Below, one piece after another: positions 1 through 64,000 of a stretch of DNA of 64,000 nt. The notes below the pieces were generated by a model that saw only the letters and a program-made list of their open reading frames with translations, did no database searches and had not been told where the DNA came from. Positions within the stretch are counted from its first letter, which is position 1, and each line of letters opens with the position of its first letter. Both the position numbers and the translations under genes were made by a program. Source of the DNA: Actinomadura opuntiae (GTDB lineage: Bacteria > Actinomycetota > Actinomycetes > Streptosporangiales > Streptosporangiaceae); the NCBI RefSeq assembly GCF_030283205.1, contig NZ_JASNWF010000005.1:372001-436000 (forward strand). Reading direction: 5' to 3'.

Positions 1-2
1 TC

Positions 3-353
3 CAGATCACCACCCGGACGGCCCGCACCGAAAACCTCACCATCGCCGGCACTCCCATTCCGGAAGGCAGCGAAGTCGTCCTTCTCCTGGGCGCCGCGAA
101 CCGCGACCCGTCCCGCTTTCCCGACCCGGACCGCTTCGACCCGTCCCGCCGCGACAACAAACCCCTGAGCTTCGGCGCCGGCCCGCACATCTGCCTCGGC
201 AACGCCCTGGCCCGCCTGGAAGCGACCATCGCCTTCCCCCGCCTCCTGGCCCGCTACCCCGCCCTCTCTCCCGCCGCCCCGCCCACCCGCCAAAACCGCC
301 TGACCCTAAGAGGCCACACCGCCCTCCCCATCCACCTCACCCGAAAGCCTTGA
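3..353 (+). CDS. Cytochrome P450, C-terminal part (cut by window edge)
   Basis: This is the last 116 residues of a cytochrome P450 whose start lies before the window. The heme-binding loop reads [17 protein letters not shown], with the axial cysteine codon at 192-194. The preceding segment [19 protein letters not shown] is the conserved stretch between the ExxR helix and the heme loop. The protein is a soluble bacterial class P450 that would need a ferredoxin and a reductase; neither is visible nearby. The substrate cannot be told from this part. The same family occurs again complete at 17771-18952. Confidence 0.93.
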
Positions 354-423
354 ACCATCGGCATCGCCATGGGCCGCCGCCTCGACCGCGGCCTGGCCGC
401 CTGCCTGAGCTGCGAGGGCGATC

Positions 424-1191
424 TCAGTGGGTGGTGAAACCGCCCTCCACGGGCAGGGCGACGCCGACGACGAAGGCGGCGGCCGGGCTGCACAGCCACA
501 GGACGGCGTCGGCGATCTCGTCGGCGGTGCCCAGACGGCCGATGGGCTGCTGCTTCATGATCTCGGCCATGGCCTCGGCCTGGCCTTCCAGCATGTCGGC
601 GACCATCGGGGTCTCGATGACGCCGGGGCACACGGCGTTGATGCGGATGCCCCGGGAGGCGTACTCGACCGCGGCGCTGCGGGCCAGGCCGATCACACCG
701 TGCTTGGAGGCGTGGTAGGCGGCGCGTTCGGGCAGGCCGACCAGCCCGCCCAGGGAGGAGCAGTTGACGATCGCGCCGGAGCCTTGGGCGCGCATCTGCC
801 GCAGCTCGTGCTTCTGGCAGGCCCAGATGCCGCGCAGGTTGACCGCGTTGACACGGTCGAAGTCCGCGGCCGTCTCGTCGGCGGCGTCGGCGGGAGGGGC
901 CTGGATGCCGGCGTTGTTGTAGGCCATGTCCAGGCGCCCGAAGGCCGAGACGGTGCGGTCGACGGCGGCGGCGACCTGGTCTTCGTCGGTGACATCGCAG
1001 GCCAGGGCCAGAGCCTGGTGGCCGGCGCCGGTGAGCTCCGTGGCGGCCTGCTCGACGGCGGCGGCGTTGACGTCAACCGGGGCAACGGCGGCGCCGGAGG
1101 CGGCGAAGGCCCGGCCGGCGGCCAAGCCCATGCCCGAGGAGGCGCCGGTGACGAAGGCGGCCTGCCCGGAGAAGTCGTAGGTGGGATTCAC
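424..1191 (-). CDS. SDR family oxidoreductase
   Basis: A 255-residue classical short-chain dehydrogenase/reductase. The nucleotide-binding motif TGASSGMG is at residues 15-22, NNAG at 92-95, the catalytic serine at 145-146 and Tyr159-x3-Lys163 (YHASK). The C-terminal PVEGGFTTH matches the end of glucose-dehydrogenase/cyclohexanol-dehydrogenase-like SDRs. The reading frame is open further upstream, but AAGGAG at 1201-1206 sits 9 nt before a GTG at 1191, so I start there (VNPTYDF). An ATG at 1209 is possible but would place that ribosome site inside the gene. It is transcribed alone. Substrate unknown; NAD(P)H-dependent oxidation of an alcohol is the family role. Confidence 0.93.
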   Translation of the reverse strand: MNPTYDFSGQAAFVTGASSGMGLAAGRAFAASGAAVAPVDVNAAAVEQAATELTGAGHQALALACDVTDEDQVAAAVDRTVSAFGRLDMAYNNAGIQAPPADAADETAADFDRVNAVNLRGIWACQKHELRQMRAQGSGAIVNCSSLGGLVGLPERAAYHASKHGVIGLARSAAVEYASRGIRINAVCPGVIETPMVADMLEGQAEAMAEIMKQQPIGRLGTADEIADAVLWLCSPAAAFVVGVALPVEGGFTTH

Positions 1192-1496
1192 TTCCTGGTG
1201 CTCCTTCATCGGGCTCGTTACGGCTGGAGGAGGGTCTTGATGGCGCGGCGCTCGTCCATGGCCATGGAATGGGCGCACCGGCTTCACATCCGGCGCCGCG
1301 CTTTCTAGATAACCCCAGGTGAGAGGGCATAACCAGGCACGGTCAAAGGGTGTACCGGCAGTACATCCCTAGGGCCGCGGGGAGGACGTGCCGTCGAGGG
1401 GTGGACAACCGTGAAGAGGTCCGCGAGGCGCCCACGACGTCCTCTCCGTCGATGTCGATCAAGGATGAGCTGCTCGCGGTCTGACGCCTGCCCGGA
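1192..1496. other. Intergenic region without a gene
   Basis: It holds the promoter side of the SDR gene and the downstream side of the methyltransferase gene. I see a short dyad TGTAC-cggca-GTACA near 1352-1366, which could be a regulator site, and two ATAACC motifs about 20 nt apart near 1310-1335. No coding potential, RNA gene or convincing terminator is visible. Confidence 0.5.
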
Positions 1497-2180
1497 TCAG
1501 AGGCGGGTGGCGGTGCCCAGGATGTGCGGGGTCTGGGGCAGGGACGGTCTCGAGTCGGGCCAGTTGATGTGGGTGACCTGCTCGTAGGTGAAGCCGGCGC
1601 GTTCTATCGCGGACTCGGTGTCGTTGGCGAGGTGGCAGCCGCCGGTCAGGAGCGGCCAGACGGTGGCGTCCAGGGTGCGTTGGACGCGGCGCAGGCCCGG
1701 GGACTCCGCGCGGACGTGCTCGAAGAAGAGCAGCCGCCCGCCCGGGCGCAGCACGCGGTGCATCTCCGCCAGGGCGGCGGCCCGGTCGGTCACCGAGCAC
1801 AGCATCAGGCAGGCGACCACCGTGTCGAAGTCGCCGTCGGGGACGTCCAGGTGCTCGGCGACGCCGTCGACGACATCGACCGGCACCGGTGCCGCGCCGG
1901 CGGCGGCCGTGGCCAGGCGGCGCAGGTGCGGTTCGGGTTCGACGGCGACGACCCGGGTGACCTCGGGCGGGTAGTGCGCGAAGTTGGCGCCCGCGCCGGC
2001 GCCGACCTCCAGCACCCGTCCCGCGGCACCGGACAGGAGCGCCCGCCGGTGCTCGGTGCCGCCGCTGCGGTCCATGGCGGGGCTGGCGCGGGCGTAGAAG
2101 CGCGCGAAGAGGGGATGGCCGCGCCGCCGCCGCACACCGTCGCGGGGACTGGACGCGGCGGGTCGCGTTCGGCGGTTCAT
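1497..2180 (-). CDS. Class I SAM-dependent methyltransferase
   Basis: A 227-residue methyltransferase. Motif I is VLEVGAGAGANF (residues 57-68), followed by the acidic end of strand 2 (VAVEPEPHLRRL), DGVAEHLDVPDGDFD (motif II region), and MHRVLRPGGRLLFFEHV, which is typical of Methyltransf_11 enzymes that modify small molecules or lipids. The start is fixed by GGAGGA six bases before the ATG at 2180. The N-terminal 25 residues are basic. Substrate unknown; the nearest resemblance is to ubiquinone/menaquinone-type or phospholipid methyltransferase-like proteins. It is divergent from the large operon that begins at 2488. Confidence 0.9.
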   Translation of the reverse strand: MNRRTRPAASSPRDGVRRRRGHPLFARFYARASPAMDRSGGTEHRRALLSGAAGRVLEVGAGAGANFAHYPPEVTRVVAVEPEPHLRRLATAAAGAAPVPVDVVDGVAEHLDVPDGDFDTVVACLMLCSVTDRAAALAEMHRVLRPGGRLLFFEHVRAESPGLRRVQRTLDATVWPLLTGGCHLANDTESAIERAGFTYEQVTHINWPDSRPSLPQTPHILGTATRL

Positions 2181-2343
2181 CGGCGTTCCTCCTTCGCGGA
2201 CGCTACCCCGATTGTGGGCGGGGCCACCGCGACCGGCGGATCGACGCGCCGCAGACCGGGGCGCAACCCCCGGCGGGGTTCCGGAAGCGGTCAGTCGCGG
2301 CCGACTTCGGCCACTTCTTCCGTGTGTGTCGGGAGACTCACAA

Positions 2344-2377
2344 GGTTCGTGTGTTAACTGCCAGTATCTAACGAACC
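2344..2377. promoter_or_regulatory. Inverted repeat upstream of the ten-frame operon
   Basis: GGTTCGT (2344-2350) and ACGAACC (2371-2377) form a 7-bp dyad with a 20-nt spacer that itself contains GTTA and TAAC. It lies about 110-145 nt before the first start codon of the operon, in a locally less GC-rich stretch. This is a plausible operator or promoter-proximal element; no bound regulator can be named. Confidence 0.3.
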
Positions 2378-2487
2378 CTCTCGGTAAGGGATGCGTCACA
2401 ACTGAAAGCCGGTGGCATCGCGGCCCGCGCATGCCGTCCGGTGGATGTCCGGCGGACCGGTGGCCGAACGCCACGGCGGAGGTGCGA

Positions 2488-3726
2488 ATGGCGTTGGAGG
2501 ACGAGCCGGGCGGGCACCCGCGCCCCCCGTCCTGGGGCATGCGCGACCCGGGCGCACCAGGCGGAGGGGGCTCACCGGGAGGGGTCCCGCGGCCTGGGAT
2601 GCCCAATGACGGGGTGCCGATACCGGAACGACCGGGTGCACGGGTCGTACCCCCGCACGTCCGCGCGGACGTGCGCGCGCCCGATGCTCCCGTAGAGAAC
2701 GCCGACGAGCGCGCCGAACCGCTGCGCGCGGGCGTCCTGCGCCGCCGCGCGCCCGGCCGGCTGCGCGCGGCGCTCCGGCGCGCCTCCCCTCCCACCGCGG
2801 ACCGGCTCCCCCCTGTCCCCCCGACCGAGCGTCCAGTGAGGGCCGAGCACATGACCGAAGCGAGCACGCCCGCCCCGGAGCCCGGCCGCCGACCCCCGGA
2901 GCCCGGCCGGCGGCGCGGCGGGGAGCGGTTCTCCCCGCTGCTGTGGGCGTCCGGCGTCAACCGGGACATCCTGCGGCAGACACCCACCGACAAGGCGCGC
3001 TTCCAGGGTCTCGGCAGCGTGGTGATCTTCACGGCGGCGCTGGCCGGGGTGTCGATGGCGGCGGCGCTGCACATCGCGCTGAAGGCGCCGTGGCCGGTGA
3101 TCGTGCTGCTGACGGCGGGCTGGTTCCTCGGCATCCTGTCGCTGGACCGCTGGCTGGTCGCCTCCATGACGCGGACCGCCAGCAAGATGGGCGTGGTCTT
3201 CCTGGCACTGCCCCGGTTGCTGCTCGCGCTGCTGTTCGGGTTCGTGCTGTCGATGCCGATCGTGCTGCAGATCTTCGCGCCGGAGATCTCGCAGGAGGTC
3301 AACGTCCTGCACGCCGAGGCGGAGTCGAAGTACCAGGCGCAGACCGCGGGCGACCAGGTCGGCAAGCGCATCGACTGGCTGGAGAAGCGCAAACAGCAGC
3401 TCGAGGCGCAGATCACCGCGGGCGGCCTGCCCGCGACACCGGACGCCGACCCCACCCTCAAGCAGCTCCAGGACAAGCGCGACCGGCTGCAGAAGGAGTT
3501 GGAGCAGCGGCGCGAGAAGCTGACCTGCGAGCAGCTCGGCCAGTGCGGGACGGGCCGCGCCGGCCTCGGCCCGGAGGCCCGCAAGCGCATCCAGGACTAC
3601 AACGACACCAAGCGCGACTTCGACACCGCCGACACCCAGCTCAAGAACTACATGGCGCAGCTCAAGACCAAGGGCGTCCAGGACGCGCGGAACGAGCTGA
3701 ACGGGCAGGGCGGCGCCGAGGCGTGA
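2488..3726 (+). CDS. DUF4407-like membrane/coiled-coil protein, N-terminal half
   Basis: A 412-residue protein. Residues 1-120 are proline/arginine-rich and probably disordered. Three hydrophobic segments follow at about 178-198, 201-222 and 235-260, then a long charged coiled coil (about 270-405, e.g. KRIDWLEKRKQQLEAQ). This matches the first part of the DUF4407 family, which continues with more coiled coil and a further membrane helix; here those are encoded in the next frame. GGAGG at 2478-2482 precedes the ATG at 2488 by 5 nt; an alternative start is ATG 2851 (MTEASTPAPEP), which would remove the disordered leader. The stop overlaps the next start as GTGA, so the protein is either made as two coupled polypeptides, joined by -1 frameshifting, or broken by an indel. 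Its operon position suggests the membrane anchor of the system. Confidence 0.8.
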   Translation: MALEDEPGGHPRPPSWGMRDPGAPGGGGSPGGVPRPGMPNDGVPIPERPGARVVPPHVRADVRAPDAPVENADERAEPLRAGVLRRRAPGRLRAALRRASPPTADRLPPVPPTERPVRAEHMTEASTPAPEPGRRPPEPGRRRGGERFSPLLWASGVNRDILRQTPTDKARFQGLGSVVIFTAALAGVSMAAALHIALKAPWPVIVLLTAGWFLGILSLDRWLVASMTRTASKMGVVFLALPRLLLALLFGFVLSMPIVLQIFAPEISQEVNVLHAEAESKYQAQTAGDQVGKRIDWLEKRKQQLEAQITAGGLPATPDADPTLKQLQDKRDRLQKELEQRREKLTCEQLGQCGTGRAGLGPEARKRIQDYNDTKRDFDTADTQLKNYMAQLKTKGVQDARNELNGQGGAEA

Positions 3727-4823
3727 CGGCGGAGCTGACCCGGCTGAAGAAGCAGCAGTCCGCGCTCCAGGCGCAGCACGCGGCCGACACCCGCGACTCC
3801 GACGGCATGGCGCTGCGGCTGGAGGCCCTCGACCGGCTCTCGCAGAAGAACGGGACGATCGGCACCGCGCACCTGTTCGTCACGCTGATGTTCATCGCGA
3901 TCGAGCTGCTGCCGGTGCTGGTGAAGATGATGCAGATCCTCGGCCCGCCGACCGTCTACGACGATCTCGTCGCGGCGCACGAGCGGGAGAACCGGGAGAC
4001 CGGCGCGCACCTCGCCCGGCGCGACGCGGACGTGGCGCGGGTCCGCGCCGCCGACGACGTCAAGTACGCCGGGCTGGTCTACGACGCGCGCCGCGCGGTG
4101 CTGGCGGACCTCGCGCAGCGGACGGCCATGGCCGAAGGCGAGGTCGGCGAGGCGGCGCTGGAGGAGTGGAAGCGGCGCGAGATGGCGCGGATCCCCGCCG
4201 ACCTCGACCGGTACGTCCGGACGGAGCCGGGCTACGACCGCCGCATGCCGTCCGGGAGCCCGGGCGGTCTCGCGTTCGATCCTCCGGTGCCGTCCGGCGG
4301 GAACGGCGGCTTCGCGAGCAGCGGCTCGAACGGCGCGGGCTCGAACGTGCGCGTGGTGAACGGCATGCCCGGCGGCTCGTACGGCGCGGGCGCAAGCGGC
4401 AACGCGGCGCCGTTCGGCGGCGGCAGCGCCGGTGATCCGATCGGCGGTTCGTACGGTTCCGGTGCCGGCGGCAGCGCGGCGCCCTTCGGAGGCGGCGGCT
4501 CCTTTGGAGCCGGGGCAGGCGGCAGCGCGACGCCGTACGGCGGCAATGTCGACGCCGGTGGCGCGGTGCCGTACGGCGGCAACGTCGACGCTGGCGGCGC
4601 GGCGCCGTACGGGGGCGCTCCGAACGGAGGCGGTTCGTTCGGTGGCGCAGCTCCCTACGGCGCCGGCCCGAGCGCGGGCGGACGGCTCGGAGGCACGCCG
4701 GCGGAGGCGCCGCGGTTCGAGCCGTCCGGCTACGAGGGTCATCTGCGCGACGCCACGCGCCGGTCGCGGCGCGACCAGCTCTTCGGGCCGCTGACGAACT
4801 GGTGGCAGGGCCGGCGCCAGTGA
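3723..4823 (+). CDS. DUF4407-like protein, C-terminal half with glycine-rich tail
   Basis: A 366-residue frame starting at the GTG inside the GTGA overlap at 3723. It opens with coiled coil (VTAELTRLKKQQSALQ), has a membrane helix at about 49-72 (HLFVTLMFIAIELLPVLVKM), then more coiled coil to about 165. Residues about 180-335 are glycine-rich with repeated G-S-Y-G, A-A-P-F-G-G-G and A-x-P-Y-G-G units. The tail ends in a basic stretch. No ribosome site separate from the upstream coding sequence is evident, so expression depends on reinitiation or frameshift. Its sequence continues the family architecture interrupted at 3726. The low-complexity tail is probably a flexible or self-associating cytoplasmic region. 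Confidence 0.75.
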   Translation: MTAELTRLKKQQSALQAQHAADTRDSDGMALRLEALDRLSQKNGTIGTAHLFVTLMFIAIELLPVLVKMMQILGPPTVYDDLVAAHERENRETGAHLARRDADVARVRAADDVKYAGLVYDARRAVLADLAQRTAMAEGEVGEAALEEWKRREMARIPADLDRYVRTEPGYDRRMPSGSPGGLAFDPPVPSGGNGGFASSGSNGAGSNVRVVNGMPGGSYGAGASGNAAPFGGGSAGDPIGGSYGSGAGGSAAPFGGGGSFGAGAGGSATPYGGNVDAGGAVPYGGNVDAGGAAPYGGAPNGGGSFGGAAPYGAGPSAGGRLGGTPAEAPRFEPSGYEGHLRDATRRSRRDQLFGPLTNWWQGRRQ

Positions 4824-5413
4824 TCAACGTGGCGGAGACGTGCGTGGGCACGCGGGCGCTCGGGCCGGGGCTGCGTTCGGTGGTGTGGGTGCAGGGCTGC
4901 CCGTTCCGCTGCCGGGGCTGCATCGCGCCGGACTGGATCCCGTTCCGCCAGGCCCGCGAGGTGGCGCCGGACGAGCTGGCCCGTGAGCTGCTGGCCGACC
5001 CGGACGTCACCGGCCTCACGCTGTCGGGTGGCGAGCCGATGGCGCAGGCGGACGGCCTCGCGGCGATGGTGCGGGCGGCGCGGGCCGGACGCGAGCTGTC
5101 GGTCATCTGCTTCACCGGGTTCCGGCGCGAGGAACTGGCCGGACGCCCGGACGCGGAGGCGCTGCTCGCCGAGGTCGACGTGCTGATCGACGGCCGGTAC
5201 GTGCGGTCCCGCAACGACGACCGGGGGCTGCGCGGCAGCGCCAACCAGCGCGTCCACCACCTGACCGCCCGGCTGGCGGACGCGGCGGGCGCCCTCGGGG
5301 ACGGCCCGCGCCGCGCGGAGGTGCGGGTCCGCGGCGGGGAGGCGCTGCTGGTCGGCGTGCCGCCCCGCGCGCTGGCCGAAGGCTTCACCACGAGCGACGA
5401 GGAGTCCCGATGA
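4820..5413 (+). CDS. Radical-SAM activase-like 4Fe-4S protein
   Basis: A 197-residue protein with the radical-SAM cluster motif C27-PFR-C31-RG-C34 (CX3CX2C) and the GGEP motif at 70-73 that contacts SAM. Size and pattern resemble the activating enzymes of glycyl-radical enzymes (NrdG/PflA type), annotated in Pfam terms as 4Fe-4S single-cluster domain (Fer4_12). The GTG start at 4820 overlaps the previous stop (GTGA). No glycyl-radical enzyme is encoded in this window, so a role in activating one is unsupported. In this operon it may modify a neighbouring protein or generate a signal; that is inference. The C-terminal 60 residues (ARLADAAGALG.., VRVRGGEALLVGVPP) have no assigned function. Confidence 0.88.
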   Translation: MINVAETCVGTRALGPGLRSVVWVQGCPFRCRGCIAPDWIPFRQAREVAPDELARELLADPDVTGLTLSGGEPMAQADGLAAMVRAARAGRELSVICFTGFRREELAGRPDAEALLAEVDVLIDGRYVRSRNDDRGLRGSANQRVHHLTARLADAAGALGDGPRRAEVRVRGGEALLVGVPPRALAEGFTTSDEESR

Positions 5414-6783
5414 GCGGCGCGAAGGTGATCTCCGTGGACGCGGCGGCGTGGCGGGACGCGCAGGCGTCCGCCCGCGACCTGGCGAAGGTGCGGCGGGACA
5501 TGCCGCGGCTGCTGCGGCAGGTGGAGCGGGCCGCCCGCGCGGACGTGGAGCGGGTGCGGCGCGAGACCGAGGCCCGGCAGGACGGCACCGGCCGCGCGCT
5601 CGCCGGGCTGAGCGAGCAGGCCGCGAAGCTGGAGGAGGAGACCGGCCGGCGGCTGCGCGAGCACGGCAGGCAGTTGGCGGAAGGCCGCGAGCGGCTGGCG
5701 GAGCAGGGGGAACGGCTCGCCGCGGAGATCGCGCGGGAGCGGGCGGAACGGCGCGCCGGGCTCGCGGCGGTCGACGCGCGGGTCGGCGAGCTGCGCGGCG
5801 AGAGCGACGCGGCGGCGGCCACGGCGCGGCGGCTGTTCGAGGACGCGCGGACGATGCACGACGCGATCCGCGACACGCTGCCGCACGACCGGTTCGCCCC
5901 CGGCCGGCTGGCCCGGCTGGCGTCCCGGCTGGCCGTCGCGCGGGGGAACCTGGAGGCGCACGCGGCCGGGTACTCGCTGAGCCAGGTGCAGGACCTCTAT
6001 CTCGACCTGAGCGAGCTGCGCGCGGACGTCGAGCGGCTCGCGCTGGAGTGGGAGGCGGTCCGGGCGGAGGCGCTGGCCGTGCTGCGGACGGTCGCGGCGA
6101 CCATCGAGGACAACGCCGAGCGTCCCGTGCCGGAGGCCGACCCGGGCACCGTCCTGGACGTCGACCACTGGACCGACGGCGGGCTCGGCGAGCTGCGCGA
6201 CGAGGTGGCGCGGCGGGTCGAGCTGGTCGCCGACCCGGCCTGCCCGCTGGACGCCGCCGAGCTGCGCGCGCTGATCACCGAGGCGGCGCCGGAGTACGAG
6301 GGACGGCTGGACGCGCTGGTCGAGCGGGCCGCGGCGCGGATCGTCGCGTCGCAGCTGCGGGTGAACGTCGCCGAGCAGGTGGTGGAGGTGCTGGAGGGGC
6401 AGGGGTTCGCCTGGTCGGACAACACCTACGCGGCCGGGGACGAGCGGCGCGCGTTCTTCAGCCGGCTGCGGCACCGCGCGGACGGCGGCGAGGTCGTGGT
6501 GGAGGTGGCGCCGGACGGCGACGGGTCCGGCTTCACGCTGCGGATCCTGTCGTACGAGGACGATCCGGACGAGGCGGCGCGGCGGGAGCGGTCGATGGCG
6601 GTGAGCCGGGCGCTGCGCGCGGAGGGCCTCGACGCGGGCGACCCGGCGGAGGAGGGCGGTGAGCCCGATCCGGGGCTGCGCGACTTCGCGGCGCTGTCAC
6701 GTCCCGCGTCCGAGCATGCGGCGGGCGAGCGCGCGGCGGCGAAGCGGGCCGAGGTGCGCGCCCGAGGGGCCGATGAGCGCTGA
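5410..6783 (+). CDS. Coiled-coil protein of the operon (unknown function)
   Basis: 457 residues, with its start overlapping the previous stop as ATGA. Residues about 10-145 are almost entirely charged heptad sequence (Glu/Arg/Ala rich) predicting a long coiled coil. The middle (about 150-250) is helical. A small alpha/beta region at about 325-385 contains AFFSRLRHRADGGEVVVEV and GFTLRILSYEDDP. The C-terminus is again Arg/Ala/Glu-rich. I do not recognise a named family. The abundance of coiled coils in this operon suggests an adaptor or scaffold for the AAA+ and GTPase partners. The gene overlaps the next one by 11 nt, consistent with coupled expression. Confidence 0.8.
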   Translation: MSGAKVISVDAAAWRDAQASARDLAKVRRDMPRLLRQVERAARADVERVRRETEARQDGTGRALAGLSEQAAKLEEETGRRLREHGRQLAEGRERLAEQGERLAAEIARERAERRAGLAAVDARVGELRGESDAAAATARRLFEDARTMHDAIRDTLPHDRFAPGRLARLASRLAVARGNLEAHAAGYSLSQVQDLYLDLSELRADVERLALEWEAVRAEALAVLRTVAATIEDNAERPVPEADPGTVLDVDHWTDGGLGELRDEVARRVELVADPACPLDAAELRALITEAAPEYEGRLDALVERAAARIVASQLRVNVAEQVVEVLEGQGFAWSDNTYAAGDERRAFFSRLRHRADGGEVVVEVAPDGDGSGFTLRILSYEDDPDEAARRERSMAVSRALRAEGLDAGDPAEEGGEPDPGLRDFAALSRPASEHAAGERAAAKRAEVRARGADER

Positions 6784-9271
6784 CCCTCGCGACACGGTGC
6801 CCGAGCGGCTGCGGGCGCTGCGCGACGCGGCGCGCGAGGGCGAGTCGGTGCTGCCGCTGTACGGGCCGGGCGTCAAGGACGCGTTCGTGGACGGCCTCTA
6901 CCGCCAGCACGATCTCGGCAGCGCGGTGTGGGAGGCGCTGCACGACGCCGGTTACGAGCGCATCGTGTTCTTCTCGCTGGACGCGACGCTGACCGTCCGG
7001 GACGCGGCGTCGCGGCGCCTCCCCGCCGACCCCGAAGCAGAAGACCGATCGGAGAATGACGCGTCGGTGATGCGCCCCGGCTTCAGCGGCCCGCTCGGGC
7101 GCCGCCGCCTGCGCCGCCCGCCCGCCGCGCCGGCGCGGGCGGAGAACCGGGCGATGTCCGGGGCGTTCGCGGTGCGGATGCTGCGGAGCCTGATGCTGGA
7201 CGAGTCGACGCCGACGGCCGTCGTCGTCGAGCAGCTGGAGGTGCTGGAGCGCTGGCAGGAGGCGCGGGCGCCGTTCGCCGCCGCGCTGGAGCGGTGGCTG
7301 GAGTTCCGGCCGGGGAGCCGCAACATCTGCGTGCTGGTGTTCGGCGGGGCGTCGCTGGCGGAGGTCCGCGCGTTCGCCGAGGGCAGCCGCGACCTGCCGG
7401 GGCTCGTGCAGGTGGTGCAGGGCGAGGAGCGGCGTCCGGCGCGTCCCGGCCTGCTGCGCCCGCCCGGCGAGGCGGAGCTGGCGCGGCTCGTGCACCGCCT
7501 CAGGATCCAGAAGAACCTCCAGATAGCGGACTGGACAAGGCTCGCGGGCACGATCCGCGCGATGGCGGCGCAGGACGTCCCGCTGGAGACCTGGGAGCGG
7601 CGGCTCGGCCGGCGGATGGCGGCGGAGGGGACGCCGCTCGGGCAGGAGGAGCTGCACCGGTACGGGTGGATCGCCGGGACGGTCGCGGACGGCGACGTGA
7701 TGCGCCGCCTCGGCGAGCTGGTCGGCCTGGAGCCGGTGAAGCGGCACCTGGAGGGCCTGCGGTACCGGCCGCCCGCCGGCACGGAACCGGTGTCGCACCA
7801 TCTGGTCTTCACCGGCAATCCGGGCACGGGCAAGACGACGGTCGCGCGGATCGTCGGCGACCTGTACCGGGAGCTCGGGATCCTGCGGCACGGTCGGGTC
7901 CGGTCGGTGCGGGCGAGCGACCTGGTGTCGGGGTTCGTCGGGCAGACGGCGACGAAGACCCGCGAAGTGGTCGACGGCGCGCTCGGCGGGGTGCTGTTCG
8001 TCGACGAGGCGTACGAGCTGAGCGACCAGGCGGACGGGTTCGGCCGCGAGGCGATAACCGAGCTGCTCGCCCGGATGGAGGACGACCGCGCCGAACTCGT
8101 GGTGATCGTCGCCGGCTACCCCGACGAGATGCAGGAATTCCTCGACAGCAACCCGGGCCTGCGCAGCCGGTTCCCGCACGAGAACGTCATTGCGTTCCCC
8201 GACTACGAGCCCGCGGAGCTGGCGGAGATCGCGGCACGGCAGCTGCGTCCGATGGGGATGGCGTGGGGCGAGGGGTTCGAGACGGCGCTCGGCGAGGCGA
8301 TCGCGGAGCTGCACCGCACGCGCGGCCGCGGGTTCGGCAACGCGCGCGCCGTCCGGGACGTCACGCAGGAGACGGCCGCGCGCTGGGCGCGGCGCGTGAA
8401 GGACGACCGCGACCGGCCGCTCGAGCCGCGCGACCTGCCCGAACGGCTGCGCCGCGACGCGCGCCCCGTGCCGAAGGACACTGCCGAGCTGCTCGGCGAG
8501 CTGGACGCGATGATCGGGCTGGCGCAGGTGAAGCGGAGCGCGGACGTGCTGGTGAAGCGGCTGCGGCTGCGTCGGCTGCGCGGCCACGGCGAGGTCGTCG
8601 CGCCGAACCTGCTGTTCACCGGCCCGCCCGGCACCGGGAAGACGACGGTGGCGCGGCACTTCGGCCGGATCTTCAAGGAAATGGGGCTGCTGGAGCGCGG
8701 GCACGTCGTGGAGACGGGGCGGTCGCGGCTGGTCGCGTCCTACGTCGGGCAGACCGCGCCGCTGACCCGCAAGGCCGTGGAGCGGGCGCTCGGCGGGGTG
8801 CTGTTCATCGACGAGGCGTACGCGCTGACCGGCGGCGGCGACAACGACTTCGGGCAGGAGGCGATCGACACGCTCGTCGAGGAGATGGAGCGGCATCGCG
8901 GCCGGCTCGCGGTGATCGCGGCGGGCTACCCGGAGCCGATGCGCCGGTTCGTCGCGGCGAACGAGGGGCTCGGCTCCCGGTTCTCCGAAACCATCGAGTT
9001 CCCCGCCTACGAGGTCGACGACCTGCTGGAGATCCTGCGGTCGATGGCGGAACGGCAGCGCTACGAGCTGCATCCCGCGACGCTCCCGGCGGCGCGGGCG
9101 TGGCTGGCGGGCGCGGCGCGGCGGCCCGGGTTCGGCAACGGCCGGACCGTCCGCCGGCTGCTGGAGCGGATGGAGGCGCGGCTCGCCGAACGGGTGGTGG
9201 ACCGCCCGGACGCCGACGCGCGGATGCTGAACCTGCTGCTGCCGGAGGATGTGCCCGATGAACTCGGCTGA
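6773..9271 (+). CDS. Double CbxX/CfqX-type AAA+ ATPase
   Basis: 832 residues. Two AAA+ modules of the CbxX/CfqX (Rubisco-activase-like, SpoVK) type lie in tandem. In the first, Walker A GNPGTGKT is near residue 349 and Walker B GVLFVDEAYE near 406. In the second, GPPGTGKT is near 616 and GVLFIDEAYA near 676. Both carry intact K/T and D-E residues, arginine-containing GLRSRFP / GLGSRFS segments and C-terminal lid regions, so both are probably active. The first 300 residues look like a degenerate NTPase or sensor domain (RIVFFSLDATLTV, VVVEQLEVLERW, NICVLVFGGASL). Such proteins form ring-shaped remodelling machines. The ATG at 6773 overlaps the preceding gene; the next start lies inside its last codons. 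Confidence 0.92.
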   Translation: MSADPRDTVPERLRALRDAAREGESVLPLYGPGVKDAFVDGLYRQHDLGSAVWEALHDAGYERIVFFSLDATLTVRDAASRRLPADPEAEDRSENDASVMRPGFSGPLGRRRLRRPPAAPARAENRAMSGAFAVRMLRSLMLDESTPTAVVVEQLEVLERWQEARAPFAAALERWLEFRPGSRNICVLVFGGASLAEVRAFAEGSRDLPGLVQVVQGEERRPARPGLLRPPGEAELARLVHRLRIQKNLQIADWTRLAGTIRAMAAQDVPLETWERRLGRRMAAEGTPLGQEELHRYGWIAGTVADGDVMRRLGELVGLEPVKRHLEGLRYRPPAGTEPVSHHLVFTGNPGTGKTTVARIVGDLYRELGILRHGRVRSVRASDLVSGFVGQTATKTREVVDGALGGVLFVDEAYELSDQADGFGREAITELLARMEDDRAELVVIVAGYPDEMQEFLDSNPGLRSRFPHENVIAFPDYEPAELAEIAARQLRPMGMAWGEGFETALGEAIAELHRTRGRGFGNARAVRDVTQETAARWARRVKDDRDRPLEPRDLPERLRRDARPVPKDTAELLGELDAMIGLAQVKRSADVLVKRLRLRRLRGHGEVVAPNLLFTGPPGTGKTTVARHFGRIFKEMGLLERGHVVETGRSRLVASYVGQTAPLTRKAVERALGGVLFIDEAYALTGGGDNDFGQEAIDTLVEEMERHRGRLAVIAAGYPEPMRRFVAANEGLGSRFSETIEFPAYEVDDLLEILRSMAERQRYELHPATLPAARAWLAGAARRPGFGNGRTVRRLLERMEARLAERVVDRPDADARMLNLLLPEDVPDELG

Positions 9272-11087
9272 CGGCCGCTGCCCGCTGTGCACGGTGCCCG
9301 TCGACGCGACCGCGGTGAACGACGCGGCGGCGCGGCGGGACGTCCGGTGCGCGGTGTGCGGGTGGACGCTCGCCGGTCCGTGGCGCCCGGGCCGCGCGGA
9401 CCGGGCCGCCGCCGAGGCCGCGCTGTCGGAGGCGCGGCTGGAGTTCGACCTGCGGGCGGCGGCGCGCGCCGGGGACGACTGGCTGCCGTACGCCTCCCAC
9501 CTGCGGGGCCGTCCGAGCGAGACGCAGTGGCAGGCGGCGCGGCGCACGGCGGCCGCGGGCCGGGAGGCGGTGCGCCCGCCGCTGGCGGCGGTGCTGGACG
9601 CGCTCGGCCCGCACCGCGCGCTCGTCGTCGTCGCCGTGGAGGACGCCGGGGTCCGGCTGTTCGTGACGGGCGGCGTCCCGGCGGCGGGCCCGCTCGGCTT
9701 CCGCGAGCTGGCGTCGGTGCCGTGGCCGGGCCTCCTGCCCGGCCTGGCGCGGGACGCGGTGCGGCGCCGGTTCCAGCTCGCGGGCGGGCCGTCCGGCATC
9801 GACCCGGCGTGGGCGGACGCGACGATCGGCGGCGCGGTCGGCGACCTGGTGCGGCGGTACTGCACGTCCGTCGACACCGCGGTGATGACGGCGATGCCCG
9901 GCATGCCGTTCCCGGACGCGGTCGTCCGGGCGTTCACCGACCTGCTGCCGGACGTCCGGATCGCGGCGGGCCCGGACGCCGGGGACGGCGACGCCGCCGC
10001 GCTGCTCGGCCGGATCGTCGCGGAACGCCCGATCGCCCGCCCCTACGGGCTCGCGGCGCTGCGGGCGCGGCCCGCCGACGGCTCCGCCGAGGTCGTCCGG
10101 CTGCCGCTGTTCCCGGCCGGGGCGCGCGCCGGCGACGAGACCGCGGTGCGGGTGCGCCGCGTGCCGGGCGTCCCCGACCAGAAGACCGCGCTCGCGGTCG
10201 TCACCTGGGACGATCCGCCCGAGCCGATCCGGATCGTCTCGGCGCGGATGCCGAGGGGCGCGTCCGGCATGGTCCGCGTGGCGCTCGACGGCCCCGGCCG
10301 CGTCCGCTTCCTCGAACCGGACGACGTGAGCGACGACGCGCCGTCCTGGCCGGAGCTGCTGCGCCGCGTCCCGGCCCGGCTGCCGGCCACCGCGTTCACC
10401 ACCGAGCTGGTCTGCGTGCTGGAGCTGGGCGGACGCCCCGAGACCGCCCGGCGCCGCCGCGACCTGGTCGCCGACCTGCTCGAACTGCTCGGCGACGAGC
10501 TGGGCGGCACCGCCCGCGTCGCCGTCGTCGGGCACCTCGACCACCCGATCGAGCCGAAGCACAAGGACCGCGACGTGGTGTTCGGCGGCCCCCTGCAACC
10601 GCCCGACGACGCCGCCCGCACCCTCGCCGACCTGCCGTCCCCGCCGTCCGAGCGGTTCGGGCCGCGCGCGGCGCCGCTGGAGGACTCCCTCGACCGGGCC
10701 GCCGCGCTGCTGGCCGGCCCCCGCGACGGCCGCGCCCGCGTCCTGCTGACCGTCGCGGGCCGCCCGCCGCATCCGGGCAGCGGGCACGGCGACGTGCTCC
10801 GGCCCGTCGAGCCGTGCCCGCGGCGGCTGAGCTGGCGGCACGCCGTGGCCCGGATGGAGGCGGCCGGGGTGCGGCTCGTCGCGGTGACCGACGCGCCGGC
10901 CCCGCGCGACGCGCCCGGCCCGCACGCCGCGCCCGGCCGCGGGCGCGGCGACGCCCCCGAATGGGAGGTGCTCGGCGCCGCGCACCGCACCGGGCTCGAC
11001 TCCGTGGACGCCGCCGCCCTCGCCAAGATCCTCGGCGTGCTGCCCGGCGACGACGCCCCGCCGCTGCCGTTCCCCCTCGTCCCCTGA
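9258..11087 (+). CDS. Zinc-ribbon protein with probable vWA-like C-terminal region
   Basis: 609 residues. The N-terminus has two CxxC pairs (C8-C11 and C31-C34) forming a likely zinc ribbon. The central part is unassigned. Between about 370 and 520 the order resembles a von Willebrand factor A fold: a hydrophobic strand (TTELVCVLELGG, where a MIDAS DxSxS would be), RVAVVGHLDHP, then PLEDSLDRAAALL and ARVLLTVAGRPPHP. The MIDAS residues are degenerate, so the assignment is an inference. GGAGG at 9244-9248 favours the ATG at 9258 (9-nt spacing) over the ATG at 9249. vWA proteins commonly partner AAA+ ATPases, which fits the neighbour upstream. Confidence 0.72.
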   Translation: MNSADGRCPLCTVPVDATAVNDAAARRDVRCAVCGWTLAGPWRPGRADRAAAEAALSEARLEFDLRAAARAGDDWLPYASHLRGRPSETQWQAARRTAAAGREAVRPPLAAVLDALGPHRALVVVAVEDAGVRLFVTGGVPAAGPLGFRELASVPWPGLLPGLARDAVRRRFQLAGGPSGIDPAWADATIGGAVGDLVRRYCTSVDTAVMTAMPGMPFPDAVVRAFTDLLPDVRIAAGPDAGDGDAAALLGRIVAERPIARPYGLAALRARPADGSAEVVRLPLFPAGARAGDETAVRVRRVPGVPDQKTALAVVTWDDPPEPIRIVSARMPRGASGMVRVALDGPGRVRFLEPDDVSDDAPSWPELLRRVPARLPATAFTTELVCVLELGGRPETARRRRDLVADLLELLGDELGGTARVAVVGHLDHPIEPKHKDRDVVFGGPLQPPDDAARTLADLPSPPSERFGPRAAPLEDSLDRAAALLAGPRDGRARVLLTVAGRPPHPGSGHGDVLRPVEPCPRRLSWRHAVARMEAAGVRLVAVTDAPAPRDAPGPHAAPGRGRGDAPEWEVLGAAHRTGLDSVDAAALAKILGVLPGDDAPPLPFPLVP

Positions 11088-11119
11088 CCTCTCCCGCGCG
11101 ACCCCGTGAAAGGCCCGCC

Positions 11120-12256
11120 ATGACCGCACCCACCCCGCCCGACGAAGCCCGGCCCGGGGAGGCCGGCCCCGAGGAGCCGGCCGGGCCGCCGCCGCCCGCG
11201 CCCGAGCGGCCCCGCCGCATCGGGCTGTGGGGCGCGCCGACCTGCGGGAAGACCACCTTCCTCGCGGCGCTGCGGATCGCCGCCGAGGAGGGCGAGCACG
11301 ACGTCCGGCTCGTCGGCTGCAACCGCGCGTCCACCGAGTTCCTCGCCGACACCACCCGGCAGCTGAAGATCGAGCGGCGGTTCGTCCCGGCGACCCGGGA
11401 GCTGCCGCCGAACCTGGCCTGGCAGCTGCACGGCACGCACGTCAAGAAGGTCCGCCCGGACACCGGAAAGCTCCGCTTCAAGCGCCGCCGGCCCGTCCCG
11501 TACACGGTGATGCTGGACCTGATGGACGCCCCCGGCGGCATGTTCAGCAGCCGCCCGGAGGACCGGGCCGCGCCCGCGCCGTCGTCCGGGCTGCGGTTCA
11601 GCAGCTCCGCCGGATCCGATGACGGCGGGTCCGGCGACGGCGGCGGGGGCGGCGACGCCGAGGAGCGGCTCGTCCGGCACCTGGCGGGCTGCGACGGGCT
11701 GCTGTTCCTGTTCGACCCGACCCGCGAGCGGGAGATGAACGACGCGTACGCGTTCTTCCAGCGGACGGTCCTGCAGATCTCCGAGCTGGCCGGGACCAGC
11801 GGCGTCGACCACAAGCTCCCGCACCACCTGGCCGTCTGCATCACCAAGTTCGACCACCCCGAGGTGTACGAGCGGGCCGTGCGGCTCGGCTACGTGACGC
11901 CGCCGGCGAGCATCTTCGGGATGCCGCGGGTGGACGAGACGCGGGCGCTGGAGTTCTTCCAGGACCTCTACCGCGGCACGCACGCGCACGACCCGGTGAA
12001 CTCGCTGCTCAACGGCATCCGGTCGCATTTCGGGGAGTCCCGGACCCGGTACTTCGTGACGTCCGCGATCGGCTTCTACCGCGACCCGCTGGAGAACCGG
12101 TTCCTGCCGGAGGACTACCTGAACATCGCCGAGCGCTCCGACGGCGGGGACGGCCTCGCCGGCGAGGACCGGTTCCGGATCCGCGGCGACGTCGCCCCGA
12201 TCAACGTGCTGGAGCCGGTCATGTGGCTGGCCGGGAACGTGGGCGAACCGCGATGA
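11120..12256 (+). CDS. P-loop GTPase-like protein (double-GTPase type)
   Basis: 378 residues. After a 30-residue Pro/Glu-rich leader comes Walker A G38-APTC-G43-K44-T45, a Walker-B-like strand VMLDLMDAPGG near residue 130, a Ser/Gly-rich insertion at about 145-180, a hydrophobic strand GLLFLFDPT, and a TKFD motif near 242 in the place of the GTPase N/TKxD specificity motif. These features fit a TRAFAC-type GTPase and resemble the DO-GTPase (double-GTPase) families described in NTP-dependent conflict systems. GAAAGG at 11107-11112 gives a good ribosome site, and the 32-nt gap before it is the largest inside the operon. The next gene overlaps as ATGA. Confidence 0.82.
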   Translation: MTAPTPPDEARPGEAGPEEPAGPPPPAPERPRRIGLWGAPTCGKTTFLAALRIAAEEGEHDVRLVGCNRASTEFLADTTRQLKIERRFVPATRELPPNLAWQLHGTHVKKVRPDTGKLRFKRRRPVPYTVMLDLMDAPGGMFSSRPEDRAAPAPSSGLRFSSSAGSDDGGSGDGGGGGDAEERLVRHLAGCDGLLFLFDPTREREMNDAYAFFQRTVLQISELAGTSGVDHKLPHHLAVCITKFDHPEVYERAVRLGYVTPPASIFGMPRVDETRALEFFQDLYRGTHAHDPVNSLLNGIRSHFGESRTRYFVTSAIGFYRDPLENRFLPEDYLNIAERSDGGDGLAGEDRFRIRGDVAPINVLEPVMWLAGNVGEPR

Positions 12257-14826
12257 CCCGGCCGGTGACCGCGCTGCGGGCCGGGTGGGCGATCCGCGGG
12301 AAGCCGCCGGGCAGCTACGACGAGTACCGCGTCACCGGCTGCGGCGGCCCCGACTTCTCCGCCGCCGACTACGCGCACATCCTGCGGCACTACGCGCTCG
12401 GCACCCCGTCGCCCGGACGGTCCGGCCCGGCCGCGCTGCCGTGGATCACCATCAGCGAGGTGCGCGGCGCCGACGACGGCACCCGCATCGGCGTCGCGCT
12501 GGAGGACTGGACGGGCGAGGCCGACGGCGCGGGCCGCCCCATCGCCGAGACCCGCTACCTGTGCGTCCCGTACGAGGCGATGCGGCGGACGCCCGTGTCG
12601 TTCACCGGGCTGAGCGAGGCGCTGGCCGCGCTGGCGCCGCCGTTCCCGTCCGGCGGGCTCGACCTGCGCGTCCCGCCGCTCGACCCGGCGCGGCCCGCCG
12701 AGGCCGTCCGGCGGTTCGGCGTCCAGCGGGTCGCCGCGGCGGCGGCGCTGCTGCTGGACGGCCCCGTCACCGTGACCGGGGCGGGCGACCTCGCCGTCGG
12801 GGACCGGCTGGAGTTCCTCGACGCCGTCGCGAGCCTGCTGCCCTACGGCTGGCGGACCCGGTTCAGCGCGGCGACCTGGGACCAGAGCGGCAACCGGAAC
12901 GTGTCGCTGGCGTTCGCGCGGCAGGTCCGCGAGCGCACCGCCGAACTGGACTGGCAGGCGCCGCGGCTGCCGGAGCAGGACACGGCCGGCAAGGCGTACG
13001 CGGAGATGCTCGCCGGCCTGTTCGGAGAGCGGGGCCGCACGCACGAGGACGTCATCGCGCACCTCGCGCACGCCACCGAGCCGCTCGCCGACGCCGACCC
13101 GGGCACGGCGGTGCGGATCCTCGGCTCGCTCGACTGGCCCGTCACGGTGCTGCGCGCGGTCGAGCGCGGCGCGCACGACCCCGACGACCTGCGGGAACTG
13201 CTGAACGGCGGCCGGTACCGGGAACTCGGCGACGCGGACGCCCGCAAGATCCTGCGCGCGCTCGTCCAGGAGCGCGCACCCGGCGACGTCCCGCTGCTGC
13301 GCAAGTGCTGGACGGACATCGCGGGCACGACCGTGACGCCGTTCCGGGAGCTGTGCGCGGCCGTGCGCGGGCTCGTCTGGGACGGCGGGAACGTCCCGCC
13401 CGCCGAGCGCGCGAAGCGGGCGCTGCCGTACTTCGACCTCGCCGGCGACCTCGGGGGCGCCGACGCGCTGCTCGCGTCGCTGGTCGTCCCGCCCGGTCGC
13501 GGCGCGGACGAGGCGGGCGCCGAGGCCGCCGGGCAGCTCGTCCTGGACGTGATCGGCCCGGCGTCGGTCGCCCCGGCCGACCCGCAGTGGCCCGCGACGC
13601 TCGGCGAGCTGCCCCGCGCCCCCCGGGTCGTGTGCGCGCTGATGACCGCCCTCGGGCGGGGCGCGGCGCAGCCGCTCCAGGACTGGTACGCGCGGCTGAC
13701 CCACCACCTGCCCGAGTCGCTGCTCGGGCTGTTCCGCCACCTGCTGTTCGTGCCGCTGACCCCGGTCGACGCGGGACGGTTCGCCGGGCTCGCCGGGCAC
13801 GACCCCGCCTGCGTCGGCGACGTCCTCGCCCTGGCCGCCGAGGCCCGGCGCCTCGGCCTGGTGCTGGGCGGCATCACCGGCTGGCTGACCTCCCTGGACC
13901 GGATCCCCGCCGGGGACGCGCTGCGGCTCACCGGCCGGCTGGCGAGCGTGCGGGCGTCCGACCCCGCCGACCGGGGCGTCCTGGACGGCCTGCTGCTGTG
14001 GCTCGGCGAGCCGCCGCACCACGTGACCGGCGGCTCCGCCGCGGACCACCCCCGCTACCGGGAGGGATTCCGCTCGGTATGGGGGCTGCCCATGCCGGAG
14101 GGGCGCGCCGACCGGCGCCGCCAGGCCCTCGCGACCTGGCTGCGGGCGGGCGGCTGGGCCGCGACGCCGGGCGGGACCGAGGCCGTCCTGCCGCTGGTCC
14201 GCGACCTGACCGCCGGGCCGGTCGCCGACGGGCGGCCGCTGGCGAAGGCGATGCTCGCCGCCCGCGCGCGCGTGCCCGGCCTCGACGGCGTCGCCGAGTA
14301 CCAGGTCTGGTGGCACGAGGCCGCGCAACGCTTCCCGGAACTCGCGAAGGAGTCCCTGATGACGGTGCTGACGAACCTGCCGCACAACGCCCCCGCCGAC
14401 CACGTCGGCAGGCTGTGCGCGGAGGAGATGTACCGGGGCGTGCCGAACGACCGGATCGTCGGCATGCTGCTGGACGGCCCGCTGGAGCTGACCGGCGCCG
14501 CCGTGGTCCAGATCGTCGACGAGGTCCGGCTGTCGCTGGGCGAGCTCGGCGCGCCCGACGCGGTCAACCGCGCCCTCGACCTGGCCCGCACGTTCGCGCG
14601 GGTGGACGCCCTCGGCCCGGAGCTGCGCACCCGGGCCGCCGCCACCGCCGTCGCCGAGATCGACTTCTGGCTGCTGCTGATCGACGTCACCGCCGGGCCC
14701 GGCGAGGACGACGACGTGCTGATCGGCGACGACACCCGGGACCGGCTGCGGCGGATCTCCGAGTGGGCGCAGCAGCTCGTCAAGGCGTCCAAGCCCGGGC
14801 GGTGGATCCGCGGCGGCAAGCCGTGA
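12253..14826 (+). CDS. GAP1-like GTPase-associated protein
   Basis: 857 residues, directly coupled (ATGA) to the GTPase gene. The first 230 residues form a distinct module that starts with a strand-rich stretch (WAIRGKPPGSYDEYRVT, LPWITISEVRG, TRYLCVPYEAM). It is followed by a module around FLDAVASLLPYGWRTRFSAATW, then about 600 residues of helical repeats without catalytic motifs. Order, size and adjacency match the GTPase-associated protein 1 (GAP1-N2/GAP1-M/GAP1-C) architecture of actinobacterial conflict systems. The assignment is from memory of that architecture rather than from a search. Probable role: large partner or effector platform of the GTPase; no enzymatic residues seen. Confidence 0.7.
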   Translation: MTRPVTALRAGWAIRGKPPGSYDEYRVTGCGGPDFSAADYAHILRHYALGTPSPGRSGPAALPWITISEVRGADDGTRIGVALEDWTGEADGAGRPIAETRYLCVPYEAMRRTPVSFTGLSEALAALAPPFPSGGLDLRVPPLDPARPAEAVRRFGVQRVAAAAALLLDGPVTVTGAGDLAVGDRLEFLDAVASLLPYGWRTRFSAATWDQSGNRNVSLAFARQVRERTAELDWQAPRLPEQDTAGKAYAEMLAGLFGERGRTHEDVIAHLAHATEPLADADPGTAVRILGSLDWPVTVLRAVERGAHDPDDLRELLNGGRYRELGDADARKILRALVQERAPGDVPLLRKCWTDIAGTTVTPFRELCAAVRGLVWDGGNVPPAERAKRALPYFDLAGDLGGADALLASLVVPPGRGADEAGAEAAGQLVLDVIGPASVAPADPQWPATLGELPRAPRVVCALMTALGRGAAQPLQDWYARLTHHLPESLLGLFRHLLFVPLTPVDAGRFAGLAGHDPACVGDVLALAAEARRLGLVLGGITGWLTSLDRIPAGDALRLTGRLASVRASDPADRGVLDGLLLWLGEPPHHVTGGSAADHPRYREGFRSVWGLPMPEGRADRRRQALATWLRAGGWAATPGGTEAVLPLVRDLTAGPVADGRPLAKAMLAARARVPGLDGVAEYQVWWHEAAQRFPELAKESLMTVLTNLPHNAPADHVGRLCAEEMYRGVPNDRIVGMLLDGPLELTGAAVVQIVDEVRLSLGELGAPDAVNRALDLARTFARVDALGPELRTRAAATAVAEIDFWLLLIDVTAGPGEDDDVLIGDDTRDRLRRISEWAQQLVKASKPGRWIRGGKP

Positions 14827-15947
14827 CGGCGGCGGTCGACGTCGGGACCGCCACCACCCGGATCCGGACGTCCGCCGGCCTCACCGTGATCGGCACGCCG
14901 CCACCGGACGCGATCCCGGCCGTGCTCGCCCGGACCGCCGGCACCGGACGGCCGGTCACCTGCGTGGTCCCCGACCACTGGCGCGACCACGGCGCCGGCC
15001 TCGCACGGCAGGAACTGCTGCACGCGACCGTCCTGCCGGCCGGGCCGACCACGCTGATCGGCCGGTTCGCCGCCGTCGCCGCGCACGCCGCCGCGCGCAC
15101 CGGCCCCGGCCGCTACCTGGTCTGCGACGCGGGCGCGTCCGGCACCGGGTTCGGGCTGTGCGAGGTCTTCGGCGACTCCGTCCGGCTCGTGGACGGCGCC
15201 TTCGACGCGGGCGCGGGCGGCGACGCGTTCGCCGAGGCCGTGGCGCCGGGGCGGCGCCGGGAGTTCGCGGCGTCCGCCGCCGAGCACGCCGAGCGGCTCG
15301 CCACCGTGCTCGCCACCGCCCGCGAGAAGGCGCTGTTCCGCAACGCGCTCGCGCTGCGCGCCGGCGACCTGGAGATCACCGCCGGGGCGCTGCTGGAGGC
15401 GTTCGAGCCGGTCGGCGCGCGGCTCGCGGCCCTGGCGTCCCGCTGGCCCTCCGGGTCCGCGCGCGCGGTGCTGACCGGCGGTTTCGCCGAATTCCCGCTC
15501 GTTGCCGAGGCGCTGCCGGACGCCGTCCGGCTCGGCCCGCACGCCGCCGTGGAGGGCGCCGCACTGATCGCCGGCGGCCTGTTCCGGGAGGCGCCGCTGC
15601 CCGACGTCCGGCTGCCGATCCACCGGATCCGGGACGGGCTGCCCACCGAGGCCGAGATCGGCGTGCCGGGACGGCCCGGCCGGTTCGCCGCCCTCAACGG
15701 CCGCGACCTGCTGCTGTGCCACCGCCGCGAGCCCGCGCTCGGCGCCCCCGCGCTCATGCTCGACGACGCCGGGACGCTGCCGGTCGAGGTCGACGGCCGT
15801 CCCGCCCCCTGCCGTGCCGGCGCGCTGCCGCCCGGCGCGTACCGGATCGGGCTGCGCGCGGCGACCCGCGGGCCCGTCGTCGTGCTGTTCCCCCTCGCAC
15901 CCGACGCCGAACCGGTGCCCGTCCCCCTCGAAAGGCCCGCCCGATGA
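14823..15947 (+). CDS. Degenerate Hsp70/actin-fold ATPase
   Basis: 374 residues, starting with a GTG that overlaps the previous stop (GTGA). It has the sugar-kinase/Hsp70/actin signature order: phosphate-1 AVDVGTATTRIRT (about 4-16), phosphate-2 YLVCDAGASGTGFGLCEV (about 98-115) and an adenosine-type loop ARAVLTGGFAEFP (about 210-222). Each motif is shorter or less canonical than in DnaK, and the whole nucleotide-binding domain appears compressed. A beta-rich tail (about 270-374) might be a small binding domain. It may bind ATP without acting as a general chaperone. Related Hsp70-like proteins occur in bacterial conflict operons together with GTPases. Confidence 0.78.
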   Translation: MTAAVDVGTATTRIRTSAGLTVIGTPPPDAIPAVLARTAGTGRPVTCVVPDHWRDHGAGLARQELLHATVLPAGPTTLIGRFAAVAAHAAARTGPGRYLVCDAGASGTGFGLCEVFGDSVRLVDGAFDAGAGGDAFAEAVAPGRRREFAASAAEHAERLATVLATAREKALFRNALALRAGDLEITAGALLEAFEPVGARLAALASRWPSGSARAVLTGGFAEFPLVAEALPDAVRLGPHAAVEGAALIAGGLFREAPLPDVRLPIHRIRDGLPTEAEIGVPGRPGRFAALNGRDLLLCHRREPALGAPALMLDDAGTLPVEVDGRPAPCRAGALPPGAYRIGLRAATRGPVVVLFPLAPDAEPVPVPLERPAR

Positions 15948-16840
15948 CCGACGCGCTCGCCGCACTGAAGGCCGCGCTGGCCGCCGCGCTGGAGGAGGCC
16001 CGCGCCGTCCCGCCGTGCGACGACCTCGCCGCGTTCCGGTTCGTCTCCGAGCTGGACGAGGCGCTCCACGACCTGCCGGAACTGCTGGAGACGATGCCCG
16101 CCCTCGCCCGCGGCGGCGACCTCGGCCGCGACCTCGTCGCGCACTTCGAAGAGACCACCGCCGAGCTCGCCCGGATGCGCGCGGACCTCACCGCCGACCG
16201 CCGCCGGCTGGCCGAGCTGCGTCCCGCCGTGGACGCGATGAAGGCGACCGCCGACGAGCACGCCGCCGTCCGCGCCGAACTCGCCGAACTGCACCGCCTG
16301 GACGTCGTACGCGTCGAACTCGACGCGCTCCGCGCCCAGCGCGACGCGTTCGAGGCCCGCCTGCCCGCGTTGCAGGACGCCCGCGACGCGGAGGAAGAGC
16401 TTTCCGCGTCCGCCACCGCCCTGCTCCGCCTCACCGGCGCGCAACTGGAGCAACTGGACGAGCGGCTCCGGGAGACCGTCGAGAAGGCCGCCGCCACCGA
16501 AGCCGAGCTCACCGACACGCGGCGCCGCCTCGCCGCCGAACGCGACGCCCTGGAGGCGAAGCACGCCGAACTCGCCACCGCCGCCGACGGCTTCACCGCG
16601 CTCCAGGCCGACACCGAACGGCTGATGCCCGCGCTGACCCTCTACCGCGACGCCGACCGCGCCCTCCTGGACGGCCTGGCCCGCGGCTCGCTCGTCAAAA
16701 CGTCCGGCCTCCAGCGCGCCCGCGACGCCCTCGACCTGGTCGAACGCACCCTCGACGACCTGGACGCCGCCCTCGCCACCGCGCTGGAAATCCACGACCA
16801 GGCCCATTCCGAGGCCCGCCGCGTCCTCCCCCTCACCTGA
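15944..16840 (+). CDS. Coiled-coil protein, last gene of the operon
   Basis: 298 residues, ATGA-coupled to the Hsp70-like gene, with GAAAGG eight bases upstream. Residues about 65-230 are Glu/Arg/Ala/Leu heptads (TTAELARMRADLTADRRRLAELR, then LRETVEKAAATEAELTDTRRRL). The C-terminus, residues about 235-295 (DADRALLDGLARGSLVKTSGLQRARDALDLVE), is helical. It resembles nucleotide-exchange or cofactor-type coiled-coil partners in form only. No catalytic motif. It ends 1 nt before the convergent methyltransferase gene, so the operon boundary is sharp. Confidence 0.8.
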   Translation: MTDALAALKAALAAALEEARAVPPCDDLAAFRFVSELDEALHDLPELLETMPALARGGDLGRDLVAHFEETTAELARMRADLTADRRRLAELRPAVDAMKATADEHAAVRAELAELHRLDVVRVELDALRAQRDAFEARLPALQDARDAEEELSASATALLRLTGAQLEQLDERLRETVEKAAATEAELTDTRRRLAAERDALEAKHAELATAADGFTALQADTERLMPALTLYRDADRALLDGLARGSLVKTSGLQRARDALDLVERTLDDLDAALATALEIHDQAHSEARRVLPLT

Positions 16841-16841
16841 G

Positions 16842-17657
16842 TCAGGGGACGCGGGCGACCGCGCACAGCATCGAGACGTCCTCGATCGCCGGACGGTCCT
16901 CCGCCGGCACCTCCGGACGCCATTCCACGACCGAGCCGACACCCGGCGGCAGCAGTTCCAGCCCCTCGAAGAAACGCGCGAACTCCTCGTGGCTGCGCAA
17001 CCGGAACGGCACCCCGCTCCGCTCGTTCGCCTCCACGCTCACCGCGTACTCCTCCGGCGTCAGATAGTCACCGGTCGCATGCGTCATCACCAGGTAACTG
17101 CTCGGCGGCAGCGCGTCGAGCAGCCGCCGGACGATCCCGTACGGGTCGTGGTCGTCGGTGATGAAATGCATCGTCGCGACCAGCATCAGCGCGACCGGAC
17201 GCGACAGGTCCAGGGTCCGCCGCAGGTCCGGATCGGCGAGGATCTTCTCCGGATCGCGCAGGTCCGCGTCGATATAGGCCGTCCGCCCCTCCGGCTCGCC
17301 CGTCAGCAGCGCGCGGGCGTGCACCAGGACGATCGGGTCGTTGTCGACGTACACGATCCGCGCCGACGGGTCGACCGCCTGCGCGATCTCGTGCACGTTC
17401 CCCGCCGACGGCAGCCCGGTGCCGATGTCGAGGAACTGCCCGATCCCCGCCTCGCCCGCCAGGTGGCCGACCACCCGGCGCATGAACGCGCGATTCTCCC
17501 GCGCGGCCAGGCCGACCGTGGGAAACGCCGAGGCGACCATCTCCGCCGATTCCCGGTCGACCGCGAAATTGTCCTTGCCGCCGAGCCAGTAGTTGTACCT
17601 GCGGGAGGGATGCGCCTTCGTCGGGTCGATGCCCGGTGGAACTCGCTCGGTGTCCAG
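16842..17657 (-). CDS. Methyltransf_19-type S-adenosyl methyltransferase, start unclear
   Basis: The protein carries the family N-terminus GIDPTKAHPSRRYNYWLGGKDNF, motif I FLDIGTGLPSAGNVHEIAQ, VYVDNDPIVLVHARALL and the C-terminal FFEGLELLPPGVGSVVEW. The first in-frame ATG (17540) would delete the conserved YNYWLGGKDNF segment. Upstream, the frame is open back to a TAA near 17719 but contains no ATG, GTG or TTG; the only near-start is a CTG at 17657 with GAGG just before it, which gives the usual 271 residues. Either this CTG is used or an indel hides the true start. Function in these proteins is unknown; many stand next to secondary-metabolism or P450 genes, as here. Confidence 0.85.
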   Translation of the reverse strand: MDTERVPPGIDPTKAHPSRRYNYWLGGKDNFAVDRESAEMVASAFPTVGLAARENRAFMRRVVGHLAGEAGIGQFLDIGTGLPSAGNVHEIAQAVDPSARIVYVDNDPIVLVHARALLTGEPEGRTAYIDADLRDPEKILADPDLRRTLDLSRPVALMLVATMHFITDDHDPYGIVRRLLDALPPSSYLVMTHATGDYLTPEEYAVSVEANERSGVPFRLRSHEEFARFFEGLELLPPGVGSVVEWRPEVPAEDRPAIEDVSMLCAVARVP

Positions 17658-17770
17658 GGCGGCCTCGCTTCGTCGCCCGCCGCGAAACCGCGACGGAAGT
17701 GAAATGCCAGGACCCCATTATGCGTGGCAGGATCGGTCCATCGCGCATCGGCTACCCGGGAAGGCACACG

Positions 17771-18952
17771 GTGGAACCCCTCTACAGCCCCTTCGACTTC
17801 GCGATTCAGGAAAACCCTTACCCGGTGTACGCGGAACTGCGCGAGAAGTCACCGGTCCATCGCAACGAAACGGACGGCTTCTGGGCGCTGTCCCGGTATG
17901 ACGACGTTCTGTCGGCACTCCGCGACTCCGCGCGTTTCTCCAGCCGGAACGGGCTGCGCATCGAACCGGCGTTCTGGGGCCCCGAGGCGGAGAAGTTCTT
18001 CTCCTTCGTCGCCATGGACCCGCCCAAGCACACCCGGATGCGCGGCCTGGTGGCCCGCGCGTTCACCCAGCGCCGCGTCCAGGAACTGGAACCGCGCATC
18101 CGTGAGATCGCCCGCGACTGCCTGCTCCCCCACCTGGACGGCGACGCGTTCGACCTGATGACCGACTTCGCCGGCCGCTTCCCCACCGACGTCATCTCCG
18201 AGCTGGTCGGCGTGCCCGAGGCCGACCGCGGCCTGGTCCGCGACCTCGGCATGGCGATCATGTACCGCGGCGAGGAGGGCGACGACCTGCCGCCCGAGGC
18301 GCTGCAGGCCATCGGCGCCCTCGTCGGCTACTACACCGACCTGACGATCGAGCGCGCCAAGGAGCGCCGCGGCGACCTGCTCTCCGGGCTGCTGGACGCC
18401 GCGGACGGCGACGACCGCCTCACCCCCGAGGAGATCGTCGGAGTGCTGATCCTGCTCGTCGGCGCGGGCATCGAGACCACCATGCTGACGCTCGGCAACG
18501 CCTGGCACGCCGCCTGGCTGCACCCCGACCAGCGCGCCCGCGCGTTCGGCGGCCGCATCGACGACTGGATCGAGGAGACCCTCCGCTGGGACCCGGTCAC
18601 CCAGGTCCTCGCCCGCACCACCACCGAGGACGTCGAGCTGCACGGCGTCAAGATCTCCGCGGACGCGAAGGTGCTGCTGCTGACCGGCGCCGCCAACCGC
18701 GACCCGTCGGTGTTCCCCGACCCGGACCGCTTCGACCTCGACCGCGACACCGGCCCGTCCCTCGCCTTCGGCAACGGCCGCCACCACTGCCTCGGCGCCA
18801 ACCTCGGCCGCCTCGAAGCCCGCATCGCGCTGCAGGAGGTCACCGCGATCGTCGCCGACTACGAGATCGACGAGGCGGCCGCCGAGCGGATCCACTCCTC
18901 CAACGACCGCGGCTTCGCCTCCCTGCCCACCCGAATCACCGCCCGCCACTGA
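17771..18952 (+). CDS. Cytochrome P450
   Basis: 393 residues, typical bacterial length. The I-helix oxygen-binding segment is LLVGAGIETTM, the ExxR helix is EETLRWDP near residue 268, the PDRF stretch is [12 protein letters not shown], and the heme loop FGNGRHHCLGANLGRLEA has its cysteine at 340. GGGAAGG at 17758-17764 sits six bases before a GTG at 17771 (VEPLYSPFDF), preferred over the ATG at 17720. It is divergent from the methyltransferase gene with only ~110 nt between, so the two may share control. Monooxygenase of unknown substrate, cytosolic, dependent on ferredoxin partners not found here. Confidence 0.95.
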   Translation: MEPLYSPFDFAIQENPYPVYAELREKSPVHRNETDGFWALSRYDDVLSALRDSARFSSRNGLRIEPAFWGPEAEKFFSFVAMDPPKHTRMRGLVARAFTQRRVQELEPRIREIARDCLLPHLDGDAFDLMTDFAGRFPTDVISELVGVPEADRGLVRDLGMAIMYRGEEGDDLPPEALQAIGALVGYYTDLTIERAKERRGDLLSGLLDAADGDDRLTPEEIVGVLILLVGAGIETTMLTLGNAWHAAWLHPDQRARAFGGRIDDWIEETLRWDPVTQVLARTTTEDVELHGVKISADAKVLLLTGAANRDPSVFPDPDRFDLDRDTGPSLAFGNGRHHCLGANLGRLEARIALQEVTAIVADYEIDEAAAERIHSSNDRGFASLPTRITARH

Positions 18953-18958
18953 CCCGCA

Positions 18959-18998
18959 GGCCGGGGCGCGCCGCTCAGCCACCGCGCACGCCCCGGCC
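18959..18998. terminator. Stem-loop between convergent genes
   Basis: GGCCGGGGCG (18959-18968) and CGCCCCGGCC (18989-18998) form a perfect 10-bp GC stem with a 20-nt loop, immediately after the P450 stop and before the end of the convergent small membrane-protein gene. There is no T-tract, as is common in actinomycetes. It could end transcripts from both sides. Confidence 0.6.
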
Positions 18999-19049
18999 GA
19001 CACGCAGGGCTTCAGTCGGTGGGCGCGCCCCCGGCCGACGCCCAGACCC

Positions 19050-19487
19050 TCAGTCGGTGGGCACGGCCTGGGTCGGGATGCCGAGATCGGTTTTGAAGAG
19101 GCCGATGAGTGCGCGGCGGCGCTGGTCGACGTCCTCCACCTCGGACGCGGTCACGCCGTCGTCGCGTGCGATCCGCGCGTGCACCTCCAGAACGGTGTCC
19201 GCGAGCCTTCGGGCCGGCTCGGCCACCCTGGCGTCCGCGAGGATTTCGATCTCCGCCGTCGCGACGAGCAGCGCGGCATCGTCCGGGCGGCCTCTCTTCC
19301 CCGACAGCGCCTGGGCGTAACTCGCGCTGACGGCCCGCAGGTATTCGGTGTAGACGCGCCGCTTGACGTCGGTCAGCGAGTCGCTTCGCGTCCATTTCCG
19401 GGCCCGCGCCGCCTGCAATTGCTGCAGGGTCCCGGTGACCAGGACACCGAGCAGCGTCCCGACGATGCCGACAACGACCGTGCCCAT
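19050..19487 (-). CDS. Small membrane-anchored helical protein
   Basis: 145 residues. An N-terminal hydrophobic helix (about 3-22, VVVGIVGTLLGVLVTGTL) is followed directly by a basic segment and a helical cytoplasmic region (DVKRRVYTEYLRAVSASYAQAL.., ARRLADTVLEVHARI). The ATG at 19487 has GGAGG seven bases upstream; the longer open frame to 19778 lacks such a site and reads poorly. This type of protein (one helix plus an R-x-x-Y-x-x-Y/F-L motif) is frequent in actinomycetes but unassigned. It stands alone, and a short direct repeat (CAGTCGGTGGGC) surrounds its stop codon. Confidence 0.72.
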   Translation of the reverse strand: MGTVVVGIVGTLLGVLVTGTLQQLQAARARKWTRSDSLTDVKRRVYTEYLRAVSASYAQALSGKRGRPDDAALLVATAEIEILADARVAEPARRLADTVLEVHARIARDDGVTASEVEDVDQRRRALIGLFKTDLGIPTQAVPTD

Positions 19488-19642
19488 CTTCCGCCTCCAA
19501 GGCGCCGACCGGGATTCCGGCGCCCACGCTACCGACGGCGGCCGTAACCATTCGACGGTCTGGCCCGTCCAGAAGCCCCGGCGCCCTGCTTCTCCATGAC
19601 ATAGGCTGCCAATCTCCGTCAACGATCGCGTTAGGGGACGTC

Positions 19643-20541
19643 GTGGACGATCTCGAGGCGAAGGTTTGGCGCCGTTACGGCCACCTGCGCATCTACGTGT
19701 CACGCGGCGAGCAGAAGGTCGGCTGGTACGACGTTCGCACGGGCCGCCACGAGATCGACCTTCCCGAACTCGCGGCACCGTTCTGGGACGCCGTCCGCAC
19801 CGAATGCCACAACCTCAACGAACCCCCGCCGTCCATACCCGGGCCGCCGCACCTCATCGCGCCGCCGCCCCCGGCCAATCCCGAGTCGGCACTGACCATC
19901 CCGTCGCCCGCAGTCACGGACGAACCTGACGACGATCTGGGACTCAACCGAGCCGGCGCCGCAGCCCAGGCCCGCTCCGACGAGCTGCGCGATTGGCGTG
20001 CATGGCTCGCCGCGATGTTCGGCGCTCGCACGGAGTCCCGTGACTTCGCGGTAGGCGCGAAGGCCGAACGGACCGTGGGCGGCAAGCTCGACAAATGGGC
20101 GCGCAAGCACGGCTGGCACGTCCTGCACGCCGTTCCCGTAGGACGCAACGGCGCGCCGACATCGACCACGTACTGATCGGCCCGTTCGGCGTCGTCACGA
20201 TCAACACCAAGAGCACCCGCGGAAAGGTCTGGGTCGCGGAGAACGGCATGATGGTCGGCGCCACCAAGGTGGACTACCTGCGCAATTCCCGCCACGAGGC
20301 CAAGCGCGCGCGGACACTGCTCGCCACCGCCTGCGGACGCCATGTTCCGGTGCATGCGGTCGTGGTGTTCGTCGGCGCGAAAGACTTCACCGTCCGGAAC
20401 GGCGGCCCGAAAGACGTCACCGTCCTGCCCAACGTGAAGGCCCTCCGCCGCTGGCTACGCCGCCGCGGCCGCGTACTCAGCCCAGAACAGGTCGTCGACG
20501 TACACGCCGCGGCCCGACGACCTAATACTTGGAGGTCATGA
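19643..20541 (+). pseudogene. NERD-domain (nuclease-related) protein, frameshifted
   Basis: Two frames together encode one protein. The first (19643-20176) begins VDDLEAKVWRRYGHLRIYV and ends inside a NERD domain with AERTVGGKLDKWARKHGWHVLHAVPVGRNG. The second continues from about 20150 with ADIDHVLIGPFGVVTINTKST and KVWV, the conserved D-H-v-l-i-g-p and T-K core. A one-base loss (or two-base gain) near 20148-20153 separates them. NERD domains are restriction-endonuclease-like and occur in defence or DNA-processing proteins. The GTG start is preceded by AGGGGAC. Without the frameshift the protein would have about 299 residues. It lies beside the repeat-flanked HNH unit. Confidence 0.8.
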
Positions 20542-20641
20542 ACGATGCGTTGATGAAGCTTGATTGTGCGGGAAGTCGTCATCAGGTCTGCTCGTTTGTT
20601 CGTGCGGGGTGTAATGGTCGTGCGTGTGACGATGTTCATGT

Positions 20642-20701
20642 GATGGGTCTCCGCGTGATGGGTGCGCGTGAGATTGGCGTTCGCGAGATGGGTGTTCGTG
20701 T
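20642..20701. repeat. Four degenerate 15-nt tandem repeats
   Basis: Units start at 20642, 20657, 20672 and 20687 and follow the pattern GATGGGTGTTCGCGT with changes. They end at the outer edge of the first copy of the cloverleaf repeat. Read on the + strand they would encode a five-residue repeat, but the surrounding frame is not convincing as a gene. Confidence 0.7.
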
Positions 20702-20897
20702 CATAGGTGGTGGGGTTGGCCGTGCGGTGGGGTGGCGCTGGCGTACGGGGCCGCCCCTCCAAAGTCAAGGGCGCCTTCGGCGTCGCTTCGCGATGGACTT
20801 CGTCCACCCTTGACTTTGGAGCCTCTGCGGCCCCTGAGGCAGCGCCAAGGGGCAGGCTCCGCCTGCCCCGCCCGGGTCGCGCCACCCCACCGCCCCC
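20690..20897 (+). repeat. Cloverleaf repeat, copy A
   Basis: A ~208-nt sequence present again in reverse orientation at 23261-23469 with only about four differences. Its core at 20757-20821 is a 15-bp stem CTCCAAAGTCAAGGG / CCCTTGACTTTGGAG closing three abutting hairpins with no unpaired bases between them: CGCC-TTC-GGCG (20772-20782), TCGC-TTC-GCGA (20783-20793) and TGGAC-TTC-GTCCA (20794-20806). A 9-bp hairpin GGGGCAGGC-TCC-GCCTGCCCC follows (20849-20869), and an outer 13-bp stem GGTGGGGTGGCGC / GCGCCACCCCACC (20726-20738 with 20879-20891) encloses everything. It has no convincing coding potential. Confidence 0.92.
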
Positions 20898-21047
20898 ATC
20901 CGTACGCGTGCTCGACAAAGCGCCCCAAAGGAACAATTCGCCGACCAGGTAAAGGCGGAGGAAGCCGGGGCGCACTGAGCAATATTTTTCCACTGATCAG
21001 CAAAGAAGAAGCCCCCCTCTCGGCGCGCAATTGTCGGTCACTTGGGG

Positions 21048-21053
21048 TACACT
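21048..21053 (+). promoter_or_regulatory. Probable -10 element for a leaderless HNH transcript
   Basis: TACACT lies 6 nt before the ATG at 21060, in an AT-richer pocket, and no ribosome site precedes that ATG. This arrangement is typical of leaderless actinobacterial mRNAs. A matching -35 is not clear. Confidence 0.45.
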
Positions 21054-21059
21054 TTAGGT

Positions 21060-22334
21060 ATGCAGTCAGTGACGGTCGACCTTGCGGGCGCGTCCACCAT
21101 GGAATTGGTGAACGCGCTCTCAACGATCGCCACTGAACTCGCCCAGCGAGAGGCTCCGGAATCGGCGGCCGCGTGCCTGGAACTCACCGAAGACCTGGCC
21201 GCCGCCTGCGATCTGCAAGAAAGCGCACTGGCCGGTTTCATCGGCCGCGTCGACGCCACCGGCGAACAACAACGCTGGGGGTTTCCTTCCACGCGGGCGT
21301 GGCTGCGGTCGAGGCTGGGGATGCGCGAGAACCGCGCCAAGGAGCGCCTCGTGTTGGCGCGGCAGCGGCATCGCCTGCCGCAGGTGACCGAGCGGCTCAT
21401 CTCCGGGGAGCTGTCCTACGGCTACGCCGCCACCATCAGCGACTCGGTGGCCCGCTTGGACGAGGAGGAGTGCGCCGAGGCCGAACGGACCCTGCTGGGT
21501 TTCGTCGACCAGGGCTTCTCACCAGGGAAAGTCGGAGTGTTCGGCAATCGCATCCGCGATGTGATCGCCGAGAACAACGGCACCGACCGCGAACCCGAGG
21601 AAGCCAAGCGCGGCTACGCCAAGTCCTGGATCACCAGCACCGGCTCGCTGGACGGCGGCCGCTACATCAAAGGCTGGCTGAACGCCGAAGACGCCGCCAT
21701 CTGGGACGGCACACTCGCTCCGCTGGCCAAGCCGGCCGGGCCCGAGGACCACCGCGATGTCGCCGAGCGGACGGCGGCGGCGCTGTCGAGTGTGCTGTCG
21801 GGCGGACACAAGGCCACCAAGGTCACCGTCATCTGCGACCTGGAAACCCTCACCGGCGGCAACGCCCCGGGCCATCTCATCGACGGGACGCCGATCCCGG
21901 CCGAGCAGGTACGCCGCATCGCCCTGGCGGCCGGAGTCTCACCCCTGATCCTGGGACGCGGCCACAACCCCCTGTACCTGGGATATCGGGAACGGTTCGC
22001 CAGCCCCGCCCAACGCCGGGTCCTGGAAACCCTCTACCCGACCTGCGCGGTGCGCGAGTGCGAGATCCCGGGGACGTTGTGCGAGGTCGACCACGTCCAC
22101 GGCTGGGCCCTCGGCCGCAGCCCCACCGACATCGATCAGCTCACGCTCACCTGCGGGTGGCACAACCGCTTCAAACACAGCAGCCCACGCCAGATCGGCA
22201 TCAGCAAAGATCCCGACGGGCGGTATGTGTACCGGCTACTGCCACCACCCGACGCCAGATCAAGAACCAAACTCGGGAGCGGACCGCCGGGCGCACTCGG
22301 CCCACCCGATCCCGCCATCACCTGGGCCGCATAA
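21060..22334 (+). CDS. DUF222 / 13E12-family HNH endonuclease
   Basis: 424 residues. The N-terminal two thirds is the DUF222 (13E12 repeat-family) domain, including SALAGFIGRVDATGEQQRWGF and ERLISGELSYGYAATIS. The C-terminal HNH nuclease is clear: CEVDHVHGWALG (first His), then LTLTCGWHNRFKH (Asn/His). These proteins are multicopy in actinobacteria and associated with repetitive, mobile-like DNA. Here it sits between two inverted cloverleaf repeats together with a methyltransferase on the opposite strand. It is probably a DNA-cutting enzyme; whether it moves the flanking repeats is inference. Confidence 0.93.
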   Translation: MQSVTVDLAGASTMELVNALSTIATELAQREAPESAAACLELTEDLAAACDLQESALAGFIGRVDATGEQQRWGFPSTRAWLRSRLGMRENRAKERLVLARQRHRLPQVTERLISGELSYGYAATISDSVARLDEEECAEAERTLLGFVDQGFSPGKVGVFGNRIRDVIAENNGTDREPEEAKRGYAKSWITSTGSLDGGRYIKGWLNAEDAAIWDGTLAPLAKPAGPEDHRDVAERTAAALSSVLSGGHKATKVTVICDLETLTGGNAPGHLIDGTPIPAEQVRRIALAAGVSPLILGRGHNPLYLGYRERFASPAQRRVLETLYPTCAVRECEIPGTLCEVDHVHGWALGRSPTDIDQLTLTCGWHNRFKHSSPRQIGISKDPDGRYVYRLLPPPDARSRTKLGSGPPGALGPPDPAITWAA

Positions 22335-22444
22335 CCAGTCGGCCACTCCCCACAGCACCGGCTCGCCCGGGTCCCCCTGGATCACGGGCGGGTCGGCATG
22401 CCCGCGTCAGTTCTCCCGGGAGAAGGAGAGATGAGCGAGCTGGA

Positions 22445-23227
22445 TCAGGCGGCGGCTTTGAGACGGAAGTTGAGGTCGGAGGCACTCGCGGGAGCAGGGG
22501 CTCCGTGGGCATCGGTAACGGCAGTAACAACCAGTCCCGCAGCCGCAGCAAGTGCCTGAAAATCGGACCTGGAGTACCAGTGCAGAATCCAGGGGCGCTC
22601 CTCCACTGAGTGGTCCTCGCCGTGGTGGCGCTCGTAGCGCAGCAGTGCCGTCTGGGTCCGCGCGGCCTCGTCACGCTCCTCGGCAAGGACGGACACCCGG
22701 AGCTCGGCGCCGTCCGGGCCGACCGCCGTGCGCACCCGGCCTATCTCCTCAAGCCGCGTCAGCGTGGGGACGAACAGGGGCACCAGGGCAGTGCCGTCCT
22801 CGGCAAGGTGGGCGCGGATGCCACGCAGCGAGGCCAGTGCGGCGTCGTCGTCGGGAAGGAGGGTGAAGGTCGGCCCGGCCAGAAAGATCGCCCGATAACG
22901 ACGCGACAGCTTCAACGACTCCATGCGCTGGTGGAAAACGGTGGCACGAACCCCGTATTCGCGTGCCCGGCGGCCAAGCCGGTCCAGCATGTCAGCCGAG
23001 GAGTCGACCCCGTCGACCTCCAGGCCGCGTCGGCACAGCTCAAGTAAGGGATCGCCATCTCCACAGCCCAGCTCTAACGCCGGACCTCCGGCTTCCTTTA
23101 TGAAGGCCGCGTACGGCCCGGGCTCCGGAGAGAATGCCCTCAGCGGTCGGTACAGCTCCGCGACGATGCCCGTGTAGAAATCGGCGGGGTCCAAGTCCGT
23201 CGTGCTTGTCAGAGCCTCTCCTTGCAT
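22445..23227 (-). CDS. Class I SAM-dependent methyltransferase
   Basis: 260 residues. Motif I is ALELGCGDGDPLLEL, followed by VDGVDSSADMLDRLGRRA, YRAIFLAGPTFTLLPDDDAAL and a C-terminal HWYSRSDFQALAAAAGL. This is the small-molecule class I methyltransferase pattern; I see no DNA-methylase catalytic motif (no NPPY or PC pair). The ATG at 23227 has GGGAG eight bases upstream, and the inverted repeat copy B begins only 34 bp further upstream. It is convergent with the HNH gene. Because both genes are enclosed by the repeats, it may be cargo rather than a functional partner. Confidence 0.88.
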   Translation of the reverse strand: MQGEALTSTTDLDPADFYTGIVAELYRPLRAFSPEPGPYAAFIKEAGGPALELGCGDGDPLLELCRRGLEVDGVDSSADMLDRLGRRAREYGVRATVFHQRMESLKLSRRYRAIFLAGPTFTLLPDDDAALASLRGIRAHLAEDGTALVPLFVPTLTRLEEIGRVRTAVGPDGAELRVSVLAEERDEAARTQTALLRYERHHGEDHSVEERPWILHWYSRSDFQALAAAAGLVVTAVTDAHGAPAPASASDLNFRLKAAA

Positions 23228-23260
23228 CACTCTCGCTCCCAGGTCTTGGTCCTCTGGTTC

Positions 23261-23469
23261 GGGGGCGGTGGGGTGGCGCGACCCGGGCGGGGCAGGCGGA
23301 GCCTGCCCCTTTGGCGCTGCCTCAGGGGCCGCAGAGGCTCCAAAGTCAAGGGTGGACGAAGTCCATCGCGAAGCGACGCCGAAGGCGCCCTTGACTTTGG
23401 AGGGGCGGCCCCGTACGCCAGCGCCACCCCACCGCACGGCCAACCCCTCCGCCTATGACACGAACACCC
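23261..23469 (-). repeat. Cloverleaf repeat, copy B (inverted)
   Basis: Reverse complement of copy A. The core at 23338-23402 again has the 15-bp closing stem and three spacer-free hairpins, now with GAA loops on the + strand: TGGAC-GAA-GTCCA, TCGC-GAA-GCGA, CGCC-GAA-GGCG. All core bases are identical to copy A; differences are an extra A near the CCAAAGGGG segment and three changes near the outer end. It lies in the promoter side of the methyltransferase gene. Confidence 0.92.
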
Positions 23470-23722
23470 TTCTGCCCGCATTACGCATGCCCACTCCCGC
23501 TGCCCGAACACTGCACACCCCACCAGCACAGAAGCGCACCCAGAACGCCATGCACGACGTCCACCGCCATGCATCCGCCGCCATGACGGCCCCCGGGAAT
23601 GTGACACCACAGCACCACCAACGCCACGAAGAAGACCTGGAGCGCAACCAGGGCAAGCGCACGAGAACAGCTCCCGGCTCAACAACCGGAGCAGCCCAGG
23701 TCAACGAACCGAGACGGCAGCC
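23470..23722. other. Intergenic, no gene seen
   Basis: This lower-GC stretch after copy B has short open frames on both strands but no ribosome site, conserved motif or strong hairpin. It may be the outer flank of the repeat-bounded unit. No target-site duplication matching the flank of copy A is visible. Confidence 0.5.
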
Positions 23723-24286
23723 TTAGCGCGCCACGCGGTAGCGGAGGTAGACGGCCTTCGACGTGAAGGTGCGGGTCTCGACGAGGTCGAGATCCACCCG
23801 GCGCTCGTGCTGGGGGAAGAACGGACGGCCGCCGCCGACCAGCACCGGGTACACCACGACTCGGTACTCGTCGATCAGGTCCGACGCGGCCGCCTCGGCA
23901 GCGAGAGTCGCGCCGCCGACCGCGATGTCGCCCTCGCCCGGCTCGGCTCGCAGCCGCTCGATCTCCTCCACCAGGCCGCCGGAGGCCAGGCGGGCATTGC
24001 CCTGGACCGCCGACAGCGTGGTGGAGAACACCACCTTGGGGAGCGGATTCCAGAGCGCGGCCCATTCGAGCATGGAGTCGTCGAAGGTCGGATCCTGGTC
24101 GGCGGTCTCCCAGTACAGCATCGTCTCGTACAGCCGCCGTCCCAGCAGGTGGACGCCGACCTCTTGTATCTGGTCGATGTGGAAGCGAAAGACCTCCTCG
24201 TCGGGCGCGGACCAGTCGAAGCCTCCGTCCGGTCCGACGATGTAGCCGTCAAGTGAGGCGCTCATCGAATAGGTCACGCTGCGCAT
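23723..24286 (-). CDS. Dihydrofolate-reductase-like (RibD C-terminal) protein
   Basis: 187 residues of the RibD-C/DHFR-like reductase family: SMSASLDGYIVGPDGGFDWS at the N-terminus, HLLGRRLYETMLYWET, VVFSTTLSAV, DIAVGGATLAAEAAASDLIDEYRVVVYPVLVGGGRPFF. The last segment is the family signature for the NADPH-binding half. GGAGGA six bases before the ATG at 24286 fixes the start. Such stand-alone reductases are common in actinomycetes and of unknown substrate; true folate reduction is unlikely. A second member lies at 59144-59719. Confidence 0.92.
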   Translation of the reverse strand: MRSVTYSMSASLDGYIVGPDGGFDWSAPDEEVFRFHIDQIQEVGVHLLGRRLYETMLYWETADQDPTFDDSMLEWAALWNPLPKVVFSTTLSAVQGNARLASGGLVEEIERLRAEPGEGDIAVGGATLAAEAAASDLIDEYRVVVYPVLVGGGRPFFPQHERRVDLDLVETRTFTSKAVYLRYRVAR

Positions 24287-24533
24287 CGGCAGTCCTCCTC
24301 GGCAACGGGTTCGACAGTACGACCGCCGAAAGCCGCACGACTCATCGCTGCTCGCGAAATCCCCTCGGATCCCGTACGAAGATTTGATTCCCGTACGAAG
24401 ATCATCACGATGTGACCCTTGGAATGCGGCCCAGGGCCGTCCGCGCGGGGGAAGGGGATCGCCCGTGCGGGGGAGGTGGGCGCGGCGGGCCGGGCGGGAG
24501 TGTTGGGGGCATCGCGAGGAACTGGAGGCTGCG

Positions 24534-24656
24534 ATGTCCCGGAAAGCCAAGATCAAGATCGTGGTGGTCGGCGCACTGATCGCGCTCATCGCCGGAGCCA
24601 TGCTGGCCACCGGGTCCGGTGAGCCGACCGCTCACGCGCTCGGGGCCGTCCGATGA
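24534..24656 (+). CDS. Tiny single-helix membrane protein
   Basis: A 40-residue frame with a basic start (MSRKAKIKI) and one hydrophobic helix (VVVGALIALIAGAMLATGS). GGAGG five bases before the ATG and an ATGA overlap with the next gene support translation. It is probably a small partner or leader of the following membrane protein; no family recognised. Confidence 0.65.
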   Translation: MSRKAKIKIVVVGALIALIAGAMLATGSGEPTAHALGAVR

Positions 24657-25198
24657 CCGCCGTCGGGACGCGCCGGGCGGGCAACGCCGCGGGCGCGGCG
24701 ACGCGGGGGCCGGTGCCGCGCTGGGCCGACTGGGCGGCGCAGGCGACGATGTGGTGCGCGGTTCCGGCCGGGATCTGGCGGATCCTGTTCGCGCTCGGCC
24801 TGCCCGCCGGCTTCACCGGGTCGCAGGACCCGGCGAACGGCCCCTCGTTCATGCTGCCGTACGTGGTCGCGCTGACGGCGGCGTCCGAGACGTTCGCCTT
24901 CCTCAGCCTCGGTCTCGTCCGGCCGTGGGGCGAGGTGTGGCCGCGCTGGGTGCCGGTCCTGCGGGGCCGCCGGATCCGGCCGCTCGCCGCGATCGTTCCC
25001 GCGTCGCTCGGTTCGATCGCGTTGATGCTCATCTGGACGCCGCTCGCGTTCGGGTTCGCGAGCGACGGCGACCCCGAGATGCCGCACGGCGCCAAGGCCG
25101 CCATCCTCTACGCCTGCTACCTGCCGCTGGTCGCGTGGGGTCCGCTGCTGGCCGCCGTTACGGCCGCCTATGCCGCACGCCGCCACCGCCACGGCTGA
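24653..25198 (+). CDS. Integral membrane protein (unknown)
   Basis: 181 residues with about four hydrophobic segments: WCAVPAGIWRILFALGL, SFMLPYVVALTAASETFAFLSLGL, IVPASLGSIALMLIWTPLAFGFA and KAAILYACYLPLVAWGPLLAAVTAAY. It resembles small actinobacterial integral membrane proteins without known function. It is coupled (ATGA) to the tiny membrane protein upstream; together they form a two-gene unit. The C-terminus is basic and cytoplasmic. Confidence 0.8.
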   Translation: MTAVGTRRAGNAAGAATRGPVPRWADWAAQATMWCAVPAGIWRILFALGLPAGFTGSQDPANGPSFMLPYVVALTAASETFAFLSLGLVRPWGEVWPRWVPVLRGRRIRPLAAIVPASLGSIALMLIWTPLAFGFASDGDPEMPHGAKAAILYACYLPLVAWGPLLAAVTAAYAARRHRHG

Positions 25199-25292
25199 GC
25201 GCCCAGGCGACACGGCTCCCATTCGTCCAAGACGGTCGGGCCGCGGACGCATAGCGTCGTCCCTGAGAACACGTCTTCCCTGGAGCAGCCCA

Positions 25293-25640
25293 ATGACCGT
25301 TCGCCGCGTCATGCCCGTTGTCCGTTCCGAGGCCGTCGAGGAGAATCGCGAGTTCTACGGCCTGCTCGGCTTCGAGGAGGTCATGAACCACGGCTGGATC
25401 ATGACGCTCGCGTCCCCGGAGGAGCGGGCGGCGCAGATCAGCTTCATGTCCGCGGACAAGACGGCACCCGTCAACCCGGACATCAGCGTGGAGGTGGACG
25501 ACGTCGACGCGGCCTACGCGGCGATGCGCGAGAGGGGCGCGGAGATCGTCCATCCGCTGCAGGACGAGGAGTGGGGCGTGCGGCGGTTCTTCGTCCGCGA
25601 CCCCGACGGCCGCGTGATCAACGTCCTCGCCCACCGCTGA
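25293..25640 (+). CDS. VOC (glyoxalase/bleomycin-resistance) family protein
   Basis: 115 residues, one double betaalphabetabetabeta module: MPVVRSEAVEENREFYGLLGFEEV, ISVEVDDVDAAYAAMRERG, ending RRFFVRDPDGRVINVLAH. The last block is the typical metal-ligand-bearing strand (the E/H position is VINVLAH here, so the usual glutamate is not obvious). The start has GGAG eight bases upstream. A stand-alone gene with promoter space of about 95 nt. Function could be a dioxygenase, lyase or binding protein. Confidence 0.9.
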   Translation: MTVRRVMPVVRSEAVEENREFYGLLGFEEVMNHGWIMTLASPEERAAQISFMSADKTAPVNPDISVEVDDVDAAYAAMRERGAEIVHPLQDEEWGVRRFFVRDPDGRVINVLAHR

Positions 25641-25675
25641 GACCCGCCGGGCACCCGCCGGGCACCGCGACCGCG

Positions 25676-26236
25676 TCAGCCGGACTTGTGGCGCCGGTAG
25701 TGGCGGGCGACGCGGACGCGGTTGCCGCAGCGGGCGGCGGAGCACCAGCGGCGGCGCGGGTGGGCGGGCAGGAACAGCAGGACGCAGTCGTCGGCCGCGC
25801 ACTGGCGGATCCGGGTGACCGCCGGGTCGGCGAGCAGGCCGGCGGCGGCCTCGGCTAGCCCCGCGGCCAGCCGCGCTCCCCACGGGCCGGAGCGGCGGCG
25901 CAGGGCGGCGACCGCGGAGCCGTCCCAGGTCAGCTCGGTGATGGCGGGTGCGGCGCGCTGGGCGTCGTTGAGCGCGTCCAGGTCGGTGCCGTCCGGGCGC
26001 TCGCCGCGCCGGGCGCGTTCGACCGCGTTCGCCACGTGCTCTCGTACGGCCTGTATGGCACGTACGTCGTGTATGTCGAGCGAGCCGGCATCCCGCGCCT
26101 CAGGGAGGCGATCGGCCTGGAGGTCGAGCCAGGCGCGCAGGTCGTCCGGGGCGGCGAGCAGGTCACCGACCGCCGTGCGGGTGTTGACCAGGTCGAGGGC
26201 GAGGGGCTCCCCGGTCAGCGGGATGACATCGCTCAT
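25676..26236 (-). CDS. CGNR zinc-finger / ABATE-domain regulator
   Basis: 186 residues. The N-terminal ABATE stress-response domain begins GEPLALDLVNTRTAVGDLL. The C-terminal zinc finger is CAADDCVLLFLP, then RRRWCSAARCGNRVRVARHYRR, with the family CGNR signature. These proteins are taken to be transcriptional regulators binding through the zinc finger. The gene is divergent from an alpha/beta hydrolase with 85 nt between, where GCGTTAG repeats overlap a promoter, so it probably represses or senses for that hydrolase. Confidence 0.93.
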   Translation of the reverse strand: MSDVIPLTGEPLALDLVNTRTAVGDLLAAPDDLRAWLDLQADRLPEARDAGSLDIHDVRAIQAVREHVANAVERARRGERPDGTDLDALNDAQRAAPAITELTWDGSAVAALRRRSGPWGARLAAGLAEAAAGLLADPAVTRIRQCAADDCVLLFLPAHPRRRWCSAARCGNRVRVARHYRRHKSG

Positions 26237-26259
26237 GCGCCTAATGCTACATCTCCCAA

Positions 26260-26319
26260 TTGACGCGTTAGATCGTCCATGGCTATAACTAACGCAACTT
26301 CACCCAAGGAAGGCGTTAG
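26260..26319 (+). promoter_or_regulatory. Promoter with GCGTTAG operator repeats
   Basis: TTGACG (26260-26265) and TATAAC (26284-26289) are spaced 18 nt, a good housekeeping-sigma promoter for the hydrolase. GCGTTAG at 26265-26271 touches the -35, the inverted copy CTAACGC at 26289-26295 touches the -10, and a third GCGTTAG lies at 26313-26319 just before the ATG. Binding there would block transcription. The obvious candidate binder is the divergent CGNR protein. Confidence 0.7.
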
Positions 26320-26321
26320 CC

Positions 26322-27197
26322 ATGACGTTCCCCACCGCGACCCGGACGGTCCACCGGCACCTGGACGTCGACGGCGTCCGCGTCTTCTACCGGGAGTCGG
26401 TCCCCGACCGCGCCGACGTGCCCGTGCTGCTGCTCCTGCACGGGTTCCCGTCCGCATCGCACCAGTTCCGCCGCCTCATCGACGTGCTGGGCTCCCGCTA
26501 CCGGCTCGTCGCCCCCGACTACCCCGGCTTCGGGCACACCGAGGCCCCGGACGGCTTCCCGTACTCGTTCGACCGCCTCGCCGACGTCACCGAGAACTTC
26601 GTGCGGCGGCTCGGCCTGTCCCGGTTCGTCATGTACGTCTTCGACTTCGGCGCGCCGGTCGGTTTCCGGCTGGCCGAGCGCTACCCCGGGTGGATCGCCG
26701 GGCTGATCGTCCAGAACGGCAACGCCTACGAGGACGGCCTGTCGGACGGCGCGCGCGACTTCATCGCCCTGCGCCCCCACAAGGACGGCGCCGAGGAGAC
26801 GATCCGCGGCCTGCTCACCCCGGAGGGGACGCGCGGCCAGTACGAGTCGGGCGTCGCCGACCCCGCCGCGATCGCACCGGACGGCTGGACGCTCGACCAG
26901 CACTTCCTCGACCTGCCCGGACGCAAGGAGGCCCAGGTCGCGCTGGCGTTCGACTACCACTCCAACGTCGAGCACTACGGCGCCTGGCAGGCGTGGCTGC
27001 GCAAGCACACCCCGCCGACGCTGATCGTCTGGGGCGCGAACGATCCGTTTTTTCCGGCGCCGGGCGCGCGCGCCTACCTGCGCGACGTCCCGGACGCCGA
27101 ACTCCACCTCTTCGACACCGGCCACTTCGCCCTCGAGGACCACCTGCCGGAGATCGCCCCGCTCGTCGCCGGCTTCCTCGACCGCGCCTGGAAGTGA
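26322..27197 (+). CDS. Alpha/beta hydrolase (epoxide-hydrolase/haloalkane-dehalogenase type)
   Basis: 291 residues. The oxyanion motif is HGFPSASHQ, the nucleophile elbow VFDFGAPVG carries Asp rather than Ser (as in epoxide hydrolases and dehalogenases), the acid is in WGANDPFFP and the catalytic histidine in DTGHFALE. The cap region (about 140-220) contains DFIALRPHKDG and a Tyr-rich stretch. AAGGA lies about 10 nt before the ATG. It hydrolyses an ester, epoxide or halide; substrate unknown. Expression is probably controlled by the divergent CGNR regulator. Confidence 0.93.
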   Translation: MTFPTATRTVHRHLDVDGVRVFYRESVPDRADVPVLLLLHGFPSASHQFRRLIDVLGSRYRLVAPDYPGFGHTEAPDGFPYSFDRLADVTENFVRRLGLSRFVMYVFDFGAPVGFRLAERYPGWIAGLIVQNGNAYEDGLSDGARDFIALRPHKDGAEETIRGLLTPEGTRGQYESGVADPAAIAPDGWTLDQHFLDLPGRKEAQVALAFDYHSNVEHYGAWQAWLRKHTPPTLIVWGANDPFFPAPGARAYLRDVPDAELHLFDTGHFALEDHLPEIAPLVAGFLDRAWK

Positions 27198-27222
27198 CGC
27201 GCCCGGTCGGGCGATCGCCCGG

Positions 27223-28053
27223 TCAGACGATCGCCCGGTTCCTCCTGATGCGCCGCCGAACGTCCCACAGGTAGACGTTGAAGGGGAACTCGCGGAGCGG
27301 GCGGGGCATGGCGCGGTTGGCGCGCGCCAGCAGCCGGGCGAACCGGTCGAAGCGGGCCTGGTCGCGCCGCGTCCAGGCGTAGCCGAGCTCCTCGCGGAAG
27401 GGCTCCGGGAGGAAGCCCAGGGTCAGGAAGCGGTGCAGCCGGCCGAGCGTCCAGTGCACCGGTGCGGGGAAGAAGCGCAGGTCGGTGAGGTCGCGCAGGT
27501 AGCCGCGGGTGACGTCGTCCATCTCGATCTTCTTGAGGGACTCGGTCCAGTACTCCTCGAAGGCGGCGCGGTCGGCGGGCCACATGTCCTCGGTCATCTG
27601 GAGGGTGGTGCCGAACCGGGCGCCGTGCCGGTAGAGGGCGTCGACCTGCTCGGCGGTCGGCTCGCCGTAGAGCATCGTGTAGATCATCTCGGTGCCCCAG
27701 TACAGGCACGCGGCGACCCAGAGCTGGAGCTCGCGGTCGAAGGCGTTGTACGGGACGGGCTCCTTCGCGCGGACGTGCTTGTGGGAGCGGTTGACCTCGC
27801 GGCGCATGGCGAGGCGTTCGTCCTCGCTGCCGAGCATCGCGACGGCGATGTAGCTGAGCGTGGTGCGGGCGCGCTTGAGCGGGTGCTTGTCGACGCGGCC
27901 GCTGTCGACGGTGCTCTCGGCGACGCCGTGGCCGACGGGCAGCCGGGAGAGCTGCATGACGACGTTCGCGGCGGCGGCGGACAGGGCCATGCCGGAGATC
28001 GCGTCGAAGACGATCTTCGGCGGGCGTTCCGTGGACGTGGCGGTCGCGGTCAT
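27223..28053 (-). CDS. Oxygenase MpaB family protein (DUF2236)
   Basis: 276 residues of the MpaB/latex-clearing-protein-like DUF2236 family: VVMQLSRLPVGHGVAESTVDSGR, RARTTLSYIAVAMLG, VNRSHKHVRAKEPVPYNAFDRELQLWVAACLYWGTEM. The family histidines for heme binding correspond to the SHKHV block. Such proteins oxidise or cleave hydrophobic substrates with heme. The ATG at 28053 is preceded by GAGG. It is convergent with the hydrolase gene; a palindrome GGGCGATCGCCC lies in the 25-nt gap. Confidence 0.9.
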   Translation of the reverse strand: MTATATSTERPPKIVFDAISGMALSAAAANVVMQLSRLPVGHGVAESTVDSGRVDKHPLKRARTTLSYIAVAMLGSEDERLAMRREVNRSHKHVRAKEPVPYNAFDRELQLWVAACLYWGTEMIYTMLYGEPTAEQVDALYRHGARFGTTLQMTEDMWPADRAAFEEYWTESLKKIEMDDVTRGYLRDLTDLRFFPAPVHWTLGRLHRFLTLGFLPEPFREELGYAWTRRDQARFDRFARLLARANRAMPRPLREFPFNVYLWDVRRRIRRNRAIV

Positions 28054-28157
28054 CCGGGCCTCACTCCTGGTACAGAGAAGCGATTTCCGTATCACTGTGC
28101 CATCAGTAAGCAAGCACTTGCAAGGGCGCCCGGCGGACCCGGGCGCCCCCGCCCCGG

Positions 28158-28889
28158 TCAGGCGTGCGGATCCTCCCTGCGCAGCACGCGTCCCGCGAAC
28201 TCCTTGAGCGAGTCCAGGGCGCGCAGGTACGGCACCGGCCCGTACGACACCCGGGCGGCGCCCGCGGCGGCCAGGTCGGCGAGCGACGAGCCCGGGAAGT
28301 TGTTCACGTTCACCGGACCCGGGATGCCCTTGACCAGCGTCGCGACCGTGTCCGGCGGCGCGGCGATCGGGTAGACGCAGTCCGCGCCCGCCTCGAGGTA
28401 GAGGCGGCCGCGGGCGATCGCGGCCTCCACCGGGTCCGGCAGGCCGGCGACGAACGTGTCGGCGCGCGCGTTGATCACCAGGGCGTCGCCCGCGGCGGCG
28501 CGGACCGCCGCGAGGTACTCGGCCTGCCTCTCCGGCTCCGCCAGCGTCCCCGCGCGGGTGTCCTCCAGGTTGCAGCCGGCGGCGCCGATCGCCAGCAGCC
28601 GTTCCACCAGCTCATCGGCCGGCAGCCCGTACCCGGCCTCGGCGTCCACCGTCACCGGGACGGACGCGGCGCGGATCACCCGGCCGGCCGCGGCGAGCAT
28701 CTCCTCCACCGGCGCGCCCTCGTGGTCGGGGTAGCCGAGCATCGCGGACACCGCGGCGCTGGCCGTGGCGAGCGCCGGGAACCCGGCCTCCTCGACGGTC
28801 TTCGCGCTCGCGGCGTCCCACACGTTCGGCAGCAGCAGCGGGTCTCCGGGACGGTGCAGGTCCCGCAGCCGCGCGGCGTTCTCGGTCAT
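28158..28889 (-). CDS. Isocitrate lyase / PEP mutase family protein
   Basis: 243 residues of the phosphoenolpyruvate-mutase/isocitrate-lyase superfamily: LLLPNVWDAASAKTVEEAGFPALATASAAVS, the metal-binding VTVDAEAGYG, GAAGCNLEDTRAG, ALVINARADTFVAG and GADCVYPIAAPPDT. The order and the metal-binding aspartates fit small stand-alone members (oxaloacetate-decarboxylase- or methylisocitrate-lyase-like). Monocistronic. It probably cleaves a C-C bond of a 2-oxo or hydroxy acid; exact substrate not inferable. Confidence 0.94.
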   Translation of the reverse strand: MTENAARLRDLHRPGDPLLLPNVWDAASAKTVEEAGFPALATASAAVSAMLGYPDHEGAPVEEMLAAAGRVIRAASVPVTVDAEAGYGLPADELVERLLAIGAAGCNLEDTRAGTLAEPERQAEYLAAVRAAAGDALVINARADTFVAGLPDPVEAAIARGRLYLEAGADCVYPIAAPPDTVATLVKGIPGPVNVNNFPGSSLADLAAAGAARVSYGPVPYLRALDSLKEFAGRVLRREDPHA

Positions 28890-28932
28890 CTGTGTCTCCT
28901 TCCGTCAGGAGGTGGACCGGCGCGGGGGCCGT

Positions 28933-29024
28933 TGTGTGACACTTGCCCGCCCGGCTGTGTTACACCTGCCCGCCCGGCTGTGTGACTCCTACCCGCCCGG
29001 CTGTGTGACTCCTGCCCGCCCGGC
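28933..29024. repeat. Four 23-nt direct repeats
   Basis: Four adjacent copies (28933, 28956, 28979, 29002) of TGTGTGACTCCTGCCCGCCC plus GGC, with one to three changes each. They lie between the divergent PEP-mutase-like gene and the esterase, i.e. in a promoter region. They are head-to-tail without spacers, so this is not a CRISPR. Possibly a variable-number repeat or an array of regulator sites. Confidence 0.85.
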
Positions 29025-29119
29025 ATCCTCCCGCACATGGCGGGATGCGGTCTCGCGGGAGGCGGGGGGCTGGGCTAGCGTCGAGATGATCGAGTGGCCC
29101 GTGACACGAGGGAGTGCGC

Positions 29120-30154
29120 ATGCTGCCGTGGTCCGCCGAATTCGCCGGACGCCTTGAGGAGCACGTCGTCGGCAGCGAGCTGCTGCGCGGCAACCCGCTG
29201 AAGGATCCGCACGAACGCCCGCTGCTGGTGTACGTCCCGCCGGGCTACGACGACGAGCCGGAGCGCCGCTATCCGTCCGTCTACGTCATCACCGGTTTCA
29301 CCGGGCATGTCGGGATCTGGCGGAACCGGACGCCGTACCGCCAGCCGTTCCCCGAGACCGCCGACGCCGTGTTCGCCTCCGGCGAGGCCCCGCCCGCGAT
29401 CGTCGTCTTCGTCGACGCGTGGACGGCGCACGGCGGCAGCCAGTACGTCGACTCGCCCGGTACCGGCAGGTACCACTCCTACATCTGCGACGAGATCGTC
29501 CCGTGGGTCGACGCCCATTACCGGACGCTCGACGCGCCAGAGCACCGGGCGATCAGCGGCAAGTCCAGCGGCGGCTACGGCGCGATGATCACGCCGATGC
29601 TCCGTCCCGACCTGTTCGGCGCGCTCGCCACGCACGCCGGCGACGCCCTGTTCGAGTACTGCTACCTGCCCGAGTTCCCCAAGTGCGTCCGGCACCTGCG
29701 CAAGTACGGCGGCGACATCGCGCGCTGGTGGGACGACTTCAACTCGCGCGTCGCGTTCACCAAGCCCGAGGACATGGAGCTGCTCAACATCCTCGGCATG
29801 GCCGTCTGCTACTCCGCCCGCGAGGACGGCACGCCGGACCTGCCGTTCGACCCCGTCACCGGCGTCCTCCGCCCGGACGTCTGGGACCGCTGGCTCGCCT
29901 GGGACCCCGTGCGCATGGTGCCGGACCACGCCGACGCCATGCGGGCGCAGCGCGCGATCTGGATCGACGGCGGCACCCGCGACGAGTGGTTCCTGGACGT
30001 CGGCGCCGAGGCCTTCCACCACGCGCTGCTGGACGCCGGGGTCTCCGAGGACGTGATCCACTTCGAGCTGTTCGACGCGGGGCACGGCGGCATCGACTAC
30101 CGCTACCCGCTCGCGCTCGCCTGGCTCTGCCAGCGCATCGCCCCCGAGCGGTAG
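29120..30154 (+). CDS. Alpha/beta-fold esterase (esterase D / mycolyltransferase-like)
   Basis: 344 residues of the PF00756 esterase family: RPLLVYVPPGYDDEPERRYPSVYVITGF near the N-terminus, IVVFVDAWTAHGGSQYVDSPGTG, the nucleophile elbow ISGKSSGGYGAM (GxSxG), and the catalytic His in FDAGHGGIDYRY. No signal peptide is visible, so it is probably cytosolic. GAGGGAG ends five bases before the ATG at 29120, preferred over the GTG at 29114. A strong stem-loop follows its stop. Confidence 0.93.
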   Translation: MLPWSAEFAGRLEEHVVGSELLRGNPLKDPHERPLLVYVPPGYDDEPERRYPSVYVITGFTGHVGIWRNRTPYRQPFPETADAVFASGEAPPAIVVFVDAWTAHGGSQYVDSPGTGRYHSYICDEIVPWVDAHYRTLDAPEHRAISGKSSGGYGAMITPMLRPDLFGALATHAGDALFEYCYLPEFPKCVRHLRKYGGDIARWWDDFNSRVAFTKPEDMELLNILGMAVCYSAREDGTPDLPFDPVTGVLRPDVWDRWLAWDPVRMVPDHADAMRAQRAIWIDGGTRDEWFLDVGAEAFHHALLDAGVSEDVIHFELFDAGHGGIDYRYPLALAWLCQRIAPER

Positions 30155-30165
30155 CGGCTTCGCGG

Positions 30166-30207
30166 CCAGCGCGGACGGCGGCCCGCCGGGCATGCCGTCC
30201 GCGCTGG
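30166..30207 (+). terminator. Intrinsic terminator-like stem-loop
   Basis: CCAGCGCGGACGGC (30166-30179) and GCCGTCCGCGCTGG (30194-30207) form a perfect 14-bp stem with a 14-nt loop, 12 nt after the esterase stop, followed within 12 nt by CTTTT. A convincing end of the esterase transcript. Confidence 0.8.
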
Positions 30208-30605
30208 TCGAGCGGGCTTTTCAGTGATTTCAGCGGGCCCGTCCACAGGGATTGAAAATCCAGTGCCCGGTGGATTCGTTGACACCGGCGGGGCGCCGAC
30301 AGGACGCTTTGGGCAGTCCACCGAGAACGTCCGCGCGGCCCCCACCGCGCGCCTCTGGACAGGACGCTCGCGGATGCGGCCGTCCCCGCCCGGCCGTATC
30401 CGCGCCGCCGTAGCCGGTGGCCGGCCGACCGCGCCGGGCCGGCCGCCGGCGGACCGCGCGGGACGGGATCTCGGCCCGTCCCGCGCGGCCGCCGCCCTCC
30501 CGGGGACCCGCCCCCCGCCGGGCCCCGGCGCCCCCACCTCTGCTGGGCGCCGGGGCCTCACGCGTGCGCGGCGAATCTGTCGGAGGCGCGGGTCACAATG
30601 GAGGC
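30208..30605. other. GC-rich intergenic region, no gene seen
   Basis: About 400 nt of very GC-rich, low-complexity sequence lies before the DUF2277 gene. Open frames exist on both strands because stop codons are rare at this composition, but none has a ribosome site or recognisable motif. No RNA gene is seen. Confidence 0.5.
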
Positions 30606-30824
30606 ATGTGCCGCAGCATCAAGACGCTCCGCCCGCCGTTCGCCGAGGACGTGACCGACCAGGACGTCCGGGCCGCAGCGCTCCAGTACGTCCGCAAGAT
30701 CTCCGGGTTCCGCTCGCCCGCGGCCCACAACGCCGAGGCGTTCGACCGCGCCGTCGAGGAGATCGCCCGCTCCACCGCCGCGCTGCTGGACTCCCTGGAG
30801 GTCAGGGGCCGCCGCGCCGGGTAG
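30606..30824 (+). CDS. DUF2277 family protein
   Basis: 72 residues starting MCRSIKTLRPP, the conserved start of DUF2277, followed by VRAAALQYVRKISGFRSPAAHNAEAFDRAV, the family core. GGAGG lies unusually close (about 2 nt) to the ATG, yet the conserved M-C-R-[SN]-I start leaves no doubt. Function unknown; small helical cytosolic protein. Confidence 0.93.
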   Translation: MCRSIKTLRPPFAEDVTDQDVRAAALQYVRKISGFRSPAAHNAEAFDRAVEEIARSTAALLDSLEVRGRRAG

Positions 30825-30877
30825 CCGCGCCCACCGCGCCCACCGCCCACCGCACCCGCCGCGCCCGCCGCTCCCGG

Positions 30878-31489
30878 TCAGTTGTGGCAGTTCTGGCCGA
30901 CCAGGTCCAGCGCGAGGGAGGCGACGCGGCCGCCCTTGAACCGGAGGCTGTAGACGGCGTTCGGGTTGCCCGGGACGGCCGCGGACGAGCCGTTCGCGCC
31001 GGTGGCCAGCTTCGGGTATGCCTGCTTGACCTGCGGCAGCGGGGAGCCGACCCCGATCCCCTGCGGGGTGCGCATCCCGCCGACCGCGACGATCGTCGCG
31101 ATGCCGAGGCGGGCGGAGTAGTAGGCGCCGGCCGAGCCCTTCGGGGTGCGCTGCGTCCGCAGGGCGTAGCCGGTGCAGCCGCCTGCGGGGCCGCGGACCT
31201 TGCCGACCAGCAGCCCGCTGCCGCGCAACTGGGCGGCCTTCATGCCGAGCCGGAGCGGCCCGTAGCCGAGCGGGCCGAGCGTGGCGGCGCGTGGCTGGAC
31301 GGCCGTCCTGCGCGGCGCGGGCGGCTGCCCGCCGCCGAGGTCCGGGGTGCTGGTCGCGCCGATCGCCGGCGCAGACACCGCCGCGGTCGCCGCCCCCTTG
31401 ACGTCCCCGCCACCGCCTCCGCCGCCGCAGGCCGCGAGCAGCAGCGCTCCCCCGGCCGCCCCCGCGGTCATGATCACCAAACGCCTCAT
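30878..31489 (-). CDS. Putative lipoprotein
   Basis: 203 residues. MRRLVIMTAGAAGGALLLAAC is a lipoprotein signal peptide with lipobox LAAC, followed by a Gly-rich linker and a Pro/Ala-rich segment. The mature domain (about 75-203) contains GPLRLGMKAAQLRGSGLL, a pattern of small extracellular domains, and two further cysteines that may pair (GGCTGYAL and QNCHN). I start at 31489 rather than at the ATG at 31510 because the signal peptide then begins correctly. It is anchored outside the membrane; function unknown. Confidence 0.88.
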   Translation of the reverse strand: MRRLVIMTAGAAGGALLLAACGGGGGGGDVKGAATAAVSAPAIGATSTPDLGGGQPPAPRRTAVQPRAATLGPLGYGPLRLGMKAAQLRGSGLLVGKVRGPAGGCTGYALRTQRTPKGSAGAYYSARLGIATIVAVGGMRTPQGIGVGSPLPQVKQAYPKLATGANGSSAAVPGNPNAVYSLRFKGGRVASLALDLVGQNCHN

Positions 31490-31511
31490 CCGGGCACCCC
31501 CCACGAACAAA

Positions 31512-31552
31512 CGATCACGTGCCGGCAGTCAGACGGAGCCGGCACGTGATCG
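31512..31552 (-). terminator. Terminator of asd
   Basis: A perfect 15-bp inverted repeat CGATCACGTGCCGGC / GCCGGCACGTGATCG with an 11-nt loop lies 45 nt downstream of the asd stop. On the minus strand it is followed by TTTGTT. It separates asd from the lipoprotein gene. Confidence 0.82.
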
Positions 31553-31597
31553 GTTCAGTTCGCCCGGTTTCGCCGGAATTATCCGGCTTGACCGACG

Positions 31598-32725
<1,128 letters not shown>

Positions 32726-32879
32726 TTAAGCGCCGCTCAACGGACGCGGGTACCGGACCGTCCTGCGAGAACCGTGCCCGCGACCCCGGGGATCCCCCTC
32801 AGGGACGCGGGTCAGGGGTGAATCAGGGCGGTTCCTGATGTCGGGTTCCGCGGTGGATGGGCATCATCGAGGCATGGAC

Positions 32880-33191
32880 ATGAACAAGGGCACCACCGAA
32901 CGGCGGCTGCGCCGCACCCGCGACGGCCGGATGATCGCCGGGGTCTGCTCCGGCGCCGCCGAGTTCCTCGGCGTGGAGGCCAACATCGTCCGGCTCGTCC
33001 TGGCCGTCTTCACGATCTTCGGCGGGGCGGGCATCGCGCTCTACGTGATCGCCTGGCTGCTGATCCCCGAGGAGGGCGCCGCGACGACCGTCGCCGAGGA
33101 CCTGTTCAAGAAGGCCCAGGAGAACCCGAACGTGCAGGACGCCGTCCAGCGCACCAAGGACGCCGTCAACAAGAACCGCACGCACGCCTGA
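32880..33191 (+). CDS. PspC domain membrane protein
   Basis: 103 residues. RRLRRTRDGRMIAGVCSGAAEFLGVEANIVRLVLAVFTIFGGAGIALYVIAWLLIPEE is the complete PspC domain with one or two membrane helices; the tail is charged. It belongs to the envelope-stress (phage-shock-like) group. GAGG at 32869-32872 fits the ATG at 32880 (7-nt spacing) better than the ATG at 32874. Monocistronic, convergent with an MFS gene. Confidence 0.93.
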   Translation: MNKGTTERRLRRTRDGRMIAGVCSGAAEFLGVEANIVRLVLAVFTIFGGAGIALYVIAWLLIPEEGAATTVAEDLFKKAQENPNVQDAVQRTKDAVNKNRTHA

Positions 33192-33218
33192 CCGGACGGC
33201 CAGGGCGCGCGCAGGGCC

Positions 33219-34553
33219 TCAGGGCGCGGGGGCGGAGCGGCGGATTCCGGGCAGGTCGTCGTCGCGGGGCGCGGCGACCTCGACGGGTTCGGCCGGCCCG
33301 TTCATCGCGGACAGGACGCCGCCGCGGACCTGGTTCCACGACAGCGACAGCATCGCGGCGACCGACAGCCCCGTGACGCCCGCGAGGGCCACCACCGTCT
33401 CGGGGCCGAGGAGCTGCGTCCCGGCGCCGCCGGCCAGGATGCCGAGGCCCTGGCCGGCGAGGATGCCGGACTGGGCGAGGCCGAACGCCTGGCCGCGCCC
33501 GGACGGCGGCACCGCCGCGACGAACGCCGCGTTCGCCGCGAGCTGGTAGGCGCTGCCCACGCCGGCCAGCGCCCACAGGACCACCACGCCCCACAGCGGC
33601 GGGTGCACCCCGGCGCCGACCAGCGGCAGGCAGGCGGCCATCGACATCCAGCCCATCAGCCGCAGCCGGTTCCCCGGCCGGACGAACCGGCTGAACAGGA
33701 ACGCGCCGATCACCATCCCGGTCGGCATCGCCGACATCAGCACCCCGACCGTCACCGCGCTGTCGTCGAACGTCGCCGCGTACGGGGCCGCGAGCCCCTC
33801 CGGCACCACGTAGAACGCGCACAGCCACGCGAACGCCACCAGCGACCGCAGCACCGGGTCGCCGAACACCAGCCGTGCCCCGTCGCGCGTCCCGCGCCAC
33901 AGGCCGAGCGACTCGCGCTCCCGGCGCTTCGGCGCGGCGCGCGGCCGCAGCCCGCCGACCAGGATCACCGCGGACATGCCGAACGTCAGCGCGTCCATCG
34001 CGAGGGCCTCGTACGGTCCGACCACGACAACGATCCAGCCGCCCGCCAGCGACCCGAGCATCTGCGTGCCCTGGTGGGTCATGTTGTTGATCGCCGTCCC
34101 GGCCACGTACCGGTCGCCCTCCAGCACGTCCGGCAGCACGGCGGCGCGCGCGGCGGTGAACGGCGCGCCCAGCAGCACGGTCGCGAACACCAGCAGGCAC
34201 AGCCCCGCGAACGGCATCTCGACCAGCGCCATCAGCGCCACCAGGCACGCCCGCAGCACGTCGCAGACGATCATCACGGTGCGGCGCGGGAACAGGTCGG
34301 CCAGCCCGGACAGCACCGGCCCGCCCACGATCGGCGGCAGGTACGTCATCGCGTAGGTGAGGGCGGTCAGCAGCGCCGAGTCGGTGCGGTGGTACACCAG
34401 CACGGCCAGCGCGACCTGCGCCAGCTGGTCCCCGACGAACGACAGCGCCTGCGCCAGCCAGAGGGCGCGGAACTCACCCACCGCGAACACCTCGCGGTAG
34501 GTCGCCTGCTCCTCCGCCGGACGCCGATGCCGGCCGGTCTGCCTTCCCGCCAC
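33219..34553 (-). CDS. MFS transporter
   Basis: 444 residues with about twelve hydrophobic segments. The N-terminal ALWLAQALSFVGDQLAQVALAVLVYHRT and the loop GLADLFPRRTVMIVCD (motif-A-like) are typical of drug/metabolite exporters of the MFS_3/enterobactin-exporter type. The GTG at 34553 is five bases after GGAG. The charged C-terminus is cytoplasmic. Substrate unknown; no adjacent regulator. Single gene. Confidence 0.93.
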   Translation of the reverse strand: MAGRQTGRHRRPAEEQATYREVFAVGEFRALWLAQALSFVGDQLAQVALAVLVYHRTDSALLTALTYAMTYLPPIVGGPVLSGLADLFPRRTVMIVCDVLRACLVALMALVEMPFAGLCLLVFATVLLGAPFTAARAAVLPDVLEGDRYVAGTAINNMTHQGTQMLGSLAGGWIVVVVGPYEALAMDALTFGMSAVILVGGLRPRAAPKRRERESLGLWRGTRDGARLVFGDPVLRSLVAFAWLCAFYVVPEGLAAPYAATFDDSAVTVGVLMSAMPTGMVIGAFLFSRFVRPGNRLRLMGWMSMAACLPLVGAGVHPPLWGVVVLWALAGVGSAYQLAANAAFVAAVPPSGRGQAFGLAQSGILAGQGLGILAGGAGTQLLGPETVVALAGVTGLSVAAMLSLSWNQVRGGVLSAMNGPAEPVEVAAPRDDDLPGIRRSAPAP

Positions 34554-34665
34554 GCGCGCTCCAGTTCGGCTCGTCCAGGGGTGGACGACCCTCCTATTAA
34601 CTCACGCTGCGTGGCAGTTATGTGACCTACCGTGCCCAATTATTGAAACCGGTTGCCGGGGAGGC

Positions 34666-35007
34666 TCAATACCCCAGCTCATGGAGCCGACGGTCATCAA
34701 TCCCGAAATGATGCGCGATCTCGTGAATCACCGTGATCCGCACCTCCGACACGACGTCGTCCTCGGTGTCGCAGATCCGGAGGATCTCCCGCCGGTAGAT
34801 CGAGATGTGATCGGGCAGGACGGCGCCGTACCAGTCACCGCGCTCGGTGAGGGGTACGCCTTGGTACAGGCCGAGCAGGCCGGGCTCCGGAGCGTCGTCC
34901 TCGACCACGATGACGACGTTGCGCATGTGCGCGGTCAGCTCGGCCGGGATGGTGTCGAGGGCCTCCCCGACGAGGTCCTCGAACGCCTCCCGCGACATCT
35001 CGATCAC
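34666..35007 (-). CDS. Zincin-like metallopeptidase family protein
   Basis: 113 residues of the small metallopeptidase family formerly DUF1025: MSREAFEDLVGEALDTIP, GLLGLYQGVPLTERGDWYG, DHISIYRREIL and the zinc motif HEIAHHFGIDD (HExxH plus a downstream Asp). I start at the GTG at 35007 (VIEMSREAF), as the family does; the ATG at 34998 is an alternative. The start lies only 31 bp from the divergent metallophosphoesterase start, so the promoters must overlap coding sequence. Confidence 0.9.
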   Translation of the reverse strand: MIEMSREAFEDLVGEALDTIPAELTAHMRNVVIVVEDDAPEPGLLGLYQGVPLTERGDWYGAVLPDHISIYRREILRICDTEDDVVSEVRITVIHEIAHHFGIDDRRLHELGY

Positions 35008-35038
35008 AGTGCCATTCTGCTCGACGGAAGGAGCATCG

Positions 35039-36625
35039 TTGCCGCCCCGGCCGACCGCCCTCGCCGCCCGGCTCCGCACCCTCGCCGCCCGCGCGGCCCG
35101 CGCGGCCCGCAGCCGCTGGGCGCGCGTCGTCCTCACCGTCGTCATCGGCCTCGCCGGCGGCTACGTCGGCCTCCTCGTCGGCGGACGCACCGTCACCCCC
35201 GTCGGGCCCGCGAACGTCCAGCTCGTCCTGCACCCGTCCCTGCACGGCGGCACCACCCTCGAACTGCCGCCGCTCGGCGCCGTCCGCCTCGACACCCACG
35301 CGGGACCGGTGTCGGTGGAGGCCCACCTCACCGACGTCCGCCCCGACCAGGTGCAGCGGCTCATCGAGGACGACTCCGCGCTCGACCGCCTCACCGACAA
35401 GATCGCCGACCAGATCCGGCACGGCGTGACCGTCCTGCTCATCCGCGCCGCCGTCCTCGCGCTGGTCTTCGCGTTCGTCGCCGCGCTGGTCCTGTTCCGC
35501 TCGTGGCGGCGCGCCCTCGCGGCCCTCGGCTCGTCCGCCGCCGACGTCCTCGCCCTCGCCCTCCTCGCCTGGACGACCTTCGACCCGCAGTCCGCCGCCG
35601 AGCCCCGCTACACCGGCCTGCTGGCCAACGCGCCCCAGGTCGTCGGCAACGCCGAGAGCGTCTTCACCCGCTTCTCCCACTACCGCGCCCAGCTCGCCCG
35701 CCTCGTCGGCAACGCCTCCAAGCTGTACGCGGCGACCTCCAGCCTCCCGACCTACGAGCCGGACCCGTCCACCATCCGCGTCCTGCACGTCTCCGACATC
35801 CACCTCAACCCGACCGCCTGGAACGTGATCAAGTCCGTCAGCGCCCAGTTCCGGGCCGACCTCGTCATCGACACCGGCGACCTCATGGACCACGGCAGCA
35901 AGCCCGAGGACAGGTTCGCCGGCTCCATCTCCGACCTGACGATCCCCTACGTCTACATCCGCGGCAACCACGACTCCAAGAGCACCCAGAAGGCCGTGGC
36001 CCGCCAGAAGAACGCGATCGTCCTCGACGACCGGACCCGCGAGGTGCAGGGCCTGCGCGTCTACGGCGTCGGCGACCCCCGCTTCACCCCCGACAAGAGC
36101 ACCCGCGACGACCTCGTCGGCTCCGACCAGGTCCGCGCCGAGGGCGGCGTCCTCGCCGACCGGCTCCGCAGGACCGGCACCACGCCCGACATCGTCCTCA
36201 CCCACGACCCCGCCGAGGGCGAGGCGTTCTCCGGCCTCACCCCGCTGGTCCTCTCCGGCCACCTGCACGCCCGCCAGACGAGGCTCCTCCCCACCGGCAC
36301 CCGCCTGTTCGTCCAGGGCTCCACCGGCGGCGCCGGCCTGCGGGGCCTCGAACACGAGCAGCCCACCCCCATCGAGCTGTCCGTCCTCTACTTCAACCGC
36401 GCCTCCCACCGCCTCCAGGGCTGGGACGACCTGCAGCTCGGCGGCCTCGGCCTCACCTCCGCCAAGATCGAGCGCCACCTGGAGCCCGACCCCGACCGCG
36501 CCGTCAAGCCGCAGCCCCCGGCCACCGCTCTGCCCGCCTCGCCGTCCGCGCCGTTCCCGTCCCGGTTCCCCTCCGACTGGCCGTCCCGCAGCCCGTCCCC
36601 CACCCCCACGCGCGAACCGGGGTAA
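35039..36625 (+). CDS. Membrane-anchored metallophosphoesterase
   Basis: 528 residues. An N-terminal basic stretch and membrane helix (VLTVVIGLAGGYVGLLVGG) precede an extracytoplasmic region, a second hydrophobic segment (VLLIRAAVLALVFAFVAALVLF) and the calcineurin-like phosphoesterase domain: VLHVSDIHLN, DLVIDTGDLMDHG, YIRGNHDS, VLTHDP and SGHLHARQ. All five metal-ligand blocks are present. The C-terminal 45 residues are Pro/Ser-rich. AAGGAG at 35028-35033 sits five bases before a TTG at 35039, which I take as the start. Substrate unknown. Confidence 0.93.
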   Translation: MPPRPTALAARLRTLAARAARAARSRWARVVLTVVIGLAGGYVGLLVGGRTVTPVGPANVQLVLHPSLHGGTTLELPPLGAVRLDTHAGPVSVEAHLTDVRPDQVQRLIEDDSALDRLTDKIADQIRHGVTVLLIRAAVLALVFAFVAALVLFRSWRRALAALGSSAADVLALALLAWTTFDPQSAAEPRYTGLLANAPQVVGNAESVFTRFSHYRAQLARLVGNASKLYAATSSLPTYEPDPSTIRVLHVSDIHLNPTAWNVIKSVSAQFRADLVIDTGDLMDHGSKPEDRFAGSISDLTIPYVYIRGNHDSKSTQKAVARQKNAIVLDDRTREVQGLRVYGVGDPRFTPDKSTRDDLVGSDQVRAEGGVLADRLRRTGTTPDIVLTHDPAEGEAFSGLTPLVLSGHLHARQTRLLPTGTRLFVQGSTGGAGLRGLEHEQPTPIELSVLYFNRASHRLQGWDDLQLGGLGLTSAKIERHLEPDPDRAVKPQPPATALPASPSAPFPSRFPSDWPSRSPSPTPTREPG

Positions 36626-36659
36626 CCGTTTGCGCACCGCCCCGCCATGTCCTCTACAC

Positions 36660-36687
36660 TTGACCGGGTTGAGTGGCAGCGTTATCG
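36660..36687 (+). promoter_or_regulatory. Possible promoter of tRNA-Glu
   Basis: TTGACC at 36660-36665 is followed after 16 nt by TTATCG, about 10 nt before the tRNA 5' end. The -10 is poor, but position and -35 fit a stable-RNA promoter. Confidence 0.4.
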
Positions 36688-36696
36688 CCACCACGG

Positions 36697-36769
36697 GCCC
36701 CCTTCGTCTAGCGGCCTAGGACGCCGCCCTTTCAAGGCGGTAGCGCCGGTTCGAATCCGGTAGGGGGTA
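36697..36769 (+). tRNA. tRNA-Glu (anticodon TTC)
   Basis: A 73-nt cloverleaf. The acceptor stem GCCCCCT pairs with AGGGGGT (first pair G-U), the D-loop contains TAGCGGCCTAGGA, the anticodon stem GCCGC/GGCGG carries loop CTTTCAA with TTC at positions 34-36, and the T arm is CCGG-TTCGAAT-CCGG. The discriminator is A; CCA is not encoded. No integrated element is seen at its 3' end. Confidence 0.96.
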
Positions 36770-36862
36770 CTTCGGGAACCGCGCGCGTTCGGCGAGTATC
36801 AGGACGACGATCTCTGCGATTGGGCCGCCGCGCTCACCGGTCAGGTCGTTCGACCGCCTTTG

Positions 36863-37558
36863 CTACTCATGACCGCGGGTGCGCCCCATGCCGCTGAGGC
36901 GACGGCGGAGTTGCGCGCCCGGTCCGGCATGCCCCCCGTGGCCTGCCGGCTGTCGGCCGTCGTGGCGCGGGCGTTCCTGGTCCTCCCACTGGGGAGCGGC
37001 GGTCGAGCCGTGAGCGCGGTCTTCTGCCGGGGCGGCGCGTTCCCTCTCCACTTGTCCCGCCTCGGCTCGCCGCGCCTCTCGCACGCCGACGACCAGGAAG
37101 CGCCCCAGAGCCACGGCCGCGAGCATGATGACGACGGCGCCGAGGCCCTGGAAGAACGACAGCTGTTCGGCGATCTGGCGCGTCTGGCCGCCGAGCGGCC
37201 TGCCCGCGCCGGCGTTCCACAGTGGAGCGATCGTGGTGCCCACGACGAACCACAGGCCGCCGAGGGCGGCCAGCCAGGAACCGAGCACCGCGACCGGGCG
37301 GTTGGCGCTGGCCAGCAGGAACAGCCCGCCCACGAACACCGCGACCGCCGGAAGGATGGACAGCACCAGGCGGTCGGAGTTGTAGACCCATGCGTCGCCC
37401 GACCCGAACCCGAAGTCGAAGTAGGGGCCGACGAACGGAATGAACCCTCCCCACAGCGCCAGCAGCGTCAGCAGCAGGCCGTTGAGCAGGCCCCGGCTGC
37501 GCGGAGTCTTCAGCATCCCCGACATGCGGGTGCGCGGCGTGCTCCTGCTCCCCGTCAT
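36863..37558 (-). CDS. Integral membrane protein (unknown)
   Basis: 231 residues with four membrane segments: GLLLTLLALWGGFIPFVGPYF, LVLSILPAVAVFVGGLFLLAS, PVAVLGSWLAALGGLWFVVGTTIAPLW and FFQGLGAVVIMLAAVALGRFLVVG. The last 60 residues are charged and disordered. GGGAGGG lies five bases before the ATG at 37558. No family is recognised; the fold resembles small stress-associated membrane proteins of actinomycetes. It begins the stress/membrane region. Confidence 0.82.
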   Translation of the reverse strand: MTGSRSTPRTRMSGMLKTPRSRGLLNGLLLTLLALWGGFIPFVGPYFDFGFGSGDAWVYNSDRLVLSILPAVAVFVGGLFLLASANRPVAVLGSWLAALGGLWFVVGTTIAPLWNAGAGRPLGGQTRQIAEQLSFFQGLGAVVIMLAAVALGRFLVVGVREARRAEAGQVERERAAPAEDRAHGSTAAPQWEDQERPRHDGRQPAGHGGHAGPGAQLRRRLSGMGRTRGHE

Positions 37559-37659
37559 AGGAACCCTCCCCGGTTAGGTCGAATTGCCCAATTTTGTGCC
37601 GTTTAGACGGTCTACCCGGTGCGCCACCGCACGACGGGCACGGCCGCGCAAAGACTCGG

Positions 37660-38664
37660 TCACGACGGGCTCGGCGGGGTCGTGCGGCGGTGGCCGCGAT
37701 CGGGCCAGTGGACGTCGGTGGCCCAGCCGAGGCGCTCGAAGAGGCGGATCAGTTCGGCGGACAGGTCGATCTGACCGGGTTCGCGGCCGTGCCGGGCGCA
37801 GGACGGGTCGGAGTGGTGGCCGTTGTGCCAGCTCTCCCCGAACGAGGGCAGGGCCAGCGGCCACAGGTCGGTGGAGCGGTCGTGGCGGCGGGTGGGGTGC
37901 GGGCGCGTGCCGATCATGTGGCACAGGGAGTTGATGCTCCAGGTGACGTGCTGCAGCAGCGCGACACGGATCAGCCCGGCCCACAGGAAGGCGGTCACCC
38001 CTGCGTGCCAGCTGCCGGCGAGTGCCCATCCGGCCGCGAACGGCAGTGTCAGCGACAGTGCGCACAGCGCGGGGAAGGCCCGTCCCACGCGCATCATGGC
38101 CGGGTCGGCTCGCAGGTCGGGGGCGTAGCGGCGGGTGGCGGTGGGATCGTTCGCGAACATCCAGCCCAGGTGGGCGTGCGCCAGACCGCGGAGCTGCCCC
38201 CGCAGCCCGGTGCCGTACCGGTAGGGGGAGTGGGGGTCGCCGGGACGGTCGGTGAAGGCGTGGTGGCGCCGGTGGATCGCGACCCAGTCGATCACGCCGC
38301 CCTGGAAGCTCATCGACCCGGCGACGGCCAGGGCGACCCTCAGCCATCGGCGGGCGGTGAAGCTGCGGTGGGTGATCAGCCGGTGGAACCCCACCGTCAC
38401 GCCCAGGCCCGTCACCGTGTACAGGGCCAGGCCGAGCAGCACGTCGGTGACGGTGATCGCGCGTCCCCAGGCCAGCCACACCCCGGCCGCCAGCGCGGCC
38501 GGCGGCGCCACCACGATCGCCCCGGTCAGCGCCATCTGGACGCGCTGGGCGCCCGTCCGGGGCGCCGCGGCTTCGGGGCGAAAGGCGGCGGTGCCGTCAT
38601 AAGGGTCGTCGCGGCGGGGCCGCCGTTCTCTCGGTCGTAGAGCAATGACCTGATCGGTGCTCAT
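37660..38664 (-). CDS. Acyl-CoA/acyl-lipid delta-9-type desaturase
   Basis: 334 residues with the three histidine boxes of membrane desaturases: HRLITHRSF, HRRHHAFTD and SWHNGHHSDP, plus four hydrophobic segments. It introduces a double bond into saturated acyl chains in the membrane using O2 and reduced ferredoxin-type donors. I start at the ATG at 38664 (MSTDQVIALRP), preceded by GAGGGG; the longer frame to 38724 is unsupported. Upstream on the minus strand is a GTTTCC-N16-CCTTGACTA element, a possible alternative-sigma promoter shared with the divergent GlsB-like gene region. A second, different desaturase lies at 43790-44887. Confidence 0.94.
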   Translation of the reverse strand: MSTDQVIALRPRERRPRRDDPYDGTAAFRPEAAAPRTGAQRVQMALTGAIVVAPPAALAAGVWLAWGRAITVTDVLLGLALYTVTGLGVTVGFHRLITHRSFTARRWLRVALAVAGSMSFQGGVIDWVAIHRRHHAFTDRPGDPHSPYRYGTGLRGQLRGLAHAHLGWMFANDPTATRRYAPDLRADPAMMRVGRAFPALCALSLTLPFAAGWALAGSWHAGVTAFLWAGLIRVALLQHVTWSINSLCHMIGTRPHPTRRHDRSTDLWPLALPSFGESWHNGHHSDPSCARHGREPGQIDLSAELIRLFERLGWATDVHWPDRGHRRTTPPSPS

Positions 38665-38776
38665 GAGCCCCTCATCCGGCAGCGAGACGATTGCTGGCCC
38701 CGGGGCGGCCCGCCTTCGGACCATCGGGCGACCCCGGGATATCGGCGCGGCCTCCAGCGGATGGCCGACCGTCTCT

Positions 38777-38807
38777 TAGTCAAGGCCACCGGCCGGTCAT
38801 TGGAAAC
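38777..38807 (-). promoter_or_regulatory. GTTTCC-N16 promoter-like element (desaturase)
   Basis: Read on the minus strand: GTTTCC (38802-38807), 16 nt, then CCTTGACTA (38777-38785), about 110 nt upstream of the desaturase start. Spacing is identical to three + strand copies at 38906, 46362 and 48269. This copy is the weakest at the second block. Confidence 0.45.
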
Positions 38808-38905
38808 GGGCGATTCGCGCAAAGGTCATCACCAGGGCCGATCACCTGACTTCCGACGCCCAGGCGGTCATCGGTCGCGGTGATGACACTTGTCGCGGAT
38901 CGGCT

Positions 38906-38936
38906 GTTTCCCGCCCGGCGCCGGCGGGATTGGCTG
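38906..38936 (+). promoter_or_regulatory. GTTTCC-N16 promoter-like element (GlsB-like gene)
   Basis: GTTTCC (38906-38911), 16 nt, then GATTGGCTG (38928-38936). The pattern resembles actinobacterial sigma-B-type promoters (GTTT ... GGGTA-like). A hairpin TTTCCGC-gctcct-GCGGAAA (38958-38977) lies in the following leader. Confidence 0.5.
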
Positions 38937-39063
38937 AGGGGTGAACGAGCGGCCCCCTTTCCGCGCTCCTGCGGAAAAACGTATCCCGGGGCCCCTGCCT
39001 CGACCGGTCCGGAAGACCGTTTCCCGGCAGCCACCGATTCAAGGCTCGTCTAGGAGTTCGGTC

Positions 39064-39405
39064 ATGGGCATCATCGCCTGGATCATCCTCGGCCTGGTCG
39101 CCGGAGTGATCGCCAAATTCATCACCCCCGGCAGGGACCACCAAGGACTGATCGTCACCACTCTGATCGGCGTCGCCGGAGCACTGCTGGGCGGCTTCCT
39201 CGCCACCCGGTTGTTCAACGTCGACGGCGTCCAGGGATTCTTCAACATCTCCACCTGGATCACCGCCATCGCCGGAGCCGTGCTCCTGCTCCTCGCCTAC
39301 CACCTCATCACCGCACGCCGCGCCGGACACGGCGGGCGCGGGAACGGCGGACGCCGGAACGGCCAGCGCTCCGGCCGCTCGCGCAGCTGGGCAGGCCGCA
39401 GGTGA
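39064..39405 (+). CDS. GlsB/YeaQ/YmgE family stress membrane protein
   Basis: 113 residues. MGIIAWIILGLVAGVIAKFITPG opens the transglycosylase-associated-protein family, followed by GLIVTTLIGVAGALLGGFLATRLF and ITAIAGAVLLLLAYHLITARR: three helices with G-rich packing faces. The tail is Arg/Gly-rich and longer than usual. AGGAG lies seven bases upstream. These proteins are small general-stress membrane proteins, fitting the candidate stress promoter upstream. Confidence 0.95.
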   Translation: MGIIAWIILGLVAGVIAKFITPGRDHQGLIVTTLIGVAGALLGGFLATRLFNVDGVQGFFNISTWITAIAGAVLLLLAYHLITARRAGHGGRGNGGRRNGQRSGRSRSWAGRR

Positions 39406-39602
39406 GACGGCCCCCGTGGCGGCGGACCATGGCGGCCCGAACACCGATGGACCCGCGCTCCGGCCCCGCCTCCGGCGAGTGCGGCGCGTAATGCCCATCG
39501 CCGGCGGAATCGCCGCCCTGGCGTCCTCGACCAGGGCGGCGAGTCCGGCACACCGGGCTACCGCAGACCAAATCGATGCGCCATTTACTGCAGGGCTATC
39601 TC

Positions 39603-40184
39603 ATGCACACCGAACCAAGGCATACCGAACCGCTGCACACCGAACCATTGCGAACCGAGCCAGAACACACTGAACCATTACATAGCGAACCAGAAGCACC
39701 CGACAGCTACGCACCGGCGTTCAGTGCGTCCGACGAAACCGCGTCGCAACAGCGTCGCCGCTGGGTTCGGAACGCCTTCGAGCAGGCCGCTTGGAGGCGG
39801 GCTCAGCAGCGCCGCCGCTGGGCACGCGACGCCGACCAGGGGGCCGCCCGGATCCGCGCTCAACGCCTCCGCCGGCAGGGGGCCCGGGTTTCGGCCGGCC
39901 GATCCCGCCCGCGGGTGTTCGCCCCGACGGCCGAGACACCGGCGGGCCGCCCCGCCGCGAGCGGACCGGTGGCGGCCGGGCCGGGGACGAAGGCGCGCGC
40001 TTTCATCTTCCGGACGGCCGGGATCACCGATGACGGCCGCCGCCTCCCCGCGGTCTTCCGGGAAGCGCTCCGGCGCGTCCATCCCGATTCCGCCGAGAAC
40101 CGCGCCGCGACCCCGGACGGCCCGACGATCGAACTCCTCCAGCGGGCCCGCAAGGACCTGAAGGACGCGGGACTGTGGTCATAG
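39603..40184 (+). CDS. HTEP-repeat protein with J-domain-like HPD segment
   Basis: 193 residues. The N-terminus is a five-residue repeat: HTEPR, HTEPL, HTEPL, RTEPE, HTEPL, HSEPE. A basic Arg/Gln/Trp segment follows with a repeated pattern RRRWxRxA. The C-terminal 60 residues (VFREALRRVHPDSAENRA then TIELLQRARKDLKDAG) resemble helices II-III of a DnaJ J domain including the HPD motif, but helix I is not evident. GGGC seven bases before the ATG at 39603 is a modest ribosome site; ATG 39576 is the alternative. If the HPD is real it could recruit an Hsp70. It precedes a small Ser/Thr kinase gene by 68 nt. Confidence 0.65.
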   Translation: MHTEPRHTEPLHTEPLRTEPEHTEPLHSEPEAPDSYAPAFSASDETASQQRRRWVRNAFEQAAWRRAQQRRRWARDADQGAARIRAQRLRRQGARVSAGRSRPRVFAPTAETPAGRPAASGPVAAGPGTKARAFIFRTAGITDDGRRLPAVFREALRRVHPDSAENRAATPDGPTIELLQRARKDLKDAGLWS

Positions 40185-40252
40185 GCCCACCGAGCCGTTC
40201 CCATGCTCCTGCGGAAGGCGTACCGCGCACGGCATGACGGGAGTGGGACATC

Positions 40253-41077
40253 ATGGAGCCGCTGCGACCCGGCGACCCACCACGGCTCGGCGGTTTTCGG
40301 ATCCTCGGGCGGCTGGGCGAGGGCGGCCAGGGGATGGTCTATCTCGGCGAGACCGGCGCTGGGAAGCCGGTCGCCGTCAAGGTGATGCACCGCGCCGATG
40401 ACGAGCGGGCACGGGCGAGGTTCGCCCGCGAGGCGGCCATGGCACAGCGCGTGGCGGGTTCTTGCACCGCCACCGTGCTTGCCGCCGAAGCCGACGGCGA
40501 TCGCCCCTTCATCGTGTGCGAGTACATCGCCGGACCCTCGCTCCGGGAGCTGGTCCGCCGGCAGGGTCCGCGCCACAGCGGCGAACTGGACCGGCTGGCG
40601 CTGGGCACGGCCGCCGCTCTGGCGGCCGTGCATCAGGCCGGCATCGTGCACCGCGACTTCAAGCCGTCCAACGTGCTGATCGGCCCGGACGGGCCCCGGG
40701 TGATCGACTTCGGTATCGCGCGGGCGCTGGAGGCGAGCACGAGCGCCACCAGCCAGGTGATCGGCACCCCCTCCTACATGGCCCCCGAGCAGTTCTTCGG
40801 CGAACGCGCCGGGCCGCCCGCCGACATGTTCGCCTGGGCCACCACGATGGCCTACGCGGCGAACGGATCCCCCGCCTTCGGCGACGACACGATTCCGGCC
40901 GTGATGCAGCGGATCCTCAACGAGGACCCCGAACTGGGCCGGCTGTCGGGACGGCTGCGCGCCCTGGCCACCGCGTGCCTGGCCAAGGATCCGGCCCTGC
41001 GGCCCGACGCCGGCCGGGTGATGCGCGACCTGTCTTCGGCCGGTGCCGGTTCCCGGCGCGCGTTCGCGCCCGGGTGA
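40253..41077 (+). CDS. Small Ser/Thr protein kinase (Pkn type)
   Basis: 274 residues, essentially the kinase domain alone. Gly loop LGEGGQGMVYLG (21-32), catalytic lysine K43 (AVKVM), HRDFKPSNVL (catalytic loop), DFGIARAL, GTPSYMAPEQF (activation segment end) and DMFAWATTMAYAANG. All catalytic residues are present. Unlike most Hanks-type kinases there is no membrane helix or sensor domain, so it is probably cytosolic. GGGAG-type ribosome site. The N-terminal half is very like that of the large WD40 kinase at 55226-58834. Confidence 0.95.
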   Translation: MEPLRPGDPPRLGGFRILGRLGEGGQGMVYLGETGAGKPVAVKVMHRADDERARARFAREAAMAQRVAGSCTATVLAAEADGDRPFIVCEYIAGPSLRELVRRQGPRHSGELDRLALGTAAALAAVHQAGIVHRDFKPSNVLIGPDGPRVIDFGIARALEASTSATSQVIGTPSYMAPEQFFGERAGPPADMFAWATTMAYAANGSPAFGDDTIPAVMQRILNEDPELGRLSGRLRALATACLAKDPALRPDAGRVMRDLSSAGAGSRRAFAPG

Positions 41078-41219
41078 AGGCCGCCGGCGATCCCTGCCGC
41101 CGCGGGTCCCGCGTCGCGGGTCCCGCGTCGCGGTTCGCCGATCGGTCCGGGCGCCCGGCACGAGAGGGCCGGTATGCGGCGTCGCCGCATACCGGCCGTG
41201 TTCACGCCGCTGGGGCGGC

Positions 41220-41729
41220 TCAGAGGGCGAGGATCTGGTCCAGCATCTGGTGGTACCGCCGCAGCCCGATACGGAGCCGCTCGGTGTCGCCGCTGGAGAT
41301 CTCCTGCTCGAGCGTCTGCTTGCGCGCTTCGAGCGCGCTCGCCAGCAGGCTCACCACTTCGTCGTTGAGTTCGCGCGCCTGACGCAGAGCCTGGTGGGGG
41401 TCGTCGACGAAGGCGGCCTGCAGGTCATGCCAGCGCTGCTGGATCTCCGTGGTGTGCCGGCTCTCGAACAGCGATCCGAGACCTTCCGTCCCGCCGTTCG
41501 TCGGGGCGCCCTCCGCGCCCCCGTCATCGCGGCCCTGCGCCCCGGTCTCCTCGGTCGGGCGCTCGGTCGGGCGCTCGGTCGGGCGCTCGGTCGGGTTCTC
41601 CACGGCGCTCTCGTCGTCGCTCGCGGACGGTCCTCGGGGCCCGGTCTCGGCCGGCTTGTCCGCGGAGCCTTCCGCGAGGTCCTCCACGGCGGTGGACCTC
41701 TCCGGCGTGAGGCGGTCGTACTGGGTCAT
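41220..41729 (-). CDS. Acidic protein with TERP repeats and coiled-coil tail
   Basis: 169 residues. The first 85 are acidic and disordered and contain NPTERPTERPTERPTEE, encoded by four 12-nt tandem repeats. The C-terminal half (LFESRHTTEIQQRWHDLQAAFVDDPHQALRQARELNDEVVSLLASAL) is a helical domain strongly resembling the C-terminal domain of its upstream partner (RLQERFVDAPEDALSGADRLIRRVMA), so the two genes probably arose by duplication. It starts 3 nt after the stop of that gene, with AAGGATGG as ribosome site. Function unknown. Confidence 0.85.
   Translation of the reverse strand: MTQYDRLTPERSTAVEDLAEGSADKPAETGPRGPSASDDESAVENPTERPTERPTERPTEETGAQGRDDGGAEGAPTNGGTEGLGSLFESRHTTEIQQRWHDLQAAFVDDPHQALRQARELNDEVVSLLASALEARKQTLEQEISSGDTERLRIGLRRYHQMLDQILAL
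41553..41600. repeat. 12-nt tandem repeat inside the TERP gene
   Basis: Four copies of GGTCGGGCGCTC (the last GGTCGGGTTCTC) starting at 41553, 41565, 41577 and 41589. On the minus strand each unit encodes four residues (T-E-R-P). In-frame copy-number change would be tolerated. Confidence 0.9.
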
Positions 41730-41732
41730 GGT

Positions 41733-42356
41733 TCAGCCATCCTTGGGGGTGTTGGTGTGATCGTTGGCCGTCCCGTGCCGCGAGTCGCCCCCGGCACAGG
41801 CGGTGGACGGTGCCGTGCGGGCGGCGTCGCCGTCGAGCAGCTCCTCGAAGAGCGCCCAGTAGTGCATCGTGGCCTGCCGCAGGTCCTCGGTCGAGGCGTC
41901 CTTTCCGGCCGCGCGGGCGCTGACCCGGTGGGCCTTCCGGTAGTGGTCCAGTGCGCGGGAATGCCCGACCGACAGGTCGGCGACCCGCTGCTCGTAGCCC
42001 GGGGTTCCGTATCCGCGGTCGGCCATCACGCGCCTGATGAGCCGGTCGGCCCCGGACAGGGCGTCCTCGGGGGCGTCCACGAACCGTTCCTGCAGGCGGG
42101 CCCACTCCGCGTGGTAGGCCTTGCGGGCCGACGGGTCCAGGGGACGCAGGTCCATGTGCTCGACATGGTTCCGCCTGCTCACCAACTGCCGCTCGGCCTC
42201 GCGCCGGTTTCCGACGGCCCCCACGGTGCGGTCGTACTCCGGGCCGAACTGCCCGCGCAGCCTGGCGCGCCGCCGCATCGTCCACGCGACGAGCGCCACC
42301 ACCGCGACCACGACGATCACTACGGCGATGACAACGAATACCAGGAAAACGGTCAT
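41733..42356 (-). CDS. Membrane-anchored protein, partner of the TERP gene
   Basis: 207 residues. An N-terminal membrane helix (MTVFLVFVVIAVVIVVVAVVALVAW) is followed by basic residues and a helical domain containing RRRARLRGQFGPEYDRTV, AYHAEWARLQERFVDAPEDALSGADRLI and a tail. This matches the actinobacterial secreted/anchored proteins of stress clusters that carry the F-G-P-E-Y-x-R motif. The ATG at 42356 is chosen because the helix begins there; the open frame to 42437 adds a poor extension. First gene of a two-gene operon. Confidence 0.85.
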   Translation of the reverse strand: MTVFLVFVVIAVVIVVVAVVALVAWTMRRRARLRGQFGPEYDRTVGAVGNRREAERQLVSRRNHVEHMDLRPLDPSARKAYHAEWARLQERFVDAPEDALSGADRLIRRVMADRGYGTPGYEQRVADLSVGHSRALDHYRKAHRVSARAAGKDASTEDLRQATMHYWALFEELLDGDAARTAPSTACAGGDSRHGTANDHTNTPKDG

Positions 42357-42571
42357 ACGATCTGCCTGCCCTTCCGAAAACATCAATCCAATTGTCAGAT
42401 CAGGAACGTCTCTGTTCCGCATCCGGAACCCGGGCACCCTGCAAGGGGCCGGGTAGAAATCATGCGCCGATGACGACCTTCCCGGCGCTTATGCCGGTGA
42501 AGTTCACCGCTCATGACTTCATCAAAGACCGTCCCCGTCCATATGGAAATGAGCGGGTCGAGCAAGGTTCA

Positions 42572-43543
42572 TCACGAAGGCCGATCACACTGGAAAAGCG
42601 CGGGGCCGGGCGGATCGGCGGCGGCCGGGTCAGCGGGCCGGCTGGCCGGCGGTGGGCAGCCAGCCGAGCCGTTCGGACATGCCGCGGGCACACGAGACGA
42701 CGGCGCGGACATGGTCGGAGTCGTCGGCGGCGCGCCACAGGATCGACCAGGGTAGAAGGAGACCGGTTCGGCGAGCGGCCGCCAGATCGTTCCCGGGAGG
42801 GCGGAGATGCAGGAGGAGGGCACGCAGTACAGGCAACGGCCCTGGGCCACCAGGGTGGACGCGGCGCGGATGCTGTCGACGGTGCCCTGGTGCACCGTCG
42901 GGGTGAAGCCGGCGGCGCGGCACATCTCGACGGTGAACTGGTTGAACTCCGGGGCCTTCATCTCCTCGGCGAGCAGCAGCGGCTCGCGGGCGAGGGCTTC
43001 GACGGGCACCGCGTCCAGGTCGGCGAACCGGTGCCCGCGGGGGACCAGGACGCCGAGGCGGTCCTGGCGGAACAGGTGGGAGGCGATCCCGCTCGGCGCC
43101 AGTGCGGCGCGGCCGATGCCCACGTCGAGCCGCCCGTCGGCGATCTGCTGGTACTGCTCGGGGACTCCGACCTCGACCTGGTGGATCACGAGGTCCGGGT
43201 AGCGGGCCTGGGCCTCGTGCAGGATCTGCGGCATCGAGTCGTAGCTGGCGTCGATGATGCCCACCCGCAGCGTCGGCGAGGTGCCCTGCGCGGTCCGGGC
43301 CACCTGGGCGGCGCGCTCGACGTGGGCGAGGATCTGCCGCGCCTCGACCAGGAACGCCGCTCCCGCCGGGGTCAGCGCGACATAGTGCGTGGTGCGCTCC
43401 AGCAGGCGCACACCCAGTTCCCGTTCCAGCCGCTGCACCTGTTGGCTCAGCGCCGACTGCATGATGTGCTCGCGGGCCGCCGCGCGCCCGAAATTGAGCT
43501 CCTCGGAAACGGCCACGAAGTAGCGGAGCTGGCGCAGTTCCAC
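42572..43543 (-). CDS. LysR-family regulator with a C-terminal frame disruption
   Basis: The GTG-started protein begins VELRQLRYFVAVSEELNFGRAAARE, a standard LysR winged HTH, followed by the two-lobed effector-binding domain (LRVGIIDASYDSMPQILHEA, DVGIGRAAL, RDRLGVLVPRGHRF-like). Near 42750 the meaningful sequence leaves this frame: the other frame continues LPWSILWRAADDSDHVRAVVSCARGMSERL and stops at 42630, as LysR proteins normally end, whereas this frame runs on into Pro/Ala/Ser noise to 42572. A one-base indel near 42745-42755 explains it. It is divergent from the desaturase gene it probably controls. Confidence 0.85.
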   Translation of the reverse strand: MELRQLRYFVAVSEELNFGRAAAREHIMQSALSQQVQRLERELGVRLLERTTHYVALTPAGAAFLVEARQILAHVERAAQVARTAQGTSPTLRVGIIDASYDSMPQILHEAQARYPDLVIHQVEVGVPEQYQQIADGRLDVGIGRAALAPSGIASHLFRQDRLGVLVPRGHRFADLDAVPVEALAREPLLLAEEMKAPEFNQFTVEMCRAAGFTPTVHQGTVDSIRAASTLVAQGRCLYCVPSSCISALPGTIWRPLAEPVSFYPGRSCGAPPTTPTMSAPSSRVPAACPNGSAGCPPPASRPADPAAADPPGPALFQCDRPS

Positions 43544-43789
43544 GTCTTCCGCCTTCCGGGCCGAAACAGCGAGCCCCCTCCAGCAGCGTACATCGCGGCG
43601 CGCGCCCGCAGACCCGCGTCGCCGGCCGACGGTTATCGCCGCTGCTGATGACTCTTGCCTGCATTGCCCGGTTCGGTCCGGCCGAAAGTCGGGCTCAACT
43701 GGTAGTGGGCGCCTCCACGCGCCCGAGCCCGCCGGCGGCGTCCGAGCCGGTCGTCCCTCACCGGAGGGCATTCATCTGGAGTCGGAGAC

Positions 43790-44887
43790 ATGACCACGAT
43801 CGTTCCCGCAGGCGGCCCCCAGAGCCGCGCACCGGACCGGGCCGACGCCGCGGGGAGCCCGCGGGGCAGCGACTACGCGGTGCTGTCACGGCAGGTGAAA
43901 CGGGCCGGACTGATGGCCCGGCGGCCCGGCTACTACTGGGCGAAGACCACGACGAACCTGGTGCTTCTGGCCGCGGGATGGGCGGCCTTCATGCTGGTCG
44001 GCCGGTCCTGGTGGCAGCTCGCGGTGGCGGCGTTCCTGGCGGCCGCGTTCACCCAGACCGCGTTCCTCGGCCACGACGCGGGCCACCAGCAGATCTCCGG
44101 CTCCAGGCGCGTCAACGCCCTGCTCGGACGGCTGCACGGAAACCTGCTGGTCGGCCTCGGCTACGGCTGGTGGGTCGCCAAGCACAACCGGCACCACGCC
44201 CACCCCAACCAGGTCGACCGCGATCCCGACATCGCCCCCGGCGCCATCGCCTTCACCCGCGCGACCGTCCAAGCCCGGGGCGCGCCCGGCGTGTGGCTGG
44301 CCCGGCACCAGGCCCGGCTGTTCTTCCCCATGCTGCTGCTGGAGGGGTTCCACCTGCACGTGGCGGGAGCCCGCGCCCTGGTCGGCCGCGGCGCGGCCTC
44401 GCACGCGAACACCTCGGGAACGATCCGGCTGGTCGAGGGCGGCCTGCTGCTCGCCCATGCCGCCGGGTACCTCACCGTCCTGTTCTGGGTGCTGGCCCCC
44501 GCGCAGGCCGTGGGCTTCCTCCTGCTCCAGCAAGGGCTCTTCGGGCTCTATCTCGGCTGCTCGTTCGCTCCCAACCACAAGGGCATGCCGATCTTCGGCA
44601 AGGACCACAGGTCCGACTTCCTGCGCCGGCAGGTGCTGACCGCACGCAACATCCGCGGCGGCCGGATCACCGACTTCGTGCTCGGCGGGCTGAACTACCA
44701 GATCGAGCACCACCTCTTCCCCTCCATGCCGCGCCCCAACCTGCGCCGCGCCCAAGCCGTCGTGCGCGCGTTCTGCGCCCGCAACGACATCGCCTACTGC
44801 GAGACGAGTCTCGCCGACTCCTACGCCCAGGTACTGCGGCACCTGCACGCGGTCGGCGGTCCCCTGCGTCCGGAACTGGAGTACTGA
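43790..44887 (+). CDS. Fatty-acid desaturase (delta-5/6 or DesA3-like)
   Basis: 365 residues. Histidine boxes are HDAGHQQ, HNRHHAHPNQ and QIEHHLFPSMPR; the Q in the third box is typical of front-end and DesA3-like desaturases. There are four to five membrane segments. GGAG eight bases upstream of the ATG. A LysR gene runs divergently, and the next gene encodes a small UBP-type zinc-finger protein 43 nt downstream, probably in the same operon. It differs from the delta-9-type enzyme at 37660-38664, so this region can make at least two kinds of unsaturation. Confidence 0.95.
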   Translation: MTTIVPAGGPQSRAPDRADAAGSPRGSDYAVLSRQVKRAGLMARRPGYYWAKTTTNLVLLAAGWAAFMLVGRSWWQLAVAAFLAAAFTQTAFLGHDAGHQQISGSRRVNALLGRLHGNLLVGLGYGWWVAKHNRHHAHPNQVDRDPDIAPGAIAFTRATVQARGAPGVWLARHQARLFFPMLLLEGFHLHVAGARALVGRGAASHANTSGTIRLVEGGLLLAHAAGYLTVLFWVLAPAQAVGFLLLQQGLFGLYLGCSFAPNHKGMPIFGKDHRSDFLRRQVLTARNIRGGRITDFVLGGLNYQIEHHLFPSMPRPNLRRAQAVVRAFCARNDIAYCETSLADSYAQVLRHLHAVGGPLRPELEY

Positions 44888-44930
44888 CCCGACGGCAGCA
44901 CACCGCAGCGCTCAGAAAGAGAGGCTCCCG

Positions 44931-45248
44931 ATGAAGCACGCAATGTCATTCAACGCAATGAGCTCGGGGGTGCCGTACAGCACGAACGGCTCGGCACCCC
45001 GTTGCGGCCACGTGGACGGCCTGACACCCGTCACGCCGCTCTCGCCCGGCTGCAAGGCGTGCGAGAAACAAGGCGACGGGTGGACGGCCCTGCGGATCTG
45101 CCTGACCTGCGGTTGGGTGGCCTGCTCCGACGACTCGCCGCACCGGCACGCGCGAGAGCACTACCAGGAGACCGACCATCCGCTCGCCGGCGCCATGGAC
45201 CCGGATTCGTCCTGGAGATGGTGCTACGTCCACGAACGCAAGGTCTGA
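44931..45248 (+). CDS. UBP-type zinc-finger protein
   Basis: 105 residues. RCGHVDGLTPVTPLSPGCKACEKQGDGWTALRICLTCGWVACSDDSPHRHAREHYQETDHPLAGAMDP matches the ZnF-UBP fold: CxH, CxxC, CxxCG, C, H and H ligands are all visible. In bacteria without ubiquitin these are small redox- or lipid-operon-associated proteins of unknown role. GAGAGG is nine bases upstream. The operon link to a desaturase suggests an electron-transfer or regulatory helper, by inference. Confidence 0.92.
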   Translation: MKHAMSFNAMSSGVPYSTNGSAPRCGHVDGLTPVTPLSPGCKACEKQGDGWTALRICLTCGWVACSDDSPHRHAREHYQETDHPLAGAMDPDSSWRWCYVHERKV

Positions 45249-45421
45249 GGTCTCCCGACCCTCTGCGCCCCGGCACGCTGCCGTCGGCTGCGAGAAAGTA
45301 GAGGGATCACCATCGGCGACGCCACCCTCTTCCTCATCGAATGGCTCGGCGGCACCGCCGGCCACCTCACCAGGCCGTTCCTGTGACCGCGGCGCTCCGG
45401 CCGGGGCCGGCGCGGTCCGGG

Positions 45422-46297
45422 CTAGCGGGCCGTGAGGCGGTGCGGGATGGTGCAGATGATGACGTCGGTACTGGCGCGCAGGACGGTCGCGAGGAGCAGA
45501 CCTCGCTGGTTCTGCAGGATCCGGTGGCGCCATCGGCGCGGTCTGACTTCGGGGACGAGGACGGCGACCTGCCGGTCCCCTCGCTGAGCTCGTCTCACGT
45601 AGTGGACGATCGGATGGACCAGCGACCGGTGCGGGCTGTCGATGGTGTCCAGCCGGACGCCGGGGCTCCCATGCGTCCCACCGCGCGCGGAAGGCGGCGC
45701 TCTCCTCCGGTCCGGGGTGGACGCTGACCGCCATCGCGAGGATCACGACCCAGGCACCGGAGGTGAACTTGCCGGCGACGAAGACGACGGTGGCGGTCGC
45801 GGTCATGACCGCACCGGTGCCGTTGAGCACGGCTCGCGTTCTCCAACGCCGGGAGCGCAGGCCGTACCAGTGCCGTACCAGCCCCGTCTGGCTGATGGTG
45901 AAGCCGATGAACACCCCGATCGCGTACAACGGGATCAGCCGATGGGTGTCGGCGGACGTCGCGACGAGCAGCACGGCCGCGAGCAGGCCCAGAGCGACCA
46001 CGCCGTACCGGTAGACGGGCCGTTCGGCCCGCAGTCCGAACAGATGGGGCAGCCGGTCGTCGGCGGACAGCAGGCTCATCAGTACCGGCAGCCCGCCGAA
46101 GCTGGTGTTGGCGGCCGGCGCCAGCACCAGGACGATGCCCTCCGGCCCGTACGCCACCGACTGAGCGCGTCCAGCGACAGCGCCGCCAGGCCCCCGAAGC
46201 TCGTCAGGTGATCCTTGTCGCCCTCCCCCTGCCGCAACGGCACCCGCGGCGCCACCTTCTTCGGCGCCGTCCCGAAGCCCATGGACGGTTTTCCCAC
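45422..46297 (-). pseudogene. APC-family permease remnant (internally deleted, frameshifted)
   Basis: Reading on the minus strand, the start MGKPSMGFGTAPKKVAPRVPLRQ and LTSFGGLAALSLDAL is followed, in another frame, by SVAYGPEGIVLVLA, which joins abruptly to NTSFGGLPVLMSLLSADDRLPHLFGLRAERPVYRYGV, HRLIPLYAIGVFIGFTISQTGLVRHW and VVFVAGKFTSGAWVVILAM. The C-terminal cytoplasmic domain appears in yet another frame (RSLVHPIVHYVRRA, VLVPEVRPRRWRHRILQNQRGLLLATVL) up to a stop at 45422. Around 300 residues of the middle are missing and there are at least two frame changes. Intact relatives are 600-700-residue amino-acid/potassium-type APC permeases. Confidence 0.82.
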
Positions 46298-46361
46298 CAG
46301 AGACCTCCCGGTTGCGCCGGCCGGTCATCTCCTGAAGAGAAGAGATGTTCGGAAATCCACT

Positions 46362-46392
46362 GTTTCCCCGGGCGGTCGGTGTTGGTTGAATG
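46362..46392 (+). promoter_or_regulatory. GTTTCC-N16 promoter-like element
   Basis: GTTTCC (46362-46367), 16 nt, then GGTTGAATG (46384-46392): the same two blocks and spacing as at 48269-48299. It lies 56 nt before the GTG of the small membrane-protein gene, with a short hairpin TGAACC / GGTTCA in the leader. Confidence 0.6.
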
Positions 46393-46447
46393 GCGGGTGA
46401 ACCTGCGGTTTCTGGTTCATGTTTTGACCTCACCGAAAGGCGCCCAT

Positions 46448-46708
46448 GTGACGCCGATGGCCGGTATCACCCTCCTCGTGATCGGCGCGATCCTCGAATT
46501 CGCCGTCACCGGATCCATAAGCGGTATCGATCTGCACGTGGTGGGCACCGTCTTCATAATCACCGGCGTGGCCCTGCTGCTGCTTCTGCCGATCTTGCGC
46601 GGCGGGCCGCGTCCGAGGCGATGGCCGGCCCGCAGCCGCCAGGACGCCATCGACGAAGCGGACGCCGGGCAAGGACGGCAGAGGGTGCCCGATGACCATG
46701 AAGGATGA
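46448..46708 (+). CDS. Small two-helix membrane protein (DUF6458-like)
   Basis: 86 residues. MAGITLLVIGAILEFAVTGSISGIDLHVVGTVFIITGVALLLLLPILRG shows two helices with the I-G-I/L-H-x-I/V-G motif between, as in DUF6458-type actinobacterial membrane proteins. GAAAGG lies about eight bases before the GTG at 46448. The C-terminus is basic. It overlaps the next tiny gene by 17 nt. Controlled, I infer, by the GTTTCC-N16 element upstream. Confidence 0.8.
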   Translation: MTPMAGITLLVIGAILEFAVTGSISGIDLHVVGTVFIITGVALLLLLPILRGGPRPRRWPARSRQDAIDEADAGQGRQRVPDDHEG

Positions 46709-46805
46709 ATACCTTCGGCTGATGATGGGACTCATCGGCGGCATGGCCGTCGCGGTGGCCCTCGTCTGCGCGCTCATCGCGGTGGTCGCCGTCATCGTTT
46801 CCTGA
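46692..46805 (+). CDS. 37-residue membrane peptide
   Basis: MTMKDEYLRLMMGLIGGMAVAVALVCALIAVVAVIVS: a short charged start and one helix. AGAGGG is seven bases before the ATG, and the start lies inside the preceding gene, so it is translationally coupled to it. Too short for family assignment; similar tiny peptides accompany stress membrane proteins. Confidence 0.6.
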   Translation: MTMKDEYLRLMMGLIGGMAVAVALVCALIAVVAVIVS

Positions 46806-46811
46806 CGGGGA

Positions 46812-47252
46812 TCACCGGTCGGTGACGGGGTCCTGCTGCCACCAGGCGAAGGAGTGGATGTACCGGACGCGCTTGCGGGAGGGCCGGCGTCCATACGTCA
46901 AGGCGAAGATGCCGTGGCCGTCCGCGTGGCCGGACGGCCGGTCGGCGGCCCCGGACGGGGCGGGCGCGGCGTCGCGGATCTCCCCCAGCAGCAGGCGGGC
47001 GGATGCGCGCAGTTCCAGCCGCAGATCGACCGGGCCGCGCGCGGCGGCACGGGTGAGAAGGTCCTGCACGAGCGCCGTCAGATGATCGCTGAGCTCGCCT
47101 GCGGCCGGCCCCAGACCCCACGTCCGCAGCGCATCGTGGACCACCCGGCGGACCTGTCCGGCCGCCGCCCGGCCGGCGGGCAACCGCCACCGGCCGGTGC
47201 GCAGACCGGGACGCGCGGCGGCATCGACGTCGTTCTCGGCGGGGGCGGTCAC
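46812..47252 (-). CDS. Degenerate RsbW-like (HATPase_c) protein
   Basis: 146 residues. VRRVVHDALRTWGLGPAAGELSDHLTALVQDLLTRAAARGPVDLRLELRASARLLLGEIRDAA follows the layout of actinobacterial anti-sigma-factor ATPases (RxxVxxxLxxWGL, then strand LxLxxxxxxLxxEVxD), and GHGIFALTYG is where the G-box GrGLxLV should be. The N-box asparagine (T-N-A-V) is missing (LLTRAAARG), so ATP binding and kinase activity are doubtful. It may be a regulator that only binds partners. It sits among stress genes, consistent with partner-switching control. Confidence 0.65.
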   Translation of the reverse strand: MTAPAENDVDAAARPGLRTGRWRLPAGRAAAGQVRRVVHDALRTWGLGPAAGELSDHLTALVQDLLTRAAARGPVDLRLELRASARLLLGEIRDAAPAPSGAADRPSGHADGHGIFALTYGRRPSRKRVRYIHSFAWWQQDPVTDR

Positions 47253-47426
47253 AGTGCTCTCCGATCAGAAGCGGGCCCGGACCGGAACGTGCGCCGTAGG
47301 GTCGGCGTCTGCGGAACCGGGCGCGGTCTGCTTACCTCGCCCCTCCTGTGCCCGGCACGCATGCGGTCATGCGGTGAATCAGGCGCGGACTTCCCGAGCG
47401 GGCCGGCGACTCGCGGACGGGCCGGG

Positions 47427-48005
47427 TCACCGTGTCGCGCGGTCTCCCCGAAGCCGTCCGCCCTCGGATTCCCAGGCGCCCTCGGAGTCCTCCCCACCGC
47501 CGGGCCGGTCCGTCCGGCCCGGCGGTGCGGTGAGGGCGGCCAGCAGGCCGGGGGTGTGCAGGTGGTTGGCGGGGTGGGACGCCAGTTCCATCACCGCCTC
47601 GGCTTCGGCGCGGGACGTGGCGGCCGGGACGGTGAGCAGGTCGACGCGCCGCCCGTCGGCATGGATCGCCATGAGCAGCCCGGCGGGAAGGGAGTCGAAC
47701 CAGCTCAGCCGCACCACCCGGGCGTCGGCCGGACCGTCGATCCGCAGCCGCCGCGGCCGGCCGTCCCAGTCGCCCGCCCGGAGCAGGACATGGGTGATGG
47801 GCCGGTGGTCGTCGATGGGGCCGTGGTCCTGCAGGGCGAGGACCAGCCCCGGCAGCTCCGCGACCGGGTCGGCCGAGCGGGGCCACCAGGCGCCGTCCAG
47901 CGCGGTCCGCGCCGAGCCGGGAGAGGCCGGGCCGCGCAGCCGCAGCCGCGGAGCCGAGGGGGGTGACAGGCTGATCGTCGTGCGGCGTTCGGTGGTGGTC
48001 CACAT
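47427..48005 (-). CDS. DUF5994 family protein
   Basis: 192 residues. RLRLRGPASPGSARTALDGAWWPRSADPVAELPGLVLAL is the diagnostic stretch of DUF5994 (DGAWWPRSRD..ELPxLL), followed by RRLRIDGPADARVVRLSWFDSLPAGLLMAI and VDLLTVPAATSRAEAEAVMELA. The C-terminal 35 residues are Gly/Arg-rich. AAGGTG is six bases before the ATG at 48005; the longer frame to 48209 is unsupported. Function unknown; common in soil actinomycetes within stress regions. Confidence 0.88.
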   Translation of the reverse strand: MWTTTERRTTISLSPPSAPRLRLRGPASPGSARTALDGAWWPRSADPVAELPGLVLALQDHGPIDDHRPITHVLLRAGDWDGRPRRLRIDGPADARVVRLSWFDSLPAGLLMAIHADGRRVDLLTVPAATSRAEAEAVMELASHPANHLHTPGLLAALTAPPGRTDRPGGGEDSEGAWESEGGRLRGDRATR

Positions 48006-48268
48006 GGCCGGCACCTTCTGTTCCGCTGGGTACGAGGCTCGTACGAGGTCGGCACGGCTGCCCTCGGGGGGAGAGCCGGGGCGACGGAGCAACCTCGGAA
48101 CGAGGATCTCGCCGTGGCCGGATAATTTGATTCTACTCGTCAAATCATTAAGTTCCGTGATTATTCGGAAATGTTTCCCGGGCGGCGGCCAGGGGTCCGG
48201 CGCCGGCATTCATTTCCCTCCAGGACGACGGTCATCGGCGCAAGTGATGGCGTGTGCACGCATCGCCT
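48006..48268. other. Intergenic region with AT-rich pocket
   Basis: It contains the promoter side of the DUF5994 gene. Around 48120-48180 the GC content falls sharply (TTTGATTCTACTCGTCAAAT and neighbours), unusual for this DNA; a regulator site or minus-strand promoter is likely there, but I cannot define its boxes. No gene seen. Confidence 0.45.
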
Positions 48269-48299
48269 GTTTCCGCCCTCGAGCCGTCCGGGTTGAATG
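48269..48299 (+). promoter_or_regulatory. GTTTCC-N16 promoter-like element
   Basis: GTTTCC (48269-48274), 16 nt, then GGTTGAATG (48291-48299), identical in both blocks and spacing to the element at 46362-46392. It is followed by a structured leader with a terminator before the next gene. Confidence 0.6.
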
Positions 48300-48304
48300 A
48301 GAAG

Positions 48305-48394
48305 TGGCCAGCCGCTGCAGGGGGCTGCGCCGGCTGGTCCAGGGCCGTCCGCTCCTCCCCGAGCCGGGCGGCCCTGAACCGCCCCCTTTTTTTT
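48305..48394 (+). promoter_or_regulatory. Attenuator-like leader with terminator and antiterminator
   Basis: Downstream of the promoter element the sequence can form hairpin 1 (CCAGCCG 48308-48314 with CGGCTGG 48331-48337) and a classical terminator: GGGCGG (48366-48371), loop CCCTGAA, CCGCCC (48379-48384), CC, then eight T (48387-48394). CAGGGCCG (48340-48347) can instead pair with CGGCCCTG (48369-48376), destroying the terminator stem. The next gene begins 40 nt later. Alternatively the 90-nt product is a small RNA. A T8 run is very unusual in this DNA. Confidence 0.6.
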
Positions 48395-48433
48395 CTGGCG
48401 AACGAGGACATCGGCAGGGTCGGTGAACCGGAA

Positions 48434-49108
48434 ATGAGCCCTATGACCATCATCCCAGACCGAGTCCCCGCGAACCGGACCTCGGAATGCCGCCCCCCTC
48501 CCGCCGCCCCGGACCGGGCCGGCCGCGAGCGGCGGTCCCCGGGCGCGGACCGCGAGCGGCGGTCCCCGAGCGCGGACGCCGTTCCCCGCCCGCCCGTGGT
48601 GGTGTCCGTCGGCCTGCCCGCGCCCGCACCCCAGATCGTCCAGCAGGCGCGGGCCTACCTGACCCCCCGCCACGCGACCGGCGTGGACGGACTCCTCTGG
48701 CAGTCCAGGGAACGGCCGATGCCCGACCGCGACGCCATCGACGCGGTCATCACCGCCGGCGAACGGGCCCGGCACGGCACCGGCGACAGCCCCGAGCCGG
48801 TCGAGGTCGCCGCGGCACTGCTGGTGCTGAGCGCGGTCCGCCTGGCCCTGGACCAGACCGAGGCGCGCCTGCTCAACACCGCGCGGGCCGCCGGCATGGG
48901 CTTCGAACAGATCGCCGCCGTCCTGGACCTCAGCGTCGAGGAGGCCGAGGAACGCCACCGGCAGCTCGAACCCCGCCTGGACGAACCCGCCGCCGCACCG
49001 TCGCCGCCGCCGGCCGGACGCACCACCGCCCGGAACGCGCCCCTCCGCCGGCCGCGAGGGGACCGGCCGTCCTGGGACGAGTCGGACGATGATGACTGGG
49101 GAGGATGA
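48434..49108 (+). CDS. Helical protein with HTH-like C-terminal segment (unknown)
   Basis: 224 residues. The N-terminal 60 are Pro/Arg-rich and contain a repeat ERRSPGADRERRSPSAD. The central domain holds PQIVQQARAYLTPRHATGVDGLLWQSRERP, and residues about 120-180 (ALLVLSAVRLALDQTEARLLNTARAAGMGFEQIAAVLDLSVEEAEERH) look like a helix-turn-helix of the sigma-region-4 type. The tail is acidic. Start at ATG 48434; ATG 48443 is an alternative. Its expression probably depends on the attenuator-like leader. It overlaps no gene but precedes a PRC-barrel gene by 28 nt. Confidence 0.75.
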   Translation: MSPMTIIPDRVPANRTSECRPPPAAPDRAGRERRSPGADRERRSPSADAVPRPPVVVSVGLPAPAPQIVQQARAYLTPRHATGVDGLLWQSRERPMPDRDAIDAVITAGERARHGTGDSPEPVEVAAALLVLSAVRLALDQTEARLLNTARAAGMGFEQIAAVLDLSVEEAEERHRQLEPRLDEPAAAPSPPPAGRTTARNAPLRRPRGDRPSWDESDDDDWGG

Positions 49109-49136
49109 CCCAATCGCGTCGATGGAAGGAGCCATG

Positions 49137-49493
49137 ATGATCCAGCTGGCCGACATCCGGGAATGGCGCACCCGCGCCGTCCTCGACTCCGGCGGACACA
49201 AGATCGGCACACTGGAATCGATCTACGTCGACACCAGCACCGACCGACCCGCCATGGCCACCGTGCGGGTCGGCCTGCCCACCCGCCACCGGCTGACCTT
49301 CGTGCCGCTGGACGGCGCGACCGCCGGACCCGACTACGTGCGGGTCGCCCACGACAGGTCGCTGGTCAAGCACTGCCCGGCGATCGGCACCGACGACGTC
49401 CTGCCCGCCGAGGACGAGGAGGCCCTCTTCCGGCACTACGGCCTGGACTACCGGCCCGGCACGGGCGGCGAACGCCAGCTCGCCCGCCGCTGA
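49137..49493 (+). CDS. PRC-barrel domain protein
   Basis: 118 residues. MIQLADIREWRTRAVLDSGGHKIGTLESIYVDTSTDRPAMATVRVGL is a PRC-barrel beta domain (DxxGxKIGxLxxIYxDxxTxxP), followed by HRLTFVPLDGATAGPDYVRVAHDRSLVKHCPAI and a C-terminal EEALFRHYGLDY, as in many actinobacterial stress proteins. AAGGAG at 49126-49131 fits the ATG at 49137. Likely binds partner proteins; no catalytic residues. Confidence 0.92.
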   Translation: MIQLADIREWRTRAVLDSGGHKIGTLESIYVDTSTDRPAMATVRVGLPTRHRLTFVPLDGATAGPDYVRVAHDRSLVKHCPAIGTDDVLPAEDEEALFRHYGLDYRPGTGGERQLARR

Positions 49494-49529
49494 GCGCCCC
49501 CCGTCCCCCGACCGAAGGAGTCAAGGCAC

Positions 49530-49697
49530 ATGATGGTCTTCGCCCTCGTGGTGATCATCGCCGCGCTGGTGCTGGGCATCCTCGGCATCCTCGTCCACGG
49601 CCTGTTCTACCTGCTGATCATCGGCGTCATCGTTCTCGTCGCCGACCTGGTGTTCCTCGGCGTGCGCTCGACCAGGCGCAAACGGCCGCTTCGCTGA
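49530..49697 (+). CDS. 55-residue two-helix membrane protein
   Basis: MMVFALVVIIAALVLGILGILVHGLFYLLIIGVIVLVADLVFLGVRS followed by a basic tail: two hydrophobic helices with a His/Gly turn, similar to the hydrophobic small proteins often found beside PRC-barrel genes. AAGGAG lies nine bases upstream. Same direction as, and 36 nt after, the PRC-barrel gene; probably the same transcript. Confidence 0.75.
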   Translation: MMVFALVVIIAALVLGILGILVHGLFYLLIIGVIVLVADLVFLGVRSTRRKRPLR

Positions 49698-49724
49698 CCG
49701 CCCGCACGCGACCGGTTCCCGGCG

Positions 49725-50714
49725 TCAGTCCGCGCCGTCGCGCCCGGGCGGCTCGAAGTCGACGTCGACGTTCTCGAACCCCTTGTGGCGTTCGGTCTCG
49801 GCATAGGAGGAGTAGGCCCTCCGGTCCCCGTCGGTCAACTCGACATTGTCGGTGAAGGGCGTCAGCAGGCTGCGAGGCCACAGCCGCTGCTCGCGCACCA
49901 CGTTGATCTCCGCGCCGGCCACGAAGGTGACCGCGCCCAGATAGATCCATGTCAGCAGGCCGAGCACGATGCCGAACATGCCGTAGGTGGCGGTCGCGCC
50001 CTTGAGCATGTGACCGAGCAGGAACGCGCCGGCCCACTGCAAGGTCTGCCAGACCAGCGCCGAGACGATCGCGCCGGTCCGGACCTGCGCGACGGTGAGC
50101 GGCCGCGCGGTCAGCACCCGGAACGTCACCGTGAACAGCACCACATTGATCGCGACCGCCACCACGATGGCGCCCGCCCGCACGCCGGCACCGAAGACGC
50201 CACCGGACGCGGTCACCGCCGACAGCAGGGTCGTCGCCAGCACCACCCCACCGCCGACCGCCAGCAACACCAGGCTGCGCACCCTGGCGGCGACCGGATT
50301 CGGGCGCGAGTTGCGCGGCACACCCCAGATCTTGTTCAAGGCGTTCTGGACGGCCTGCACGACGCCCAGACCGCCGTACAGACTGCCCGCCACACCCGTC
50401 ACCAGCGCCAGGACGCTGCCGTGGAAGGAATGGACGTTCGCACCGATCTGATCCCCGATGACCGGGAACTGCGCGAGCGCCGAATCCAGCACACGCTGCT
50501 GCAACCCCGGATTGCCCTCCAACGCGAACCCCAGACCGGTGACCAACAGCAGCAGCAACGGAAACAGCGACACGAACCCGTAATAGGTGATCAACGCCGT
50601 CAGGTACGCGCCCTGGTCGTCCACGAACTTGTACACCACCGCCAGCGGCAACCCCACCCAACGATGCCGCCTCTGATAGGCGTCCACACGGCCGACCACT
50701 CCCACACGGTCCAT
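49725..50714 (-). CDS. YihY/BrkB (virulence factor BrkB) family membrane protein
   Basis: 329 residues. KFVDDQGAYLTALITYYGFVSLFPLLLLLVTGLGFAL is the family signature (Y..aalayy.lfslfPlll), followed by further helices to a total of six and VLGLLTWIYLGAVTFVAGAEINVV, the conserved end. The charged tail is cytoplasmic. It is an inner-membrane protein of uncertain function, formerly called ribonuclease BN. Single gene with ATG at 50714. Confidence 0.95.
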   Translation of the reverse strand: MDRVGVVGRVDAYQRRHRWVGLPLAVVYKFVDDQGAYLTALITYYGFVSLFPLLLLLVTGLGFALEGNPGLQQRVLDSALAQFPVIGDQIGANVHSFHGSVLALVTGVAGSLYGGLGVVQAVQNALNKIWGVPRNSRPNPVAARVRSLVLLAVGGGVVLATTLLSAVTASGGVFGAGVRAGAIVVAVAINVVLFTVTFRVLTARPLTVAQVRTGAIVSALVWQTLQWAGAFLLGHMLKGATATYGMFGIVLGLLTWIYLGAVTFVAGAEINVVREQRLWPRSLLTPFTDNVELTDGDRRAYSSYAETERHKGFENVDVDFEPPGRDGAD

Positions 50715-50961
50715 CTTCCCTCTCTACCACCGGCCAGCGCTCCGCCCTGCGGCAGCCACTTCGCCCACGCCGATTCCAATGCTGCGCCGCGGCCTCGTCC
50801 AACGGCGCGGCGTCGTCGGCGGACTCTGCCCCTCCTCGTCATTGCCAAGCCCCCTGGGCGCAGGAAGCCGTGGAACACCTGAAAATATTATTCTTACCAA
50901 CGAGAATGTAATTCTGATCCTGGCGATGGGCGAGCGGCATGAGGCGCGCGGGAGTGGTCCG

Positions 50962-51289
50962 ATGAACCAGAACCAGGCGGACGACGTCGCGAGCCGCATC
51001 GCTCAGCGCGCCCTCGCCAAACGGGGCGCGGACTACGCCGGCGAGGTGCGCCGCCTGCTACCGGCACTTCCCCTCGAAGGACGCGCTGGTCGCAGCACTC
51101 CTCGAGGACGGGACCGAGCGTCTGTACGGCTACGTCGCCCACCAGATGACCAAGGAACCGGCACCGGAGGGGAAGGTCCGCCGCTGGGTCCGGGGCGTGC
51201 TCTCCCAGGCAAACGAGGAGATCGCCGCCACCACAACAGCGAACCGGCATGAGAACCACGAAGCCGCCCTCACGCCGGCTGAGGGCTGA
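50962..51289 (+). pseudogene. TetR-family regulator lacking part of its DNA-binding domain
   Basis: The start MNQNQADDVASRIAQRALAKRGADYAGEVRRLL is the normal N-terminus of a TetR protein. It is joined directly, one frame over, to YRHFPSKDALVAALLEDGTERLYGYVAHQM, which normally follows the recognition helix. About 30-35 residues comprising most of the helix-turn-helix are missing at about 51057. The remainder reads openly to a stop at 51289 and is also short at the C-terminus. GGGAG precedes the ATG. It cannot be a functional repressor. Confidence 0.8.
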
Positions 51290-51359
51290 GGGCGGCCTCG
51301 ACCGCGTCGCGCAGATGCTGCTCCTGGGGAGCGACGGCCTTGTCCGGATTGCGCGTCGG

Positions 51360-51785
51360 CTATCCGCGCGAGCCGGACGGCGGTGCGGTGAGGGCGTAGA
51401 TCAGCAGGATGCACATCGCGATCGTCAGCACCGACCAGAGCGGGAATGCCTGGAGGAACGCCAGGTGCCCGATGGCCGCCAGCACGGCGAACAGCACGCC
51501 GACGGCGCGCGCCCACATCCGTCCGGCGATGATCCCCGCGCCGACGGCCAGCTGGACGACGCCGAGGACGAGCCAGAACCAGCCCCAGGCGGTGAAGTCG
51601 AACACCATGATCTTGTTGTCGCCGACGAGGTAGTAGTCGTCGTTGAACAGGCCGACCAGCCCGTCGATGACGTTGAACGCGCCGATCACCATGGCGAGGG
51701 TGCCGGCGAACGTCAGCCACCCGGACATCCGCCGGTGCTGCCGCGTCGTGGTCGGGCCGGAGTCGTGCGCCATTCGGGTCGTCAT
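51360..51785 (-). CDS. DUF7144-type four-helix membrane protein
   Basis: 141 residues with four helices: MSGWLTFAGTLAMVIGAFNVIDGLVGLF, WGWFWLVLGVVQLAVGAGIIAG, WARAVGVLFAVLAAIGHLAFLQAFP and WSVLTIAMCILLIYALT. The loop DDYYLVGDNKIMVFDFTAWGW is diagnostic of this actinobacterial family. GAGGAGG lies four to five bases before the ATG at 51785. Function unknown; usually in stress or redox neighbourhoods. Last gene of the stress region. Confidence 0.93.
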   Translation of the reverse strand: MTTRMAHDSGPTTTRQHRRMSGWLTFAGTLAMVIGAFNVIDGLVGLFNDDYYLVGDNKIMVFDFTAWGWFWLVLGVVQLAVGAGIIAGRMWARAVGVLFAVLAAIGHLAFLQAFPLWSVLTIAMCILLIYALTAPPSGSRG

Positions 51786-51971
51786 TGGGCCTCCTCACCC
51801 CTGCGGCCGGTCCGGCCGTGTCGGGATGCCCTGGAAGGTCCCCGTTTCCCGGTCGGCCGCAAACCGGGGCGGACACTCATTTGCCCGACTATGGAGGGAA
51901 ATGTGGGCGACGATTGACGGACCAACCGAGGCGCCCCACACCACGGCCGGCCCGATCGGGTTCGTGGCCTC

Positions 51972-52230
51972 TTGGGGCTTGTCGAGCGGATCTTCGACTC
52001 CCTGGCCATCCGCCTCAAGGGCCCGCGCGCCTGGGACGCCCGCCTGACCATCGACTGCACCCTGACCGACCTCAAGGACGAGGTCAGGCTCAGCCTCGCC
52101 AACGGCGTCCTCACCCAGTCCCGCGCGCACGACGGCACCCCGGCCGACCTCACCCTCACCCCGACCAAGCCGCAACTGCTCCACCTGGTCGCGACCCACG
52201 ACCTGGGCGATACCCAAGCCGACGGCGACC
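51972..52230 (+). pseudogene. Alkylsulfatase C-terminal (SCP2-like) remnant
   Basis: Only a fragment remains: RIFDSLAIRLKGPRAWDARLTIDCTLTDLKDEVRLSLANGVLTQSRAHDGTPADLTLTPTKPQLLHLV. This matches the C-terminal alkyl-sulfatase dimer/SCP2 domain in which the metallo-beta-lactamase part would precede; that part is absent. No start or ribosome site. The frame happens to stay open into the sulfotransferase gene, so a caller may fuse them. Confidence 0.7.
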
Positions 52231-52406
52231 CCCGAGCCCGAGGTCCTCTCCGGCTACGGGCGCAATGTCCGGTACCGTCATCTCGTTCCTTCCGGGCCGG
52301 CCGGGAGGGGCGCGCGGCGACCGGATCGCGCCGCGGCGAGGCGCCCCGCAAGCCGAAAACCGGGCAGAAACACAGAATTCCGTACATCATTCTCGTGGAC
52401 GTGAAC

Positions 52407-53399
52407 ATGGACGCTGAGACGCAAGCGGCTCCCGTACTGCCTGGAAGGCTCACGAACCTCCGATCCAGGCTCCCCAAACCGCAGGAGCGGTCTCTGACGT
52501 CGGTCTTCGTCGTCGGCACCCTGTTCTCGGGCTCGACCTTGATGGGGCGCGACATGACGACCCGCATCAAGATGGCCCACTACGTCGGCGAGCTGAACAA
52601 CTTCACGCAGGTCCCCGATTTCAGCCACAAGGACTCCGGACGGGGATGCGGGCCCTGTTCACTGCTCGGCAAGCAGTGCCGGCATTTCACGGACGCGCTG
52701 CGGGACCGCGTCTCCTACGACGACATTCTCGGCATGCACGAGCAGTTCGCGCGGTCCTTGGGCGTTTCGGCGATCGTCGACGGCAGCAAGTTCGTCGCCT
52801 GGATGCGGCGCGCCGTCGAGCAGCGCGGCGCCGACTCCGCGAGCCGGACGGCGGTGAGCGCGATCATCACGGTGCGGAACCCCATCGCCTTCGCGATCAG
52901 CTACCGGAACCGGACGGGCGAACCGCTGTGGAGGGGCGCCGGCATCTGGCGCGACACCTACGTCGACGCCCTCCGCACCGCCAATGCTCACGGGCTCCCG
53001 CAGCTGGTCATGCGCTACGAGGACTACATGGCCGACCGGGAGCGCTCGCTGGAACGCCTGGCCGCCTTCCTGCACCTTCCGCTGAGCCCCAAGCCGGACA
53101 ACACCAGCATCCACGACACGGGCGGCAACTGGAGCTCCTTCGTCCCGTACGTCGGCAGGGACCAGCTCGAGAAGTTCATCCAGCAGCTCCACGGGTCCGG
53201 CCGCACGGACGCCGAGGACTTCATCAGGCACGCGCGGGCGTACTGGAACGACGACAAGCCGCAGGAGGACACCCGCTGGCACAACAGCATCAACGCCGGT
53301 GACGCCCACGGGGTGCTGAGCACTCCCGGGCTGGCCGACGTGGCGGGCATCCTCGGCTACAACATCGCCGAAGTCGTCCATCTGGCCATCAAGGGGTAG
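52407..53399 (+). CDS. Sulfotransferase family protein
   Basis: 330 residues. The PAPS 5'-phosphosulfate loop is VFVVGTLFSGSTLMGRDM (about 32-49; SGST), and the 3'-phosphate motif is AIITVRNPIAFAISYRNR (about 150-167). LVMRYEDYMADRERSLERLAAFLHLPL is the family's downstream helix, and HDTGGNWSSFVPYVGRDQLEKF follows. A CGPCSLLGKQC segment offers a possible metal or disulfide site, uncommon in the family. It transfers sulfate from PAPS to a hydroxyl; acceptor unknown. Start ATG 52407 or GTG 52401. The alkylsulfatase remnant immediately upstream is a notable neighbour. Confidence 0.87.
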   Translation: MDAETQAAPVLPGRLTNLRSRLPKPQERSLTSVFVVGTLFSGSTLMGRDMTTRIKMAHYVGELNNFTQVPDFSHKDSGRGCGPCSLLGKQCRHFTDALRDRVSYDDILGMHEQFARSLGVSAIVDGSKFVAWMRRAVEQRGADSASRTAVSAIITVRNPIAFAISYRNRTGEPLWRGAGIWRDTYVDALRTANAHGLPQLVMRYEDYMADRERSLERLAAFLHLPLSPKPDNTSIHDTGGNWSSFVPYVGRDQLEKFIQQLHGSGRTDAEDFIRHARAYWNDDKPQEDTRWHNSINAGDAHGVLSTPGLADVAGILGYNIAEVVHLAIKG

Positions 53400-53452
53400 C
53401 AGCCGCCCGTTCAGGGCTTCGCGCCTTCCTCGGCGGCACGGGTGTACAGCTT

Positions 53453-53490
53453 CCATACCTGAGAGTACGGTTCCATACCATGCAGTATGG
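53453..53490 (+). promoter_or_regulatory. Two tandem operator-like dyads
   Basis: CCATAC-ctgaga-GTACGG (53453-53470) and CCATAC-catgca-GTATGG (53473-53490) are near-identical palindromes with 6-bp arms, set 20 bp apart, i.e. on the same DNA face. The second overlaps the first possible start codon of the flavoprotein gene. They are good candidates for binding by the TetR protein encoded at 54676. Confidence 0.7.
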
Positions 53491-54679
53491 GGATGAGATC
53501 GTGCGGCGGGTTCGGGAGTTGGGGCCGGTGCTGGTGGAGCGGGCTCGGGAGACCGAGGAGCTCCGGCGGCTGCCGGATCGGACCATCGAGGACCTCGCCG
53601 GGACGGGACTGTTCGGCATGCTGGTGCCGAAGCGGTACGGCGGCGCGGAGCTCGGGTTCGGGGCGATGGCGGCGGCGTGCCGGGAGGCCGGGGCGGGCTG
53701 CGGGTCCACCGGATGGCTGTCGGTCATCTACACGCTCCACAACTGGATGGTGGCGCTGTTCCCCGAGCGGGCGCAGGAGGAGGTCTGGGCGGAGCGGCCG
53801 TACGCGCTGATCCCGTGCGTCCTCGCGCCCACCGGTACCGCGGAGCCGGTGGACGGCGGGCATCGGGTGACCGGCCGCTGGTCGTGGGGAAGCGGCGTCA
53901 TGCACGCCGACCACGCGATGGTGATGGGCCTGGTCGGCAAGGACGGCGCGATCGAGCCGCGGTTGTTCCTGCTGCCGCGGGCGGACGTGACCGTCCACGA
54001 CGTCTGGCACACCAGCGGGATGCGCGGGACCGGCAGCAACGACATCGAGGTCGCGGACGTGTTCGTCCCGGAGCATCGGTCGGTGCCGCTGACCGCGCTG
54101 GCCGAGGGGCGCTCCCCCGGGTCGCGGGTCCATCCGGCGGCGCTGTACCGGGTCCCGCTCGTGCCGGTGTTCGCGCTGACCAGCGCGGCGCCCGTGCTCG
54201 GGATGGCCGAGGGCGTGCTGGCGCGGTTCGGCGAGCGGATGCGCGGCCGGAGGATGGCCTACAGCGGCGAGCGGCAGCGCGACCTGATGAGCGGCCAGAT
54301 CCGGTTGGCCACGGCGACCGCCGACCTCGCGGCGGCGCGGCTGCTGCTGGAGGACGCGCTGCGGGACGTGTCCGAGGCCGCGGCGGCGGACGAGGGCATC
54401 GACATGCACCGGCGGGCGCGGGCCCGGCTCGTCGCCGCGCACGTGGCCGGCACCGCCCGCAGGGTGGTGAACGAGCTGTGCTCGGCGGCCGGAGCGAGCA
54501 CCCAGTTCGCGGACTCGCCGTTCCAGCGGGCGCAGCGCGATGTGAATACGATCAGCGGGCATGTGGTGTTCGACCCGGACGCGGCGTATGCCCTGTACGG
54601 CAGGATCGAGCTGGGGATGGACAGGGGCCGACGGTGCTCGTGTGACGGCGTCCGGAACCGAGCGTGGGGAGCGCGATGA
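53480..54679 (+). CDS. Acyl-CoA-dehydrogenase-type flavoprotein / monooxygenase
   Basis: 399 residues in this frame. ELRRLPDRTIEDLAGTGLFGMLVPKRYGGAELGF (N-terminal domain), GCGSTGWLSVIYTLHNWMVALFPE, GRWSWGSGVMHADHAMV and HTSGMRGTGSNDIEVADVFVPEH (beta domain), then the C-terminal helical domain with DVNTISGHVVFDPDAAYALYGRIELGMD. It resembles flavin-dependent monooxygenases of the HsaA/Acyl-CoA_dh_2 type. The end is suspect: one frame over, QGPTVLV and a stop at 54645 look like the natural terminus, whereas this frame ends in unrelated residues overlapping the TetR start (ATGA). A GTG at 53501 (GGGGA upstream) is an alternative start that leaves the operators outside the gene. Confidence 0.9.
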   Translation: MQYGDEIVRRVRELGPVLVERARETEELRRLPDRTIEDLAGTGLFGMLVPKRYGGAELGFGAMAAACREAGAGCGSTGWLSVIYTLHNWMVALFPERAQEEVWAERPYALIPCVLAPTGTAEPVDGGHRVTGRWSWGSGVMHADHAMVMGLVGKDGAIEPRLFLLPRADVTVHDVWHTSGMRGTGSNDIEVADVFVPEHRSVPLTALAEGRSPGSRVHPAALYRVPLVPVFALTSAAPVLGMAEGVLARFGERMRGRRMAYSGERQRDLMSGQIRLATATADLAAARLLLEDALRDVSEAAAADEGIDMHRRARARLVAAHVAGTARRVVNELCSAAGASTQFADSPFQRAQRDVNTISGHVVFDPDAAYALYGRIELGMDRGRRCSCDGVRNRAWGAR

Positions 54680-55218
54680 CGGCCCGGACGAGGCTGGCCA
54701 GGCGGGACTGGGTGGAGGCCGGCTACCAGGAGCTGGCCCGGGCCGGTGAGCGGGGCGTCGCGATCAACGCGCTGGCGGCGCGGCTGGGCGTCACCAAGGG
54801 CAGCTTCTACTGGCACTTCAAGGACCGCGGCGAGCTGCTGCGGGCGCTGCTGGACCGGTGGGCGCACGAGCGGACCGACGAGGTGCTGGGCCTGGCGCTC
54901 GGCAGCACGGACGACCCGCGCGAGCGGTTGCGCCGCATCCAGGCGCTCGGCCGGGAGATCTCGCCGATCGACCGGGCGATGCGGCTGTGGGCGCAGCACG
55001 ACCCGGCGGCCGAGGAGGCGGTTCGGCACGCCGACCGGGCCCTGCTCGGGCACATCGCCGCGTGCCTGGAGGACCTCGGGTTCGACGCCGAGGACGCGCG
55101 GCTGCGGGCGCAGTTGATGCTGCGCTCGTGGGTCGGCGGCTACCTGATCCCGTCTTCAGGGAAGAGCGGCGGCGCCGATCCGGGCGACCGCATGCTGGAG
55201 ATCCTCCTGGCCCGGTGA
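54676..55218 (+). CDS. TetR-family transcriptional regulator
   Basis: 180 residues. The HTH is GVAINALAARLGVTKGSFYWHFKDRGELLRALLDRW (about 25-62), textbook TetR. The ligand domain includes ERLRRIQALGREISPIDRAMRLWAQHDPAAEEAVRHAD. GGGGAG is five bases before the ATG at 54676. It is downstream of and coupled to the flavoprotein gene, so it probably represses the whole unit through the dyads at 53453-53490. Confidence 0.95.
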   Translation: MTARTRLARRDWVEAGYQELARAGERGVAINALAARLGVTKGSFYWHFKDRGELLRALLDRWAHERTDEVLGLALGSTDDPRERLRRIQALGREISPIDRAMRLWAQHDPAAEEAVRHADRALLGHIAACLEDLGFDAEDARLRAQLMLRSWVGGYLIPSSGKSGGADPGDRMLEILLAR

Positions 55219-55225
55219 GGCGGCG

Positions 55226-58200
55226 TCAGCACGTCTTCCGGTACGGGACTTCCCGGACGTACTGCGACCATTCGTGCCGCGTCAGCGCGCCGACCCGCTT
55301 GCACAGCCCGGCCTCGAGCAGGCGCGGCGCGACGACGTGGGCGACGAGCTTGCCGTCCTCACCGCTCACGCTGTAGAGCCGGGTGCCGTCCGGGCTGAAG
55401 GCCAGCGACTCGATCACCGCGTCGATCGAGGACGTGGTGTGGCCGGTGAGCGGCAGCCCGAGCCGCCGCTGCCCGTGCACGTCCCACAGGTCGATCTTGC
55501 CCTTCATGTCGGTCGTGGCGAGCAGGGCGCCGTCCGGCGAGATCGCCGCGATCGGGGACTTGCCGTCCGGCGTCGCGACGGGGCTGCCGATCTGCTTGAG
55601 CGTGCGGGCGTTCCAGAAGGAGAGCGAGCGCCGGTCCGACCGGTCCTGCACCGTGACGAGGGTGCCCTGCCGGCTGACGGCCTGGACGGTCGTGGCCAGC
55701 GGGTTCGGCGGGGCGAGCGTCTTCCCCGACGGGAACGCGATGACGCCGAGGTCGTTGGCGGAGACGACGCTCTTCCCGTCCGCGCTCCAGACGATCTTCA
55801 GGTCGGGAGTGCCGTCCGATGCGCCGGTGCGGTTCGCCGCGCGCGCTTGGCCGAGCTGCCGTCCGGTCGCGGTGTCCCAGAACTGCAGCAGGGTGGTCTG
55901 CGGCTGGTTCTGGTTCGCGGGTGTCGCGGGGCCGCCGAGGGTGACGGTGGCGATGGCCTTGCCGTCCGGCGAGAAGGACGGCAGCGGACGCGACACCGGC
56001 GACGCGACGGGCCCGAGGTCGAACGTGGTCCGCTTGGTGCGCGTCCGGACGTCCCAGATCTCGACCGTCCTCGTCTGCCGCAGCAGGACGAGGAGCTTCC
56101 CGTCGTGGGACAGCGCCATCCGGTCGCCGCCGTAGTTGTTCGAGTAGGTGATGGGGAGGATGGTGCGGCGGGTCGCCTTCGCGGTGTCCCAGATCTGGAC
56201 GCCGTTGGAGGGCGAGGGGTCGACGGTGGCCAGCGTGGACCCGTCGCCGCTGATCGCCGACTCCCCGTACGGCCGCGACACCTGGACGGGCCGGACGAAC
56301 ACCGTGACGTCGATGGACTGGACGCGCTCCTCGGTGTCCATGCAGCGCAGCTTCCGGCCGTCCGCGCTGAACCGCGTGTCGGTGCACATGTCGTCGGGCT
56401 TGTAGAACAGGTACGGCGGCTCGTTCGTGCCGACGTCGGTGCTCCACAGCGCCATGCCGGACGCGAGGAAGCGGCCGTCCGGGCTGAAGACGATCTCGTT
56501 CTCGTAGTCGTCGTTGTCCTTCGGCCGTATCAGCGAGGTGCGCAGTTCGCCCGTCTTGGTGTCCACCACCGCGATCTGGTCCTTCGCCCCGCCCGGGGCG
56601 GTGGCGGCGAAGAGGCGGCCGTCGGGACTGTAGGCGATCCTGGACGTCTGGGTGAGCTCCTTCACCGGGTCCGGGATCTTGATCCGCTTGAAGGTGGTCA
56701 GATCGCGCCCGACCAGCCGCCAGTGCCCGCCGTCCTTGGCGACGCCGACCAGGGACCGCTCGTCCGGGGAGAAGGCCGGGCCGGTGATGCTGAACTCCTC
56801 CTTGGCGGTGAACAGCACCCTCCCGGTCGCGGTGTCGAGGATCTTGACCGTCCCGCTGTGGGTCGTGACCAGCCGCGCACCGGTCGGGCTGAACCAGAGG
56901 CCGTCCCCCATCGCGTGCTTGAACGGCAGCCCGGTGCGGGCTCCGGACGCGGTGTCCCAGAGCGCGAGCGTCCCGTCCTTCTGCAGGGTGAGCAGCCGCT
57001 TGCCGTCCAGGGTGATGCCCATGCCGGCCACCGGCGCCCCGGCGACGCGGAGGGTCAGCGCCTTTTTCGTGTCGGGATTGCCGAGGATGATGGTGTTGTC
57101 CTTGACCCAGGCGTACGGGCCGGACTTGTCCGGACTCAGGGTGTTCCAGTCGGTCCCCGCCCCCGCCGGCCGGTACATGCCCCCCTCCCACTGCTCGGTC
57201 AGGGTGAGCAGCGCGTCGCGCGTCTCGAACGTGTTCCCGGCCAGGTCGGACGCGGCGACCGCCAGCCTGCGCGCCAGGACCGGATCAGTCCGGCGCAGCT
57301 GGACGGCCTGCGTGGCGAGCTGCCGCCCCACCGCCGCGTCGCGCTGCTGGGCGACGGTCGCGTTGGTCTTCCTCAGGCTGCGGCTCTGCACGGCGACGGC
57401 CGCCCCCGCCCCCAGGGCCAGGACCAGCAGGACGGCCAGCGTCACGGTGACGGCCGCCCGCGTCCGGGCCCGGTCGCGCGTCTGGCGGACCGACGCGTCC
57501 AGGAATGCCCGTTCCGCCAGGTTCAGCGTGAGCTGCCGCCGCCCGACCGACGCCCACGCCAGCGCCCCGTCCAGCGCGGACCCCTGATACAGGTCGGCCT
57601 GCTTGCGCCCGTTCGCGTTCCACAACCGCGCGGCGCCCGCCAGCGACTGATGAGCGGCGAGCCCGTCGCGTTCCGCACTCACCCAGTCGGCGAGCCGAGG
57701 CCAGGCCCGCAGCAGTGCGGGCGTCGCGATGGAGATCATGGCGCCGTCCCGCCTGACCAGGCCGGCGCCGCAGAAACCGTCGAGGACCTCCTGGAGCGCA
57801 CGCTCGCTCGTGACCCCGTCCACAAGATCGCTCACCGGCACCGGACGCAGCGCGCCCTGCGCGTCCGCCGGCGCCGCGACCATCCTGAGCAGCACCCGCG
57901 GGACGGCCTGCTGCGCCTCCCGGTCGAGCCGCCCGTACACGTGCTCGGCGACGTCCCCGAGCGCGGGCGGCAACGTCACCGACGGCCGCTCCCCCGCCCC
58001 GGCCGCCCTCGTGCCGGCCTCCAGCGCATCGCCGCTCACCCCGCTGAGCAGCCCGTCCAGGACCTCCTGCGCACTCGGCCGCTGCTCGGGCTCCTGGCTG
58101 AGCGCCGCCTCGACGAGCCCCCGAAGCGGCTCCGCGAGCACATCGGTCTTCGGCCGCTCGTTCAAGATCTGGTGGTGCAGGCCGGCCATGGTCTCGCCGT

Positions 58201-58834
58201 CGAAGGGCGGCCGTCCGTTCGCGGCGAAAAGCACCACCGCCGCCCACGCCCACACGTCCACCGCCGGCGTGGCCCGCTTCCCGCGGAACAACTCCGGCGC
58301 CATCCACCGGGGCGTCCCCTTGAGCGCACCCGTCGCGCTCCGCGACATCTCGTCCGTCTTGGCGATGCCGAAGTCGATGACGCGCGGCCCGTCCGGCCCC
58401 AGCAGCACGTTCGCCGGTTTCAGGTCGCGATGAATGATCCCGGCCCTGTGGATGGACGCCAGCGCCGTCGCGATCCCGATGGCCAGCCGATGCAACTCGT
58501 CCGGCCCGTAAGCCCCCCGCTCACCGACCCACCCGGCCAGATCAGGCCCCGGCACGTACTCGCTGACGACGTAGGGCGGCGCATTGTCGAGATCCGCGCC
58601 GAGGATCCGCGCCGTGCAGAACGACGCGACCCGCTGCAGGGTCGCGACCTCCTTGCGCAACCCGTTGCGCAGCGCCTCGCTGACCGTCTCGGCATGCAAC
58701 GCCTTGACGGCGACCCGGCGCCCCTTGGCGTCGTACCCCTCGTAGACGACCCCCTGCCCTCCGGCCCCCAGCCGTCCGGCCAGCCAATACCCACCGAGCT
58801 GCCGCGGATCACCGTCCAGAAGAGGAGCAGGCAT
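55226..58834 (-). CDS. Large Ser/Thr protein kinase with WD40 repeats
   Basis: 1202 residues. The kinase domain (about 10-270) has Gly loop LGAGGQGVVYEG, K44 (VAVKAL), HRDLKPANVLLGPDGPRVIDFGIAK, TPRWMAPELF and DVWAWAAVVLFAANG, all catalytic residues intact. A helical segment with TQAVQL-type signalling-hub sequence surrounds a membrane helix at about 455-478 (TVTLAVLLVLALGAGAAVAV). From about 530 to 1170 there are many WD40-like blades (SPDGRLFAATA, FSPDGRFLASG, SADGRKL, FSPDGTRLYSV). The repeats are probably extracytoplasmic or a propeller binding platform. AAGGGTG precedes the ATG at 58834. Its kinase domain is similar to that at 40253-41077. Confidence 0.95.
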   Translation of the reverse strand: MPAPLLDGDPRQLGGYWLAGRLGAGGQGVVYEGYDAKGRRVAVKALHAETVSEALRNGLRKEVATLQRVASFCTARILGADLDNAPPYVVSEYVPGPDLAGWVGERGAYGPDELHRLAIGIATALASIHRAGIIHRDLKPANVLLGPDGPRVIDFGIAKTDEMSRSATGALKGTPRWMAPELFRGKRATPAVDVWAWAAVVLFAANGRPPFDGETMAGLHHQILNERPKTDVLAEPLRGLVEAALSQEPEQRPSAQEVLDGLLSGVSGDALEAGTRAAGAGERPSVTLPPALGDVAEHVYGRLDREAQQAVPRVLLRMVAAPADAQGALRPVPVSDLVDGVTSERALQEVLDGFCGAGLVRRDGAMISIATPALLRAWPRLADWVSAERDGLAAHQSLAGAARLWNANGRKQADLYQGSALDGALAWASVGRRQLTLNLAERAFLDASVRQTRDRARTRAAVTVTLAVLLVLALGAGAAVAVQSRSLRKTNATVAQQRDAAVGRQLATQAVQLRRTDPVLARRLAVAASDLAGNTFETRDALLTLTEQWEGGMYRPAGAGTDWNTLSPDKSGPYAWVKDNTIILGNPDTKKALTLRVAGAPVAGMGITLDGKRLLTLQKDGTLALWDTASGARTGLPFKHAMGDGLWFSPTGARLVTTHSGTVKILDTATGRVLFTAKEEFSITGPAFSPDERSLVGVAKDGGHWRLVGRDLTTFKRIKIPDPVKELTQTSRIAYSPDGRLFAATAPGGAKDQIAVVDTKTGELRTSLIRPKDNDDYENEIVFSPDGRFLASGMALWSTDVGTNEPPYLFYKPDDMCTDTRFSADGRKLRCMDTEERVQSIDVTVFVRPVQVSRPYGESAISGDGSTLATVDPSPSNGVQIWDTAKATRRTILPITYSNNYGGDRMALSHDGKLLVLLRQTRTVEIWDVRTRTKRTTFDLGPVASPVSRPLPSFSPDGKAIATVTLGGPATPANQNQPQTTLLQFWDTATGRQLGQARAANRTGASDGTPDLKIVWSADGKSVVSANDLGVIAFPSGKTLAPPNPLATTVQAVSRQGTLVTVQDRSDRRSLSFWNARTLKQIGSPVATPDGKSPIAAISPDGALLATTDMKGKIDLWDVHGQRRLGLPLTGHTTSSIDAVIESLAFSPDGTRLYSVSGEDGKLVAHVVAPRLLEAGLCKRVGALTRHEWSQYVREVPYRKTC

Positions 58835-59143
58835 GCGGGCACCCTTCGCAACCGGGACGCCCCCCGGGCGCCCTCAAGGCCGCCAGCATATACAGACACC
58901 ACTGTTCTTTTGCTCCCCCATCCCCGCAATGTGACCCACCCCATCCCTGCCCCACACCGCGAAGACCGGCATCCGATAACCCGGTCGCCGAGCCCCGGGA
59001 ACTGCCCGGTTTCGAGCTCAACGGCAAGAATCCGGACGGCGGTCACCTTGCCCTGTCCCCGAGCGGTTCGCGGCGCTCGTTCGGCGGTTGAAGGGGCTTG
59101 CTTGACGCAGTGGTGCGGGGCGTGACCGCGTTGCCTGCTGGGA
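58835..59143. other. Intergenic region upstream of the WD40 kinase
   Basis: A possible minus-strand -10 (TATATG, 58887-58892) lies about 50 nt before the kinase start; the -35 is unclear. The rest, toward the DHFR-like gene, shows nothing I can name. Confidence 0.4.
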
Positions 59144-59719
59144 TCAGGGGTGCAGGGTGGGGCGGTAGGTGAGTTCTTGGATGTGGCCGTCCAGGGTGCG
59201 GCTCTCGATCAGTTCCAGGTCGAAGTCGGCCGCATTCTGGAAGATCGGGTCCAGGCCGGTGCGGCCGGTTATTACGGGGAAGAGCGTCACCTGGACGCGG
59301 TCGACCAGGCCGGCGGCCATCAGGGCGCGGTTCATCGCCAGGCTGCCGTGCGAGCGCAGCGGTACGTCGGACTCCTGCTTGAGGCGGGCGACGACCTCGA
59401 CGGCGTCGCCGTTCGCGACTTCCGCGTCCGGCCAGTCGAGGGGTTCTTTCAGCGTGGACGACACCACCGTTGCCGGCAGGTTCCTCATGCGGGTCACCCA
59501 TGGGTCGCGCACGTCGGAGTCGTCGGTGCTCGCGGCCAGCATCTGCGCGAACGCGCGGTAGGTGTTGGCCCCGAAGACCATTCGCTGCTCCTCGTCGTAG
59601 AGGGCGAGGCGGTGGTCGAGGAGTTCGGGGCCCTGCTTGCCCCAGTACCCGGTCCAGTCGCCGCCGGCGGCGCCGAAGCCGTCGAGGCTGGAGAAGACGT
59701 CGAACGTGTACGTGGCCAT
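59144..59719 (-). CDS. Dihydrofolate-reductase-like (RibD C-terminal) protein
   Basis: 191 residues: ATYTFDVFSSLDGFGAAGGDWTGYWGKQGPELLDHRLALYDEEQRMVFGANTYRAFAQML, SSTLKEPLDWPDAEVANGDAVEVVARLKQ, LRSHGSLAMNRALMAAGLVDRVQVTLFPVITGRTG. This is the RibD-C fold, but in place of the usual GG-x-x-L the loop reads SHGSLAMN. GAGGAGAG precedes the ATG at 59719. Substrate unknown; about 25% like the member at 23723-24286 by eye. Single gene. Confidence 0.92.
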   Translation of the reverse strand: MATYTFDVFSSLDGFGAAGGDWTGYWGKQGPELLDHRLALYDEEQRMVFGANTYRAFAQMLAASTDDSDVRDPWVTRMRNLPATVVSSTLKEPLDWPDAEVANGDAVEVVARLKQESDVPLRSHGSLAMNRALMAAGLVDRVQVTLFPVITGRTGLDPIFQNAADFDLELIESRTLDGHIQELTYRPTLHP

Positions 59720-59879
59720 GGTGCTCTCCTCGGATGCATCTGAGTGTGTTGGACGTACTGACTGGCCGTCACGGTGAGACTCATCGCCGAGGGTGTTGCG
59801 CGGGATTTGGGGTTTTTGGGGGTGGAGCGGCGGGTTGCGGATCACCATGGGGGCGATGTCGGTTCGCGTCTGAAGCGGG

Positions 59880-60179
59880 ATGGTGATTCGTGTGAGCGAG
59901 GTCGAGGTGACCGGGCCGGTCAGCGAGGGGTCCTGGTTGGGTCGGGGCGTCGCGCTTTTCACGCCGGTGTTCGCCGTGGCGGCCGGGTGGCTGGCGGGGG
60001 TCGTCGCGCACTGGGTGCCGGGGGCCCATCTGGACGAGACGCAGGTGACCTCGTTCATGATCGCGGCGACCACGGCGGCGCTCGGGGCCGGGTGGAAGTG
60101 GTTGCAGGGGTGGCAGCAGCATGAGCGGCTCGTCGCCGAGGGGAAGGCCACGCCGGTCAAGAACGCGGCGGTGAAGTAG
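59880..60179 (+). CDS. Small membrane protein
   Basis: 99 residues with two hydrophobic helices (GVALFTPVFAVAAGWLAGVVAHWVPG, FMIAATTAALGAGWKWLQGW) and a charged end. The arrangement resembles small holin-like or DUF-type phage membrane proteins, but no neighbouring phage gene supports that. Start ATG 59880 has only a weak upstream site; the GTG at 59892 is an alternative. Confidence 0.65.
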   Translation: MVIRVSEVEVTGPVSEGSWLGRGVALFTPVFAVAAGWLAGVVAHWVPGAHLDETQVTSFMIAATTAALGAGWKWLQGWQQHERLVAEGKATPVKNAAVK

Positions 60180-60238
60180 CGCCGCTTCGTCCTGGACGCC
60201 CTTCTTATGCTGGTGACGGCTGGAGGGTGGTGGTCGGG

Positions 60239-60820
60239 GTGGTCTCGGTTGACGAGTTGCGGCGGTTGCCGAGCGAGGAGCGGGCCGAGTTGCTGCGGGC
60301 GCTCATCGCGTTGAGCGACGAGGACCCGCTGGAGCAGCCGCGCTATCGGCGGCGCCGCGGGTTGGTGCTGGCGTTTCTCGTGGCCTGTTGTGCCTGGCTC
60401 ATTCCCTGGACGGTCGTGCTGGGGTTCACGTTGCCGCAGCACTACAAGGCGGAGCAGTGGGGGGCCGCGTGGATCGGGTTCGACGTCGCATTGACGGCCG
60501 CGTTCGCGTTCACGGCGTTCGCGGTGTGGCGACGGCTGCAGATCGCGATCCTGGGGCAGATCATCACCGGGACGTTGCTGGTGTGCGACGCGTGGTTCGA
60601 CGTGATGCTGTCGTGGGGATCCGGCGAGTTCATCGTGAGCGTGGCCACGGCGCTGCTCGGCGAGTTGCCGCTGGCGGTGCTGATGTTCGTCGGAGCGCGG
60701 ACCCTGGTGTTGACGACCGTCCGGGCGCTGTGGGTGCGGGAGGGACGCGCGGGGCCGGTGCCGCGGCTGCGGGAGGTCCGGCTGGTCACCATCGGACGTT
60801 CTGTCGGTGGCGGGTTCTAA
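60239..60820 (+). CDS. Four-helix membrane protein
   Basis: 193 residues. The N-terminus (VDELRRLPSEERAELLRALIAL) is amphipathic, followed by VLAFLVACCAWLIPWTVVLGFTL, WIGFDVALTAAFAFTAFAVW, AILGQIITGTLLVCDAWFDVML and FIVSVATALLGELPLAVLMFVGA. GGAGGG at 60222-60227 supports a GTG at 60239; closer GTGs at 60227 and 60230 lie on top of the site. Similar proteins of unknown function are frequent in actinomycetes. The next gene starts 10 nt after its stop. Confidence 0.8.
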   Translation: MVSVDELRRLPSEERAELLRALIALSDEDPLEQPRYRRRRGLVLAFLVACCAWLIPWTVVLGFTLPQHYKAEQWGAAWIGFDVALTAAFAFTAFAVWRRLQIAILGQIITGTLLVCDAWFDVMLSWGSGEFIVSVATALLGELPLAVLMFVGARTLVLTTVRALWVREGRAGPVPRLREVRLVTIGRSVGGGF

Positions 60821-60830
60821 GGTGCGGGAC

Positions 60831-61472
60831 GTGAGCGAGGAGACCGTTGTCTGGGGGGAGCTGAAGGCCGGCGGGTTCCTGCACGGGGTGCGGGAGGCCC
60901 ACCGGGAAGCGACGCTGGCCGTGTTCGGGGGGCTGAGCCGGGCGGCGGGGTTCACGGAGCGGTCCTACGGGGTGACCGCGTTCGATGTGCTGACGTCCTG
61001 GATCGACCGGGTCTTCGACGGGGACCACCGGGTGGCGCGGGACGACCTGAACGGTTCGCCCGGGTGGCGGTACGGCCGCTACCGGGTGCTGTTGAAGCGG
61101 CATGAGTTCGGGGCCGTGCGGAAGATCCGGTGGGACCGGGACAGTCCCACCAAGCAGGCGGTCGCGCGGCAGGAGTACGCCGAGGACCGGCAGCTCGCGC
61201 TGGACATCGGGTTCGGTGCCGACACGCCCGAGGTCGTGACGCTGGTGCTCGCGCACAGTGCGAGCGACGAGCCGCTGGAGATGGAGCTCTTCCTGGGGCG
61301 TCCCCGGTGGAACGCCGACGGCGGGACGGCGTGGCACTGGGTCCGGGAGCTGGACGACGCGCTTGGAGGTGATCCACGCCGTAAGCTCGTCGAACGGACG
61401 ATGCCGCTCTGGGACGACGAGGCCGACGTCCCGATGCGGCTGCGCGGAGAGACGAGCACTGAAACGGCATAG
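60831..61472 (+). CDS. Partner protein of the ImmA/IrrE gene (unknown)
   Basis: 213 residues, hydrophilic, with no recognised domain: VSEETVVWGELKAGGFLHGVREAHREATLAVFGGLSRAAGFTERSYG, LLKRHEFGAVRKIRWDRDSPTKQAVARQEYAEDRQLALDIGFGADTPEVVTLVLAHSAS, ELDDALGGDPRRKLVE. AAGGTG six bases before the GTG at 60831 sets the start. Its stop TAG shares its G with the GTG of the next gene, so the pair is tightly coupled and probably acts together. Could be a substrate, toxin or immunity partner of the protease; unproven. Confidence 0.75.
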   Translation: MSEETVVWGELKAGGFLHGVREAHREATLAVFGGLSRAAGFTERSYGVTAFDVLTSWIDRVFDGDHRVARDDLNGSPGWRYGRYRVLLKRHEFGAVRKIRWDRDSPTKQAVARQEYAEDRQLALDIGFGADTPEVVTLVLAHSASDEPLEMELFLGRPRWNADGGTAWHWVRELDDALGGDPRRKLVERTMPLWDDEADVPMRLRGETSTETA

Positions 61473-62551
61473 TGGACGATGAGCGAACGGCTCGGCGGGT
61501 CGCCGAGGCGCGGCTGCTGTTCGACTGCGAGCGGCTGACGCTGGCCCGGCGGCTCCGGGGGCTGCGCAAGAACCAGCTCGCGCAGGCGGTGGGGAGCACG
61601 CCGCGGGCGATCGGGCAGTACGAGGCCGGGGTGCAGCGGCCCGAGGACCGTGTCGTGTCGCGGCTCGCCATCGCGCTCGGGGTGCCGGTCGAGTTCTTCC
61701 GCGGCGGGCGCGGTTCGGTGTCACTGGACGGCGCGCACTTCCGGTCGCTGCGCTCGACCAGCCAGATCGAGCGCGACCAGGCGCTGGCGTACGGGCGGAT
61801 CGCGGCGGATGTCGTCACAGCGCTGGAGGATTTCGTCGATCTTCCGATGGTCGATTTGCCCGAGTACGTGGTGTCACCGGATGAGATCGCGGGCGGCGGT
61901 CCGGTCGAGGCGGCGCGGGTCGCGCGGAAGGCGCTGCTCGGCGAGCCGGGTCCGGTGCCGCATGTGGTGCGGACGCTGGAGGCGCGGGGCGTGGTGGTGC
62001 TCGTCCTGCCCGACGCGGCCGACCGGGTGGACGCGTTCAGCGTCGACCTGCATCCGCGTCCGATGGTGTTCTTCAACCCCGCGAAGGGCGACTACTGGCG
62101 GAACCGGTTCGACGGGGCCCACGAGCTGGGGCACCTGGTGATGCACGCCGACGCCGAACCGGGCGGGAAGATCGTCGAGGACCAGGCGCACCGGTTCGCG
62201 GCGGAGTTCCTGATGCCCGCCGAGGAGATCGCGGGCGAGCTGCCGCGGTCCGCCGACTGGGACCGGTTCGGCGCGCTGAAGGCGGAGTGGGGCGTCAGCA
62301 TCGCGGCGCTGCTGTACCGGGCCCGCACGCTGCGGGTCATGGACGAGGGCGCGTACCGCACCGCGATGGGGACGCTGAGCTCGCGCGGGTGGCGGCGGCA
62401 GGAGCCGGGGCCGGTCCGCGCGCTGGAGCAGCCGACGATGCTCACGCGGGCGCTGGAGCTGGTGGCCGCCGCGGGCACGGACCGCGACGCGCTCGCCGAA
62501 CGCGCCCGGGTCACCCGCGCCGACCTGGACCTCCTCGTCCCCCCACGCTGA
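61472..62551 (+). CDS. XRE-family HTH protein with ImmA/IrrE metallopeptidase domain
   Basis: 359 residues. The N-terminal Cro/CI HTH (LARRLRGLRKNQLAQAVGSTPRAIGQYEAGVQRPEDRVVSRLAIAL, about 20-68) is followed by a linker and an ImmA/IrrE zinc-peptidase domain: VVVLVLPDAADRVDAFSVDLHPRPMVFFNP, GAHELGHLVMHAD (HExxH near 216) and AHRFAAEFLMPAEEI. The C-terminal third is unassigned. Such proteins cleave repressors in response to stress or act in toxin-antitoxin and mobile-element control. Start GTG 61472 overlaps the upstream stop. Confidence 0.93.
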   Translation: MDDERTARRVAEARLLFDCERLTLARRLRGLRKNQLAQAVGSTPRAIGQYEAGVQRPEDRVVSRLAIALGVPVEFFRGGRGSVSLDGAHFRSLRSTSQIERDQALAYGRIAADVVTALEDFVDLPMVDLPEYVVSPDEIAGGGPVEAARVARKALLGEPGPVPHVVRTLEARGVVVLVLPDAADRVDAFSVDLHPRPMVFFNPAKGDYWRNRFDGAHELGHLVMHADAEPGGKIVEDQAHRFAAEFLMPAEEIAGELPRSADWDRFGALKAEWGVSIAALLYRARTLRVMDEGAYRTAMGTLSSRGWRRQEPGPVRALEQPTMLTRALELVAAAGTDRDALAERARVTRADLDLLVPPR

Positions 62552-62981
62552 CCACCGCGCAAACGGCCCACGTCGATTGCCACACAAACCACCACGTCGA
62601 TCGCCGCGCAGGCCACCGCACTGACCACCGCACTGACCGCCCGCGTCGCCGCCGCGCTGACTGCGGCGTTGACTGCGGCGCGGCGGTGAAGCGCATGGGC
62701 GGCGGGGGCCGGTGGGCGTAGGGTGTGGGTGAACAAGGGGTCTGCGATGCCGGCGCCCAAGCCCGCGTCCCCCTGGTTCCCCGCTACTCGGCCTCCCCGG
62801 GAGGCCAGACAGGTCCGGCGCTCATGACGCCGCAACACCGTCCCGCCCTCACGCGGACGTGCGCCGCCCGCGCCGTGGTCGACAGGCCGTCGCGCGGACG
62901 CGACGCCGCCGTCGCGCGCTGACCTTCCCCATCACCGCCGGGAGACCGGCGCCCACCGACTTTTCCGGATCGGAGATCCCC
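62552..62981. other. Gap with low-complexity repeats and a possible 26-residue ORF
   Basis: 62570-62690 is rich in CACTGACCAC and GACTGCGGCG-type short repeats. At 62747-62827 an ATG with AAGGGG upstream opens a 26-residue frame (MPAPKPASPWFP..), too short to judge. Nothing else is recognised; the STAS gene has its own ribosome site at 62971. Confidence 0.4.
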
Positions 62982-63398
62982 ATGCCCGCTCTCACCGCCT
63001 CGTCCGAGGCCGGGCTGAGCCGCGAGCGGTTCGCGGACCACACCGTCATCGCCCTCAGCGGCGAGCTCGACATCGCGTCCGCGCCGTCCCTGCGGGAACG
63101 GCTGCGCGCCGCGCTGGCGGACGCCGGCCCGCGCGTGGTCATCGACCTGTCGGGGGTGACGTTCTGCGACGTGTCCGGGCTCGGGCTGCTGGTCGGCGCG
63201 CGCCGCCGGACCGGCCCGGACGGCACCGTCGTCCTGGCCTCGCCGCGCCCGACGATGGCCAGGCTGCTGAACGTCACCGGGCTCGACCGGACGTTCACCG
63301 TCCGACCGGCCACCGGTACGGGCCAGGCCGCCGGTACGGGCCAGAGCGCCGCTACGGGCCAGGTCGCCGTGCCGCGCTCCCGATCGGCCGCGGCCTGA
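62982..63398 (+). CDS. STAS-domain anti-sigma-factor antagonist
   Basis: 138 residues. TVIALSGELDIASAPSLRERLRAALADAGPRVVIDLSGVTFCDVSGLGLLVGARRR is the STAS fold with the phosphorylatable Ser in D-V-S-G-L (D-S/T-S-G is usual). The tail repeats GTGQAA, GTGQSA, ATGQVA. GGAG lies eight bases before the ATG. It is the RsbV/SpoIIAA class that releases a sigma factor from its anti-sigma kinase; the degenerate RsbW-like gene at 46812 is a candidate relative, not a proven partner. Next downstream gene encodes a GAF protein. Confidence 0.94.
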   Translation: MPALTASSEAGLSRERFADHTVIALSGELDIASAPSLRERLRAALADAGPRVVIDLSGVTFCDVSGLGLLVGARRRTGPDGTVVLASPRPTMARLLNVTGLDRTFTVRPATGTGQAAGTGQSAATGQVAVPRSRSAAA

Positions 63399-63489
63399 CC
63401 GCGGCGGCCGCCGCCCAGCCCGGCGAGCCCGGCCGCGGGCCGGGATCGGCTGATGCGAGAGGGAACTCCGAGCGCATGAGGAGAGCGGG

Positions 63490-64000
63490 ATGAGCGAAGA
63501 CCTGGCGACGAGCACGTGGGGGCCGCCGCGGATGCCCCGGGACGCGGCGGACGGGCAGCGGTTCGCGGCGTCGTTCGACCTGATGGCGGCGGTGCTGGAC
63601 GGGACGCCCCTCCCCGACCTGCTGGACCTGGTGGCCGCGCAGGCCAAGGCGCTGGCGCACGTCCCGCTGGCGTTCATCGCCCTGCCCGTCGACGACGGCC
63701 ACATGCTCCGGATCGAGGTCGCCGACGGCGTCGGCGGCGACCGGATCCGCGGGCTGACGGTGCGGCGCGGCCGGTCCATGCTCGGCCGCGCGTTCGCCTC
63801 GCGCCGGGCGCTGTCGGCGCGGATCGTCGCGGACCAGACGCTGAGCCGGCTGCCGGCCGGCCCGATCCTGATCCTGCCGCTGGAGACCGGCGAGACGACG
63901 CGCGGGGTGCTCGCGGTGCTGGGCCACCCCGGCGCGCAGCCGTTCGGGCCTGGCACCGCGCGTCAGCTACTGCTGTTCGCCGACATGGCCGCCCGCCTCG
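63490..64000 (+). CDS. GAF-domain sensor protein (cut by window edge)
   Basis: 170 codons to the window end. After a 25-residue leader, FDLMAAVLDGTPLPDLLDLVAAQAKALAHVPLAFIALPVDDGHMLRIEVADGVGGDRIRGLTVRRGRSMLGRAFASRRALSARI and GPILILPLETGETTRGVLAVLGHPGAQPFGPGTARQLLLFADMAA form one GAF domain. This is the pattern of DevS-like sensor histidine kinases and of GAF-ANTAR or GAF-phosphatase proteins in actinomycetes. GAGGAG is five bases before the ATG at 63490. Which output domain follows cannot be seen. Its place after a STAS gene suggests sigma-factor partner switching. Confidence 0.88.
   Translation, partial: MSEDLATSTWGPPRMPRDAADGQRFAASFDLMAAVLDGTPLPDLLDLVAAQAKALAHVPLAFIALPVDDGHMLRIEVADGVGGDRIRGLTVRRGRSMLGRAFASRRALSARIVADQTLSRLPAGPILILPLETGETTRGVLAVLGHPGAQPFGPGTARQLLLFADMAARL

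Follow-up and report, generated by a model that had tools for sequence, protein, structure and literature searches.

What is the role of two inverted copies of a perfect cloverleaf repeat that enclose an HNH endonuclease gene and a methyltransferase gene in the soil bacterium Actinomadura opuntiae? The preliminary description of this locus, which lies in a 64-kb stretch of DNA (the window), suggested selection for a DNA cruciform or an RNA structure, for example as a recognition site for the HNH protein or as the ends of a non-classical mobile unit. The sections below consider the structure, its partners in this and other genomes, and its mobility.

Arms, core, and genes of the window unit

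The two inverted arms of ~208 nt around the HNH and methyltransferase genes exist as described and far exceed chance expectation. The left arm (208-212 nt; 20686..20897, + strand) has at least 38 matches in its own genome, with 40 of 123 candidates scored. The right arm (23261..23473, - strand) was delimited by arm-to-arm alignment, in which 20686-20852 pairs with 23307-23473 (167 nt, 98% complementary) and 20847-20897 pairs with 23261-23311 (51 nt, 100% complementary). Each arm carries the same 65-nt core, located at 20757..20821 (+) in the left arm and at 23338..23402 (-) in the right arm. In the left core, a 15-bp stem (20757-20771/20807-20821) closes three hairpins of 4, 4, and 5 bp: CGCC-TTC-GGCG (20772-20782), TCGC-TTC-GCGA (20783-20793), and TGGAC-TTC-GTCCA (20794-20806). 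The loops consist of three bases, the hairpins abut without an unpaired spacer, and pairing involves all bases except those of the loops. The core is surrounded by a middle 8-bp stem, GGGGCCGC / GCGGCCCC (20747-20754 / 20827-20834; span 20747..20834), and by an outer closing stem that was initially given as 13 bp and comprises 15 bp (20724-20738 / 20879-20893; span 20724..20893). A 9-bp hairpin whose loop is TCC, or GGA on the opposite strand, lies at 20849..20869.

A leader (20898..21059), similar in most paralogs and ending in GGTACACTTTAGGT-ATG, connects the left arm to the DUF222-HNH gene (21060..22334, +; 424 aa from its ATG). The gene identities proposed earlier hold, as the first protein carries a DUF222 domain in Pfam (PF02720, E 5e-24, 85.6 bits versus a cut-off of 24.4) and the second is a Methyltransf_25 protein. 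The Pfam HNH model matched only a C-terminal fragment (E 0.097). The C-terminus of the DUF222 protein contains E-D-H...C..HN..K, which we take to be an HNH motif, and all 97 of 97 relatives keep its residues unchanged. The AlphaFold model of the protein is poor overall (pLDDT 56), with a strand-strand-helix predicted at 342-374. The protein had no match in 72,556 plasmid records at 1e-10. The gene is followed by a 3' segment (22335..22402, +) that contains a terminator-like hairpin (about 22358-22397) and is common to 14 of the 15 paired units, being absent from L034. The Methyltransf_25 gene (22445..23227, -) reads inward from the right arm. It is present in this copy alone among the units of the genome, and the methyltransferase was therefore rejected as a component of the element. 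A. violacea has a 74% methyltransferase homolog at the syntenic position, 2.2 kb downstream of its HNH gene. Nine sister units have another cargo stretch in common with one 76-aa frame, for which no Pfam, NCBIfam, or plasmid match was found; this stretch is guessed to be a decayed transposase. With DUF222-HNH and methyltransferase as its genes, the window unit contains no DDE transposase.

A cloverleaf structure maintained by compensatory change across genera

The perfect cloverleaf with three abutting hairpins was confirmed by base pairing, folding, and shuffle controls. Folded as DNA, the segment 20710-20897 reached -75.5 kcal/mol on the + strand (z -9.6) and -76.6 kcal/mol on the - strand (z -8.4), values that none of 200 shuffles reached for either strand, and the folds of both strands include the outer stem and the 9-bp hairpin. 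A cloverleaf detector found two cores in the window, each scoring 19; when the window was dinucleotide-shuffled 12 times, 11 of the resulting sequences had no match and one had a match scoring 1.

Further evidence of selection comes from covariation. Fifteen of the 28 core pairs changed on both sides, and 93.6% of the cells were paired in the true stems versus 34-48% with slid partners. In a wider set, both-sided change occurred in 8 of 21 pairs. Compensatory change thus maintains the structure across genera, and the core is more conserved (96.7% identity in 19 loci, one per genome) than the rest of the arm (88.7%). The loops follow a rule on one strand only: 205 of 213 triloops are TNC on the top strand, that is, GNA on the lower strand, whereas GNA on the top strand was counted 0 times. 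All four bases occur at N. GNA is a published loop rule for extraordinarily stable DNA mini-hairpins (PMC4686876). Conservation of GTCAAGGG / CCCTTGAC and of the loop pattern also extends to the sequence itself, beyond pairing alone. The compensatory changes and the loop rule bear out the earlier suggestion that a folded structure is under selection.

Does the element work as RNA? It could terminate transcription in both directions or insulate the foreign genes that it surrounds, or it could stabilize transcripts. The lower-strand RNA folds to -130.2 kcal/mol (z -7.6), the arms face inward around genes, and stable hairpins would be favored by an RNA role too. However, the loops obey the DNA rule (among 240, lower-strand GNRA occurs once and upper-strand UUCG not at all), and the element precedes the HNH gene rather than standing at its end. 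Rfam gave no match on the window arms, with four sub-threshold matches all outside the arms, and none on the cores of eight other loci, with one sub-threshold match elsewhere in L304. A known structured RNA was rejected because no Rfam family lies on the element, and an RNA role of any of these kinds is very unlikely.

HNH genes, other boxed genes, and plasmid copies

The core is repeated in its own and related genomes. The Actinomadura genome (G000) encodes 17 DUF222-HNH paralogs, none with stops. All 17 have an arm upstream, mostly at one fixed distance, from which the gene reads inward, and 15 have an inverted arm downstream. None of 97 HNH loci has a wrongly oriented arm. Among relatives, an upstream arm was recognizable at 52 of 70 HNH loci and a downstream arm at 30 of 70; diverged arms may be missed among the 18 loci lacking the former. 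The two arms of one unit are, by sequence, not clearly each other's closest relatives. Arm identity is 86.1% within and 83.1% between units in G000, where the closest partner lay inside the same unit in 0 of 13 cases. The values are 89.4%, 80.8%, and 3 of 11 in G476, a genome of another family. Arms without a core have one common junction, located between short direct repeats, which matches the expectation for slippage at a hairpin.

The HNH copies evolve in concert. Grouping of the HNH tree by genome required 26 changes versus a mean of 62.0 in shuffles, and 0 of 200 shuffles was as low. For 12 of the 15 own units, a flank is also present beside an HNH locus of another species, and at two shared sites the HNH gene is inverted relative to the flank. 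HNH genes at the shared sites are closer to paralogs of the same genome than to their sister-species counterparts. This within-genome likeness is as expected from gene conversion, and homing-type conversion would leave just such paralogs, homogenized inside each genome although their sites are common to several species; re-insertion at hotspots may be another source of the likeness. The REP13E12 (13E12, DUF222-HNH) repeats of Mycobacterium tuberculosis are likewise multi-copy with frequent inter-copy conversion, their loci being gene-conversion hotspots (PMC13061034), and 13E12 is named alongside HNH and DUF222 (PMC10589994). The available portions of these sources mention no cloverleaf arms, whereas in this Actinomadura genome every copy is preceded by an arm and most are also followed by an inverted one.

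In one model, the DUF222-HNH protein has the cloverleaf, in the form of a cruciform four-way junction, as its substrate and, by nicking it, would spread or convert the units. The arm adjoining 17 of 17 own paralogs, mostly at a fixed distance, the HNH residues retained by all 97 relatives, the homogenized paralogs, and the hotspot behavior of REP13E12 all agree with it. However, the 18 relatives' loci without a recognizable upstream arm argue against this model, as do cloverleafs in genomes without any DUF222 match. Such genomes comprise G008, G028, G037, G045, and G183, and a further six, G476, G626, G466, G717, G696, and G582; G169 also lacks DUF222, but its model matches are weak. Of 394 genomes of the class, 102 carry the cloverleaf according to a covariance model, representing 35 of 137 genera. 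Many weak R1 model matches are unsure, 5 of 23 opened passing the perfect-cloverleaf detector.

The element often occurs in pairs, inverted and convergent, with one to a few genes enclosed between them as in a box. G476 has 12 such pairs, bounding CYTH, GDSL, HAD, NmrA+APH, GntR, NUDIX, and GNAT genes, and its box L289 contains a DDE_5 gene. Together with the 15 own loci, these pairs agree with the earlier view of inverted pairs as the ends of repeated units. Inverted pairs also occur in G479 and G717. Other layouts exist: L299 has three cores in direct order, and the cores of L298 have one divergent and two direct neighbors. Inverted pairs around unrelated genes and cores without DUF222 indicate that the HNH link is local and not the general function of the cloverleaf. 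The association with HNH genes, a check named in the preliminary description, stands in the own genome; as a general rule, the cloverleaf as an HNH recognition site is not supported. HNH as a universal partner was rejected, and the substrate model is unlikely; the protein may act at the cloverleaf inside Actinomadura alone.

BLAST found the cloverleaf in 24 of 72,556 plasmid records, mostly as single copies. In Kocuria pCE7, a single copy lies between a TraM-recognition gene and ardC; others lie before mobF, by rep, or on a MOBF plasmid. No match to the arm was found in 50,697 phage records and none to a strict core pattern in viral contigs, and a phage origin was rejected on these grounds. 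The plasmid contexts raise the idea of a single-strand promoter or priming site, similar to Frpo of the F plasmid or a lagging-strand origin, which would be spread by conjugative plasmids and allow expression or copying of the following gene upon entry of a single strand into a cell. Frpo-type promoters, like the element in its plasmid cases, are folded single strands near leading-region genes; single-strand promoters in leading regions are described in PMC11541004. Of 13 annotated plasmid contexts opened, 9 have their next listed gene oriented with the top strand, a count too small for significance and drawn from an incomplete gene table. TTGAC lies within the conserved arm, and the HNH genes read inward from the upstream arm. 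On the other hand, no -10-like motif was noticed by eye 16-18 nt past the arm of the window copy, the HNH gene has its own leader, the inverted pairs are chromosomal, and long inverted arms that are nearly identical would be superfluous for a promoter. This promoter or priming role is improbable.

Mobility and a candidate mechanism

Do the units move? Terminal inverted repeats, as in insertion sequences and transposons, are present. Direct repeats were sought in the 40 bases outside the units, with mismatched flanks as a control. The longest averaged 4.7 versus 4.6 bases across 13 own units and 5.3 versus 5.2 bases across 14 units elsewhere, that is, no excess indicating target duplication, although the outer unit ends are ragged and an old duplication could be lost. 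A search for empty sites did find unit-less sites in relatives; at the best-resolved one, the absent stretch is about 5.4-5.5 kb and does not run arm to arm. The flank of one G476 box gave only partial, weak matches in 60 relatives. No recombinase common to the units was found. A Y1 transposase is encoded by 2 of 13 cloverleaf carriers (G375 and G633) versus 5 of 13 genomes without a cloverleaf match, and none was found in G000, G476, G479, G626, or G466. RAYT (Y1) was rejected as the responsible enzyme owing to its absence from the repeat-carrying G000 and G476. Of the initial idea of a non-classical mobile unit, the repeated inverted pairs and the unit-less sites in relatives stand, whereas the lack of target duplication above control and an absent stretch that does not end at the arms leave mobility itself hypothetical.

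Known systems resemble the element in part. MITEs and transposons with long terminal inverted repeats also bound 1-4 kb of cargo and are repeated in a genome, but the units read have no common transposase and no target duplication above control, and arms of different lineages have the core alone in common. REP palindromes are targets of insertion sequences. Like REP/BIME elements with RAYT (Y1), the arms are short conserved palindromes, often in inverted pairs; they differ in forming a four-helix cloverleaf rather than one hairpin, in bounding genes, and in the absence of Y1 from G000 and G476. Integron attC sites, imperfect palindromes that function as single strands in folded form, lie beside single accessory genes; the arms here are inverted, not direct, and their structure is different. 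Streptomyces telomere palindromes and parvovirus terminal hairpins carry small three-base-loop hairpins on a long stem, whereas the cloverleafs in the loci read are internal to contigs.

A passive structural hotspot would explain the repeats differently: palindromes break or stall forks, so that repeats become homogenized and flanks scrambled with no dedicated recognition. The variable flanks beside the units and the common junction of the core-less arms fit this account, but conservation of GTCAAGGG/CCCTTGAC and the loop pattern in sequence, and presence in 102 of 394 genomes, argue against it, making it highly improbable.

The reading favored here, for which the balance of probability is about even, is that the cloverleaf is a selected single-stranded-DNA fold that marks the ends of inverted-repeat cassettes and is a conserved actinobacterial element. 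The lower strand, 5'-GTCAAGGG [3 hairpins, C(GNA)G loops] CCCTTGAC-3', would fold into the four-helix cloverleaf when single-stranded. The folded strand would be recognized in a single-strand step (replication, conjugation, or repair), presumably by a trans-acting protein encoded outside the unit, and recognition at the two arms could allow inversion, copying, or exchange of the box. The HNH nuclease of Actinomadura would have resided there for a long time and would propagate its own sequence between copies by cut-and-repair gene conversion. A bolder proposal, tentative and rather doubtful as a whole, is an undescribed actinobacterial cassette class with GNA-cloverleaf ends, in which a fold-reading host or plasmid recombinase, not the boxed gene, captures, inverts, and moves single accessory genes, the Actinomadura DUF222-HNH (13E12) genes being a self-homogenizing lineage.

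Literature searches, with most subscription journals outside their reach, returned nothing linking DUF222 and HNH to inverted repeats, nothing on a 13E12 HNH endonuclease as mobile, no actinobacterial transposase-less cassettes with terminal inverted repeats and hairpins, and nothing on HNH endonuclease repeats of Actinomadura. No on-topic title appeared for intergenic palindromic cloverleaf inverted repeats in Streptomyces, nor among the matches listed for REP and cruciform in Streptomyces and actinobacteria. To our knowledge, natural conserved cloverleafs that are apparently selected as DNA and held by compensatory mutation are hardly known. The data suggest that the cloverleaf is a widespread DNA signal. 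For an element of 51-65 nt with GNA loops in about one quarter of the class genomes sampled, a binding protein is expected. The element also offers a handle on how DUF222-HNH (13E12) repeats keep their copies alike, and it would make testable the idea that single genes travel in transposase-less boxes in Actinobacteria.

Inverted cloverleaf arms and selection for the fold

Inverted-repeat comparison placed the two arms that enclose the DUF222-HNH and methyltransferase (Methyltransf_25) genes at 20686–20897 (left, + strand) and 23261–23473 (right, - strand). Their 65-nt cores, each a stem with three hairpins, lie at 20757–20821 (+) and 23338–23402 (-). The arms and cores are present as the preliminary description had them: folding energy was far better than that of shuffled sequence on both strands (z -9.6 and -8.4), and a four-helix cloverleaf detector scored the two cores alone at 19 across the 64-kb window, while 11 of 12 window shuffles gave no match and one gave a match of score 1. 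A weak match at 1824–1880 to R2, the 51-position covariance model of the cloverleaf, is probably due to chance (20.1 bits, E 0.008). G-rich degenerate repeats with GGGTGTTCG occur immediately outside the arms of several units, for example at 20600–20710. Beside the unit, the overlapping frames 19643–20176 and 20095–20541 (together 19643–20541) look like one frameshift-split gene.

Selection for the structure had been suggested as well, and compensatory changes bear this out. Both sides changed in 15 of 28 pairs among 26 sequences and in 8 of 21 pairs among 23 shorter ones, and 93.6% and 94.8% of cells paired, compared to 34–48% and 31–49% with slid partners, in samples biased by picking through BLAST, model search or a detector demanding complementarity. 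Among the BLAST loci L070–L079, L079 failed the detector and the match of L078 lay outside the core; for L165, the threshold had to be lowered before it passed. Within the genus, A-T and G-C pairs replace each other in the outer stem, and hairpins 1 and 3 vary in length on both sides, as seen directly. Identity to the window's copy across 19 loci, one per genome, was 96.7% in the core and 88.7% in the rest of the arm.

Which strand carries the selected form? Loops were counted on better-strand R2 matches, with most repeats of one sequence omitted (82 distinct cores, two unparsable). Three-base loops made up 213 of 240, and 205 of these 213 read TNC on the top strand, hence GNA on the lower strand, with no GNA on top, a count somewhat biased by a model trained on TNC-rich cores. 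The middle base was T in 106, A in 40, G in 40, and C in 19. According to a passage in PMC4686876, DNA mini-hairpins are extraordinarily stable when they have two or more G-C pairs and a GNA or GNNA loop, whatever the N. Closing-arm mismatches were A.C on top (G.T below) in seven cases, G.T on top in two, and of other kinds in 22, so wobble pairing favours the lower strand weakly at best. The likeliest selected form, judged from these sequences, is the lower strand as single-stranded DNA; RNA of the same strand is less likely.

HNH units in Actinomadura

The A. opuntiae genome (10.5 Mb in 62 contigs) held at least 38 arm matches (of 123 candidates, 40 were scored). The HNH protein had 17 matches, all free of internal stops; the other 16 copies were 78–96% identical to the window's protein (tblastn). 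An arm lies upstream of the HNH gene at all 17 loci (truncated at one of them where a contig ends); in most cases ~163 bases separate it from the start codon. At L036, one of these loci, arm and gene are separated by an insertion sequence, which encodes a DDE-type protein, has ACTGAGC at both ends, and is presumably IS5-like. An inverted downstream arm is present at 15 of the 17 loci, three times without a core and once cut by a contig end; none was found at L045 and L046 within the 2.1 and 2.3 kb of available sequence. From 159 confirmed HNH relatives, 80 were retained, all of them Actinomadura; the 70 with enough sequence showed an upstream arm in 52, a downstream arm in 30, and both in 22. 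The arms face inward: a recognised arm in the wrong orientation occurred at none of the 97 HNH loci (17 own, 80 from relatives).

Arms without a core lack positions 65–159 (left arm of L040 and L041, right arm of L042, and L230 in a relative) and share a junction between GGGGCCG and GGGGCAG; the three own ones are all on the side away from HNH. Either slippage at the hairpin deleted the core, or it was never inserted into these arms.

The methyltransferase was present in none of the units of the 16 other HNH copies. About 100 bp just 3' of the HNH gene are common to 14 of 15 paired own units (the exception is L034), and further cargo of some hundred bp before the downstream arm, without a good reading frame, is common to nine (L031, L033, L035–L040, L042), pointing to the copying of entire units. 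One 76-aa piece of this cargo reads to us like a transposase end; it had no match in protein-family libraries or plasmids.

Of the 15 units, 12 share one or both flanks (over 200 bp) with an HNH locus of a different Actinomadura species. At two such shared sites (L033/L097 and L034/L084), the HNH gene is flipped relative to the flank. When the 97 HNH proteins, in 15 genome groups, were placed in a tree, the copies clustered by genome and not by site, with 26 label changes compared to a mean of 62.0 in 200 label shuffles, none of which was as low. One change sufficed for the 17 own copies (support only 37), the 12 of A. nitritigenes (96), and the 9 of A. meyerae (99); A. violacea (12 copies) needed three, A. 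montaniterrae (10) and A. physcomitrii (8) four each, and the copies of the nine genomes that have two or three each were not grouped. In other words, the HNH copies are homogenised. Because they group by genome although sites are shared, the tree fits gene conversion between paralogous copies; alternatively, they may have been re-inserted at hotspots. Passages in two papers concern REP13E12, one describing frequent gene conversion for it in Mycobacterium tuberculosis (PMC13061034) and the other naming it together with HNH endonuclease and DUF222 (PMC10589994).

Sites without the unit exist in relatives. The right flank of L036 returned 30 loci, with HNH or an arm within 1.5 kb in six (own included) and not in 24; in three of these 24 (L204, L213, L225), the conserved flanks are ~25–57 bp apart, compared to ~5.4–5.5 kb in the own genome. 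For the left flank of L043, HNH was present in 5 of 30 loci, those of the own genome and of the four relatives with the best matches. On these patterns, the units are insertions that date back some way and occupy particular sites. The suggestion of a mobile unit is supported by the sites that lack it, but the stretch absent at the L036 site, its ends located approximately and not to the base, exceeds the arm-to-arm box. Nor is there a conspicuous target duplication: mismatched pairs of outer flanks share direct repeats of equal length.

Cloverleafs beyond the HNH gene

The search for further cores proposed in the preliminary description yielded, besides the own copies, an arm or core match in 31 of 59 relatives (35 of the 59 from the genus). 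Across the phylum, R1, the 65-position model, matched 19 of 296 genomes, many weakly, and 5 of 23 matches opened outside the own genome passed the perfect-cloverleaf detector. R2 (E up to 0.001 per genome) matched 102 of 394 genomes of the class and 35 of 137 genera, and the core occurred in 24 of 72,556 plasmid records. Common outside the genus are GTCAAGGG, three hairpins, and CCCTTGAC; the sequence around the core differs. At L072:1669–1733, a second perfect cloverleaf of equal geometry and unrelated sequence lies ~110 bp from a normal core.

Genome G476, from another family, had no DUF222 or Y1 match anywhere. A 380-nt arm that resembles the Actinomadura arm in the core only is present there in ~25 copies, including 12 convergent pairs 1.2–3.9 kb apart and two long unpaired copies (C2:107741 and C2:310444). 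These inward pairs surround varying genes. Among 26 frames listed in ten boxes, 18 were scanned, giving a CYTH protein, a GDSL/GGACT protein with a DDE_5 transposase, HAD hydrolases in two boxes (one with an NsdA-family protein, the other with GNAT), an NmrA-like protein with APH, two GntR-UTRA proteins, a NUDIX, and a helix-turn-helix protein; the remaining scanned frames had no family over the cut-off. G479 and G717 have shorter convergent pairs. Convergence is frequent, not universal, because locus L298 has a divergent pair with direct neighbours and L299 three direct copies. An ArdC-type anti-restriction gene (L298:6835–7725) sits amid four cloverleaf copies, and ardC also follows the core on Kocuria pCE7.

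The cloverleaf is therefore distributed more widely than the HNH gene. The suggested link held for all 17 own HNH copies, each beside an arm, but not for G476, where other genes are boxed. The HNH protein cannot be the cloverleaf's general partner; it may drive conversion in Actinomadura.

One insertion sequence, presumably IS4-like, occupies the same core position in L356, L357, L359 (G002), L360 (= L153, A. meyerae), and L096. It measures 1574–1580 bp where measured, has ends TCAATGCC[AG]CTTAG and open frames of 424–434 codons, and is accompanied by an 8-bp duplication CCCTTGAC in the core's 3' arm; for L358 the agreement is in coordinates alone. The element appears to be an insertion sequence that targets the cloverleaf.

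Possible roles: promoter, priming site, or cassette end

A role as a single-strand promoter or priming site is a serious rival explanation because of the plasmid positions. The core lies between a TraM-recognition gene and ardC on Kocuria pCE7, and elsewhere ahead of mobF or by rep; of 14 contexts opened, 13 are annotated, and in nine of these the next gene listed runs the same way as the top strand. As the mechanism we infer that a protein encoded elsewhere recognises the folded strand, and that the box is inverted, copied or exchanged.

Rfam had no match on the element, and the literature searched, judged from listings, described it nowhere; it is filed as a structured palindromic repeat of a new variety. 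A bolder reading, pending proof of movement, is that the boxes constitute a new class of cassettes. We hold this to be rather unlikely, and slightly more so because the computed test found no target duplication, yet the boxes may be such a class.
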